DNA of 64,000 nt from Paratinospora sagittata (taxonomy: Eukaryota > Streptophyta > Magnoliopsida > Ranunculales > Menispermaceae). Below the pieces are notes generated by a model that ran no database searches, was not told the DNA's origin, and worked only from the letters and a program-made list of their open reading frames with translations. Location: positions 6,647,001 through 6,711,000 of the forward strand of contig CM069601.1 of assembly GCA_035771175.1 (NCBI GenBank), given 5' to 3'. Of the stretch, positions 1-64,000 are shown in pieces (position 1 is the first letter of the stretch; each line of letters starts with the position of its first letter). Position numbers and translations under genes: made by a program.

Positions 1-278
1 TGTATGTTCACAAAGACCAAAACCAAATCATTTGAAATACTTGCAAAGTTTTATACTTATTATATAACCATTCTAACCTTGTTTGTTTTTACACCATGGC
101 CACACATACGAGTTATATAAGATTCTTTCATTCCTCAACAACAACTTTACACTCTACTTAGAAAAATAGGTGATTTTAATATTACAGTACTCTCGAAATT
201 GTTGCTGAGCATACTATAACATTATACTTGCCTACAGTTTCTTAATCTTGGTTTTATTTTCTCCTTGCCAGTGAGAAA
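1..278 (+). other. 5' untranslated leader of the Tekay-type Ty3/gypsy element
   Basis: AT-rich sequence directly before the gag start at 279, with no open frame of note. It is not similar to the LTR at 5237-6862, so it should be internal leader; the 5' LTR and primer-binding site would lie left of the window. This is inferred from element order only. Confidence 0.6.
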
Positions 279-3200
279 ATGCAAACAAGAAAGAGAGGAA
301 GGCCACGTACTGTTCGTCCCGCAGTTGAGGCACCTCCTGAGATTCAGGAACCGACGCCTCCGACAACAGCACAGGCCACACCCAACACTGCTACTACATC
401 TGGGCAGGCAATACCATCCCCACCCGCACCCTTTGCCACGCCTTCAAGCATTGAAACCTTCTTCGCTGGTTTTATTGAGGCGATGAAGGCCACTGTTCAA
501 ACTGCCGTTCGGGAGACTGCAGCCAGTCAGGTTGCCATGGTTCAAGCACCTGTAAAATTTGGGTCGGAAGCTCAAACCGATCAGATTACTAAATACAAGC
601 GGCTACAACCTCTTACTTTCGATGGCACCATTGATCCTGATGAGGTGCAAAAGTGGCTGGATGAGTCAAAGAAGGCTCTTGATGCAATGAGAGTCGATGA
701 GACTCGTAAAATTCCACTAGCGACCTACCAACTTGTTGGTGGAGCAAACAAATGGTGGATCATAGTGAAAGAAGACCCACGGGTCAACATAGCCGATATG
801 ACTTGGCAACAGTTCGAGTCAATGTTTATTGATGAGTATTTTCCCAACGCCGTGACGAAGCAGAAGCGACAGGACTTCGCTAAGTTATATCAAGACACCA
901 TGACCGTCAGAGAATATGCTGGAAAATTCAAAGAATTATCCGTCTACTCTCTCTCCACCATCTCAATGGAGCAAGATAAGACTGAGAAATTTTATAATGG
1001 CCTTCGCCATGACATTCGGCAAGCCTTATCAATCTTGGATCTCAAGATTTACAAAGAGGTTGTTGACAAAGCCATGAGCTTTGAACAAGAGAAGCTCTTA
1101 CAGGAACAGCGAATGAATAAGGGCAAACGGCCTGCAACGTTTTCCCAACAAGGCATGCAACAGGGCAATAAGAAAAAACCCTACTACAATCAAAACCCAG
1201 CCCTCCCAGCCCCGGTTTCGAAGAATGAGGCCACAACACCTGCCGCTGAACCTTCTAACCCTAACCATCAGGGTTTCCAAAATCATGGCCGCGGAGGTCG
1301 TTATGGAAGAGGTGGCCGTCGAAACGACAATGGCAGAGGTGGTGGTCGACACCACATTCCGCATGGCCAGCAGAACAATCAGCATGGCCAACAGAAGCAT
1401 CCGCAGTATCATCAGACATGTTTTAACTGCGGCCAGAAAGGCCATGTAAAACATCTTTGTCCGCACCTTCAGCAACCTATTCCGGCTATTCCGGTCCAAC
1501 AAGCACCTCCTGCTGCTAATGCCCAACCCAGGCAGAACCAGCAGAACCAGGGTCAACGAAATCAGGGCCTAGCATTCGCCATCGCTCAACATCCTCTACC
1601 AGATAACAATGTCGTCGAAGGTACCTTTCCTTTGTTCAATACAATGGTGCATGTTTTGTTTGATTCAGGTGCTACACATTCTTTTATATCATCAGCATTG
1701 GTAAGACATTTAGGCCTGCATCCTGAACCCACAAACATCACACTCCATGTCACATCACCGTTCGGATCTGGTGCTGACGTTAACTTGCAGTGTTCTCGAT
1801 GTGAGCTTCGAATGTCAGAACATATCATATATGCCGATCTGTTTGTGATGGATTTTGACGACTTCGACATCATCCTTGGCATGGACTGGTTAACACCACT
1901 GGATGCAAAGATCGAATGTATGAAGAAGCAAGTTCAGTTAACCTTGCATACAGGAGAGTTGGTCAAGCTTCAGGGAACGAGGCAATGGATACACAAATCA
2001 ACCGTTGCCCTTCTCAAGGCACAACTTCGAGCTCTATCCCTTGGCAATGAAACCAACTCACCAGCACTATACCCTCTCGAAGTACATGATGTTCTAGTCA
2101 TATCTGAATTTCCAACGGTTTTTCTTAACGACCTTCCTGGTCTACCTCTAGTTAGGGAATTAAATTTTGAGATCAACCTCATACCTGGGACAGGGCCTAT
2201 CTCAATTCCACCATACAGAATGTCAAATGTCGAACTGGTCGAATTAGACAAACAACTTAAGGAATTAGAGAGTAATGGCTTCATCCGAAAGAGTTCATCA
2301 CCCTGGGGCGCTATAGTTCTATTTGTTCCCAAAAAAGATGGTTCGTTACGACTTTGCATCGATTATCGCAAGTTGAATAACGTCACCATCAAGAACAGAT
2401 ATCCATTACCCAGGATCGATGACTTGTTCGACCAACTTAGAGATGCCAAATTTTTCTCTAAGATTGATTTACATTCCGGTTATCACCAACTCCGGATCCG
2501 AGAGTCGGACATCACCAAGACGGCGTTCAGAACTCGGTACGGTCATTACGAGTTCTTAGTTATGCCATTCGGTCTAACAAATGCCCCTGCAACATTCATG
2601 GATTTGATGAATCGCATATTCAGGTTATACTTAGACCGATTTGTGGTGGTTTTTGTGGACGACATCTTGATATATTCCTCAACCGAGAAAGACCATAAAA
2701 TACATTTGAAGATAGTCCTCCAGACCTTGAGAAGCCACCAATTGTATGTCAAGTTGAGTAAGTGCGAATTTTGGGCAAAGCGGGTTCAATTCTTAGGCCA
2801 TGTGGTTTCAGGCAATGGCATTGAGGTCGATCCTTCTAAGGTTGAAGCAGTTTTAAACTGGAAGCAGCCTACCACTGTTACTCAGATTAGGAGTTTTCTT
2901 GGGTTGGCTGGCTATTACAGACGCTTTATCAAGGACTTCTCCAAGATTGTTGAACCTATGACCAAGCTCACTCGAAAAGACGTGCGATTTATCTGGAATC
3001 CCGCGTGTGAAGCATCATTTCAGGAATTGAAGAAACGCCTCACGACAGCACCTGTACTTATCACTCCAAGAAATGCAATTGGATTTTCATTATACACCGA
3101 CGCCTCTCTCCAAGGCTTAGGTGTCGTGCTAATGCAAGAAGGCCAAGTGGTTGCATATGCATCCAGACAACTGAAGATTCATGAGGGTAATTACCCAACG

Positions 3201-3566
3201 CATGACTTAGAACTTGCAGCTGTCGTATTTGCACTAAAGTTATGGCGTCATTACCTATACGGCGAACGGTTTGCGGTCTTATCGGATCACAAGAGTCTTA
3301 AGTACATATACACTCAGAGAGACCTTAACCTCCGCCAAAGACGATGGTTGGAATTCTTGAAAGATTATGACTTTCAACTCCAGTACCATCCCGGAAAGGC
3401 TAATGTTGTGGCCGATGCCCTGAGTAGAAAATCTTATGTTGTTTGCACTCTTAACTACGAAATGGGGAAGTTGGCTACAGAGTTGGAGAACTTTAACCTA
3501 CAACTGAACGTCGAAGGACCAAGACCACGACTCTCTCAATTATCAGTCAACTCTGAGCTCGTTTGA
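279..3566 (+). CDS. Ty3/gypsy (Tekay-type chromovirus) gag-protease-RT-RNase H open frame
   Basis: A 1095-codon open frame holding the first part of a single-frame gag-pol. A retrotransposon gag domain occupies about residues 95-260. A Gly/Arg/Gln/His-rich stretch follows, then a CCHC zinc knuckle starting at C381 ([14 protein letters not shown]). The aspartic protease motif FDSGATHSF is near residue 461. The reverse transcriptase has the FVDDILIYS active site (D794, D795), and RNase H begins near the LYTDAS motif (D941). In an intact element the product assembles particles and copies the RNA into DNA. The frame ends at a premature TGA (3564-3566), after which integrase continues in the same frame. 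The Tekay assignment rests on the chromodomain-like tail near 4850-4995 and the LTR style. Confidence 0.92.
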
Positions 3567-4998
3567 AAGATTTCAGCCGCTCAAGCCAATGACCCTATGT
3601 TAATGGAGAAATGAGACCTTCTACTTAGCGGCCAGGACCTTCCTCATTGGTCGGTCTCTGGAGACGGCACCGTTTGCTATAAAAAACGTCTCTGCTTACC
3701 GAACGATCCTGAGGTTCGTAAAGAAGTGCTTACTGAGATGCACTGTTCGAGGTACGCTATGCATCCTGGGGGTGACAAGATGTACAAGGATATCAAGCGA
3801 CAATTCTGGTTTTCTGGAATAAAGAAGGAAATTGCAGACTTCGTTGCTCGATGTCTCGTTTGCCAGCAAGTCAAGGCAGAATGAAGACTTCCCTCTGGAC
3901 TTCTCCAGCCGTTACCTATTGGAGAATGGAAATGGGAGAACATCGCATTTGATTTTGTCACAGCCTTACCTCGAAACAATAAAGGGCAAGATGCTATCTG
4001 GGTAATCATTGACAGACTTACAAAGTCTGCACACTTCTTGCCAATAAAGTTCTCGGATAATCCCGCCAAACTTGCAGAGCTCTATGAAAGAGAGATCGTA
4101 CGCCTTCATGGCATACCACTCACGATCGTCTCTAATCGAGACCCTCGATTCACATCCAACTTTTGGAAAAGCTTCTAGAATAGAATGGGTTCTAAGATCA
4201 CTATGAGCACAGCCTTCCACCCTCAGACTGATGGGCAGTCAGAGCGGCTTATCCAAATCTTAGAAGACATGTTACGCTATTGCATTTTGGACTTTAATGA
4301 CGGATGGGCAAAGTATTTGCATCTAGCTGAGTTTGCATACAACAATAGCTACCAAACTAGTATCGGCATGGCACCATACGAGGCTCTCTATGGTCGGCCT
4401 TGCAGATCTCCGGTATGCTGGTTAGATATGGCAGATCGACCGCAGTTAGGCCCTGAACTAGTTCAAGAGACTTCTGAGAAGATCACACTAGTAAAGGAAC
4501 GACTTTGCGTTGCACAAAGTCGACAGAAGAGCTATGCTGACAAGCGGAGACAACCTCTAGAATTTGCTAAGGGGGACTTTGTTTTTCTGAAAGTCTAGCC
4601 CACAAGAGGTGTCAAACCCTTTGGCATCAAAGGCAAACTCTCCCCACGATATATCGGTCCATTTCAGATCATTGAACGTATTGGCAAACTTGCTTGTCGT
4701 CTGTCCCTTCCATCGTCCATGCCTAAGGTTCATGACGTTTTTCACGTATCTATGCTTCGCAAGTATCGTCCTGATCCTTCGCATATCATCCCTTTAGTCG
4801 AGGTTCGGGTTGAGGAAGGAAATACGTATCAGGAGAAAGAAATCCAGATTTTAGATCGAAAAACTCAAGAACTACGACGACGTAGCATACCACTTGTGAA
4901 AGTGCTCTGGGATCACCACGGCGTAGAGGAAGCAACATGGGAACTATAAGCAACAATTAAACAGAAATACCCTGAATTGTTTTCTAGTACCAACTGAT
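3567..4998 (+). pseudogene. Integrase and chromodomain tail of the same gag-pol, broken by in-frame stops
   Basis: Continuation of the frame of 279-3566 without a frameshift. An HHCC zinc-binding segment lies near 3738-3870 (MHCSRYAMHPGGDKM up to CLVCQQ), the DDE integrase core near 3930-4420 (including FHPQTDGQSE), then a C-terminal domain ending PLVKVLWDHHGVEEATWE, typical of Tekay-type chromodomains. Stops interrupt it at 3612-3614 (TGA), 3882-3884 (TGA), 4176-4178 (TAG), 4596-4598 (TAG) and 4947-4949 (TAA). After the last one a KYPELF-type tail is still readable to a TGA at 4996-4998, probably the original end. Integrase cannot be made from this copy. Confidence 0.88.
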
Positions 4999-5222
4999 GA
5001 TGTGATACCTTGTATTATTTTCACTTATCAATCACAAGATGAAACATTGTTTACACCTATCTTGATCCATTGTTTCACTTCAATAACTACGCAGATGTCT
5101 GAAAATAATATCAATGAATATAGTGATGCACACATGCAGTGGCCTCCTTATCCACCTGTGGCAACTTCTCAAGCCGAAAACCCTCATCACTACTTGACTT
5201 GATTTCGAGGGCGAAATCCCTT

Positions 5223-5236
5223 TAAGGGGGGTAGAG
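5223..5236 (+). other. Polypurine tract of the Tekay-type element
   Basis: A purine-rich run (AAGGGGGGTAGAG) immediately before the TG of the 3' LTR. This is the usual position of the plus-strand DNA primer in LTR retrotransposons. Confidence 0.8.
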
Positions 5237-5287
5237 TGTAATACCCTGTATTTCACAAAAAAAAAAAATTACTATTTGGGCAACGCC

Positions 5288-5548
5288 CGAATGTTCAGGC
5301 TCATGCCAGAACGTTCAGGCGCATGACAGAACGTTCAGGCGCAATGCATGCCCAAACATTCAGGCGCATGACAGAACGTTCAGGCGCATGCCAGAACGTT
5401 CAGGCGCATGCCAGAAGCTTCAGGTGCATGCCAGAACGTTCAGGCGCATGACAGAACGTTCAGGCGCATGCCAGAACGTACAGGCGCATACCAGAACGTT
5501 CAGGCGCATGCCCGAACGTTCAGGCGCATGCCCGAACGTTCAGGCGCA
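5288..5548 (+). repeat. Minisatellite of about 20-bp units (GAACGTTCAGGCGCATGCCA type) in LTR U3
   Basis: About 13 imperfect copies of a unit close to GAACGTTCAGGCGCATGCCA, ending about 8 bp before the TATA box. The LTR copy at 24892 has only a single degenerate unit here (about 24936-24960), so the array expanded within this lineage. The AACGTT core is palindromic. Confidence 0.9.
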
Positions 5549-5555
5549 AAAATCT

Positions 5556-5564
5556 CTATATAAG
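5556..5564 (+). promoter_or_regulatory. LTR TATA box
   Basis: CTATATAAG; conserved in the second LTR copy at 24968-24975 (TATATAAG). It fits the core promoter that would drive the element's genomic RNA. Confidence 0.7.
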
Positions 5565-6862
5565 AAACCTCCTCATTTCTCATTCCTCACACCAAATCAC
5601 CTTCTCTTGTGAATTTCTTCTCCTTTCCACGAATTCTAAGTTTTTGAGACTCTCTGTCCGAGACTCTCGGTGCGGTGCAACAAAGTTCTATCCAGAGGAA
5701 AGCGCCAGATCTGAAAGCGGTGCAACGAAGTTCTATCCGGAGGAAAGCGCCAGATCTGAAAGAAGAAGTTTTATCTGAAGGTGGGGAACGAAACATAGGT
5801 TTGCGTGTTTCATAACTTTTATTAAAGTTTACATTCAATTATTATTATGTCTACTATTCATTTACACTGCATTATGTCATATACTGTTTATACTGCCGCA
5901 CATATGCCTGTATATTTAGAATTCATGTATTGCACTGTTATAATGTCGGATTTGTGGTCAATCTGACTCAACTAGACTCGGTCTTGTCCTCAGTAGCTTT
6001 AAATAGTGAACGGGAGGCAGCGGGCTGCTCTAGGCGATTGGTATTTAAGCAGACCTTGTATCTCACCTCTCAACTAGGGACTGATCTAGTTGGTCTTATT
6101 GAAAGCTATCAGCTTATGCAGTAATACTGAATGTCCTAATCTTGCACGTCGTGATACCGACCCTAATAAGGATCACCAGACGTGCCAAAGTCAGTCTAAA
6201 TGTCAAGAAATACTAGACCAGTAGACTAGACCAGTTCACGCATTGGCATCATACATATCACCACCTAGGGACGTATATGGTTTATGACTCATAGAATAGT
6301 TAGGAGCATTGCTCACTATTCATTATATTTCTCTAGAGAGGGACGTACATGAGAACCCGGCTACACCCGGGGAGGGACATCAGTACGTGAATTCAGAGCA
6401 TCGTTTCTGTACGTGAATTCAGGCGATGTACGTTCATCAAACCATTACGAGACGGTGTCATGCATATATTCATATTGATTGATTATGATGCTCACATGTG
6501 TATTTAAGATATTTGATATTGAAGTATACTTTATTAATTGTTATACTCATGCACTATTTACCCACTGAGCACGTTAAGCTCACTCCATTATTATAAAATC
6601 TTTTACAGGAAATTAGGGTGGACTGGGTGCAGGTTATGGGGCCCACATTTTGTACCCTTTGTATGATTCATTGGAGATTTTGGGAGTATGTTCCCTTGAC
6701 CATTTCATGTACAAAAGTATTCTGAATTAAATGAAATCAGATTTGTACTGTGTGTACCGTATTTCCGCTGCGCACTCTGTTGTTACCATTATTATTGTTC
6801 CAAATGCGTGCCCCGTCCGTGAGTGTACCGTCGGTTTAGGCGCGTCCGGGTGGGGTGTGACA

Positions 6863-7187
6863 GAGCCACCCTTTAAAAAAATTGTTAGTGCCTCAAAATG
6901 CCCTAGATTCATTTTGTGGCGACCCCACACCACCATCCCCCGCGGGACGGTGTGCAGAATGTCGGGACAAGACGCCTGACATAGGCATCTCCAACCACCC
7001 CTCAAACCATCAGAGATGATTGAGACCCTACAAGCCTCAACATACACACAACTTGTATGATATCTCACAAATCAACCGGTAAGTACCTGTGCATTTCTAA
7101 TATCCACAACTACACATTCCATGGACAATTATGGTAACCTATGCGGTTCATCACTTAGCTCGTCCCTAAATATACCGTGATAAAGTA
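6863..7187. other. Non-coding stretch between elements
   Basis: Follows the LTR end. I recognise no gene and no terminal motif. The first five bases (GAGCC) would be the right-hand TSD of the Tekay element, but the left copy is outside the window. Confidence 0.4.
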
Positions 7188-7719
7188 TATTTTGATGATC
7201 ACAAACAAAGTACTTTTCGGTGCAAAACGTGCGTGTATCAAGATTTAATCAAAGCACCTAAGGAAAGTAAAAAGCCAAGGAACGACTTGATCAAGGAACT
7301 CATAGATCACATCCAACGGTCAAGTCCGTCTCAATCAAAAGGACTTTAATGTTCACATCATGATTTCAAGATCACTTCACTCGAATGATTCGATCAAGCT
7401 TCAAGACTACATCTCTCAATCAACGTTCAAATCATTCAATTCCGCGCAAAGCTCTTATTGAAGATCTCATAATGAAGAGTTGGATTTAACGATTATGAGA
7501 AATGAGAAATACACAAAGTGTCTAAGGTATATCTTTCTCTAGTAGACATTGCTCAAACATTTTCCAAAACCATGCACAAATCACTTGCATACTTGCATAT
7601 TTTGATCTTACGGTTTAAGGTATTTCAAATGATTTAATTTTTCATATTTAATTTGAAATCTACCGAGTTTTTACTCGCATATATTGTATATTTTATCGCG
7701 AGTCAAAACTATTTTTAAA

Positions 7720-8410
7720 GAGTCTTTCAGGACCCTAATGAAATAGTAACGCTCTCCAGAACTTGATAAGTCAGGATGTTGATAGTTTATTAGGACGCTG
7801 ACAATGTTCAAGGTTGAATTGAATTGATTTATCAGGACGCTTATTTGTATAGTAGCGGCCTCATTTATTAGTCAACATATGAAGTTATCAGGAAGCTGAC
7901 TCAGCATGAGCTCACTGAAAGATTTATTAAGTTCTTCAAAGAATGTCTCTTTGAGGACGCTGATAGTTATAAATTGAATAATCTATCAGGACGCTACTTG
8001 GATAGGAGTGCCCTCACATTTGGGAATCAACTTAGTAACTTTCAGGACGCGATTGTTTTTCAATGTGTTTGTGTCTTATTTCAAATGTTTTAACTGGTAG
8101 GACGCTTACATAGTTGTAGCGCCCTCATGTTTTGTTTTATGTTTTAAACTAGCAAGACGCTTACTCAGATAATATCGCTCTCATGTACTTAACTATTTTA
8201 AAACACAGCAGAACGCTAAATGTGCATTAGCGCCCTCAAAGTTAAGTCGTTTAAATATCAAAGAAAGTCACGACGCTCACAAGCTTGTAGCTCCCTCACT
8301 TAATTGTTCAGTAGGACGCTTATACGTAATAAGCGCCCTCAAGGAACAAAACGACAAAGTTGACATTATGTGTCAGGACACTAATTATGGAATCAGGACG
8401 CTAATTCAAC
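7720..8410 (+). repeat. Dispersed palindromic GACGCT / AGCGCCCTC repeats
   Basis: About a dozen AGGACGCT-like words, many followed 10-25 bases later by AGCGCCCTC-like words, for example near 8100-8127 and 8312-8341. The two words are near reverse complements, so each pair could fold as a hairpin. The same vocabulary occurs inverted at 58620-58980. Confidence 0.75.
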
Positions 8411-9429
8411 AATCGTCACTGTTCGAACAAGTACACTACGTAAGTTTACTTTTTAAGAAAAGACCTTTCCAAAGAGTCCTTTTCAGACCTATCAGAGATC
8501 GTCTCTGATACATGAAATAAGTTTTTCTAAACCTTTCATTTTTCATGAAATTTGAAGAGAACCAGAATGTTAGTGAAAATTGCAGTTGCCATTTTCATAT
8601 AACATTCTAGGCGTTGTGTGTAAACGTTCATATTATTTGAACTTCAAATGTCTAACTGTTATATCCCACTAAGTCTATAAATATCAGCACTTAGAACCAA
8701 ACAACTTGTCAATTCGTTTGTATTGTGCCAATACTTTTTGAAAGTTAGTTTGTGTCAACATGTTTTTCAAACATCTAAACTTTCAAAGTATTTTTTTTTC
8801 TTTACGTCTTCAAAAGATTTTCATACTGAGCTTATTTTCATTCTATCTTTGAAAATCTATTTTATTGGTATCCACTCAAATTCTCAGCACTGATTCGTAT
8901 TTGGTATCATTCTTGCTGGAGATAGAATTTGAGAAATAGTTCAAGATATACAGTTGTACTTGATTTCATATCTTAAGTACTGTATTGAACTATATCAGTA
9001 GTTGCGTTAACTACTGATCATTGAACCGAAAGTTTTCATAATTATATTTTATATCTATTTTGAAAACTATCTGTGTTTATGATTTACACTTGTCCTCCAT
9101 TTTTCAAATCAATGTTTATCTGGTATCATATTATTTTTGAAGAAGCACTAAGTTTCATATCACCTTATTCATGCTTTTCGAAACTGCACTTGAGCAGTAC
9201 CGAACATTGAAAGGTAAAAGACTGTAGGTGTATTTCAACTTAGCATTACCTATTTCATATTTCATATCTTTGTAATGCTATGTATTGAGCTTAACTGTAA
9301 AGTGTTCTATTCAGTTAGAACCAACATTATCTTGTGTTGTAATGCTGGTGTGTTTCTGGATTGAAACAATTAGGACAAGTGAATGTAGTTCACTTAATGA
9401 TTTCAGGATTGAAATCATGTTAAGGTTAT

Positions 9430-9829
9430 CTCTGAACCTGTAAAAGAGAAACAGGTTCATCCTCACCTATAAGTAGGAAAACAATTCATCCTAATCCCAC
9501 AAAAGGATATGTGCGTCCTTAAACTGTAAAATGATAGGTTATCTCTTAACTTGTAAAAGAGAAATGGTTGTTTCTAACCCGTAAAAAGATCACGATTCTT
9601 CCTTATCTGGTAAAAGGAAAATGGTTCTTCCTTATCTCGTAAAAGGAACATGGGTTTTTCTCATCCCGAAAAAAGGAAATACGGTTCATCCTAATCCGGT
9701 AAAAGGATAGGTGCATCCTTAACTTGTAAAATGATAGGTTATCTCTTAACCTGTAAAAGAGAAACGGTTGTTCCTTAACCCGTAAAAGGATCACGGTTCT
9801 TCCTTATCCCGTAAAAGGAAAACGGTTCT
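9430..9829 (+). repeat. Tandem array of 28-40 bp units with CCCGTAAAAGGA core
   Basis: Repeated units built from TCCTTAWCCCGTAAAAGGA followed by ACGGTTCTT or AGGTTATC-type spacers. The TCCTT and AAGGA arms are complementary. The array is cut by the LTR inserted at 9830 and resumes at 12076. Confidence 0.8.
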
Positions 9830-10594
9830 TGTAACACCCCGTAAATTTAAATAACTACATACATTGAAGTACACGTATATCGAAATATATAATACACGTA
9901 TTTTATACGTAAGAGCTAAATATACACTTGAGAATACACGTATGTTATACGTAGAAGCCAAATATACGTGTGTATGATTAGTAAAGAAAGAAGATGATTA
10001 ATTTATGGGGTTGGTTAAGTACATATGTGGATTGAGTGTATGAAGAAGAAGAACGAATAAATAAAACAAAATAATGAACTGTATGTAAATAGTAAGTTAC
10101 TGTTCATGAGGGATACTGTTCATCAAATAGTGTCGTGAATATTATTTAGAAGAAGACAAAAAAATAAAATAAAAATAAAATAAAAGTTAAAAGAAGAGAA
10201 ATGAAGTTGTCAGAACGAAAAAAAAAAAAAAAACAGAAAGAGGAGAAGAAGCAGAGAGAAGAAGGAGAAGAAGAAAAGGGGGAAACGCGGAATTCGCGTC
10301 CAATCGAGCCTCGCCGTAAGTGATTTTCACCTCCTTTCTTCGTGAAATTACTATCTAAGCTAGATGTAACGATTCTAGCGGATTAATTTTGACTGTGGGA
10401 GCCGTTTTACGGCGTTTTGACAAATTGGGATTTTGACCCCAACGTGAATGAAAACCCGCTAGGAAGGTAGAAAAACGCTCCCTGGATTGTCGGGACTCCG
10501 AATCTGTGGTTAGATTCTATTTCATGCGTTTTGGAGACCGTTTGACAATTTTAATACAATTTACATCTTTCGGATGAATAGTAATGAATAGTGG

Positions 10595-10629
<35 letters not shown>

Positions 10630-12075
10630 ACACAGTAAATAGTGGACAGTGAACAGTGAATAGTGTATAGTAAACAGTGAATAGTGCACAGTGCACAGTG
10701 AACATTGACAGTGATGTGACCAGTGATGTGAACCCAATGAAACCCCAGTTTGAGATTCTAGAATCGTTAAGAACTGAATTCCGGACGTTAGAACATGATA
10801 TTTTGATATGCTTTGATCGTTTTAGTAACTAAGTAGATGGTGTCGTGAAAATATGATTTGGACATCTATTTTTGCTATTCTTTCTTCTGGAAATATCTAG
10901 ATTGACCACAGAAACGATTTAGTAGGTCTTCAACGGCTTATGAGTCCTAAATGGATTTATTATTCGTGATTTGAAGTGAGTTGAGAAATATAAATATGAA
11001 GACATGAAATTAAATTATGGAGTGCTTGTGACAGGTTAAATTAGTTGGATTTAACTTGGAGCTGGACTCGAAAGCGACGATGATTGAGTTTAAGTGGAAC
11101 GTGTTGTACTGTGAGTATAGTTTTCTTGATTTGGTTCTTGTATGGCATTGTACGCATATAAACTGTTTGATTGTATGCATGTGATATTATAGATATAAGG
11201 CATTGAGTTTTATGGATCATGCAAACTGATTTTAGCATTGGAGTTTGTAATGATGAGGCTTTGCGAATCCTCATTGTCATTTCGTTAGGAATTAGACCCG
11301 GATGAGGTTTTGCGAGTCCTCATTGTCAGTAGGTCTGTCATAACAAGGGTTACGATCCTTGAAATGACTGTGAATTGGGTAATGAGAGGCTGTGTCTACC
11401 CTGTACGGCCATACAAGAGTTAGACCCGCTCTCTTGCCTTGCGAAGGAGGGAGATTGTGCATCGTATTATGAAAAAATTCATGAAATTTATGTTGTTGAC
11501 ATGTATAATATATTCGTTGAATGATGCATGTGTTGCATAAGTGTTTGAAATGATTTTAAATGTCATATTTCTCTAAATGTATATAATTGTCATCTCAAGA
11601 ACTATATTCACTGAGCTGTTGTTTGCTCACCCCATTTCCTCCAATATTTCAGGTATTGATTCGAAGGGAAAAAGAACTTGTCTGGTATGTGTATGTATGC
11701 TTGGAGGAAATAGATTATATTTTTTTTATTTTGATATGTATACTTATTACACATTAAATGTATATATGTATCACCTAGATGGGTTATGTGGTAAGATTAT
11801 ATAATGCTTGGGATGATGGAATGAGATGATCATAGATATTTATCAGGTGGAATGAATGGAATAAATGTGAGTAGAATGATCATCTATATATATTTGATTT
11901 GATTTGGTGTGTGGTATATTAAAAAAAATAAAAAATAAAAATTTATGTACATTTTGGGAAGTATTGTGAGAGTACGTGAAGGCTGACAGTGTATTATATA
12001 CTGTATATGGGTATGTACAGTGTATAGTATGTTGTGCCGGTCATGACGTCAGCCTACGTCAGGGGCGTCGTGACA
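9830..12075 (+). repeat. Large solo LTR (2246 bp) with 5-bp TSD GTTCT
   Basis: Starts TGTAACACCCCGTAAATTT and ends GTCAGGGGCGTCGTGACA, flanked by GTTCT at 9825-9829 and 12076-12080. No coding sequence lies between. It interrupts the CCCGTAAAAGG array exactly, so the TSD and the host repeat both confirm the borders. Relatives are at 12639-15296 (minus) and 52259-54283 (plus). The terminal sequences suit a Ty3/gypsy LTR, but no internal region is present to confirm this. Confidence 0.9.
10575..10695 (+). repeat. GAATAGT heptamer microsatellite
   Basis: Imperfect tandem copies of GAATAGTG and related words inside the solo LTR. A shorter version sits at the equivalent place of the related LTR near 53085-53130. 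Confidence 0.85.
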
Positions 12076-12638
12076 GTTCTTCCTTATCCCGTAAAAGGAA
12101 CATCATCCTGGAAAAAGGAAATACGGTTCATCCTTAACCCGTAAAAGGATAGGTTTGCCTTTAACTTGTAAAAGGGCAGTTGTAACAGTTTCGTTCTCAC
12201 CCGTAAGAGAATCAGATAGTGGATTGTGAAAATTTTAATCGGGAGATTAGGTAGTGGACGTAGGCTTGGCCGAACCACTATAAATCTGTGTGTCTCACGT
12301 TTGCAATTTAGTCTGTGTTCTATTTTGCATCCAATTCCAATATACTCATGTACATCACTAAGTTATTGGAAGATAATTTTTAAATTGACCATCGCACCCA
12401 ATTCACCCCCATCTTGGGTGGACCAACAAATTAAACACAGGAAATTAAACTCCCACAAAAAAGAAGAAGGAAAATATCAACTCATTCCTTAGTCACATAA
12501 TGTCAGTCCAAAGTCTAGAAATTAATGCTAAGTCATGAATATACAATTCCAAAAACTTAACCCCAAAGTCTATGCAAAAGTGCAACCCAACATCAAGGGT
12601 GCATACCCATCTATCCTCACATCTAATCAAGTGAAATA

Positions 12639-15296
12639 TGTCACGATGCTTTTGACGTAGGCTGACGTTTTGACCGGCACAATGTACTATACACTATACA
12701 TATCCTGTATACAATATATAATACACTGTTAGCCTCAACAAAATTTCACAAAATTTTCAAAATTTTTTTACAGCATGTCCCCATAAATTTGGACATCTCA
12801 CATTTTCCCTAATATACCACAAATCAAATTCAATACACACACACATATATATATAATCATTCACAATATTCATCTCATTCATTCATTTATCTCATGTATG
12901 CATCTAACCATTCCAACCATCATATCCACCATTTAATCACATATATATATACATCTTCACCAAGTATTTCACAAACCAACATATTCAGTTATAATCCATT
13001 ACCATACAACTCATCCCATCTATGTGATATTATATACATAGTCAGGTGATAATTATACATAGCAAAATAAAATGTGTATAAGCCATTCTTCCAAGCATAC
13101 ATACATAAACAAGATAGAGATCTGGATCAAGTGTCAATCACTCTCTAGCTTTCCCTTTTTCTTGCAATTTTGTACCTAAAATATTGGAGGGAATGGAGTG
13201 AGCACACAACAAGCTCGTTGAATATATATTTTGATATGACAATCATATGCATTTAGGAAAACATGACATTTAAAGTCATTCAAAACATTTATGAAACACA
13301 CATGCATTATTCAACAAAGATAACATACATGCCAGCAATATAAAGTTTATGCTTGTGCAATAAAACAATGCAGAGTTTTCATCGAAATCCACAATCTCCT
13401 TCCTCCAAGGTAATAGAGCGGGTCTAACCCTTATATGACCGTTATAAAGTAGCCACAGCCTCCCATTACCCAATTCACAATCATTTCAAAGATCTAAAAT
13501 CCTTATTAGGACAATCCTACTGACAATGAGGTTATGCATAACACTCATCTGAGACTAATTCCTAACGAAATGATATCATATGCGATCTGCCTTCGCACGT
13601 CTCGCATACTCCAATGCCAAAATCTTTTATGAATGATCAATAAAACGCAATGCATTTATATACATAGTATGCCTACAATTAAACATTTCATATCAATACA
13701 ATGCCAACCAAGAACCAAAATAAAAAAATATTTCATAGTACAAGACTTTCCAACTTAAATACAATCACCGCAACTTTCGAGTCCAGTTCCAATTGAAATC
13801 AAACTAACTCAACCTGTCATAACCATTCTATAATTCAATTTCGTTTATTCATATCTGTTTCACGCATAAATTCTCAGTTTCTATTTATATATTTTATTTT
13901 CCAACTCACTTCAAATCACCAATAAACATTTGCAATTCATGTATAATTCGAATCTATTTCACTTAACAATACTTACTTGTATTGTTCATTCAAATACATT
14001 CCATTTGATCCTAGTCTTGCTCATTCACCACTAATTCTTACTTTAGCAACCTGAAAAATATTATACACATTCCATGAATTTAAATTCCAACTCAACTTAT
14101 GACTCATAAGCAGTTGAAGATGCTATTATACTGTTTCTACGGTCAATCTAGATGTTTTCACTAGTTCTCAATTTTATTTTTCTACTGGAAACGTATATCA
14201 ACTTTATTAAAAATATAAAACATTCCTAAAATTATTTTGTCCACATCAACACTTGTAAAATCAGTCATGCTACCATTCTACTACCTTCAACAGGTATCTT
14301 ACTAAGGTTTTACATGTTCGCGGAGGTATCCAAGGTCAATTTTACTCACAAAAACCTTTTATTTAGTTACTAAAAATATCAAATCATATCTAAAAATCAT
14401 GATCTTAACATCGAAATGTCCAGAATTGGTAGATCTATCTTTCTACAGTCTCAAACTAAAGTTTCATCAGGTTTTAATATGGTTCAAAAGGTCTCCAATA
14501 TCAAATCTAACTTCCAACAGCTATAAAAATTTCAAATGAACAAATAAATGAAATCTAACCACAAATTTGAGGCTTTTACAGTCTAGGAAGTGTTTTTCAA
14601 CCTTCCCAGCAAATTTTCATTCAAGTTGGGTCGAAATCCCAAATTTTGAAAACACCATAAAACGGCTCCCATAGCAAAAATTACTAAGAGAGAATCATTA
14701 CATCTAGCTTAAATATCAATTTCACGAAGAAATAAAGTGAAAATCAATTACCACGGATCCCGATTCGGCCAAAAATTATGCGTTCTTCCCTTTTTTCCTC
14801 CTTATCTTGTTCTTCCTTTCTTCTTTCTCTTTTTTTTTTTTTTTTTGTTAAACGTTGGAAAGAGATTAGATTAGAAATGAGAGGATAACTATTTAAGAAA
14901 ATATTGATTCCATGCTCCTCATGGAAATAGTTGCTTTATTTAAATTAAGATGGGGGAAGTTGCTTTAAATAGTTACTTAATAAATAGTTAAACTAAACTA
15001 TTCCCCCATCTTAATAAAGCAACTTCCCCCATCTTAATTTAATTCATTCAACTAAACTATTCAACTATTCAGTTACTTTAACAATTACTCATTCATTAAA
15101 TTACTTCATTATCAAGTTCATTTATATAATATTTTATAATCTAGTGATATTATTGTATTTAATAATACAATCCACTTAATTCATGCATGCTTATACACAC
15201 ATACATTTAACTCCTACATACATATACGCGTACGTATATGCATCGGTATACATATTAGTCAACGTAGGTGTATAATTAAAATTATGGGGTGTTACA
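12639..15296 (-). repeat. Solo LTR, minus orientation (2658 bp), same family as 9830-12075
   Basis: On the plus strand it begins TGTCACGATGCTTTTGACG and ends TATGGGGTGTTACA, the reverse of the 9830 LTR's ends. Shared internal landmarks include the reverse complements of 'ctaagctagatgtaacgatt' and 'cgttaggaattagac'. Flanks are AAATA (12634-12638) and TAATA (15297-15301), matching at four of five positions, so probably a decayed TSD. A CT-rich/poly-T tract lies at 14790-14848 and a short repeated segment (TTCCCCCATCTTAAT) near 14950-15040. Confidence 0.8.
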
Positions 15297-17921
15297 TAAT
15301 ATATACATAGATACCAAAAATACAAAATGTGCATAATAAATACATCCATATACAAAAAGTCCTCACGCTCACATCGAGCCTATGCTCTACACCTGGCTAG
15401 GCCGTCAGACAACGACCACGCCCTTTCCTTTATCTTGGGCGGAAGAACCTGAAAGAAGAAGTGAGAGGGAGAGCCAATGATGCTCAGTGAAATAGAATTC
15501 AAATATGCCATCAGATACTCACCAATAAAATACATGTATGTATGTCAATGCCAATAGATGAATAAAGCTTATAACACATAAATATCAAGCATTCATCATA
15601 TTATTTCAATGCAAGGCAAAGCCTATCATTTTGGATCCATTCTCATGTTCATTGGGGTTAATAATCGATGCTTATTTCATCGTGCCATTCTTCCCAAATT
15701 TATGTTCCTTGGGGTTAATATTCCACGCCTATTTCATCGTGTTGTTCTTCCTCGATTTAACTCATACCACCTATGGCAAGTTAAGTCCCCTACTAGGATG
15801 TTATACACCTAGTTAAGCAAGACATTCAAACCCATAGGGTTTTACATACCATGCAATATATACTTAAAACATATTGCTTCATGTTTTCGAACATACAACA
15901 TATAATCACATATGATGACATAAAAGATTAAACATAATTGAAGTCTACTCACAACCAAGCCACATGAGAGCAACTATTACACACACGGTCCAACCACACA
16001 AATTCAATTATGATCCTGTAAACCATATTCATAAACAATATTCATAAACGCACGCATCAATTACAAGATTATTCATCATATATGATATATACAACTTTCC
16101 AATTTAGCCAATTGGGTCCACACATCATAAGACATCTTATCCAACCCAAAATTTCCAATTCTCATGTTATGGAAACCAAACCCATCTTCATGGTCTAAGT
16201 CTCTAAATACTATCATAAGCCAATTTCCACCATAAATTACTCTAATTCATTAATTCAACCTTAATTATCAATATTCAACCCATGTTAATCTTAACAAGGT
16301 TCCCTACACCATTTAATCTCCCAACATTAATCATAATCCTCAATTCCATATTCCATTACCCTTATCTAAGTCATAATTACTAATGTTCATCACATGAGCA
16401 TCATTCAAGTCCAAAATCACATAATTTAGGCCAATACATAAGTCTAGGCCTCCACATGAATTCTAAGGTTAATTCTATCAATTTCCATTCCAAACAACTT
16501 GGAATCAACATAATTCATTAAGAATCTAATTTAAGCTTTAATTAGACCATACGTCCCAAATTGAGCAAAATTTCCAACATTAGGCCTAGGCCTCAACATG
16601 ACCATCATAAGTCAATTACAACATGAATCAACTCAATTTAGGTTCAATTAGGCCTAATTCACCCCAATTAACCATTTCCAAGTCAATTGCACAAATTTGA
16701 AAAAAATCTCTACAATCGGAACGTAGGGCAAAATGAACTAGACATTGAACCATGGCATGAGAATATCCAAATTAACACTATAAATCATTCAAGCATGTTA
16801 ACATATCCAACATAGATCACATGCACTCAATTTAGAATGCCCTAGATTCAATTTCTAAGATTAGCCCCTTTACATGGAACCACATGAAATCTTTGTTAAA
16901 AATTGGGGTAAATGTCACCAATAAGCTCAAAAACATCCTAAGAAGCTAAGATAGAGTCGTGCATTCTCGGCCTGAAGGGTTTTAATCAAAACTCTAACCT
17001 CATACCTCTCCAAAAGTATGGAGAAATGCTTCCAAAATGTGATTTGGGCATGGTTCTTGGTCAAAAACGTCCAAACCCAATATTATCAAACCATTTCAAG
17101 TTCTATAAATCAAAACCCTAGGTTGGGTTCTTCTAAATTCGAAAACCCACATCAAGATTTATACCATTCCAAAGCTAAAACTTAGATTAGAAAGAGATTT
17201 CATGGAAGAAATTGGAAGGAATCTCGCATTGAATCAAGTTTTTGGAGCTTAAATCACCCCAGCTAGCTCTTCTCTTCTTCTTTTTTCTCTTTCTTTTCTT
17301 CTTTTTTTCTTCCCCAAATCGTGATATGAATGAGTGGAGTGAGATGGGTTGGTTTTAATTGAGATAAGTTAGGTTATTGTATTAATATACTCCCATGTGT
17401 TTGTCACTTATCCAACATCCATATCTCATTTCAATCAAACCCATTATAAGCTTTACACATTAATTACTCATACTCATTTATTACCCTAGTCACACCATTA
17501 ATCTCTTTAATTAAAAATCATATGTTAGACCATTAAGTGTTGGTCCAAAAGTTAAGATTGGGAAAATCATGCTTTAATGATAATAATACTCCCCAAGCAT
17601 CATATACAAATAATTCACCACTCATTTCGCAAAAATATTCTGGAACACTAAATTAGCCTATTTTCACGCGTATGATATATGGCCAGTTTCTGGGTTCGAT
17701 CAAAATTAACTATTCTCACGTGTATGACTATAGGCTAATTTCTCGATTCGTTCATAAATTTCACAAAATTCATGGTAAACACGCATAATACACAATTTAC
17801 ACATATATCAAGCAACACAACATTAAACATGCAATACTTATAACTTCAAGAGTTGACACGTAGAGTTGGACATATAGACTAAGGCACAGGCAAGGCGGAA
17901 GAATTTTCAGGGCGTTATACA
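15297..17921 (-). repeat. Probable further LTR in minus orientation; left border unresolved
   Basis: The right end GGGCGTTATACA reads on the minus strand as TGTATAACGCCCTGAAAATTC, a typical plant Ty3/gypsy LTR start. The body is AT-rich and non-coding, with a CT-rich tract near 17270-17315 resembling the same position in neighbouring LTRs. The left end may lie before 12639, with the 12639-15296 LTR inserted into it. I cannot place it. Confidence 0.5.
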
Positions 17922-18829
17922 TTTAGTCACATTTGTTCAAATATTCCCCATCCCTCTAGGACAATACTTAAACCTCAAAATCCAATAGCATATTCTTACT
18001 GATATTGCCATCCTAAATGATGCAACATGAGTATCGCGCAATTAAGAATATACTATAGAGATGTGATTCTAAAGAATCTTTCTTTCGTCCTCACACCACT
18101 AGGTTAAAATTAACCGTTTACCCAGTAATGTCCCATAAAAGCCGAATTACTCATGACCTTGAGTGACTCACCAAAGTAGCGGATATCAAGATTTCATTTC
18201 GTGGTGTAGTCAAAATTAACGAAGGGCATCCCTTTAGTCTCATATAGAATTGGACATATCTGAACTCGCACAGTGAGGAAGCAAAGATCATTCACTCACT
18301 TTCAAAGTGGTCGACTTACACATGTGATGTAAAATTACAAGCTACAGTGGAGTAACTCTTGTTCACAAGAGCTATGTTCAACTCAAAACACTATACAAAT
18401 TTCTAGTCTAGTCGCATTTATGGGCCTAACTTGAGTTCCTTAAGAGCTCACATATCCAGTGCAACGCGCCAATTAATGGATCTCGTATCTGGTTACAAAC
18501 AACAGGCTTAATGGATAGTGGGTTAATCTATTAACGGTCCTCGAAAATATACCTCATCTTAACTCCAATCAAGGCGACATATCATCATAAAATGACCTAT
18601 TGTTATTCAAAGCAACATTAGTCAAATGTCTCATCTCTGCTCGCTCTCCATCAAGCACCAGAGGCGATTGCTCGTGTGAGTAAGCCAATCATGTCTGTGA
18701 ACATTCTCGTAAGTTGTGTGTTGGTGCTAGTAATAATAGATCAAATACAAACAACCATAATAAATAATGAGAAGTTTATTAAATGATTTAATGAAATAAG
18801 TCTGTTACAAAAAAAAAATGATTACATCC
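17922..18829 (-). other. Non-coding 3' region or LTR of the minus-strand copia element
   Basis: Adjoins the 3' end of the copia polyprotein remnant. No open frame. It probably contains the element's untranslated region and LTR, but I cannot find a matching second LTR in the window. Confidence 0.4.
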
Positions 18830-19960
18830 TACGCAATCCTAAGGATTCAACATGTGCAAATAAAACATCTCTAGCGATTGGCTTAGTCAAGGGATCAGCC
18901 ACATCCTATGCGTAAAAATATCTTGCATACAGACTTCTCCTTGTGTTACTATGTCTCGAACAAAATTATACTTAATGTCTATATGCTTAATCTTGTCATG
19001 GTATTTGGGATCTCTACTATAGGCAATTGCAGCTCGGCTATCACTATAGATAGTAACCAGTTTTGATGCACTGTGAACAACTTGTAAATGTTACAGAAAC
19101 CGTCGAAGCCAAATAACTTCTTGTACAGTTGTAGAGCAAACTACAAACTCAGCTTCCATGGTAGATAAAGCAATGCACATTTTCTTCTTACTACTCCATG
19201 ATATTGCACCATTGTTCAGCAAGAAAACATATCTTGAGGTAGATTTTCATTCATCTGGGGTCACTACCCTAATCAGCATCGGAGTAGCCCAATAAACGCA
19301 TGTCATTACCATGACAACATAAGCACAAGTTCATCGTGCCTGTCAAATATCTCAAAATTCTCTTCACGCTTGCTAATGTGCTTCTCAAGGATTTGCTTGG
19401 TAACGATTGACTAGACTGACTGAATAACAGATATCTGGTTGAGTACACATCATTGCACACATTAGACTTCTAATAGCACTGGCATAAGGAACTTTTGACA
19501 TCTTTTGTTTTCAGAAGGAGTTTTAGGGCACATATCATCACTAAGGGGTATTCCTTTCGTGATTGGTGTATCTATGAGCTTGCAATTTTGCATGTTAAAT
19601 TGTTCAAGGATTGTTTTGACATATAGTTCTTGAGACAATGCCAAGATTTATTTTGAACGATTTCTATGAATTTTCACACCGAGTATGAAGTTCGCTTCGC
19701 TCATATCTTTCACATCAAAAGTGGAAGACAACCAATCTTTAATCATGATTATTAATGTCATATCACTTCCAGCAAGGAGAATATCATTCACATATAAGGA
19801 CAAGAAGAAAAAATGTGATCCTGAACGTTTAATATAAACACAATGGTCTTCATCAGTCATTGTGAATCCATAGGATGACACTGCCTGATGAAATAATATA
19901 TTGATCAATATATATGCATAAGACCATATATTGATCAATTGAGCTTGCAAACCTTGTGTT
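18830..19960 (-). pseudogene. Ty1/copia reverse transcriptase and RNase H remnant
   Basis: Degenerate frames read leftward. At 19648-19950 the RT active-site region reads LYVNDILLAGSD, with N where copia RTs have D in YVDD. At 19462-19644 there is a segment starting LSQELYVKTILEQFNM, and at 19269-19460 one with RILRYLTGTMNLCL and LGYSDAD, the RNase H start. Weaker RNase H similarity continues to about 18830. Stops and frame changes separate the pieces, so no product is expected. Confidence 0.85.
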
Positions 19961-20400
19961 CTTGGTCTTTCACTACAAACCCCGTAGGTTGTTTCATATA
20001 AGTTTCTTCATCTAGTTTACTATTCAAAAATGTTGTTTTACATCCATATGATGTAATTCTAAGTCCAAATATGCAACGATAACTAAAAGAAGACGAATAG
20101 ATACAAATATCACAACTGGTGAGAATGTTTCTTCATAATCTATTCCTTCTTGCTAGGTATAACCCTTAGCGATTAATCGTGCCTCATACCTTTCAATGGA
20201 TCCATCTGCTTTGCGTTTGATTTTGAGAACCCATTTGTTCCCTATTGCTTTCTACCCAGATGGAAGATCAACCAAGTCCCGGACATGATTAATTTCCATT
20301 GATTCCATTTATTTTTTCATGGCTTTCATTCACTGATCACTAGCATCGAATGAAAAAGCCTTCTGAATTGTTCTTGGCTCACTTTCATCATGTGGAGCAA

Positions 20401-21500
20401 TCATAAAAGCTTCGCCTTGATTTCAAAATGACGACGAGGTTCGCTTTTACGAATACTCCTTCGCAACTGATCTTTGGAAACAGTAATGGGTGATCTGGCA
20501 CTCCCACTTGGATGAAGCTCATCATGAGCATCATCATCATTCGCCTTCATTGGCGCATTAGGATCATTATTTTCTGGATCTAATTCGTATAATGGAAAAT
20601 CCTCCGTTGCATCACGTTTGCTAGGAAAGTCATTCTCTAGAAAAATGGCATCTCTAGATTCAAACTCTGTGAAAACATGATCTTCATTTTCACCTATGAA
20701 CACATACCCTTTTGAGTGTTTAGAGTATCTGATAAATATGGACTTCTTGTCTCGTGGTCCCAATTTTCATAACGTTGGGATGGTGAGTGTACATACACTG
20801 CTGATCCCCAAGATCTCAAATTGCTCAAGTCAAGTTTTCTACCCGTCCAGAGCTCATAAGGAGTTAAGTGTACCAATTTAGAAGGAACACGGTTAAGGAT
20901 GTATACCACATTTATCAAAACATCTCCCTAATAAGAAATGAGAAGATTCGCTTGAGCCATCATTGATCGAACCATGTCTAATAAAGTTCTATTCCTCCAT
21001 TCCGCAACACCATTTTGTTGCGGGGTGCTTGGGATTGTTAGTTGTCTAACTGTCCCTTTTTCATCACAAAATTCTTTGAATTGATCAGAAAGGTATTCAC
21101 AACCTCGATCAATTCATAACGCTTTAATATGTCGATCAAGCTGGTTTTCTACTAGTGATACATATTTCTTGAAGCAATCCAATGCTTTAAATTTATGGGA
21201 TATCAAGTAAATGTATCAAAAGTGTGAAAAATCATCAATGAATGTGATGAAATATTGAGCACCATGTCATGCCCGTACACTCATGGGTCCACAAATATCA
21301 AAATGAATCAGCTGTAAAGGTTGTTTAGCTCTAAAAGCTTGACCAAAAGGTTTTCTGGTAGCTTTACCAGCCAAACAATGAGTACATACAGGCAAGTCTA
21401 TTTTTGTCAGAGAGCCTAAAAGGCCTTCTTTTGCAAGTCTATTCATTATATCATGCCCTATATGTCCTAATCTAGTATGCCATACTTTAACATCCAAAAC
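20401..21500 (-). pseudogene. Ty1/copia GAG-pre-integrase and integrase remnant
   Basis: At 21267-21497 the segment VWHTRLGHIGHDIMNRL with CTHCLAGK is the HHCC zinc-binding region, followed by LIHFDICGPM at the start of the catalytic core. At 20694-20918, YILNRVPSKLVHLTPYELW is the end of the core. At 20401-20763 comes the hydrophilic C-terminal part. Several stops and frameshifts interrupt it. Order and strand match the gag and RT remnants on either side. Confidence 0.85.
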
Positions 21501-21983
21501 ATTATTTGTAGAGGATGTAACAAGAGAGAAACTATTATCATTTATTGAATTAATATGATTAGTGTCAAGAACAATAAAACCATCAGATAAACGCCCATGT
21601 CCATAAAATTGAGTTCCTAGATATAATATTACATCAGTAGCATTGAAATTTAAATTGAAACCTAAACCTACAAGGACAACTACGAAAACTAAATCTCGTT
21701 TGATATCAGGTGCTTAGAGGGCATCATGCAAGAGTAGGGTCTGACCACCACGCAACACCAGCTTACAAGTGTCAATCTCTTTGACTTCAACTTTGGTATT
21801 GTTTCCTACATAAATGCATCAAGCTCCCCCTGGAATCCCACGATATTCTACGAAAGCTCCCCAATCTTTCGTTATATGATCTATTGCTCCTGAGCCAATT
21901 ATCCGCATAGGATGAGATTCAGCAAGCAAACAATTACTAGAAACAAAACATTGAGAAAACGTATAATAAATTACCTTTTCTTT

Positions 21984-22640
21984 TCATGGTTTAGTGCACT
22001 CACGTGCAAAATGACCAAGATTACCACAATCATAGCATTTGATATCCTTTTTGTTTTTCTTTTTGCCACCGCTTCTACCCCTTTTGTGATGGTTATTATT
22101 TGGTTTTGTAACTTTTCCATACGTGGGACCTTGCCTGCCCTTTCTATTATTTTTTCTTGAACTGGTGGTTCTTTCTTTTCTTTGAATCAATTGATTAAGC
22201 AACCGGAGCCTGAGTAGAGGTTTTGGCAGCTTCCAAACGCTCAGCCTCTAGCTCAACATGTCGAACAATATCTTCAAATGTTTTGATATTATCATTATGG
22301 ATCAAAGTGATCTTCATATACTCCCAGTTCTGAGGAAGAGAGCGGACGACTGCATAGATCTATTGTTCATTCGTGAGAACATGCCCGACACTGTTCAGTT
22401 CACGAATCATGTTTGACATTTCACATAAGTGTTGTTTCATCGTTTGATGTTGACGTTTTACATATGTGTAAAACTTAATTGTAAGTTGTCGCAACTTAGT
22501 TGCAGAGGTAATCCCAAACTTCTCTGTCACACTCCAAAATTTCATCTTGTTAACAAATCCCAAGAGTAGGTGATTTGTTAAATCAAATACAAGATAAATA
22601 TTCGCGTGAACAACTTTGATATCAAAACAACCCATAATTT
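21984..22640 (-). pseudogene. Ty1/copia gag remnant with zinc knuckle
   Basis: At 22360-22635 a UBN2-type gag segment is readable (TKLRQLTIKFYTYVKRQHQ). At 21984-22202 a basic region ends in the CCHC knuckle CYDCGNLGHFAREC. The N-terminal part of gag stops abruptly near 22640, where unrelated AT-rich sequence begins, so the copy is truncated or interrupted by a later insertion. Confidence 0.8.
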
Positions 22641-22649
22641 TTTTTTATA

Positions 22650-24886
22650 TATTTAAGTTTATATATCTTACATCATGACATAGTATCTTACATAATTCAT
22701 AATACTTTCAAGTAACCCATTATTCTACAAACAAGTCTTATCACTTATAATATTATTTACAAACATACATTATTCAATTCCTCATCTCCTTCCTTCCTAT
22801 ACCTTCTTTTATTCCCCATTTTCTTCTTAATTTCCTGGCAATGAACAAAAAAGAGTGAGTATAATGCCCAATGGGTCCCCCGGCGGGTTCCCCACATGCT
22901 AGCAATATCAATAATAACAGTTATAACAGAACATTCAACATAATAACAACACAAAGTTTGCATACTAAAATTGAATACATGCAAGTCATATTTCAGAAAT
23001 TATGTAATTTTCAGATAACCATAAGTTGCATTTAGCAATCTAGCAAGAGCCAACTTTTACCCATAACTCATTCACTAGTGAACAGGTGGAAAAGTGTGCA
23101 CAATTCATAATAAATTCATAATTTAAAGAAAACAAAGATAGAATGTGCAAACCATAGGTTCATCCTCACCTTACAACTTTCGAACTGTGTTACTCCGAGC
23201 TTACAGAACTTCTTGAAATTTTTTAAGGAAAAGAGAGATTGATATGATATGAACTAACCCCATCCTATTTATAGGTTAAAGTATTAGAGGATGCCCATGG
23301 TATCCATAGAAAACATTTATCTATTGTTTCACCCTTTTCCCATAATATCCCTAAAGATATTTTAAATTGACATTTTGATCCTTTTTCAAGAATATCCCTG
23401 AGATACTTAAAATTGACAATTTCTTCCTTTGACCTAAATATCCCTGAAGATATCTAAAAATGTCTATTTTGTCCTTAATCTAAATTGCCCTTAAGTTTTG
23501 TTGCAAACCATGTCATTCAATAATATCCCACAATTAAAGCTCAACATTAATTAATAATATCAAGATAATCATCCGTACAGATTTAATGTTCATTAAAAAA
23601 TAACATGCATTTCAATTCAATGTAAACATTAAATCACACTGTATGATCATGACAAAAAAAATGAACATTCCAGATCTTGTCATGATGAATGATCTTGATC
23701 TTAACCATGGAAAATCAATTGGTAAAATCAAATCATGCATACTATCACTGATTATTATCATGTTGTATTCATATCATCAATGTAACCATACTGATGTAAA
23801 GATCGTTGCAAAAAAAAATGTCATAGTTCATGAGGTTTTGAAATAAATATGATCTAACGCACTGATTTTAACAATTAAAATTCAACGGTTCATGTTAATT
23901 CACAACATATATTGCAGATCAACACATTATAACATGAATCTGGTTAATGTAACCATACAAATGTAAAAATCACGCAAAAATATGCTAAGGTCCAGTTCAT
24001 GACTTTTGCAAAAAAACACTAGAAGGCCTTCATCTGAAGCCATCAAGATTAAACGACCCAGATTTAACCTTTTTTTTTCACTCGTTCAAACAGACCAGAC
24101 CGATTCGGGTGGACCGGCCGATTGAACTGCTCAAGACCGGTCTGGATCGGGCCTGATTTTTGTTTAGACCTAGGCTTGGTCTCGGTCTGGGTCCATCCCA
24201 AGATTTGGGCCTGGACCGGGCCCAGGTTTATGGGCCTTTCTTCTTTGTCCAAGTCCTATCGACCTGGTTTGGGCCAGGTGGGTCAGTGATGACCCGCGTG
24301 GCCTCTCCACTCGGCTGGTCTGCAACATGCAGACTAAGCCGTGGTGGTTATGATGCTGCCCCGCCAGCGCCGGAGTGAGATTCAATCGGACCACCTGCCA
24401 CGACGATCACACCGGTGGGGTCAACTGTTGGAGGACCCGCCGAATTCCAACATTCATTTTTTTGTGTTTACAACTTTTCGACAGATTGGTTTGGTGAGAG
24501 TGTCGTTATCACTGTGGCGCACCTATGGACATGCCAATAGGTTTGTTTCGAAGAACTCACTTTAAAAATCGTGTGGATATGTTCATCAGGCCGGTTGGTT
24601 TGTCGAATTCCGACAAAAACACTGTACCGAAAAACATCTTTTTAAAAAAAATAGTGATGATGGTGGCCGCCACTAACAACGCCACCACCACCTCTTTCCT
24701 GCAACAGTGGGAGCGTCGGTATCTGAAGACCACACCGGGGTGTCGCCGGTTTCCAGCACCTCTCCATAAAAAAAAAAATGGTGGTGGTAGCGTTTGCCTC
24801 CACTAGTGCCGTCACTACCCTTGCATTTTTTTAATACGTTTTCTCTTTCTTTTTTATTCAAAAACATTACCGAACGTTAACAAACA
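22650..24886. other. No supported gene; transposon-like non-coding sequence
   Basis: 22650-23270 has the texture of a minus-strand LTR. 23330-23480 holds three imperfect copies of an 'aatatccctnaagatattt' motif. 24060-24300 is rich in ACCGGGCC/GGTCTGG words. 24650-24790 has GGTGGTGG-type low complexity. Short open frames here show no protein motif I know. Confidence 0.4.
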
Positions 24887-24891
24887 CGAGA

Positions 24892-26291
24892 TGTAATACC
24901 CTGTATTTCAAAAAAAAAAAAATTTGTTTGGGCAGAAATGCTCGAAACGTTCGGGCGCCAAATCCTCTATATAAGGAAGCCCTCTCCTCCTCATTTGCTC
25001 ACACCAAATCACCTTCTCTAGTGATTTTTCTCCTCTTTTCACTCATTCTGAGTTCTTTTTTGTTTGAGACTCTCTGTTCGAGACTCTCGGTACGATACGA
25101 CGAAGATCTGTCCGGATGAAAGCGCCAGATCTGAAAGAAGAAGTTCTTATCTGAAGGTGGGGAACGAAACATAGGTTTGCGTGTTTTATAACTTTTATTA
25201 AAGTTTACATTCAATTATTATTATATCTACTGTTCATTTACCCTGCATTATGTCATATAATGTTTATACTGTCGCACTTATGCCTGTATATTTGGAATTC
25301 ATTTATTACGCTGTTATAATGCCGGATTTGTGGTCAATCTGGCTCAACTAGACTCGGTCTTGTCCTCAGTAACTTTAAATAGTGAACGAGAGGTAGCGGA
25401 CTGCTCTAGGCGATTGGTATTTAAGCAGACCTTGTGTCTCACCTCTCAACTGGGGACTGATCTAGTTGGTCTTATTGAAAGCTATCAGCTTATACAAGTA
25501 ATGTTGAATGTCCCAACCTTGCACGTCGTGATACCAACTCTGATAAGGATCACCAGACGTTGCCAAAGTCAGTCTCAATGTCAAGAAAAGACCAGACCAG
25601 TAGACTAGACCAGTTCATGCATTGGCATCATACATATCACCACCTAGGGATGTATGTGGTTTATGACTCATAGAATAGTTAGGAGCATTGCTCGCTATTC
25701 ATTATATTTCTTTGGATAAGGACGTACAATGAGAACCCGGCTACGCCTGGGGAGGGACATCAGTACGTGAATCCAGAGCATCGTTCCTGAGGAGGGATGT
25801 ACAGTGAGAACCTGGCTACGCCTAGGGAAGGACATCTGTACGTGAACTCAGGCGATGTACGTTCATCAAACCATTACGAGACGGTGTCATGCATACATAC
25901 ATATTGATTGATTATGATGCTCTCTTGTGTATTTAAGATATTTGATATTGATGTATGCTTTATTAATTGTTATACTCACGAACTATTTTACCCACTGAGC
26001 GCGTTAAGCTCACTCCATTATCATCCAATCTTTCACAGGAAATTAGGGTGGACTGGGTGCAGGTTTATGGGGCCCACATTTTGAACCCTTTGTATTATTC
26101 ATTGGGGATTTTGGGTAGTATGTTCCCTTGACCATTTTATGGACAAAAATATTCTGAATTAATGAAATCAGATTTGTACTGTGTATTATATTTTCACTGC
26201 GCACTCTGTTGTTACCATTGTTATTATTCCAAATGCGCGCCCCGTCCATGAGTGTACCGCCGGTTTAGGCTCGTCCGGGCGGGGTGTGACA
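24892..26291 (+). repeat. 5' LTR of the rearranged Tekay-family element (1400 bp)
   Basis: TGTAATACCCTGTATTTCA to GGGGTGTGACA, closely similar to 5237-6862 but without the minisatellite expansion. TATA box at 24968-24975. Confidence 0.9.
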
Positions 26292-26296
26292 TTTAA

Positions 26297-26308
26297 TGGT
26301 ATCAGAGC
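26297..26308 (+). other. Primer-binding site, initiator tRNA-Met type
   Basis: TGGTATCAGAGC, five bases after the LTR end. It matches the complement of the 3' end of initiator tRNA-Met, the usual primer of plant Ty3/gypsy and copia elements. Confidence 0.85.
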
Positions 26309-26445
26309 GTACAGTCCACAGCCCGCCCAAGTCCACCAAATTAGGGGAAGAAAATTTTCATTAGATATATATATATATCTTTGGAACTATATATATATGA
26401 ATTATATATAGTTAAGATTTGTATTAAATATATATCTAAGAAAAC

Positions 26446-26750
26446 TGTTGAATTTAGAGAAGAAAATAATTCTCATATATCTTTTCATGATCACTGTATA
26501 GTCTGAATATATAATGGAAGGAAGAAACATTCCGTTCACTATATTTGGTAACAAGATACTAATTACTAAAAATGAGGAAACTAGTAAAATAAGAAACAAA
26601 CTAATAGAGATATCAGGAATTTCCAGAATCTCTTTATTCCTAAATTAATGTAGACAACTAATAAAGGAAACTGATTGTTGTAGCTGTATCCCTGAAAATC
26701 AGCAGCTGTATCCCTGAAAATCAGCAGCTGTATCCCTGAAAATCACAACA
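26446..26750 (-). repeat. Copia 3' LTR (305 bp), minus strand
   Basis: On the minus strand it starts TGTTGTGATTTTCAGG directly after a polypurine tract (TTGAGGGGGAG at 26751-26761) and ends CTCTAAATTCAACA. Near its start, a 21-22 bp unit containing AGCTGTATCCCTGAAAATCA is repeated three times (26684-26745). Confidence 0.75.
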
Positions 26751-26762
26751 CTCCCCCTCAAG

Positions 26763-27184
26763 CTAGGCGTAGATGTTAATCCAGCCAAGCTTGATACTCA
26801 AATCTTCAAAATTCTTCCTTGGTAGAGCTTTAGTGAGGATATCTGCTATTTGCTGACTTGTCGGTGTGTATAGCAGACTAACTGTCCCATTTTCTATCTT
26901 CTCCTTTATGAAGTGGCGATCTATCTCCACATGCTTGGTCCTGTCATGATGTACTGGATTCTTTGCAATGTTAATAGCTGACTGATTGTCACAAAATACC
27001 TTCATTGATTCAGAAGTGATGATTCCTAGTTCCCTCATTAGTCTTTCCAGCCATATTCCCTCACAAATTCCGAGTGCCATAGCTCTGAACTTTGCTTCTG
27101 CACTGCTTCGAGAAACTATCGGTTGTTTCTTACTTCGCCATGTTACTAAGTTTCCCCACACATACGTACAATAACCAGATGTCA
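26763..27184 (-). pseudogene. Ty1/copia RNase H C-terminal fragment
   Basis: An open stretch of about 140 codons, minus strand. It contains TSGYCTYVWGNLVTWRSKKQ, SSAEAKFRA, DNQSAINIAKNP and HVEIDRHFI, and ends ADILTKALPRKNF, the classic copia RNase H order. It is cut at its N-terminal side exactly where Tekay LTR sequence resumes (27184/27185). It is followed by its own polypurine tract and LTR, so it is the 3' end of a copia element. Confidence 0.92.
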
Positions 27185-28030
27185 ACCTTGTGTCTCACCT
27201 CTCAACTGGGAACTGATCTAGTTGGTCTTATTGATAGCTATCAGCTTATACAAGTACTGCTGAATGTCCTAACCTTGCACGTGGTGATACCAACTCTGAT
27301 AAGGATCACCAGACGTTGCCAATGTCAGTCTAAATGTCAAGAAAAGACCAGACCAGTAGACAAGACCAGTTCATGCATTGGCATCATCGGGACGTATGTG
27401 GTTTATGACTCAGAATAGTTTGGAGCATTGCTCGCTCTTCATTATATTTCTCTGGAGAAAGACGTGCAATGAGAACCCGACTACGCCTGGGGAGGGACAT
27501 CAGTACGTGAATCCAGAGCATCGTTCCTGAGAAGGGATGTACAGTGAGAACCTGGCTACGCCTAGGGAAGGACATCTGTACGTGAACTCAGGCGATGTAC
27601 GTTCGTCAAACCATTACGAGACGGTGTCATGCATACATACATATTGATTGATTATGATGCTCTCATGTGTATTTAAGATATTTGATATTGAAGTATGCTT
27701 TATTAATTGTTATATTCACGAACTATTTTACCCACTGAGCCCGTTAAGCTCATTCCTTTGTTATCCAAATTTTCACAGGAAATTAGGGTGGACTGGGTGC
27801 AGGTTTATGGGGCCCACATTTTGTACCTTTTGTATTATTCATTGGGGATTTTGGGGAGTATGTTCCCTTGACTATGTCATGTACAAATGAATTCTGAATG
27901 AAATGAAATCAGACTTGTATTGAATTGTATTTCCGCTGCGTACTCTGATATGACCATTATGATAATTCCAAATGAGCGCCCCGTCCGCGAGTATACCCCC
28001 GGTTTAGGCGCGTCCGGGCGGGGTGTGACA
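27185..28030 (+). repeat. 5'-truncated 3' LTR of the Tekay-family element
   Basis: Aligns with the 5' LTR from about 25429 onward to the shared end GGGGTGTGACA; the first ~540 bp, including the TATA box, is missing. Confidence 0.88.
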
Positions 28031-28048
28031 CGAGAACACCCATACTAC

Positions 28049-28060
28049 CTCTGATACCAA
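28049..28060 (-). other. Primer-binding site of a minus-strand LTR element
   Basis: The reverse complement reads TTGGTATCAGAG, adjacent to the probable LTR at 28061-28451. The Tekay-family insertion with TSD CGAGA lies just downstream of it, inside that element's leader. Confidence 0.6.
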
Positions 28061-28451
28061 TATAAACGAATCATTCGAATACAAGTAAAGTAAATCGAAT
28101 TAAATAAGGAAGCGAAAACGTTACCAAACTTGTCACGAGAGTGTTCCACGTGTTTATTGTTGTCACGGTGATTAGGACCACGATGTGATGGGTTCCCAAT
28201 CTATTCCACAGTCCAAGAGCTCCCCTCTCTACTCAATGAAGATTCTTTCCAATTTTCAACGTGCAATTCCATGTTCACATCCCCTTATTTTATATTCATG
28301 TTAGAGAATCAAATCTCCTTTATTCTCTCATCCTATCCACTTTATTTGAGATGTGGTGGAGATAGGATAACTACCAAGTAGTTATCTCTTGGCTTAAGGT
28401 AACTATGTAGTAGTTATCTAAGTTAGATAACTTAAGATAACCAACCCAACA
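28061..28451 (-). repeat. Probable copia LTR, minus strand (about 390 bp)
   Basis: On the minus strand it starts TGTTGGGTTGGTTATC and ends immediately before the primer-binding site; the terminal CA is not preserved. No partner LTR found. It may be the 5' LTR of a copia element whose interior lies to the left. Confidence 0.5.
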
Positions 28452-28469
28452 TGATCACGTGATCAAATT

Positions 28470-29216
28470 CCAGCTCGTTTTCATATTGAAGACTTCTTGG
28501 ATTGGACCCAGACTGTAGAAAACTTCTTTTAGTACATAGAGATTCCAAAAGATAAACAAGTTAAACTCGTGGCTTATAAGCTTAAAGCTGGAGCGTCGGC
28601 TTGGTGGGAACAATTGCAGAACAACCGGCGTAGAGAAGGAAAACAGTCAGTTCAGTCATGGCCGCGGATGCGACAACTGATGCGAGCTCGTTTCCTCCCA
28701 CCAGATTATGAACAAATCCTTTACCAATAATACCAACACTGTCATCAGAAAAATAGGTCAGTAGGTGATTATACAGAAGAATTTTATAGGTTAAATGCAA
28801 GGAATAATCTAAATGAGTCTGAAAAGCAACAAGTTGCAAGGTATATTGGTGGATTGAAGGATGTTATTCAAGATCAATTGAAGTTCAGAACTATTTGGAG
28901 TCTTTCTGAAGTTGTTAATCTTGCTCATAAAGTGGAAATTCAAACATTAAGGGGTTCTGGAAGAAGGCCATGTACCAAGAAAAACTTGTATGATGCTATT
29001 GCATAGAAGAACCATTTAGTTCCCACCCAACAACAACCCAACTTTCAAGAGAAGAAAATAAACAAGAAAATTGGGGAGACTTTTGGTGTTGCCAAAGATC
29101 AGGGCAAATCAACTTAGCCACAAACCTCACTAAACACCTATGCCAAGCCTCAACCGCTTCGTTTTTACCGATGTAATCAACCTGGACCTTGATCGAATGA
29201 ATGTCCACAACGGTGA
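28470..29216 (+). pseudogene. Ty3/gypsy (Reina-like) gag remnant
   Basis: A degenerate gag reads through several stops: an EDFLDW segment, then LKAGASAWWEQLQ, ARFLPPDYEQILY and IQDQLKFRTIWSL, ending with a damaged zinc knuckle (YRCNQPGP). This pattern is typical of chromovirus gag. It begins the long, repeatedly interrupted element that continues to about 38600. Confidence 0.8.
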
Positions 29217-30426
29217 ATGGCTAATATAGCAGAGGATGTGGATGATGGTACAAATGGGGATGCGCCAAGCAACGAACATGACCTTGCCGAAGTTGAGATA
29301 GTTGAAGGGGATGAAGGGGAGCAGGTTGTTTGCATTATTCAGTGGTTATTACTTACTCCAAGACAACCACAACCCACTCAACGAAATTGTATTTTTCGAA
29401 CTAGATGTACCATTAACAAGAAGGCGTGCGACGTGATAATCGATAGTGGTAGTAGTGAAAACATTGTGTCAAAATCTTTGGTGAAGGCCATGCAACTCAA
29501 AACTGAAAAACATTCATCCCCTTACAAAATTAGTTGGGTTAAACGTGGTGTTAAAACCAAAGTGACCAAGTCTTGTCGGGTTCCTTTCTCCATCGGGAAA
29601 CACAACCAAGATGAAATTCGATGTGATGTTGTTGATATGGATGTGTGCCATTTTTATTGGGTCGGCCCTGGCAATTCGATGTTGGTGTTGTACACAAGGG
29701 TAAAAACAACACGTATACTTTCCAATGGAAGACTAGGCGCATTGTCTTCTTATCATTCCAACACAGGTTTACTTCTCTTTCTCGTGATTTGCATTATAAA
29801 AGTGTTTTACTAAATGTTACAGTAAAGGAATTTGGTGGCCACATTAAAAATGGAGGTCATCATAACATTACTTTGAAGGAGTAGATTCCCATTGAGTATG
29901 AGCACATTTCACCCATTGTGCAGCAACTGCTATCTAGATTTGCTTATGTGCACCCTACAGAACTTCCAAGTCGATTCCCACCTTTGCGAGATATACGACA
30001 TATGATTGATTTGCTTCCTAGAGCAAGTCTTCCCCACCTCCCTCACTATCAAATGAGCCCCAAAGAGCATGAGATACTGCAAAAATCAAGTTGATGAACT
30101 ACTTCGAAAAGGATTAGTGCGAGTTAGCATAAGTCCGTGTGCTATCCCTGCGCTTTTAACTCCAAAAAAAGACGGTACGTGGAGGATGTGTGTTGATACC
30201 AGAGCCATAAACAAGATCACCATCAAATACAAATTTTTTATTCCCCAATTGGAAGACATGTTTGATGGGTTGGGCGATTCTAGTGTTTTTTCCAAGCTTG
30301 ATCTTTGAAGTGGTTATCATCAAATTCGAATCTGACCCGATGATGAGTGGAAGACGGCCTTTAAAACTAGAGAAGGCCTCTATGAATGGTTGGTCATGCC
30401 TTTTGGGCTTAGCAACGCCCCTAGCA
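29217..30426 (+). pseudogene. Ty3/gypsy protease and RT remnant, first copy
   Basis: The first frame (29217-29813) contains the protease motif VIIDSGSSENIVSKSLV and DVVDMDVCHF, after which frame changes occur. The second (30069-30308) is the RT start ([33 protein letters not shown]), with a TGA right after SKLDL. RT continues to [10 protein letters not shown], where the solo LTR at 30427 interrupts it. The Reina-like assignment is from the protease and RT wording and is tentative. Confidence 0.85.
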
Positions 30427-33400
30427 TGTCGTGACCCCTCTTCGGGTGATGTCACAACCGGCACAGAACCCCAGATAATGTTACTTCATGACAAAACCTA
30501 AGGTCCTCGGCCTGTACCTAATACACAAATAATACATTTACAAACATAATCATCCTGTATATGACAATGTACAAAAAAACAACATAAGACTTACTCAAAA
30601 AATCCAACATGATTCAACACATAAACCATCACTTGAATAAACAAATATCTAATCTCCAAATGAAAGTCATATATATGTCATAACCATAAACCATCTATGT
30701 GATATGTATATATATTTACATTGTGATAGTTACATTCAAGACAAAAGAACAAAAAAAATAAAAAATAACTTTGTTCCCCATTTCTGACACCTACATCCAA
30801 GAAGAAAAAGGCTGCACACAGCGACCTAAGCCTTGCTTTTTTCCATTTGGATCTGAACCTGAGAAAATAGGAAAAAAGGGCGAGCTTCAATTAGCTAAGT
30901 GAAATATTCTCACAATTATAACTATAAATGCATTTATAAAACATGTATGCCATAGAGGAAACATTTACAAATACAAATGCATCAATTCAAGATAACATAC
31001 ATGAATCAAACTAAATCATGTAAATCATACATAAGCTTTTCCACAAAACATGCACATGCCTCAACTAAGGTCAATACCAGATAATTCTGCCTATACATTC
31101 ACCTGTTTTGCGTTATAGGGAATGACCAAAACAGAACATCTATTTCTCACCCTTCTACCCTTACATTCTTCACAAAGGAAAGACCATTCCACGGTGTACT
31201 AATCCAAGTAACACCAGCGAACCTCACTAAACACCTATGCCAAGCCTCAACCGCTTCGTTTTTACCGATGTAATCAACCTGGACCTTGATCGAATGAATG
31301 TCCACAACGGTGAATGGCTAATATAGCAGAGGATGTGGATGATGGTACAAATGGGGATGCGCCAAGCAACGAACATGACCTTGCCGAAGTTGAGATAGTT
31401 GAAGGGGATGAAGGGGAGCAGGTTGTTTGCATTATTCAGTGGTTATTACTTACTCCAAGACAACCACAACCCACTCAACGAAATTGTATTTTTCGAACTA
31501 GATGTACCATTAACAAGAAGGCGTGCGACGTGATAATCGATAGTGGTAGTAGTGAAAACATTGTGTCAAAATCTTTGGTGAAGGCCATGCAACTCAAAAC
31601 TGAAAAACATTCATCCCCTTACAAAATTAGTTGGGTTAAACGTGGTGTTAAAACCAAAGTGACCAAGTCTTGTCGGGTTCCTTTCTCCATCGGGAAACAC
31701 AACCAAGATGAAATTCGATGTGATGTTGTTGATATGGATGTGTGCCATTTTTATTGGGTCGGCCCTGGCAATTCGATGTTGGTGTTGTACACAAGGGTAA
31801 AAACAACACGTATACTTTCCAATGGAAGACTAGGCGCATTGTCTTCTTATCATTCCAACACAGGTTTACTTCTCTTTCTCGTGATTTGCATTATAAAAGT
31901 GTTTTACTAAATGTTACAGTAAAGGAATTTGGTGGCCACATTAAAAATGGAGGTCATCATAACATTACTTTGAAGGAGTAGATTCCCATTGAGTATGAGC
32001 ACATTTCACCCATTGTGCAGCAACTGCTATCTAGATTTGCTTATGTGCACCCTACAGAACTTCCAAGTCGATTCCCACCTTTGCGAGATATACGACATAT
32101 GATTGATTTGCTTCCTAGAGCAAGTCTTCCCCACCTCCCTCACTATCAAATGAGCCCCAAAGAGCATGAGATACTGCAAAAATCAAGTTGATGAACTACT
32201 TCGAAAAGGATTAGTGCGAGTTAGCATAAGTCCGTGTGCTATCCCTGCGCTTTTAACTCCAAAAAAAGACGGTACGTGGAGGATGTGTGTTGATACCAGA
32301 GCCATAAACAAGATCACCATCAAATACAAATTTTTTATTCCCCAATTGGAAGACATGTTTGATGGGTTGGGCGATTCTAGTGTTTTTTCCAAGCTTGATC
32401 TTTGAAGTGGTTATCATCAAATTCGAATCTGACCCGATGATGAGTGGAAGACGGCCTTTAAAACTAGAGAAGGCCTCTATGAATGGTTGGTCATGCCTTT
32501 TGGGCTTAGCAACGCCCCTAGCATGTCGTGACCCCTCTTCGGGTGATGTCACAACCGGCACAGAACCCCAGATAATGTTACTTCATGACAAAACCTAAGG
32601 TCCTCGGCCTGTACCTAATACACAAATAATACATTTACAAACATAATCATCCTGTATATGACAATGTACAAAAAAACAACATAAGACTTACTCAAAAAAT
32701 CCAACATGATTCAACACATAAACCATCACTTGAATAAACAAATATCTAATCTCCAAATGAAAGTCATATATATGTCATAACCATAAACCATCTATGTGAT
32801 ATGTATATATATTTACATTGTGATAGTTACATTCAAGACAAAAGAACAAAAAAAATAAAAAATAACTTTGTTCCCCATTTCTGACACCTACATCCAAGAA
32901 GAAAAAGGCTGCACACAGCGACCTAAGCCTTGCTTTTTTCCATTTGGATCTGAACCTGAGAAAATAGGAAAAAAGGGCGAGCTTCAATTAGCTAAGTGAA
33001 ATATTCTCACAATTATAACTATAAATGCATTTATAAAACATGTATGCCATAGAGGAAACATTTACAAATACAAATGCATCAATTCAAGATAACATACATG
33101 AATCAAACTAAATCATGTAAATCATACATAAGCTTTTCCACAAAACATGCACATGCCTCAACTAAGGTCAATACCAGATAATTCTGCCTATACATTCACC
33201 TGTTTTGCGTTATAGGGAATGACCAAAACAGAACATCTATTTCTCACCCTTCTACCCTTACATTCTTCACAAAGGAAAGACCATTCCACGGTGTACTAAT
33301 CCAAGTAACACCAGCGAAACATTTCCTAAATAACAAATAAGTAGAATGGTAATTCACACTCCTAGGTATTCAATCCAAAATATCCAAGGCAACCATGTGT

Positions 33401-34446
33401 CCAAAACATTTTCATGAGGACAATACCATGCACTTATATCATAAATGCATACATTTTAACAATTCAAGTATATATGTAAAAGGCCATAAATGGATTGTAA
33501 GAGTGAAGAATACTCACAACTAATCCAAAAGTCAACAAACCAAGCTAAAAGACTCCCAAAATGATAGATCCAATCTCAATGTCCTATAATGAACATAATT
33601 CAGCTCTTAACATATCTAAACCACCAAAATCTAGATTAGAAGCAACAAATACACTTCTAATAGACTAGGGTTTCCATCAAAACCCACGTGCATGCCTAAT
33701 TCCCAAATTACAAGATTACTACATCAATTTACATAGAATTAATCATCAAATCCATTAAAACTACTCCCAAGCATGGAAATCAAGCTTAAAATCACAAGGT
33801 TAGGGTTTTTAATTTCCAAAACCCTAACTTCAATCTCACATCCAAACCTAAATTTAATTCTCTAGCTAGCAATTACTAAGAGAAGCCACAGTATGAAGAA
33901 ATGAAGGTAAAAACCTTACCTTTGGAGCCAAGATCCTCAAACCCTAGCTCAATCTCCCAATTCCTCATCTTCTCTTGTTCTCCCTCTTTTTCAACTGAAA
34001 ATGGCGCAAATGAGGGTGAAGGTTGGTTTCCTTTTATACCTTTGTTGTGCCTACTCTTTCATGTTTTAAAAAAAGTAACCCAGATGCGAGGAGCGTGCTT
34101 CTCATCAATTCTTGAGAAAACACCCTCGTGGTCTGCACTCAGAGGAGCGCGCTGCTCATTATAGGAGCACACTTCTATGATCTTAGTTGAAGTTCTAGTT
34201 TTTGGCCAATGCAAGGAATGCGCTGCTCTAGTCCAAGAGCGTGCATGCTTCTCTTGCCTAATTCCAAAATTCCAACACTTGGACATTTCCCACTTTGACC
34301 CATACACATCTACAATGTATTAAACATGAAAATACACTCATATATGAATAAAATACATGTAAAATATACATTAAATACTTACACAAGCATCTAGAGTCGT
34401 GTAATCTACGTCATCTTGACGTCATGTGAGAATTTGGGTCGTTACA
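30427..34446 (-). repeat. Solo LTR inserted in the RT region, TSD TAGCA, partly duplicated
   Basis: Plus-strand ends TGTCGTGACCCC and GGGTCGTTACA; TSD TAGCA at 30422-30426 and 34447-34451. In unit 2 of the tandem duplication the complete LTR is 32524-34446 (1923 bp); 30427-31219 is the duplicated left part. Canonical orientation is minus. The RT frame on both sides (ending NAPS, resuming STFLRLMN) shows it sits in coding sequence. No genes inside. Confidence 0.88.
31314..32523 (+). pseudogene. Ty3/gypsy protease and RT remnant, second copy
   Basis: Identical to 29217-30426 through the 2097-bp tandem duplication, with the same stops and frame breaks. This second copy adjoins the complete solo LTR. 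Confidence 0.9.
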
Positions 34447-35215
34447 TAGCACCTTTCTGCGTCTTATGAACTAGGTTTTGAAATCATTGATTGGGCATTC
34501 CTCCGTTGTTGCATATTTTGATGATATACAAGTAGATGACTAGAAAGTGCAAGCTATCAAAGAGTGGCCCACTCTAAGAACTGTGCATGATGTTCGAAGT
34601 TTCCACGGTCTAGCAACATTTTATCGACGATTCATCAAAGGCTTCAACACTATTGTTGCACCTTTGACTGATTGTTTGAAACAAGGAAAATTCAAGTGGG
34701 AAGATGAAGAAGAGCATAGTTTTGCACTCATCAAGGAGAAGTTGATATCCACCCCTATTTTAGCCTTGCCTAACTTTGATAAAGTGTTTGAAGTTGAAAC
34801 AGATGCATCCATGATGGGTATTGATGTTTTCTTTCTTCAAGAAAACCGACCAATTGCTTACTTTAGTGAAAAGTTGAGTGAAGCCCGCCAAAAATGGAGC
34901 ACGTGTGAACAAGAGTTGTATGCCATTATTTGTGCTCTCCACCATTGAGAGCATTACCTCATTCAACGGGGATTTGTGCTCCATAGTGATCATCATGCTT
35001 TCAAATTTGTAAATTCCCAAAATATCCCAAATCGCATGCATGCCTAATGAATTCTCTTATTGCTGAAGTTTACCTTAGTTTTCAAGCAGCGCCCGGGGTC
35101 GGAAAATTGTGTGGCGGATGCTCTTAGTAGGAGGGCTTCCATGCTAGCCGTCCTAAAGACTGAAATTACAGGTTTTGACACCTTGAAGGAGCAATACAAC
35201 AATGATGTGGATTTC
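34447..35215 (+). pseudogene. Ty3/gypsy RT C-terminal part and RNase H remnant
   Basis: Resumes the frame cut at 30426: STFLRLMN, a damaged active-site strand (YFDDIQVDD), then an open stretch (34547-34948) with [52 protein letters not shown]. This is RT thumb plus RNase H. Stops follow (for example after ALHH), and a VADALSRR segment lies near 35110-35135. Confidence 0.88.
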
Positions 35216-36092
35216 TAGCAGGTTTGGGCTGACTGTATTGCTCATCTGGTTGTAGGTGATTTCCAAATTCATGAAGGATTCCTTTTCAGAGGGAACCAAC
35301 TATGCGTACCTCAAACATCTCTTTGTGACCATATCATTCATGATTTACATGCAGACAGGTTGCCAACACATACAGGTCAAGATAAAATTATTTCTCTCAT
35401 TGAGGATCATTTTTATTGGCCACACCTTCGTCGAGATGTTACACGATTTGTGCAACGTTGTGCCATTTGTCAAACGGCAAAGGGCCACTCCTAAAACACC
35501 GGTTTATATACCCCTTTGCCAATTCCTGCAAACATATTGGAGGATCTTAGTATGAACTTCATCTTGGGTCTACCTAAGATGACACACAGTGTTGACTTCG
35601 TCTTTGTGCTAATTGACCTATTTACGAAGATGGTACACTTTATTCCCTGTAAATGAGCAACTAATGCAAACATTATGGCACACCTATTCTTTCGGGACAT
35701 TATGCGACTCCATGGGGTCCCCGTTCCATTACTTCGAATCGTGACGTTAAATTCGTCAGTCACTTTTGGCGAGTTCTTTTGAAAAGGTTTGCCACTATTC
35801 GCAATTATAGCAGCGAATACCATCCCCAAACTGATGGCCAAACCGAAGTCATCAATTGCACCTTGGGTGGTATGATTCGTTGCATTGCCGGTGACAAGCC
35901 TAAGCAGCGGGACCTTGCCCTTTTTCAAGTAGAGTTCTCTCTCAACAGTATGGTCAATTGTTCCACAGGAAGGCCGCCATTTTCCATCGTTTGCACCAAG
36001 GCACCCAACCATACTCCGGACCTTGTCACGTAATCCAAACCGGGTAACCGCACTGCAGACAATTTAGCAGAGTCCATTCAACAAATGCAATA
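35216..36092 (+). pseudogene. Ty3/gypsy integrase remnant, split by the gene-capturing element
   Basis: Degenerate integrase: an HHCC region near 35310-35480 (HDLHAD, CNVV or RCAICQTAK depending on frame), core pieces near 35540-35760, and EYHPQTDGQTEVIN at 35818-35860. It is interrupted at 36092 by the 197-bp-LTR element, and its C-terminal part resumes at 38276. Confidence 0.82.
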
Positions 36093-36289
36093 TGTCTGCA
36101 TATAGAAAGTAATATATTCTATAAATATAGAAACAAGCTATATAGAAAGTAATAGATTCTGTAAATATAGAAACAATTTGTTTCCCTAATTTAGGACCTA
36201 ATTTTAGGATGTAATTGTCTATATATTACCTCTCTTTTAGAGAAGAATACATATATTTGAATTCTCTACAGAAACCCTATTGTCTAACA
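36093..36289 (+). repeat. 5' LTR (197 bp) of the gene-capturing element
   Basis: TGTCTGCATATAG to ATTGTCTAACA, followed directly by the primer-binding site. Contains an internal duplicated motif 'atatagaaagtaatagattctgtaaatatagaaaca' type (two near copies). Confidence 0.93.
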
Positions 36290-36301
36290 TGGTATCAGAG
36301 C
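36290..36301 (+). other. Primer-binding site of the gene-capturing element
   Basis: TGGTATCAGAGC, directly abutting the LTR end, as in most plant copia elements. Confidence 0.9.
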
Positions 36302-37834
36302 AGGTCTCGACAACTCCTGCTCGAAGATGTCGTTGATGAGAACTGGAACCCTAAAGCTGCAATTGAAGCTCCCTCTGCTCCTCTCAAGGCGAAGAAGAGA
36401 AAGCCCACTCCATTGAAAGAAGAGTCTTCTTCCGAAGAAGAAGAAGAAGAACAGAGAACGAAGGGTGAAAATGAAGAAGAAAACAAAGATGAAGACGACG
36501 ACGACGAAGAAGAAGAAGAGGAAGACAGAGAGGAAGAAGAAGAGGCAGAGGAGGAAGACGGAGACGAAGACGAGGAAGACGAAGAGGACGATGAGAAGAA
36601 AAAGGAGCAGAACGAGAGCTCCAAGCGCGAATCCATAAGGAAGCTTCTGGAACCTTTCAGAAAAGATCAGCTCATCGAGATTCTCAAAGAAGCTGCTCAA
36701 AAGAACCGCTCAATCATCGATCGGATAAGCCAGGCGGCGGAATCAGATCCGGTTCACCGAGAAATCTTCATCCACGGTCTCGGTTGGGACGCTACAAGTG
36801 AAATCCTACTCAATGTCTTCAAGCAGTACGACCAGATCGAGGATTGCAACGTCGTCACCGACAAGATCGCCTGTAAATCCAAAGGCTACGGTTTCGTTCT
36901 ATTCAAGACTCGCGATGGAGCTCGCAAGGCTCTGGTGGTTCATCCCCGTATCCCATATCCATCTCGTTGTAGTTTTCGAACCACCGGCCAGAACCCTAAT
37001 TCGAATAACCCTACCGAATCCTATGAATTGCACTTGAAATCGCTGTCTCTGAACAAAGAATCAGACAGCGCCCTTGTTGCCGAAGCTTCGTCGGATCAAG
37101 AGGATTCTAGCGGGGTCGTCAACGGATCTGTTGATACTGATTGCGATCAAAGGGATGAGATGCAGTTTCCGGTGCCGGAGGTGACGGCACTGGAAGTTCT
37201 TGAAGACGCTCGGGAGAGTTTTTCGACCAGCGAGGATGATTCGAATGAAGAAAGAGGCGTGTTTGAGGTTAATAATGGGTTTCTGAGTACTGATTGTATT
37301 GGAAGAGACGAGCCGTTGATCGGAGAGGAGGTTCCGAGTGATTTGACGGTTGGGATTGTCCGGAGGGGAAATTCAGAGATTGAATTGGATGCTTTGTCCA
37401 GCCCTAGCAGCAGTGGGTACGCTGGAGAGAGAGGCAGTAGCGGTGCGTCAACTACATCTGAGATTCAGGAGGTTGAAGATGGAAGTACTACTGATGGTGG
37501 TGAAGTTTCACAGGGTGATTCTATTAATGCAGTTCCAGATTCTCACACTCACGAGGAAGAGGCTTCAATTTCTTGGAGGAAAAGGAAGAAGCACTTTTTT
37601 GTGTTGAGTCACTCTGGAAAGCTAATATACTCTAGGTATGGAGATGAATATAGATTAGCAGGATTTTCAGCAACCTTGCAAGCAATTATTTCCTTTGTAG
37701 AGAATGGGGGAGATCGTGTCAAATTTGTAAGGGCTGGAAAACATCAGGTAGTTTTTCTTGTGAAGGGTCCAATTTATTTGGTCTGTATAAGTTGCACTGA
37801 AGAGCCATACGAGGCACCAAGGGGACAGTTATAG
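36302..37834 (+). CDS. Chimeric frame: UBA2-type RRM protein fragment fused to MON1 N-terminal fragment
   Basis: An open frame running from inside the 5' LTR (36215) to a TAG at 37832-37834, up to 539 codons. Counting from 36215, codons ~50-145 are Lys/Glu/Asp-rich. Codons ~145-245 match UBP1-associated protein 2 (nuclear hnRNP-like): [33 protein letters not shown] (RNP2), [11 protein letters not shown] (RNP1). Codons ~253-539 match MON1, the Rab7 exchange-factor subunit of vacuolar fusion: [57 protein letters not shown], ending at EAPRGQL. The first in-frame ATG is at 37160, so AUG initiation would give only a ~224-residue MON1 part; the joint protein would need a non-AUG start. RRM and MON1 domains are both partial. 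Expression unknown. Confidence 0.8.
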
Positions 37835-38073
37835 CTTGTTTCTCTCTCCATTGCTGCAGAAGTAGAATCTCGAAGCTTTTCTTTCCGAAACTCCGAAATT
37901 CTGAAACTCCGAAACTCCGAAATTCTGAACTCCGCAACTATATGGTTATGGCACCGTAAATTAGGACATCTTTCTTTTGGATATCTTAAGAAACTGCAAC
38001 CGCACCTTTTTTCAAGATTGAATGATAGACAAGTTGGGCATGATAGACATCTATGCACCAACTTGAGGGGAAG

Positions 38074-38270
38074 TGTCTACATATAGGAAGTAATATATTC
38101 TATAAATATAGAAACAAGCTATATAGAAAGTAATAGATTCTGTAAATATAGAAACAATTTGTTTCCCTAATTTAGGACCTAGTTTTAGGATGTAATTGTC
38201 TATATATTGCCTCTATTTTAGAGAAGAATACATATCTTTGAATTTTCTACAGAAACCCTATTGTCTAACA
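38074..38270 (+). repeat. 3' LTR (197 bp) of the gene-capturing element
   Basis: Same length and ends as the 5' LTR; seven substitutions by eye (about 3.6%). Confidence 0.93.
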
Positions 38271-38275
38271 CAATA

Positions 38276-38600
38276 TGATGTCTGACAGAAACTGTTCGAC
38301 GCTTCAGCCCGTTACAAGGAGCGAGCTGAGAAAGGTCGCCGATTGAAACTCTTTAATGAAGGGGACTTGGTTATGGTACATTTGAACCAGAATCATTTAC
38401 CTGCAGGTTTTCATACCAAGCTGCATGCTCGAAAGGTTGGAGCATTTCGCATTCAGAAGCGCATCAATGACAATGCCTATATTGTGGAGCTGCCCCCATA
38501 ATTTCAAATCTCTTCAACTTTCAATGTCTCTGTTCTGTTCTAATATCACCCTCCTGATGACACCCAAACTTGATCTCAGAAGTCGTGGTCGAGTTCTTCG
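38276..38600 (+). pseudogene. Ty3/gypsy integrase C-terminal remnant
   Basis: Continues the integrase cut at 36092. The pre-insertion reading QMQYD crosses the TSD, then KLFDASARYKERAEKGRRLK and FNEGDLVMVHLNQNHLPAGF, ending near VELPP with stops. The element's 3' LTR was not identified; purine-rich GGTAGGGGACAACAG at 38601-38615 could be its polypurine tract. Confidence 0.82.
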
Positions 38601-39424
38601 GTAGGGGACAACAGATGTAGGTGGGGTCATTCTAGCTTAGCAACAAGAATAACATAGCACATACTTTCCTCTGTTTATGTAAATGTTTGAAACAAATTTT
38701 TCTGATGTCAATTTTCCCAATTGAAGATTGGTAAAGTTTTCTGGAAGTAAGAGAAAGACTCTTCTTCATGTTTATCTACTTTTCTTTGAATTTGTTGCGT
38801 CATATTAGTCTCACATGAGACAATTCCTATTTATATGCGAGATCCTAGGCTAAATGTTGAGCTCCTGAACTCACATATTGAGGCCTTTGTGGAGGCAAGC
38901 AAAATCCGCCTATGATCAAGATAATATTAGTGTGATGGGGCGAGGAATCTAACAAGATCATTCCCAATCTCTCATTTTAATCAACGTGGCTGCACAAACT
39001 CCATTAAAAAACTCACATCAACCAACTATATCCCATGGCACTTTCAATTTCATATGCTGCTCTTCACAAGGTATGATATTATGGGATTCACTGATGGAAC
39101 ACGCCCATGTCAACCTCCAATTCTTACCACCACCAACGGAGATGTTGCGAATCCTGACTACTTTCTATGGATTCGTCAAGATGAACTCATCCTCAAATAA
39201 GGCAAAAGGCAAAGGAAGAAGAAGTGGGTTGGGTTGGGTTGGATTGAAGTTTGATTGAATGTCTTTTTCTTCGATCTTCATCTTTTATTTCAAAGATATT
39301 GTCTTCAGATTACATTATTTAAAATTGTGATCTCCCCCGTACAATAAAGCACTAAATGGCCTTCATTAACAACTAAACCGTTTTGGATATCCTCCATTAA
39401 GACCACAAAATAGTTTTGGTAAGG
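38601..39424. other. No supported gene
   Basis: Possibly the degenerate 3' LTR of the Reina-like element (38613 onward) followed by AT-rich sequence. A 90-codon frame at 38986-39258 shows no motif I know. Confidence 0.4.
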
Positions 39425-40704
39425 GCAATAACTGGGCTTTTGACATGATTACTCTTCAAAAATAAAATAATTTCACAAATGTCATCCATACACAAATATT
39501 GTCAGCCTATTTTACTGTTTATTGTACAGTCAGCGCGCCAAACAAGCGCCACGTCGGCGCGGAGATGACATTTTTTTTTAAGTGAAGGGAAGGCGTCTTT
39601 TGTGAAAAGACGTCTTCCCTTCATAGTTTTTTTTTTTTTTTTTTCTGAAGTGTAATATTTGTCTTTTCCTCCAATTCTCTCATTTTTCTTCTTCTTATTA
39701 ACCAATGCTATTCGTTTTACTGATTCACAGGCCATTCAGTCGTGGTATGTGATGGGGCGTTTGGGAGCTTTCAATTCCTCTAATCTGCAGGTTCCCTCTC
39801 TCTTCTTTCTAAAACTATCTGGTTGAATATATATCAATTGATTCTCACTGCTGTCTATTCATTACAGTTGGCAAATTCATCTATAGAGCACAATCCCCTC
39901 TATGATTCAGATAAAGGGGATTGCCAACTATATATAATATAATGACGTTTGTTTGTATGTAGTTCTACTGAGCCATTATAATGCATACAGCTAATTCACA
40001 TTCATCCAACAGGGTAGACCTTGGAACTTCCGATTTCTTTGCCATCGATGTGCTCCTAAACTGCTTCACTGTATTGAGCTCTGAGTAAGTAATACTTAAT
40101 TAGTCATTTTCTCGGAGAAAAGGGAATGAATTTTTTGCTAATATTAATTGATATGTAGAGATGCTGCAGTTTCAGATCTATAACTATAATACATCTTCCA
40201 TGCTCATTTTTATCAGCTACCGTCTCAATTTTCCATTTCTATTTATTTTATTTTGATTTGTGGGGCAGATACGTGGGTATTCAACAGGTGGTTTTTGGTG
40301 GGCAACGCATGGGTGATTGCGAAGAAGGAATGACCCGTCAGGAGTATGGATACAAGTACTTCAAATCAGATATGAAGATCCATGCTTTTAAAAGCATCTG
40401 CTTCATAACCAGAAAAAAACAACAACGGATAAAAGACGCCTTCCCTTCACTTTAAAAAAAAAAAAAAAAAAGGCGTCTTTTTAAAAGATGTTTTTCCTTT
40501 ACTTAAAAAAAAATTATGAAGGGAAGGCGTCTTTTCCTTGAAATGTCACCTCCACACACCTTCGCGCCTACGTGGCGCTTATTTGGCGCGCTGACTGTGC
40601 TATACACAGTAAAGTATGGCAAATGAGTCATTATTTGTATTTGAATGGTATTTGTGAAATTATTTTTTTTTAAGGGTAATCATGTCAAAAGCCCGGCAAT
40701 AACT
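39425..40704 (+). mobile_element. Pack-MULE type Mutator-like element (TSD GGCAATAACT) with host gene fragment
   Basis: The element is 39435-40694 (1260 bp). The 10-bp TSD GGCAATAACT is at 39425-39434 and 40695-40704. Terminal inverted repeats of about 200 bp begin GGGCTTTTGACATGATTAC and contain an internal hairpin built from AAGGCGTCTTTT and its complement. There is no transposase. The interior holds pieces of an intron-containing plant gene. Long inverted repeats, a 9-10 bp TSD and captured exons are the hallmarks of Pack-MULEs. Confidence 0.93.
39731..40455 (+). pseudogene. Captured gene fragment with introns (DUF3531-like)
   Basis: Four exon-like blocks on the plus strand: 39731-39790 (AIQSWYVMGRLGAFNSSNLQ, between AG and GT), from 39868 (LANSSIEHNPLYDSDKG, then decayed), 40013-40084 (VDLGTSDFFAIDVLLNCFTV, donor GTAAGT) and from 40269 (EYVGIQQVVFGG, then CEEGMTRQEYGYKYFKSD). 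The codon split GA|A joins perfectly across the third intron. I recall similar wording in plant DUF3531 (probably plastid) proteins; that name is tentative. The retained introns show copying from genomic DNA, not cDNA. The first and last exons of the parent are missing. Confidence 0.7.
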
Positions 40705-41194
40705 CCATGTAACTTTTGACAGTTATTTTGTATAGGAAAAATAGTAAAAAAACCAAGCTAGTGAGGGCTAGGCTCGGATAGGCCAGCATTCATGCCCGCA
40801 GAACTTACGGGCGCACATGAGTTACATGAGTCACTGATTTATAATTTGCACCCTCACTTGCGCGTAAGAAAGAAAGAGCCTTCATGTTTTGTTACCAATT
40901 TAAGATGAGGTAACTCTGTATTATTTCCTATGTGGGACTTTTATATCAATCTTTATTTACTGCAATGGCTCATTTAAAGTGTCAATTTCTCATTCACCTA
41001 ACCTCCATCATTTTGGGCATATGAATTTATGATTTTGAGGTACTTGCAGAGGAAGACATGAATCCATTAAGAACAACCGCAAACATGAAGTAGATCCCAC
41101 TCATATTAATGCCTCAAAATTGTTTATTAAGCCATTTTTTTTTCTCACGGGTACCCGTTCTTGGTATACTGTTAGATAAGTCTACTTCACAACC
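40705..41194. other. No supported gene
   Basis: AT-rich; no open frame or repeat of note. It lies between the Pack-MULE and the 3' end of the bZIP gene. Confidence 0.45.
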
Positions 41195-41440
41195 ATGCCT
41201 ACTGGTGGAATAGAGCAAGCATCTTCCTTGTTGAAGGACAATTCAGATACATTGTAAAAGACGGATTTAAAGAGGCCCGTGACTTGTAAGAAGGATGCAC
41301 GAGAGGCCATGGATCTCAGAAAAGTTACTGTTGTCCCATATTCTTTACAAGAAGATGCATCTTTTGTATCAATTCACTGTCAACATGAACAAATGGGATC
41401 CTTTAAATGCCCGAATAAATACTTTGCATCCACTAGATAG
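41195..41440 (+). pseudogene. Unrecognised coding-like fragment
   Basis: An ATG-led stretch of 82 codons interrupted by one TAA after 20 codons (MPTGGIEQASSLLKDNSDTL, then KTDLKRPVTCKK and VPYSLQEDASFVSIHCQHEQ) and ended by TAG. The composition looks protein-like but I do not recognise a family. It could be a decayed exon, as an AG sits upstream, or chance. Confidence 0.3.
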
Positions 41441-41535
41441 CCGGAGAAACGAATAATTTGTCATCTAACAAATCAATGGAGGATTGCAAGAAATTTGAAA
41501 TTGCATTAACAGATCTTGTTGCACATCAAAAAATT

Positions 41536-41649
41536 AATAAGAATTCTGAAACAACATTTGGCTTATTAATAATGTTAATTGTCCAAGCCTTTAAAAAAAA
41601 TAAGAATTCTGAAACAACATTTGGCTTATTAATAATGTTAATTGGCTTT
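41536..41649. repeat. 46-bp direct repeat beside the bZIP stop codon
   Basis: Two copies of a segment containing TAAGAATTCTGAAACAACAT and GGCTTATTAATAATG, 63 bp apart. The second copy ends a few bases from the bZIP stop codon (41649-41651). It would lie in the 3' UTR of the bZIP transcript. Confidence 0.85.
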
Positions 41650-44600
41650 CAAACTTGATTTTGTTTGTTACCACCCTCCATTGCCTGTGGACTTTCAGGA
41701 TCCCAACTTCCATCCCACTGAACTGAAGCACAAGGACCGGTGCCCCCGCGGATCCGCTTCTGCAAATGTTCCAAACTGGCTACTCGCTGCAAGGAAGCGG
41801 TTCGTCCCATCTTGTTGATCGCAGAAGCAATTGGCACATCTTTAACAGGGGGCACCGGTGGAATATCAGGAAAGTTGTTCACTCTCTGGTCATTTGTAGT
41901 ACCGGAAGCAGGTTGATAGAGGTGCTGCTTTGGATGGTCTTGCACAGGAACAGCAGCATCAGGAGATGTGTCGGATGGGCTGCCGTCATATGGCATACTC
42001 ATGTTTGACATCTCAGACATTGCTTGGAATAATGGATTCAACCCAGTTACTCTCTTCACTGATTCTTCAGCCATCTTCACCTGGAAATGATGAAACATCA
42101 GTTTCTTTGGTTAAAATAGAGTCCGTGCTGAAACTAAGTAGGAGCTGAAAAAAGAGAATTAAAGGAATGAAAATACAAAAAGAGTGACAGAAACTATAAC
42201 CAATCATTATCTTTGGTGTCTTATCTCAGTTTCTTTGATTGGCAAATTAAAAAAAGCTATTTCACCATTCTTTTTTTTCTTCAGCCATGTGCTTCCAACG
42301 CTTGAATTTACAAATCCTTTTTTCCCAGCTTTATCTATGTTGAAGTGCATCTCTGTCTAGCCCTTTTAGTGCATTCACCCTGCACAGATGTGCTTTTTCA
42401 CACTAGTTTCTTTGATGTGCTTGCACAGCTGGTCCAAGAAACCCAGGTAAAGCAGAAGGGGATGGCATCCCCACATCAAAAGTATCAACTTTTAATCATG
42501 GATCCATGCCAAAACAAATTTTCCAAGTACATCAATAATCTGAAGTGATTATAGAAATGCTTTGTGCCCACATTTTGAGCATGCTCGAGTGTGTGTATGT
42601 GGGTGAGCTTATATGGGTGTACATCTCAGCGTCCGCATGGTTCCACGTGCATAAATAGAGAACCAAGACAGGTGCAACGAGTCGTGTCCCATGGAGATTG
42701 TGCACACATATATGTTATAAAACAAATCAACAGCAAAGACAGAATCTAGGAGATTTATTGGTCTTTCTTTCTTCTTATAGAACCAGTAGATGTCATATAT
42801 GATGCATTGTCACTACAACTAGAAAGTCCCCTATGTGCACAATGAAAGTTGGAAGGCCCTCCAAGAGCTAATAGAGAGGGCTCTAAATGCAACAATACCC
42901 TAATGGTTGGCATTCCATTTGAATCTCCAGAGTTTGACAAGAAATATAAGAACACAATATCAAGATTCCAAAAGCTTCGCATTCACTCCAACTACATTAC
43001 TATGCAACATCATGTTAAGAGTCATCCAGAAATGTTCTAGCACTGTGACACAAAATAGTATCAACTATCAATATCCCTTTTGGCAAATAAAAACCAAACA
43101 ATCCATATTATTGAGCCATGCAAAATGCAGAGGAAAGTTACCATGAGTAAGCGAATTCATGAAATAAAAACCCATACAGGTCGAGAAAAGTTACTGATTT
43201 AATTTTTAAATTCATGCCATCTCTTTCATCCCATTTTTTCTCTTCTTTCTCTTAGTTGCCAAAACCAAGATTTAAATTTTAGCTTCTCAAAAAAAAAAAA
43301 AAAAAAGCTTTTAGATGAGAGAACACATGGAAAGCTTCCTCTTTCATACAAAAGTCATGACAGCATCTTCAAGAGCAAGATTGTAAATACGCACCAATTG
43401 CCAATGTATCAATCTCGCGAAAGGAGAGAGGTTCGCAGAAACTGATGAGAAAAAGGTTTTTCCCAAATTCAAATTATGGTATCCTCATTCCATCTTATTG
43501 ATGATGAATAATTGAACTTTCTCTTCAAAGTCATCAATTTTGAATAAGACCCCAACAGATATTGCAATATAGGGAAGAACAAACTAAGACATAGAACTAA
43601 ATGGTCAGATATTTTTGAAGACCAACCTTTGCTCTCAAAGTTTCGACATCTGCCTTCAAAATTCTATTGTCAACTGCAGCTTCATTGTACTTCTGACTTA
43701 TGTCAGTGAGCCGCTTCAACAAAGATGAGTTCTCAACTCGTAATTGAGCAACCTAAAAAGAAGCAAGTAAAATCTTCAGACAGAACAAAAAAAAAGAAGC
43801 ATGGACAAAATGTAATAAGTCTGGGAAGGCAAGATGCAGTCTGAACCTGTGTTTCGAGCTCACTTAAATGTGCTTGTTTCCGTCTTCTAGATCGCCTAGC
43901 TGACTCTCTATTGGATAGCATTCTGAGCAGCATAATGGACAAAAATGGCAAAAGCAGATTGAAGTAAGAATGTAGCATCGGCACAAATTTATCCATTCTT
44001 CCACTAGTACACACACACACATGCAAACACCAAAACTTCGCAAGCATCAAATTATGATATTGTATAATCATCACTATTATAGTCCTTGTATCTTACTTTT
44101 CTAGGGGTTCTCATATCTATTTCAGAAAGTTGTCTTATTTAGAAAAAATTGTGTTGTTTCTTGGTTTGCACCTATAGTCCTCCTTGCAGTATTCCCCAAA
44201 ATCAACCTTTCCATCTGATACTTCCTCAATCTATCAAACCAAAACTTCACACAGAAGCTATAAGATATTTTTTTAATTGTCTATAACATCTGAGACGAAA
44301 CGCAAACGTCCCAATTGAAAAGCAAAGACACTCTCTCTTTCTGTATTTTCCATTTTCCAATTCTTTACACGAGTTTATAGGTTAACTTCAAAAACTAGGA
44401 AAATAAGGTTGGTCAGAACAAGAGGCAACACTAAAATGTTCCTAAAATGCCAAAATATTTTTTTAACAAAAAAAATAATTGTACATTGCTCTTTGCAAAG
44501 AATCTAGATGAATTAAGGGCGCAGTTAAAACTATAAAAATATGTAGCAACACTACAAGACCTTTTCAGTGCATACAAATCCTTCACATTTCTTCAAACTA

Positions 44601-47600
44601 AAGAAAAGATAAAATAAAAAGAGAAATGGCTATGTATCAGTTAAATGAAATCAATATTTAATACACAAATCTTTATAGATTTAGTTTTTTATTAGCACTA
44701 ATAAATAAAAAATAGAAGGCACCTCTACCTGAAAAACATAAAAAAAAAAGTGACTGTAATCTCCAACAGAAACTTCGGGCTTGTTTTGTTTAACATTCAC
44801 AGAGATTTCGAAAATAAAATTTTTAAAAACACTATTTAGAGTGTCATTTCCTAAAACAAAGAAAACAATTATTTTTATTTTTTTCTGGTTTCCATCAGAA
44901 AGTTTAGAGTTATATTCAAAAAAACTTCAAAAACAACCCAACCAAACACTTATCCAAGGAATCATTGTTTTAAAAAATAGAAAGAATTTTACACCACACG
45001 GCCCCTATTGATTTTTTTTCCCAAACAGATCAATACCAATAGCCAAGTGCAAGTGAATGCCATCATTCAAAATGTAGAATACTCACAGTGCTACCAGCTG
45101 GCATGCAAAAGAAAATAGAAAAGCTAGATTACGTGCAATGAAAAAGAAAACAGAAAAAAAAAATGTCATGACGTCCTATCTGAATAAATGCATTATTCAT
45201 AGAATGCATAAGGAATGATGGTTACCTCCTGACGCGTTTCACATCAGTTGGATCCATATTGTCAGTTATTTCAATATCACCTTCACCATCTTCATCATCT
45301 GATTGTTCTCTTGATGATGCACTGGTTGTTGGCCTAATTTGAGAACCTGACACTTTTTGTGTGGTAGGTAAGGCTGGGATGCCAACTGGTCCAGCAACAG
45401 ACTTATCTTGTTCCTTGGAGAGAGAATATCCAGATCCTGCAGGGAATTGAGTTAACTTTCTCAAAATCAGATCCACATGCCCGTCCTGGTATTTCATTGT
45501 TATGATACAGTTTTTCATGGCTATGATACAGTCTCAAGCATTAATGCTTGGGACAAATTTATTAACCATTAAAAATACATGTCAGTCATGAATCTCAGGC
45601 TTAAATTCCATTCCAGGTTGTGCCTCTAGGAGCAGAAGAAGTGCCCACATTCTAAGGACGAAAGAGTGGGTATTGACCCTCAACATTTGATCAGCATGCC
45701 TTTGGAAACATCGTCCCGTACCATTTTTCCAAATCAAGGAATAAGTCCTCTCAACACAATATCATATGTTGTTGGTCAGGGTGAAAATAAAATGTTAAGT
45801 TGTAAGGTGATATGGCCACGGCCACCTCAATATTTGAAGTAAATTACCAAAAATTACCTTCTGGTATAGGTCCTTGAAACCAATAAATGCGAGCAATTAA
45901 TTGTGGACATAAAAGCATCCAAGCTGATAATAGCAAATATTAGTGATCTCATATCTAAGATCACTATTTTGAAGTTTCTTGTAACAAAATGAGCCTTCAA
46001 TGCACGATCTCATATTCAGAAATAAAGTTTTATACTTATTGAACTCAACTCAATTCAACAAAGCCTTTTCCCAATACATAGGATATGCTACATTAATCCG
46101 CTTCCTCTCTATCCTCTATCAAGGGCTAAGTCAACAGTCATATAATCATACTACAAGAAGCTATCCATTTCTTAATTATCTGTATGTAAATTTTTCTTTT
46201 TTTGCCTCAATCATTACCATTAATTGCCAATAGGTCACTTTTTCTTATATGTATGTATGTAAGTATTCTAAACTTACTACCTATCTATCTATCTATGTAT
46301 AGATATGTATGTATGTATGTATGTATGTAAATGTCTAAGTCTGTCTCAATCAAATTCATAAAAGTAAACATTGAAATTCCCTAAGTGAAAGTGGCAAGGG
46401 AAGGGGAAAAGAAGCCCAAAAGGGATGGAAAGGCAAAGAACATTGGAGTGAAAGGAAGACGTTATGCAGCATTCTAGTTCTGTACCATATTGGCATCATC
46501 TAATTACTACATGCATCATAGAAGCATACCCTCACATGACTCACCTCATAAATCAATTAATTTAATTATCTATATTTTTAGGAAATTTTAAAAGCTCCCC
46601 ACCACAGTGCTGTCATTGGACTTCCACGGCCACATATTGCTACTCACTTGAGAGAATATTTTAATCTAACACTTTATCATTCTATCAATTAACTAAACCT
46701 TGCTCAATAAAATAAATTTCAAAAAGAAATTGCCTGTTCATGCATTCCCTTGAAAATCATGACAGGGATAAAGCCATCTCTCACAGCCTTAATGACACAG
46801 AGAGCAACTTCATGCCAGCCAATTGACCACTCCTGTCTTTTTCAGTTGATCCAGGAGAACTGGAGAAGTATCAGTATGCATTATTCGTGACAATAGTACG
46901 GCAACACAACTCCATCAAGAATTTTAAGTCATGGAAGCTAAAGCATTAAATCCATAGAATACTTGAATTTGTTTTCAAGTAACTTTCCATTTCTCCGTAC
47001 CACCAAAATCACCAGATACAAAAACCATAGAAATCTGCATGAGCTTGTATAAAATCAAGCTCTTTAATTAAACATACTTTTATATACAACTGGTGAAAAA
47101 GCCACTCCAAGAATAAGACAACAATGCTAATCATTTTTCTGCACAGGCATTGGACACTAACACTCTGATTCCAATCAGGATAATAACTTCTCCTAAAAGC
47201 TTTAAATGCATCATGTTTCAAACACAAACTAAAACAAGTATGCAGAGCTGAAAAAAAAATAAACATGTGTAGAATGAGGACAAATTGAAAAGTTTTAAGC
47301 ATAAAGAGATACACACCTCTCAAAGAAGCTTGAGAACCCAATTGTCCAGTATTTGTAGTATTTAAGGCCTTATCAACTGAAGATGCAGACTCTGGAGGTT
47401 TTCCAGAAGATGCCTGCTTGTATAGAAAGAAAGTATATGACAAGGCGTTAAGTGTTTATCTCAGATAATGTCTCAATCAACATAGGGAAACCCATACTGG
47501 GGCAAATAGCATGAAGTTCTGCAGATCTATTTAAACAAATATGAAAGAAGACTCCTTTCAAAACACCAACAAATGAAGGATTTTAAGCATGAAAAGTACG

Positions 47601-49416
47601 AATCAGTAGCATCTGATACATATTATTGACTTTCAGCAAAACTCCAAAATGCAGAGTCTGGAACAACCCTATCATTTCAAAACAGTGAGCTTTGAAACAA
47701 AAAATAATTTCACTCCAAGAGGGAAAATCAAAGATTAAAAAAAAATACAAAAAAAAAAAAAAATCTAAGTAAAGGCTTAAACCAAAACAAATCTCAAATA
47801 ATTCACAAAACTCAAAAAAAAAAGATTTTTTAAATAAATAATAGTAAAAAACTGATGGAAACATTTTTTTTTCATCGGACAACGTCCTTAAAGAGCACAA
47901 ATAACTAAAATTGAAGCTATCTCATGCAAAACAGGTTAAAAAAAAAATGTTAAAAGGTAAACTATATGTTAATTAACTCGTAGATCTACAAAGATGACAA
48001 TATATACTATGGACATTATATGAGTTCTATAAGCCACCCTTTTACCATTCAATTCAAATATATTAAAAGATTTATGCACACTGTATGCAATGAGCATTCT
48101 TAAAGACCATAAATATCATCTAAATTAGTGCATATTTAAAAATTTATTACGTTTTAGTGTTCATTATTTCTTATTCTAGTGTATTGAATGATATATGGAT
48201 CTTTCTAACAATTAGGTAAAACAAAAAAAAATTTGAACTTTTCTACCATGCCAATATTTTTTTATTAAAAAAGCTCTCTATATCATGTTGGATTTAACTT
48301 AGTTATATGTAACTAAAGTGTATGGAAAAGTCAGAATATTGGTTGCTCCTAGACTTTACTTCATTTCCATCTGCATAGACCTATACATGGGATTATCAAT
48401 GATCAAATCAATTTACAGCAAAAGAGATATATTAAGGACTAGAATCCAACTGCTCCCACGCTGACCAAAATATTGATGGATTAAGCTATAGAATCAGTCA
48501 AAGATTGATCCTCTTCCTGGCCATTATATACTCATTTGTTTCTAAGAAAAAACATTAATCCACATATTAACACCTCAAATACATAACAAGAACCAGCCAC
48601 TTCACATCCTGGACTCCTTCTAATCAATCTACAACACAAATCCACAAATCAAGAGAAATAAACAAGAACCAAAACTAGGGAATCTCAACTTGTTTAGATT
48701 TTAATAAGAACACGCACTGGATCCAATGAATCCAAATAGAATTTCAATAAAAACACCCAGGCAGCAAATAAAACTCGAGAAAATCAAATCGAAACCGCAA
48801 ATGAATGAAAACAAACAAACAAAAAACCTAAAAATCCACAAACCAATCCAGAAAACGACAAAAACAGCCGCCAAAATTCCTAGAAATGAAAACAAAACAA
48901 AAAAAATGGGCATACCCGAGCCAACGCAACCGCAGCACAAGCGAGATCAAGATGGCGCTTGAGCATCGCCTGATACTCCTCCGAATCAATAGACACATTC
49001 TGCCGTAGATCCAACAGCCCCGAAACACTACCACCATCACCAACAGGAGCAGCAACAGCTGAAGAAGAAACCAAAGGAGGATGACGAGGAAGGTCCTTGA
49101 TTTCAACAACTGCTCCTCCGATTCTCATAGAATTTGAAGACGAAGGTGCAATAACAGGCGTAGAACCCAAAGCCACAGACGCCATGGAAGAAGAAACACA
49201 AGAAGAAGAAGAAGACGATGATGAAGACGAAGAAGACGATGAAGACGATGAAGACGAAGAAGAAGGGAAGATTTCAACTTCTTCAAGGAATCTCTGAAAA
49301 GCCCATTCAGAAGAGCTTCGATTCATCTTATCTCCTCCAGATTTCGGCGAAGAAGAAGGATTCGTTGAATGCCAAAAAGGGTCTGAAATTTCTTCCACCG
49401 AGAACACCCTATCCAT
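41649..49416 (-). CDS. Group C bZIP transcription factor (CPRF2 / bZIP10-25-63 type), six exons
   Basis: Exons on the minus strand, in order: 49416-48916, 47413-47317, 45436-45226, 43922-43847, 43752-43627, 42080-41649 including TGA. All five introns are GT-AG and phases join without loss, giving 480 aa. The N-terminus [15 protein letters not shown] is typical of the CPRF2 group. Residues 52-72 are an unbroken serine run. The basic region is about 265-285 with N274-x7-R282 (NRESARRSR), which contacts ACGT-core DNA. The zipper has L292, L299, L306, I313, A320, L327, L334. The C-terminus [17 protein letters not shown] (430-446) resembles the SnRK1-phosphorylated motif of Arabidopsis bZIP63. Expected role: nuclear, dimerising regulator in energy, amino-acid and stress signalling. 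It is somewhat longer than the ~310-410 aa relatives I recall. No lesion seen. Confidence 0.93.
46272..46330. repeat. Tetranucleotide microsatellite in bZIP intron 2
   Basis: (CTAT)n turning into (GTAT)n, within the 1880-bp second intron. Likely length-polymorphic. Confidence 0.85.
49195..49270 (-). repeat. TCD-type microsatellite encoding a 21-serine run
   Basis: A trinucleotide tract (plus strand GAA/GAC/GAT) within exon 1 of the bZIP gene. Codons are mixed TCT, TCG and TCA, which should limit slippage compared with a pure repeat. Confidence 0.85.
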
Positions 49417-49802
49417 TTTCCTTTTCTCGTCTTTCTTTCTTTCTCTTTCTCTGCTCTAACAAAGTTGTATCTGAATTTATTTGGAGAGAGAGGAGAGAGG
49501 ATCGGATACGACTCGATCGCCCTTTCTTGTTTCTTCTGTCGCTTTAGAAAAGGGCCACGTGGGCCCATCGGATAAGTGTGGGCCCGTTGTTTGGGTTGTG
49601 GGGTCACGTGGATAATGTTGGAGGCCTAGTACAGGGAAAACCGGAACCAAAGCTTGCTATCCCAATTCCTAAAAATGGCTTATTAGAACCTTAGCCATAA
49701 GCTGTTGTTTGACAACAACAGCCCCGCCACCTATTGGGCACAAATGAGAAAAGAGGACCCGGCTCACGTGCGGTGGACTCGTGATTTTGTAGGTGGCACG
49801 TG
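49417..49802 (-). promoter_or_regulatory. bZIP 5' flank with CT-rich leader and four G-boxes
   Basis: Directly upstream of the start codon (49414-49416), on the minus strand, lies a purine-rich segment (GAAAGAAAGAAAGACG; CT-rich on the plus strand), expected in the 5' UTR. CACGTG occurs at 49555-49560 (in GCCACGTGGGC), 49605-49610, 49765-49770 and 49797-49802. GGGCCCA-type words (site II-like) lie near 49559-49566 and 49578-49584. CACGTG is the G-box bound by bZIP and bHLH proteins. No convincing TATA box was seen. Confidence 0.6.
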
Positions 49803-50428
49803 CCCCAAATTTAGGTTTTTTATCTTTTTATTTTTTTGAGTGATCTAGTGGCGCTAGCATCGGTTAAAAAAAATTGAAACCCTTCAATAAAACCAAGGAG
49901 ACAAGCACGAAGAGCATGCAGGGCTAGAATGAGAATTATACGAATTAACTATTATGGTCTAACTCATAGTTTATTAAAAAAAAATGATAAACTCTTATTT
50001 ATTTGTAAAGAAGTTAATTAAACTCTAACTTTAAATAAAGGGGGTTTTGATGCACATTGTTTGAACTAACTAACGTTTTACCTCACTTCTACTTCTTATG
50101 ATTCTTACATTTGACTTATAATATTGATATAATTTTATATTTCACTTTTTTTTTTAATTGCATTGAATTTGCTTCCTTCATCTTCTATAAAGAAACGGCT
50201 AAATGTTCAAGTATTAATAAAATACATAGATATCCATGAGAAGAAAATAGGTTCGACAAGGCTGGTAAAAATTATTTGGACATATTTATTTGACTTTTTT
50301 TTTCTATTCTTTTTAACAGATACAGACAAGAATTTTTCAAATCTTGACTATGAATTGAAATTTGTATTCAACGTCATGAGGAGCAAATGTACCTCTAAAC
50401 TAGGGCTATAAGCAAACATGATCAAATC
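49803..50428. other. No supported gene
   Basis: AT-rich intergenic sequence between the bZIP upstream region and the next LTR cluster. Nothing recognised. Confidence 0.5.
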
Positions 50429-52258
50429 TGTCGCGACCCATTCTAATAACGTCACGACTAGCATAAAATCTCAAATACGTCACGCATAGACATATGTCAA
50501 ACCCTACTCAGCCTGACCCAATAATACAGAAATACCAAGTCATGATATACCTTGTACGTACATCCTCAAACCCTTGTATATACATGTACCTAATTCACAC
50601 CATTTCCTTTGCAATCCAAATGAACATTATCCATCATATACATTTACAAAATGGACCTATTCACCATACTATATCATCCATAAAATTCAAACAAAGCATC
50701 ATATCAACCTAACAAACCAAAACAATCCTACCATAGCAATTTACAACCCAAACTTCTCCTGTGATAGTTATTTGTACATATTTGGTGATATTTACATATA
50801 TTACAAAGTAAAGATTTTATAGTCTGAAAACCACACACGCACATACATCAAGTCTTGGGACTCCTGCTACTCCTCTCAAGTGATTTTTTTCCTCTTTCTA
50901 TCAGAACCTAGCAAAAATGAGAAAAAGTAATGAGTTTCACAACTCCAGTGAATATATCTCACCGTTAACATCATATACGCATTAAATAAAATGGAATCAT
51001 GTCTTTAAAATGGTTCAAATAGCATGATGAAGTGCTCATTTAAATAACATACATGGAAGCAAATAACATGAGCATTTTATAAAAACAATGCAAAAGTTTC
51101 CATAAAACATGAATTCACCACTTTCGCCCTCTTTCATGGTAATCTATTAAGTCTTTTCCTTATTTCATGCTATAAGGAATGCCTTATCTTAGATTACCTA
51201 TTTGTATTCATTCTTTTGTATACAACTATTTCTATAAACCAATGCTCCTTTATATCTGGAATGCCCTAACCTAAAACACACTTTGATTGAACCAATGAGT
51301 CTTTTCCCAAAGAATAAGTCATGTAATGGCTATTCGTGCCTTGTAACGTTACATCCATAATGCCAAGGGCACACTTCGGTTTCGAAATCAATTTCATGAT
51401 TTAAAACATATGCTCCTACATATAACATCATGCTTATAATTACAAATCGTTGTTATACTCATATAATGCCATATGTGAACACTAAAGGTAAGAAATACTT
51501 ACAAATGCCACCAATCAGCACCTACTATCACTTCACCCAATCAAGCCAACCAACCCAACTATACTCTTTTCTCAACTTGTCAACATAAGAAATACGTATA
51601 TGCACATCAAGTTAACTAAAATACATATTATAAACACAACAAGTTACTTGATTGTTCCCAAGTTTTCCACTCACAAGCTGAAACCAATGTCCAACTTATC
51701 TATTACAATTCCCTCATTATATATCTCATTTTCCATCACTAACTCAGAGGACATCAATCTTAATCTTAGATTCAATTATTCTAGAATTCTTTCCAACCAT
51801 TGAGATTCATGAGAACCCCATTTCCAGCATGTTTTTTTTATAAGAACTTGAATTCAGTCATAATTCTATGAGTTGCCATTAAAACCAAGTCTAATTCAAG
51901 GCTTATATCCAAGTAAACAAAAAAGAAATATTTTGGTTTAAAACTCTTAAAAGTTGTAGCAAGAAATTCTACACTAACACGGTTTGCACCATGTATTGCT
52001 ACTACTTTTGATCCTTTCTACATTCATTAATACAATAAAAATCCATGAAACCATTAATCACATAAAAACCCCGTAATTCTGGAACATTTCCAAATGTTCC
52101 AACATCACCAAAATCAACAACTTTTCATATACGTTGCACAACTCAACTCAAACAACTAAAATTCATAAGATTAAAGCTTCAAATTTCTTACCTTAGCCTT
52201 CAAAAATCTGAACCCAAGCTCCCTTCTTCCATTCTCCCCTTTTCTCCAAAGCTTTCTA
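50429..52258 (-). repeat. Probable LTR segment, minus orientation
   Basis: Starts TGTCGCGACCC on the plus strand, like the end of the LTR at 30427 (TGTCGTGACCCC). It has the same layout of AT-rich body and a CT-rich tract (52195-52250) seen near the end of that LTR. It breaks off at 52259, where another LTR begins. The outer right end may be 59520, but I found no matching TSD. Confidence 0.5.
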
Positions 52259-54283
52259 TGTAACATCCCGTAATTTTAATTAAATACATACGATAAATTA
52301 TACGTATATCGAGATGTATGATACGCGTATATACATGCGTGTAGGATATACGCGTGTATGAAATACATACTATATGTAAGGAATATGAGCAAATAAATAA
52401 AATTATTAAATAAAGAATATAAGTTTTATTAGTGGAATGAGTTGGTTAATTAGATACGTGAATTGAAGTTGAATTAACTTGATTAATAGATGGGAAAGTT
52501 CGTTTGTTAACTTGCATGAGGAGCATGGGATAAAATGGGAAGTTAGTTTGTTAACTTGCATGAGGAGCATGAAATCATTTGGATAAATAAATCTAAATAA
52601 AAAAAAATATATCATTCTAGTTGCTTCCAACGTGTGGCAACTAGAATAATATAAAAACAAAAGTAATAAAAAAATGAAGAATAAAGAAGAGAGATGATAT
52701 GAGTTGCAGCAACAAAAAAAAAAACAAGAGAAGCTGCAGAGAGAAGAACGAGAGAAACAGAGAGAAGAATGAGAAGAAGACAAAGAGAAAACGCGAGATT
52801 CGCGCCAAATTCGACTTGCCGGTAAACTATTTTTGCTATTTTTCATCGTAAAACTACTATCTAAGCTAGATGTAACGATTCTAGCGGACTAATTTTAGCT
52901 ATGGGAGCCGTTTTGCGGCGTTTTAACAAATTGGGGTTTTGACTCAACGTGAATAGAAAATCCGCTAGAAAGGTAAAAAAACGTTCTCTGGACTGTTGGG
53001 ACCCCGAATATGTGGTTAGATTCAATTTTATGATTTTTGGAGACCATTTGACAATTTTAATACAATTTACATCTTTCGGATGAATAGTAAAAATGAATAG
53101 TGAATAGTGAATAGTAAAAAATGAATAGTACTGTGAACGGTGATTTGATATTTTAGTAGCTACTGATATGGTAAATGATGATTCTAATGATACTCTATGG
53201 GTAATTTCAGTGTTTAAATTGAGGCTTAAGGGCATGGATAAACGCTTTTGAGGAAGCAATGACGTTTATTGTTGCTCGATTTTAGAGGTTGGCTTAGAAA
53301 ACCCGTGTAACCACTGTGAGTATAGTTTTCTTGATGTGGTTCTTGTATGACATTATACATATATAAAATGTTTGATTGTATGCATGGTATATTTATATAT
53401 ATACATTGAGTTTTATGGATCATGCAAACTGATTTTAATTGGAGTTTGTAATGATGAGGTTTTGCGAATCCTCATCGTCATTTCGTTAGGAATTAGACCC
53501 GGATGAGGTTTTGCGAGTCCTCATTGTCAGTAGGTCTGTCCTAACAAGGGTTGCGATCCTTGAAATGACTGTGAATTCGGTGATAAGAAGCTGCGTCTAC
53601 CTTGTACGGCTTAGACCCGCTCTCTTGCCTTGCGGAGGAGGGAGATTGTGCATTGTGTTATTGAAAACTCATACAATTTATGTTGTTGACATGTATGATA
53701 TATTCGTTGAATGATGCATGTGTTGACTAAGTGTTTGAAATGATTTTAAATGTCATATTTATCTAAATGTATATAATTGTCATATCAAGAACTATATTCA
53801 CTGAGCTGTTGTTTGCTCATCCCATTTCCTCCAATATTTCAGGTATTGAGTCGAAGGGAAAAAGAAAAATCCGTGAGTGATAATCACGTGAACCTTCGTC
53901 TGGTACGTGTATGTATGTTTGGAGGAAATAAATTCTATTTTTGTTATTTTGATATGTATAATTATCACACACTATATATATGTACTATCACCTAGATGGG
54001 TTGTGTGGTAATCTTATATAATGCTTGGGATGATGAAATGTATTTATCAGTTGGGAATTTACTTTGTGGAATGAATGAAATGAATGTGAGTGGAATGATC
54101 ATCTATATAGCTAGTTGATTGGATTTGAATTGTGGTATAAAAAAACAAAAATTATGTAAGTTTGGGATGGATTGTGAGAGTACGTGAAGGCTGACAGTGT
54201 ATTGTATACTGTATACGGGTATGTACAGTGTATAGTACACTGTGCCGGTCATGACGTCAGCCTACGTCAGGGGCGTCGTGACA
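52259..54283 (+). repeat. Solo LTR (2025 bp), same family as 9830-12075
   Basis: TGTAACATCCCGTAATTTTA to CAGGGGCGTCGTGACA. Shared blocks include 'ctaagctagatgtaacgatt' near 52861 and 'tttcgttaggaattagaccc' near 53480. It contains a short GAATAGT array (53085-53130). Flanks TTCTA and ATATG do not match, so the insertion site has been altered or the LTR is part of a larger rearrangement. Confidence 0.82.
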
Positions 54284-54304
54284 ATATGGTACATAAGGCC
54301 TTTT

Positions 54305-54497
54305 TGTCACACCCTGGGTTGCACAGCGTGCCCCCTACCCAGGTGTGGGAGCACCCCCTCGGGGAGAACGCCTAGCTATAGTACCACATAATATTGTCAT
54401 ATCGCCATGTAGCAACCCAACCGCAGCTGGTCTACATCGAAACGATTATTTGTCTGCCACTATTTAGGGGGCACGCTATACAACCCAGGGTGTGACA
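54305..54497. mobile_element. 193-bp element with ~33-bp terminal inverted repeats
   Basis: Ends TGTCACACCCTGGGTTG and its reverse complement CAACCCAGGGTGTGACA, with the complementarity continuing inward (CGTGCCCCCTA). Non-coding. No clear TSD (TTTT left, TTCT right). It could be a MITE or a rearranged LTR end, since TGTCACACCC also resembles local LTR termini. Confidence 0.6.
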
Positions 54498-55319
54498 TTC
54501 TAGCTCTCCCAGCTCAAATGAGCTAGAAAGACAAAAAAAAATACTTTCAATATGTTTCGCCGCCTCAAGTAACCAAATATACCCTAAATATACATGTCTT
54601 ATATATCAAAATCCATGTAAAAGCAGACTCTGAACTCAATTATGACATAACCAATTATTTTTAACACACCATTTCTAAGTTTAATGCACTTATCAACCTT
54701 TTATACTCGTAAAAATATGCCACGAATACATCTATACATACACACTTTGGAACACATCCCAAAGTCCCCAATGTAACACCCTATAACTGTAGTCAAACTT
54801 TTATGTTGACTTGCACGTATTGTAAAACATATTTATATGTGTATACATACGAAAATGACCTTAAAATAGGATGTTTGTGTGTATCCTAGTGTCGTAGGAA
54901 CCCCACTAGATATGGATGTTATTAGTAGGGGTGAGTAGGTCACTCGCCAACTCGACCTACCTAAACCCAAAACATTGGGTAAGGTCAGGTTTTATGAAGA
55001 GAAGGGGGTTGATCGGATGACAAAGTGCTTCCACTTTTTGTTTCCAAAAATCAGTTATTTTGTCTGCCACCACTAGAGTGTGCTTCTTCACGTGTGGGCC
55101 TGCTTATTGTGTCCAGACTTGAAATCTTTTAACTTTTTCTTACCCTGATAACTAGGGGTGGGCATGGGTCGAGTTCAGGTTGGGTTTGGACCCAAACACC
55201 ACCCGACTTCATGGGATAAAGGGGGTTTACTCTACTGACCTGTTGGCGAGTCGAGTCTATTGGGTCGTCAGGCCACTCGACGAGAACATAGGGAGGTGGG
55301 AGGGTTTTCTTTTGTTGGG

Positions 55320-55640
55320 TTTGGTTTACTTTGAGAGAGAGAAAGAAGAAGAGAACAAAGGGAGGCCGGGAGAGTTGGAGAGAGAGAGTGAGAGAGAAAA
55401 GAAGAGATAGATGGGAAAGGGAGAGTTGCAGAAAGAGAGAGAAAGAGAGGGTAGGCAGAGTGAGAGAGAAGAAGACAAGAGAGGGAGAGAGTTGCAAAGT
55501 GAGAAAAGAAAATAAGAGAGGGAGAGAATAGCAAAGTGAGAAAAGAAAATAAGAGAGGGAGAGAATAGCAAAGTGAGAAAAGAAAATAAGAGAGGGAGAG
55601 AGTAGCAAAAAGAGAGAAGAAGATAAGAGAGAAAAGAACT
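55320..55640 (+). repeat. GAGA-rich tract with 37-bp tandem units
   Basis: Purine-rich simple sequence; from 55484 about three copies of a 37-bp unit containing TAGCAAAGTGAGAAAAGAAA. Long frames on the opposite strand are by-products of its composition. Confidence 0.85.
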
Positions 55641-56549
55641 AATAAGGTTTCTTCAGTGTTTAATTAAGACAGGTCGGGCCGGGTTAAACAGGTCGGATTT
55701 TTTATTAACCTGACACCCGACCCGATTCTATCGAGTTCTCGCGCTCCAATGGTGGTAAACAGAAATCGAGCTCTCTGGAATGTGCAGAAGCACGCTCCCA
55801 GCTGGGGGAGGAACATGCTCCTTGCGTATACAGAAGAAAACCTATTTTCTGGCCAAGGAGGAGCACTCTCCTAAAGAGGAAAAACGCTTCTTGACATTTT
55901 GACAACTTTTTAGGACAGGTCAGTATGGCGGTTTAGCCACTTATAAACTGATTTCTTGTTCTTCTCTTGATCATTCTAACTAGTTTGAGCTTGAGGAAGA
56001 GGGAGAATGAAAGGGAATAGGAGCAACGATCTAGGGTTGGAAATTTTGGAGCTAAGGTAAGCTTTTTTTGGCTTAAAAATTACAGATTTGTGCATGTTTC
56101 TTTGATTTGTTCGACATATGTGAGTTTGGGCTGATTTGATAATGGTTGAAAGAATTAGGGATTTTTAGGATGTGCCAATTTCGTGGCCCTTGATGTTCAG
56201 TTATGTTTCAAATGAATTCGTGATGAAAAATGAACTCTAGGCATATGAAAATTGTAAGAAAATGGGGTTAAGTGGTGGGATTGCCCAAACCCTACTGCAG
56301 CTGAAGCAGCCGAGGGTTTGGGGATGTCCAGAGTTAAGGTTTTATGGGATTCAAATGAGGATTTTATTTTATCGGATTCCTGTATGATATTTATAGGTTT
56401 TAGATACAAAATTGGTTGAATTCTAGTGTGATTAGTTGAGATTGGTGAGAGCAGCTTGTGTAGTAACTGTTGTAAGAAGTGTGCTTGGTGATTGGAAAGC
56501 ACAGGACATTGTCCATGGTGAGCATTTCTTACCTTTTGTTTTATGTATG

Positions 56550-56820
56550 ACATTATATGTATAAATTTGGTTATGAAATGTAAGCATGCTAGTATAATTG
56601 CATTTGTGTTTTGAATGCATGAAATGTTTCGAATTGAAACATTTATATGTATAAATTTGGTTATGAAATGTAAACATGCTAGTATAATTGCATTTGTGTT
56701 TTGAATGCATGAAATGTTTCCAATTGAAACATTTATATGTATAAATTTGGTTATGAAATGTAAGCATGCTAGTATAATTGCATTTGTGTTTTGAACGCAT
56801 GAAATGTTTCGAATTGAAGC
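56550..56820 (+). repeat. 90-bp tandem repeat, three copies
   Basis: Copies at a 90-bp spacing, marked by ATGTATAAATTTGGTTATG at about 56557, 56647 and 56737. Divergence is very low, so the amplification is recent. Confidence 0.9.
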
Positions 56821-57587
56821 ATGTCTTGGATTTGCTTAAGTTGTTCCTAGACGTGAGTAACATTCTCAATTGAGGAACCTACTAGGAATGAGATTTGCAT
56901 GAATGGTTGATCAACACTTATGGTCATTGATACCGTCCTAGTTAGGAATGAAAACCCAAGAATAGTTACTTGATAATGAGTATTAAGAGGCTAGGTGCTA
57001 CCCTCATAGATGCATAATGAGGGGTAAGTCCCACTCTAATACTTGGATGACAGGAGATGATTGCACGGTTTTTCACTGAATTTGCATTGATTGCATGAGA
57101 TGAGTTATATTTGACATATATCTTTTTGATCAGATTACTTGCATATGTTGTTTAACCTGTTTTAAATGTCATATTTTGTTTATTGGTGGTGCATATATGA
57201 TGCCAAAGGTAGAATATTCACTGAGCTTGATGTAGCTCATCCAAATTCTCAGTATTTTTAGGAAAAAACACTAAAGGCAAAGGGAAGGCTCAAGGAGAGT
57301 GGCGAGGAGTCTTGTTTGCTTTCACACGTATGTGTTTTTGTGGAGTTTGGAAAACACTTTGTATTTTGTTCATATACTTGTATAAAACACTATCTACGGT
57401 ATATTATAACTTAGATGGGAACAGGTTTATTTAAAAATAAATTTTCACGCAGATGATTATGAATGTTATATGAGTATGGAATATTGTGGAATGTGATTGG
57501 ATTATGCAAGGTATGTATTGACAGGTTAGGCTAATAGGGTGCCAAATGTGTCAGGATATGACATGTGTGATACTCTATGTTGGTCGT

Positions 57588-59335
57588 TGTTGGCCCAGGA
57601 GTGTCCAAGAGGGAGGGTGAATTGAAAACTATAGTCAGTTAAAACTTTAAGTAAAATTTGCAGTGAAACGACAAGTAGACAGTGCAGAAAATAAATATTG
57701 CACAAATGATTTATAGTGGTTCAACGATATGCCTACCTCCACTACCTAACCTCCTCAGTTAAGATTTTCAACTTTACTGAACAATCCTCTTATGGGTGAG
57801 GACTAAACAGTAACAATCTTCTCAGCTTTACGGGTGTGAGAACTACCTTACAACTCTCAGCTTATAGATGTGAGACCTACCTACACTCTTGGCTTCACAT
57901 GTGCAAGAATACATACACTTTTGGCTTACAGGTGCAAGACAACCTACACTCTTGGCGCAAGACAATCTACACTCTTGGCTTACAGGTGCAAGACAACCTT
58001 CCCTTAAACTCACAGATATAAACAACAACTGACTATCCTACCTTATAATGATAACTTCCTGCAACTTTTACAATTGCAGTTACAAATCGATTCCGATAAA
58101 AAATATACAATTTAGTACACTGAATCATACAACCCTTTCACTCGAGAAAAACTTATTTCAGCAATAAGATATGAATTTGAATATAGCTGAAAATTTGAGT
58201 AAAATCAATATCCTATCTTTCACCGGTTTTTTAGAAGATAAGATATAAGGTAAGCACAAAACGAAAAACCACTTGAAAGAAATCGTTTATCAAAAACAAT
58301 ATTTTTGAAAAGTTGAAATCGACTAGCTTTCAAACTTTTTAGGCTCAGAGATTTTCTGAAAAGGTTATTGCAATTTAGCTTGAACCAGATACTTATAGAA
58401 ACATTTGCACCAAATCTACAACTTTTGAAATTTGAAAAGATGAATTAGAATGTTGTGTCAAACAGATTAATTCTTTCATAAAAATCGTAAGTTTAGTTTA
58501 TGTGAAAATGTTTTGGTTAAATTCAGTTTGCATGAGAATATAAATAGTCAGAGATCCTCTGATCATGCAACTGAAAAGTCAATTGACAGGTGATAGTTTC
58601 TTTTTTAGTTTTTCTAACAGAGTTCTATCAGCGTCCTGAAACACATTGTTCTAAAAATTTGATTTTTACTGACTTGCTCTAGGAGGGCGCTAATGTTGCG
58701 TTAGCGTCCTGACAAGCTTGAGTACCAAAAACTTAAGTTCTCCGATGAGGGCGATAATGCTCTATTAGCGTTTTGATGTGCAACTACTGGTTTTCAGGTT
58801 CATTCAATGAGAGCGCTCATACTCTATCAACGTCCTGACGTGAATGATAAACTTTTGAATCAGAAACCACCAATGCCCTGATGGTCTATCAGCGTCATGC
58901 AGTGTTGGCTCGATATTAAGTTACTAGCCATTGCATTCGCGTTCTGATTGACCATCAACATCCTGAAAGACATTGAAAACAATTTTTTCTTGAAATTTGA
59001 TTTTTCAAAAATACGATTAATCATATCAATACTTAAGCTTTTTGGATCAAATCAAACGTTCATAAAATTGTTCAAATGGTTCAGAAAACAATTAAAAAAC
59101 CTTTGAGTGAAATCGATAGAAATCAATTTTCTTCGAAATCCAAAGACTTTGAGAATAAACTTTTTTTAGCAAGTCTCTGCAATCTAATATTTAACTCGTT
59201 TTAACCTTGTTTTTGATAACTTGATTTGGCATGAACTTGACTAATTGAGACTTGACTTTCTTCAAGCTAATTTGTTGAAACACTTCAATAACGTCATTAG
59301 ATCATAATATTGAGTGATTTAGAATCATCAAAACA
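57588..59335 (-). repeat. Sirevirus-like LTR, minus orientation (1748 bp)
   Basis: Reverse-oriented relative of 7188-12428. On the minus strand it starts TGTTTTGATGATTC and ends CACTCCTGGGCCAACA after a CACCCTCCCTCTTGG segment. It has the same two repeat zones: a ~30-bp array with CTTGGCTTACAGGTGCAAGA words (57840-58010) and GACGCT/GCGCCCTC palindromes (58620-58980). The five-base flanks (GTCGT, TTATT) do not match. Confidence 0.72.
58620..58980 (-). repeat. Inverted copy of the GACGCT / AGCGCCCTC palindrome zone
   Basis: Contains GAGGGCGCTAATG, TTAGCGTCCTGA, ATCAACGTCCTGA and relatives, matching the vocabulary of 7720-8410 in reverse orientation. Confidence 0.75.
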
Positions 59336-59399
59336 TTATTTTATGGGGTTCCTCATGAGATAACAATCATGACATCACTCTACGAAGGGGGTCGCGACA

Positions 59400-59520
59400 C
59401 CCAATGTATCAATAACCACACCGTATAAACACATATACATGTATATATACTCAAACATATAAGTAGGATTATACGTACATGTCTACAATTAGGTTTGACT
59501 AAATTTAAGGGGTTGTTACA
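59400..59520 (-). repeat. LTR start in minus orientation
   Basis: The right end GGGGTTGTTACA reads on the minus strand as TGTAACAACCCCTTAAATTT, an LTR 5' end of the local family. The 54772-59399 LTR is inserted in it. Its other end may be at 50429 or 54305; unresolved. Confidence 0.55.
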
Positions 59521-61118
59521 AAACTTGACCATTCCGGGTCAATGTGGGGTTGGGTTCATTTTTACTTAACCTGATCTAGTCGGGTTGGTTCGCGGGTTAT
59601 ATGGAAACTCGACTCAATGAACCTGACCCAACCCGACCATAATTAAAAACATCCAACCCCCTCATACACGCCCCCTTCCCTTTTTTTTTTTTTTTTCTTT
59701 CAAACCCTAGTACCCCTCACAACTAAAAGAAAAAACCCTAACATCCCTCAAATCCCCTTTCCCATTTCTTCTTTCCTTTCATTCTAACCTTAATGCCACC
59801 CCCTATTTTCTTCTTTTCTTTGTTAAATTGTGCCTCTTTCCTTCTCTTAAGAAACAAAACCCTACTTTCAATGTTCTTCCTGAATAGGGCGATAGAGAGG
59901 AATCATAGGAGTGTGAATGTGTGGAGCTAGGCAAAGATGGTGGCGGAGGGAAGTTGTTGGAGGGGTCCCAATGAAGGTGGCCGCAACAAGGGTGTTGGTG
60001 GCGGCGGTCGTGATAGTGTAGGTGGTAGCAAAGATGGGATTGTATATTCAATCCACTCTCTTTTTCTTTTTTCTTTTTTGAAAGCCATTCAATCTTCTCT
60101 TATTTTTTCATTTTGAAACCCATTCGATTTACTCTTTTAATTTAGAATCCATTTGATCTACTCTTTTTTCTTTTTTAGAACCTATTTGATATGTTTTTTT
60201 TTTTTTTCAAGGAAACCCATTTGATTTATTTATTTGAAACCATTAAATTTGCTATTTTCTTAAAACCCTTTTTCTGCCCTTTTTTTTAAAACCCATTCAA
60301 TCTGCTCTTTGATGTTTGATTTTAGGTTCTAATTTAACAACAATTTTTGTAGGCATGATATTTCACTTCAGGTCACCAACGTGGCCTAAAAAGCTCTTGA
60401 CCACCATACCAAGTGTTAATGCATTAAGTTAACATTTATATTAGTAGATTAGTATAAAATACTAAAAAGATAATTTTAATAAGGAAAATGTTAATCTAAT
60501 TATAAAAAAAATATAATTTTATGTGCAACTACACATTCATATTTATTAGATTATTTATAAATATGTAAAATAGACACATCTAATGGATATGAATTTGCAA
60601 TTACTTATGTAATTATATTTTTATAATTAGATTAATATTTTCCTTTTAATTGTATATCAAAAATAATTTTAGGAGAAAAGTAAAAGTGTTCTCACTACAT
60701 AATAGTATAGATATTAAACTCAAATTTTTGGGTCTTTAAGAAGCACTGTGAGATATCTTATTTCATGGCAGATCTTGACATGCTGACAGTTAAGGGGTCA
60801 TGTTTAAACCTATGGTTTCAACAACCGAGTCCATTTCATTAAAGCAACCTTACAATCATAATATACATTTTGTTCATTAAAATTGTTAAAGAAGCATACG
60901 CCTTTAATGGAAAAGGAAAAGGTCACCTCGCCTTGCGACATCACAGCAAACTATAGTGTTTAAGATAACAAAAATGCAACTACCACCATAAATATGCATG
61001 CTGTATATTATTAATTTGCAAGGTAAGCAACGCGTTTTGCTTTTATTATTCTACCCATTATTACTATTGTACAAATAAAATCTAACATACAAGTAATTAA
61101 TTTTAGTGTGCCCAAAGC
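59521..61118. other. No supported gene
   Basis: 59580-59650 has ACCCGACC-type words also seen near 54930-55000; 59670-59800 is CT-rich with AACCCTA words; 60070-60300 has repeated 'aacccattcaatctgctc' type phrases. A foldback lies at 60468-60650. No protein-coding motif. Confidence 0.45.
60468..60650. repeat. AT-rich foldback, possible MITE
   Basis: The segment from TTTTAATAAGGAAAATGTTA is complementary to the one ending TAATATTTTCCTTTTAATT, with arms of about 75-80 bp and pairing continuing toward the centre. No clear TSD. Confidence 0.6.
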
Positions 61119-61286
61119 CCCTTAGCCTGGGGCTTTTGACATGATTACTCCTAAAAAAAAAAAATTTTTTACAAATACCATCAAAATACAAATAATGACT
61201 CATTTGCCATATTTTACTGTTCATTATACAGTTAGCACGCCAAACAAGCGTTATATCGGTGTCCAGGTGGCATTTTAAAGAATGCG

Positions 61287-62299
61287 TCAAAAGACGGAGC
61301 TTTTGACATAATTACCCCTAAAAAAAATAATTTCACAAATACCATCGAAATACAAATAATGATCTATTTGTCATATTTTACTGTTTATTGCACAGTCAGC
61401 CGGTCAAACAAGCGCCACGTCAGCGCCCAGGTGGTATTTTAAAGAAGGCGTCTTTTGAAAAGACGCATTCCCTTCATATTTCTTTTTTTTAAGTGGAAGG
61501 GAAGGCGTCTTTTCAAAAGACGCATTCCCTTGCACTTGTAAAAAAAAAATTTTAATTTCTACTGCTTTTTTGACAAGGGATTTAAATTTTTTTTTTTAAA
61601 ATCCCCTGCAGTTCATGTCGATTTTAGCAGAAATTTACTTGTGAGTTCTAGTTCTCAAAAGCAGAAATTCCTTCCTGGTATTTCGGAGACTATTAAGTAT
61701 TTGAGCTTGAGCAATAACAAGCTCATGGGTTTCGCGTGGATATGTAGTTGAGCCTCCATAGTAATTGGCATCAAATGCTTCTGGAGATTCTCGTTGTTGC
61801 TGGATTCCAAGATCTTCATTTTTTTTTTCATCAAAATTTAAATTTCCTCAAGTCCCTTTATCTTCTCCACTTCATTTTTCACAGAGTTTGCAGCGGAGCG
61901 ATTCAAGGTACTGTTAATAGAATTTAAATCCCTTGTCAAAAAAGAGCAGAAATTTAATTTTTTTTTTTACAAGTGCAAGGGACGTCTTTTTAAAAGACGC
62001 AAAAGACGCATTCCCTTGCACTTGTAAAAAAAAAAAAATTTGAAAGAAATGCGTCTTTTGAAAAGACGTCTTCCCTTCACTTAAAAAAAAATTATGAAAG
62101 AAAGGCGTCTTTTAAAAAGACGCCTTTTGAAAAGACGCCTTCCTTAAAATGCCACCTGGGCACCGAAGTGGCGCTTGTTTGGCGCGCTGACTGTGCAATG
62201 AACAGTAAAATATGACAAATAGGTCATTATTTGTATTTTAATGACATTTGTAAAGTTATTTTTTTTAGGGGTAATCATGTCAAAAGTCCTCAAAAGACG
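61287..62299 (+). mobile_element. Inner Mutator-like element (TSD TCAAAAGACG) inside the outer element's terminal repeat
   Basis: The element is 61297-62289 (993 bp). TSD TCAAAAGACG lies at 61287-61296 and 62290-62299. Ends GAGCTTTTGACATAATTACC and GGTAATCATGTCAAAAGTCC. Inside, a second inverted pair (TTTTTTGACAAGGGATTTAA near 61566; its complement near 61922-61941) flanks a gene-like piece. Same family as 39435-40694. Confidence 0.9.
61660..61740 (+). pseudogene. LRR-like gene fragment inside the inner Mutator-like element
   Basis: One frame reads GISETIKYLSLSNNKLMGF, which fits the LxLxxNxLxG consensus of plant leucine-rich repeats, then runs into a stop. Only one repeat is visible, so the origin from an LRR receptor gene is a guess. 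Confidence 0.4.
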
Positions 62300-63096
62300 C
62301 CTTCCTTTCAGAATTTTTTTTTTACAAGAGTGTAAGGGTTCACCATTCTTTTTTTTTAAACAGCGGGAGAGTCCACCCGCCAAAGAATCTTTTTTTTCCT
62401 TTTTCTTTGTTTTCGTAACCACTCACGCTCTCCTCCCTCCCGCTAACTGTTCCTCTCTCTTTTTCTTTCTCACTCTTCTCTAACTTTGATGAAACCCAGA
62501 TTTATCTGCTGTTAACTTAAGAACAGATCTACACACCGGCAACAACCAAGGTAATATGCAACTTCTCTTCACTCTCTACGTTACTGTTGCTTGACAAGTT
62601 ACACATTATTGCATTCTCACTTCAGATCTTCCTTTTTTTTTTATTTTGTGTTATTTTCTGGTCTGAATGTGATGCGATTTCTCGTGTTTTGACGACAATG
62701 TATAACTTGAAATCATTTTGATAAATGCGTGTTTGAAATTTGAAAGAAGGCAGTTTCAACTCGATTAATTTTCAGTGTTCTTTTTTCATCATCTTACATT
62801 TGAAAAAAAAAAATTTGTGAAGAAAAGACGCATTCTCTGCACTTGTAAAAAAAAAAAAAATCTGAAAGGGAGGCGAAAATTTCTGAAGGAAAAGCGTCTT
62901 TTAAGACGCCTTTCATTTACTTAAAAAAAATATGAACCTTAAAATGTCACGTGGGCGTCGATTTGGCGCTTGTTTGGCGGGTTAACTGTGCAATAAACAG
63001 TAAAATATGGCAAATAAGTTATTATTTATATTTCGATGGCATTTGTAAAATTTTTTTTTTTTTAAGGATAATCATGTTAAAACCCCCCCTTAGCTT

Positions 63097-63671
63097 GGTG
63101 GTAACCTTAACACCTATAATAGTTGGTAAGGATGAAATCTTACCAAGAACAATAAAAGAGATTGTCTTTTCTTTGGACCTTACTGTCTATCTTTACTTTG
63201 ATTTAGTGCCCAATTTTATAAGGCCTTCCTTAGTACCTAAAGTATCTTCTCTCTAAATTAGTCTTGACTATATTCTTTGTATGTGTTCATCGGTGGGCAA
63301 AGTCTGTAATATTGTATTAAAAAAATTAATATTAATATTATTTTTCATTTATTTATGCTACTATATTGCTAAAATTAGGAACTCGTCCTGTTTAACTTTC
63401 TAACTTTATGCGTTGTATTCTTAGTTGACGTCCTTTACCTTATTAGATCAACAATGCTAAAAATACACCTATAAAAACTCAATATAAAAACCCAAGTGCA
63501 TCTTGAGGTGATCTAATCGTATGGAACACTTAGTTTCTATCTTGACCTTGATATATTTTTTTTTAATCAGTAGCATGACCCTAATTCTCATTTTCATTTT
63601 CAGATTATTATGGACTAAACGACCCTACGGTTCAAGAAACCCAATAACAAAACTGAGAAATGTTCTAATAA
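63097..63671. other. No supported gene
   Basis: AT-rich sequence between the outer Mutator-like element and the SINE. Nothing recognised. Confidence 0.5.
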
Positions 63672-63973
63672 GTATATGGTTCTTACAAATATTAGTTAGT
63701 TTTAATAACGTACATCCACACCCTTTCACCTAAAGTCAAAAGTTTGATTCTCTCCCTGTATAAATAAGTGAGAGTTTTTTCTCCTCTAATAAACGTAGGA
63801 GCGAGATCATGGTAGTTGGTTCGTATGGTCATCATCCAGATCTTCTTATACCCTTCGCTGTTGTGTTCGCCTTTTTAGCCCTATTAAGGGGTCTCGACTT
63901 CTTTTAGTTCTAGTGTCATCATCTTCTAACCATGTGTTAACACTCAAAAAAAAAAAAAAAGTATATGGTTCTT
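63672..63973 (+). mobile_element. SINE-like retroposon with 13-bp TSD and poly(A) tail
   Basis: Body 63685-63960, ending in a run of about 15 A. It is flanked by perfect GTATATGGTTCTT repeats at 63672-63684 and 63961-63973, the signature of LINE-mediated insertion. AGTTTGATTCTC at 63741-63752 resembles a tRNA-type B box, which suggests a tRNA-derived SINE. The A box is not clear. Non-coding. Confidence 0.8.
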
Positions 63974-64000
63974 GATTAGAGTAATACATCTAACTGGTGA

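Follow-up and report, generated by a model that had tools for sequence, protein, structure and literature searches.

How does a small LTR element come to carry pieces of two unrelated host genes in one open reading frame? The question is raised by a locus of Paratinospora sagittata within a window of 64,000 nucleotides (contig CM069601.1, here C13, positions 6647001 to 6711000), for which we searched the 1.29-Gb assembly. A first-pass annotation had proposed that template switching captured two mRNAs, of a UBA2-type gene and of MON1, into one element. That mechanism fits best, with a spliced MON1 piece and unlinked source genes, but the two genes were apparently not captured together. The window copy likely belongs to a family of non-autonomous LTR elements, derived from Copia, whose members acquire fragments of host mRNAs and exchange them with one another by recombination.

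The element occupies window positions 36093-38270. The LTR pair annotated earlier, 197 nt each (36093-36289 and 38074-38270, with seven differences), was recovered as described, as was the perfect 5-bp target-site duplication on both sides. Its internal order is leader, UBA2 piece, linker, MON1 piece and tail, with the following features in and around it:

36088..36092, no strand: left target-site duplication CAATA (sequence)
36093..36289, + strand: 5' LTR, TG...CA, 197 nt (LTR pair comparison)
36290..36301, + strand: primer-binding site TGGTATCAGAGC, directly 3' of the 5' LTR (visible in sequence)
36290..36338, + strand: element leader, also in family copies without UBA2 (family comparison)
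36338..36937, + strand: captured UBA2 fragment, N-terminal part with the first RRM (86% to L040 3855-4502, with indels)
36927..36937, + strand: AGGCTCTGGTG, 11 nt common to UBA2 and element, at the UBA2-linker join (longest common word of the compared stretches)
36938..36980, + strand: the element's own linker, 43 nt, between UBA2 and MON1 (occurs in copies with neither gene)
36981..37841, + strand: captured MON1 fragment, exons 1-5, no introns (97.6% to parent exon 1)
37160..37162, + strand: first in-frame ATG of the frame 36215-37831, within MON1 (frame translation)
37555..37748, + strand: four intron-loss points, after 37555, 37635, 37707 and 37747 (alignment to parent MON1)
37832..37834, + strand: TAG stop, a G-to-T change relative to parent MON1 (alignment to parent; T in 9/9 copies reaching the position)
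37842..38073, + strand: element 3' region with tandem TCCGAAAC-type repeats (sequence and Pfam)
37937..38071, + strand: Copia GAG-pre-integrase domain remnant within the 3' region (gag_pre-integrs, E 4.3e-9)
about 38060..38073, + strand: purine tract (sequence)
38074..38270, + strand: 3' LTR (LTR pair comparison)
38271..38275, no strand: right target-site duplication CAATA (sequence)
38343..38498, + strand: older Gypsy-type element remains, the insertion target (SH3_Tf2-1, Pfam)

The two priming signals named in the first-pass annotation are likewise visible, TGGTATCAGAGC being presumably a tRNA-iMet type primer site and the purine-rich stretch directly 5' of the 3' LTR what we take to be a polypurine tract. 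With its TG...CA LTR pair, 5-bp duplication and Copia-type protein remnant, which agrees with the earlier call of a copia-derived element, the window copy is a non-autonomous Ty1/Copia-derived LTR retrotransposon. It is not an autonomous one, because leader, UBA2, linker, MON1 and tail make up its internal region of 1,784 nt, with no reverse transcriptase, RNase H or integrase. TRIMs are very short elements whose internal region spans a few hundred bases, and the window copy, with its long internal region and gene pieces, resembles them in LTR length alone. TR-GAGs have a gag frame between their LTRs, lack pol and are non-autonomous; the relatives L041-L044 and L046-L049 likewise keep a Copia gag region (Pfam-tested for L042 and L043, with Retrotran_gag_2/3 in L042), whereas L045 and the window copy are without gag, the latter having host genes in its place. 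A partner with reverse transcriptase and integrase was not found in the one long LTR pair that was read (L043, 6.6 kb, some frames scanned), which yielded gag, pre-integrase and OB-fold alone. A left-flank search found no allele of this Gypsy-type copy, and with it no empty insertion site; the only close match over the flank was the window itself, and the next long matches were at most 68%. The Gypsy-type host element and the other genome copies described below went unmentioned in the first-pass annotation, as did the lack of an ATG before 37160 and the G-to-T stop.

The frame 36215-37831 is open over 539 codons in the window copy, and its Pfam matches, RRM_1 (E 2.4e-11) and then Fuz_longin_1 (the first longin domain of FUZ, MON1 and HPS1; E 3.3e-17), bear out an RNA-binding domain followed in frame by the MON1 N-terminal region. 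A protein search agrees with the family assignment of both halves, whose relatives in plants bear the names UBP1-associated protein 2A/2B and MON1. Among the 120 of 808 protein matches listed, the best three are MON1 of Stephania, the highest query coverage is 57% and none spans both halves. The same genome holds MON1 parents on C5/C18 and UBA2 parents at three places on C2 and on C15. The element thus joins pieces of two unlinked host genes, and adjacent parent genes, as a source of the fusion, are ruled out by their location on different chromosomes. Matches are paired across large contigs (C1/C14, C3/C16, C5/C18 and others), from which we infer that the paired contigs are two haplotypes; MON1 exon 1 is nearly alike on C5 and C18, with 14 and 15 differences from the window piece.

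Comparison with parent exon borders was informative for MON1. The match starts 22 nt past the parent ATG, and four introns, of 3358, 161, 110 and 1637 bp in the parent, are absent from the element; one has GC-AG borders and three have GT-AG, and at the second intron a split 1-2 nt away fits one base better. Because these four introns are missing, the source of the MON1 piece was spliced mRNA, as in intron-free captures of the Bs1 or GmaRetroS15 kind (see below). The UBA2 segment is contiguous in its parent, without an intron, and is therefore uninformative on this point.

An open frame across two genes invites the idea that the chimera is a new functional gene, comparable with maize Bs1, from which a UBA2-MON1 protein is made. 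The 539 codons, and the amplification of this form of the element, speak for it, but the claim of one frame holds only in that the frame is open: no start codon lies in the UBA2 part, no in-frame ATG precedes the one within MON1, and no protein spanning both halves appears among the matches listed. The stop at 37832 is present in all nine element copies that reach it, including L024, which carries MON1 only. Since outgroup proteins have glutamate (six of eight) or aspartate (two of eight) at this position, the stop is, by this comparison, a change that arose in the elements and not in the parent. In the window MON1 piece, 15 changes are nonsynonymous and 3 are synonymous, giving a dN/dS of 1.46, and the ratios of the other 11 copies lie between 0.47 and 2.56; these values, computed for the MON1 part and not the UBA2 part, scatter about 1 and give no sign there of the purifying selection expected of a domesticated gene. 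Every one of the seven other two-gene copies has at least one single-base indel in its MON1 part, where the window copy has none, and L022, L023, L026 and L027 contain additional stops. We find a functional gene scarcely credible; the fused frame is probably neutral cargo with no sign of a working protein, and its openness would follow from the parent frames and from a chance of about one in three that the two are in phase. An uninterrupted reading frame spanning two genes of an element is, then, no evidence of a new gene on its own.

Other copies in the genome offer a more direct view of how the two pieces met. We compared 27 loci, comprising 18 with UBA2 and/or MON1 and nine chosen by LTR or tail similarity regardless of gene content (L041-L043 as LTR pairs, six from matches in the tail search). 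The family size is a lower bound, because 40 of 460 tail candidates and 40 of 298 LTR candidates were scored. Both genes occur together in eight copies at four sites (C13; C11/C23; two on C1 plus C14; C3/C16), three of which have perfect target-site duplications; MON1 without UBA2 occurs in four copies at three sites (C12; C5/C18; C24), and UBA2 without MON1 in six copies at five sites (two on C26 with common flanks). Junction probes gave four combinations: UBA2 site (site 1) and MON1 site (site 2) both empty in eight loci (L041-L045, L047-L049), site 1 empty with MON1 present in four (L024, L036, L037, L038), UBA2 present with site 2 empty in two (L031, L032), and both genes present in eight. 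In the other five of the 27 (L030, L033, L034, L035, L046), the two sites are not both visible. The flanks of L031 and L032 are the same, so that the combination of UBA2 with an empty second site represents one insertion, which also includes the end of segment A together with a piece of a 14-3-3 gene. The 43-nt linker occurs in relatives with neither gene.

The joins between modules are shared across these combinations. The leader-UBA2 join is identical by direct string in 10 of 11 copies (in L032 by probe only), the UBA2-linker join in all eight, and the linker-MON1 join in 11 of 12 (in L038 by probe only), where it includes the bases TTCGAA(C/T)CAC, which are absent from the parent gene at that place. 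Identical joins, odd bases included, in elements of different composition point to exchange between elements. A single reverse-transcription event that took up UBA2 and MON1 mRNAs jointly and fused them in frame would account for two pieces within one element and one frame; it would not account for an element linker between the pieces, nor for the identical joins in single-gene elements, and we regard it as highly improbable. The MON1-tail join argues the same way. Here two changes are common to the eight two-gene copies (CTCTCC, altered once more in one of them), whereas the MON1-only L024 is, like the empty elements, of the CCGCC or CTGCC type and so nearer to the empty state. From this join, the MON1-only form is likely the earlier state and the two-gene copies one derived group.

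Individual positions within the captured pieces give a mixed picture. At UBA2 column 103, the two-gene copies agree with the UBA2-only L031, L032 and L034 and differ from L030, L033, L035 and the genes; column 185 agrees with this grouping and lies within an unreliable acidic repeat. At column 581 they group instead with L030 and L033, not L031/L032, and columns 535 and 606 give a mixed signal. Both parts yield star-like trees, with no resolved order of captures (the UBA2 alignment omitted the gene row L019, and the UBA2 tree the acidic repeat columns). Further changes common to the element copies, at MON1 columns 42, 121 and 234, were considered as proof of a single capture and dropped, because outgroups suggest that some are changes of the parent: at columns 42 and 234 the residue of the element is also that of Stephania proteins, so that the parent may have changed, and at column 121 two Stephania proteins have the parent's residue and Macleaya the element's. 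The odd join bases and the common stop stand in their place. On balance, the modules appear to have moved between elements.

Where such an exchange took place is suggested by the UBA2-linker join. AGGCTCTGGTG is the longest common word between the captured UBA2 exon region and the first 470 nt of element L042, and an overlap of at least 11 nt was met in 5 of 200,000 random position pairs. A word of this kind at the join is what template switching would leave, and that origin fits it best. The leader-UBA2 join has a match of about 2 nt, and the linker-MON1 join has TTCG with a small adjacent change. Alternatively, ectopic gene conversion may have exchanged modules between integrated copies, at the DNA level, in place of template switching in virus-like particles. 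Some 50 nt of leader, the 43-nt linker and the LTRs are common to the copies, and conversion would keep the target-site duplications; at the UBA2-linker join, however, identity extends over just 11 nt with differing flanks, too short for homologous recombination, and the lost introns assign an RNA step to the capture itself. We consider conversion unlikely as the means of exchange.

Recombination by template switching would proceed from a core element consisting of LTR, leader, segment A, linker and tail, often with Copia gag, which would be reverse-transcribed by enzymes supplied from elsewhere. At short matches, the polymerase would leave the element RNA for a packaged host mRNA and later return, so that a spliced gene fragment remains inside the element, and two differently loaded element RNAs could also be copied into one cDNA. 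The most likely origin of the two-gene form would be the joining of a MON1 element (A-linker-MON1) and a UBA2 element (leader-UBA2) at the 11-nt match, with minus-strand synthesis on MON1 element RNA slipping at AGGCTCTGGTG onto UBA2 element RNA. Because the linker separates the genes and single-gene elements have identical joins, the two-gene form is best read, from sequence comparison, as a recombinant of single-gene elements.

Capture in this family extends well beyond UBA2 and MON1. Relatives carry pieces of at least eight further host genes, some in antisense, for a total of ten host genes plus one weak case. In the nine loci chosen regardless of gene content, a host-gene piece exceeds the Pfam cut-off in seven; the piece in L042 is identified by a gene on C4, and L046 has a weak match only. 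Antisense pieces include a kinase in L035 (E 5.6e-7), a SAUR gene in L041 (E 1.1e-18), Es2 in L044 (E 4.3e-39) and L048 (E 7.8e-27), and an OB-fold gene in L047 (E 3.9e-21), L043 (2.7e-17) and L049 (1.4e-18); the antisense piece of L042, from the C4 parent with one intron removed, lacks a Pfam match and is presumably golgin-like. In sense orientation are a class-III aminotransferase in L045 (E 1.1e-7, barely past the cut-off) and a peroxiredoxin in L046 (E 8e-6, below the cut-off). L031 has a 14-3-3 piece adjoining UBA2 (E 7.2e-31 and 4.3e-18, in two frames), and L032 the same stretch at 97.6%. The recurrent OB-fold and Es2 pieces are probably single captures copied onward. Sense pieces would fit switching during minus-strand synthesis, and antisense pieces switching during plus-strand synthesis.

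A coiled-coil gene, whose relatives in plants are either uncharacterised or annotated as 'RNase P subunit p38-related' and whose copies lie on C8 and C20 (94-95% protein identity), contributes a piece behind UBA2 in L034 and behind MON1 in L038, 95.6% identical over 1,235 nt. The join in L034 keeps TTGA, the letters that also end MON1 at the L038 join, a hint that L034 may derive from an element with MON1 followed by the coiled-coil piece. Three introns are gone from this piece, alongside the four lost from MON1 and the one lost from the antisense golgin-like gene, and its order is permuted, with gene positions 312 to 3349, spliced, followed by 231-311. An ordinary circular RNA as source of the permuted module is unsupported, as the inner join lies mid-exon with a 3-nt match and there is no back-splice at exon ends. 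The permutation leaves open that circular or self-jumping RNA templates may feed capture. We lean towards a broader view of the family as a standing gene-shuffling system, in which spliced pieces of host mRNAs, in either orientation, are reassorted among copies by template switching, so that multi-gene chimeras would form when single-gene elements recombine and not by rare double captures.

Capture of several genes by LTR elements already has precedents, judging from the accessible text of the reports. Maize Bs1 is an LTR element in which pieces of three host genes form a chimeric gene (PMC13317346). In carrying pieces of several host genes, the window element resembles it, but Bs1 is described as the product of three transductions and as transcribed and translated (PMC13317346), whereas the modules of the present family are found in various combinations and its UBA2 part lacks a start codon. 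The soybean TRIM GmaRetroS15 contains exon-only pieces of three genes, and gene-carrying TRIMs there have both LTRs and 5-bp target-site duplications (PMC4717578), so that the window element shares with them small size, exon-only pieces, both LTRs and the 5-bp duplication. The soybean elements measure 1.2-1.4 kb, and module exchange between copies, which we infer here, goes unreported in the accessible part of that study (PMC4717578). A survey of maize B73, as far as its accessible text goes, describes host-gene pieces in 425 intact LTR elements and, under its conditions, no element with pieces of more than one standard nuclear gene (PMC2774510), unlike the window element with two. Pack-MULEs and Helitrons also gather and combine host-gene pieces (PMC13317346), but these are DNA transposons, and Pack-MULEs hold exons and introns (PMC4717578), in contrast to the intron-free captures here. 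Gene capture itself is known, and the accessible literature contains few cases of several-gene chimeras in LTR elements. We found no report of reassortment of captured genes between LTR element copies in the titles and abstract openings of the open-licence literature, which does not establish its absence from print. With empty, single-gene and combined forms in one genome, the order of steps and the rules of joining (short matches, orientation, spliced templates) become directly readable, and the family makes testable how retroelements generate exon-shuffled sequences.

The recombinant would subsequently have moved, as one unit, to four or more sites. LTR divergence (K80, covering 16 copies and omitting L033, L037 and L041-L049) is 0.037 for the window copy, 0.005 for the C3/C16 insertion, 0.037-0.060 for the other two-gene copies and 0.03-0.13 for single-gene copies. 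The range from 0.005 to 0.060 among two-gene copies implies repeated transposition after UBA2 and MON1 were joined. At a rate of 6.5e-9 substitutions per site per year, which has been applied to eudicots (PMC12346261, accessible text), the window copy would be about 2.8 million years old and the C3/C16 insertion 0.4 million; these ages are rough, as LTR pairs of two-gene copies show between 1 and 11 differences, and a single insertion represented by three loci (C1 twice, C14) gave K80 values of 0.037, 0.048 and 0.058.

The coiled-coil host gene is carried by two members of the Copia-derived LTR family, in L034 behind the UBA2 piece and in L038 behind the MON1 piece:

L034, element positions 393-1657: captured coiled-coil piece
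L038, element positions 576-1840: captured coiled-coil piece

In both, the captured mRNA is circularly permuted, such that the gene's own 5' region comes directly after exon 4. Since the break in the circle lies between positions 311 and 312 of the gene, the entry and exit of the copy fall at one point.

Host-gene pieces in eight other members of the family run antisense to the element:

L041, L042, L043, L044, L047, L048, L049 and L035 (element positions 237-764), antisense to the element: host-gene pieces

An intron is absent also from the antisense piece in L042, which derives from a golgin-like gene; thus, the template copied here in reverse orientation was a spliced RNA. The MON1-carrying copies L036 and L037, on contigs C5 and C18, each contain three LTR pieces with an inverted internal part among them, and retain one target site duplication, AAGAA, that is intact despite the inversion. 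This arrangement perhaps reflects an intramolecular event in the cDNA.

Extra similar copies of two parent genes and two element insertions lie on single chromosomes of the assembly:

C2, 59.36, 59.54 and 62.26 Mb: UBA2 gene
C20, 1.46, 1.87 and 2.46 Mb: coiled-coil gene
C1, 44.84 and 45.63 Mb: element insertion
C26, 1.03 and 3.47 Mb: element insertion

These same-chromosome copies represent either segmental duplications or assembly redundancy.

The window also contains other open frames:

29217-29810, plus strand: 198 codons
31314-31907, plus strand: 198 codons
48883-49455, minus strand: 191 codons

The first two, spaced 2,097 bp apart, are identical over their first 70 residues, suggesting a duplication. 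The third resembles the beginning of a gene for a bZIP transcription factor.

Elsewhere in the family, the 6.6-kb member L043 (C1:5353850-5360760) has two reverse-orientation placements, flanking the core, of a block similar to element positions 371-2688 of another member, L030. By eye, this block resembles one further open frame in the window:

52409-52888, minus strand: open frame
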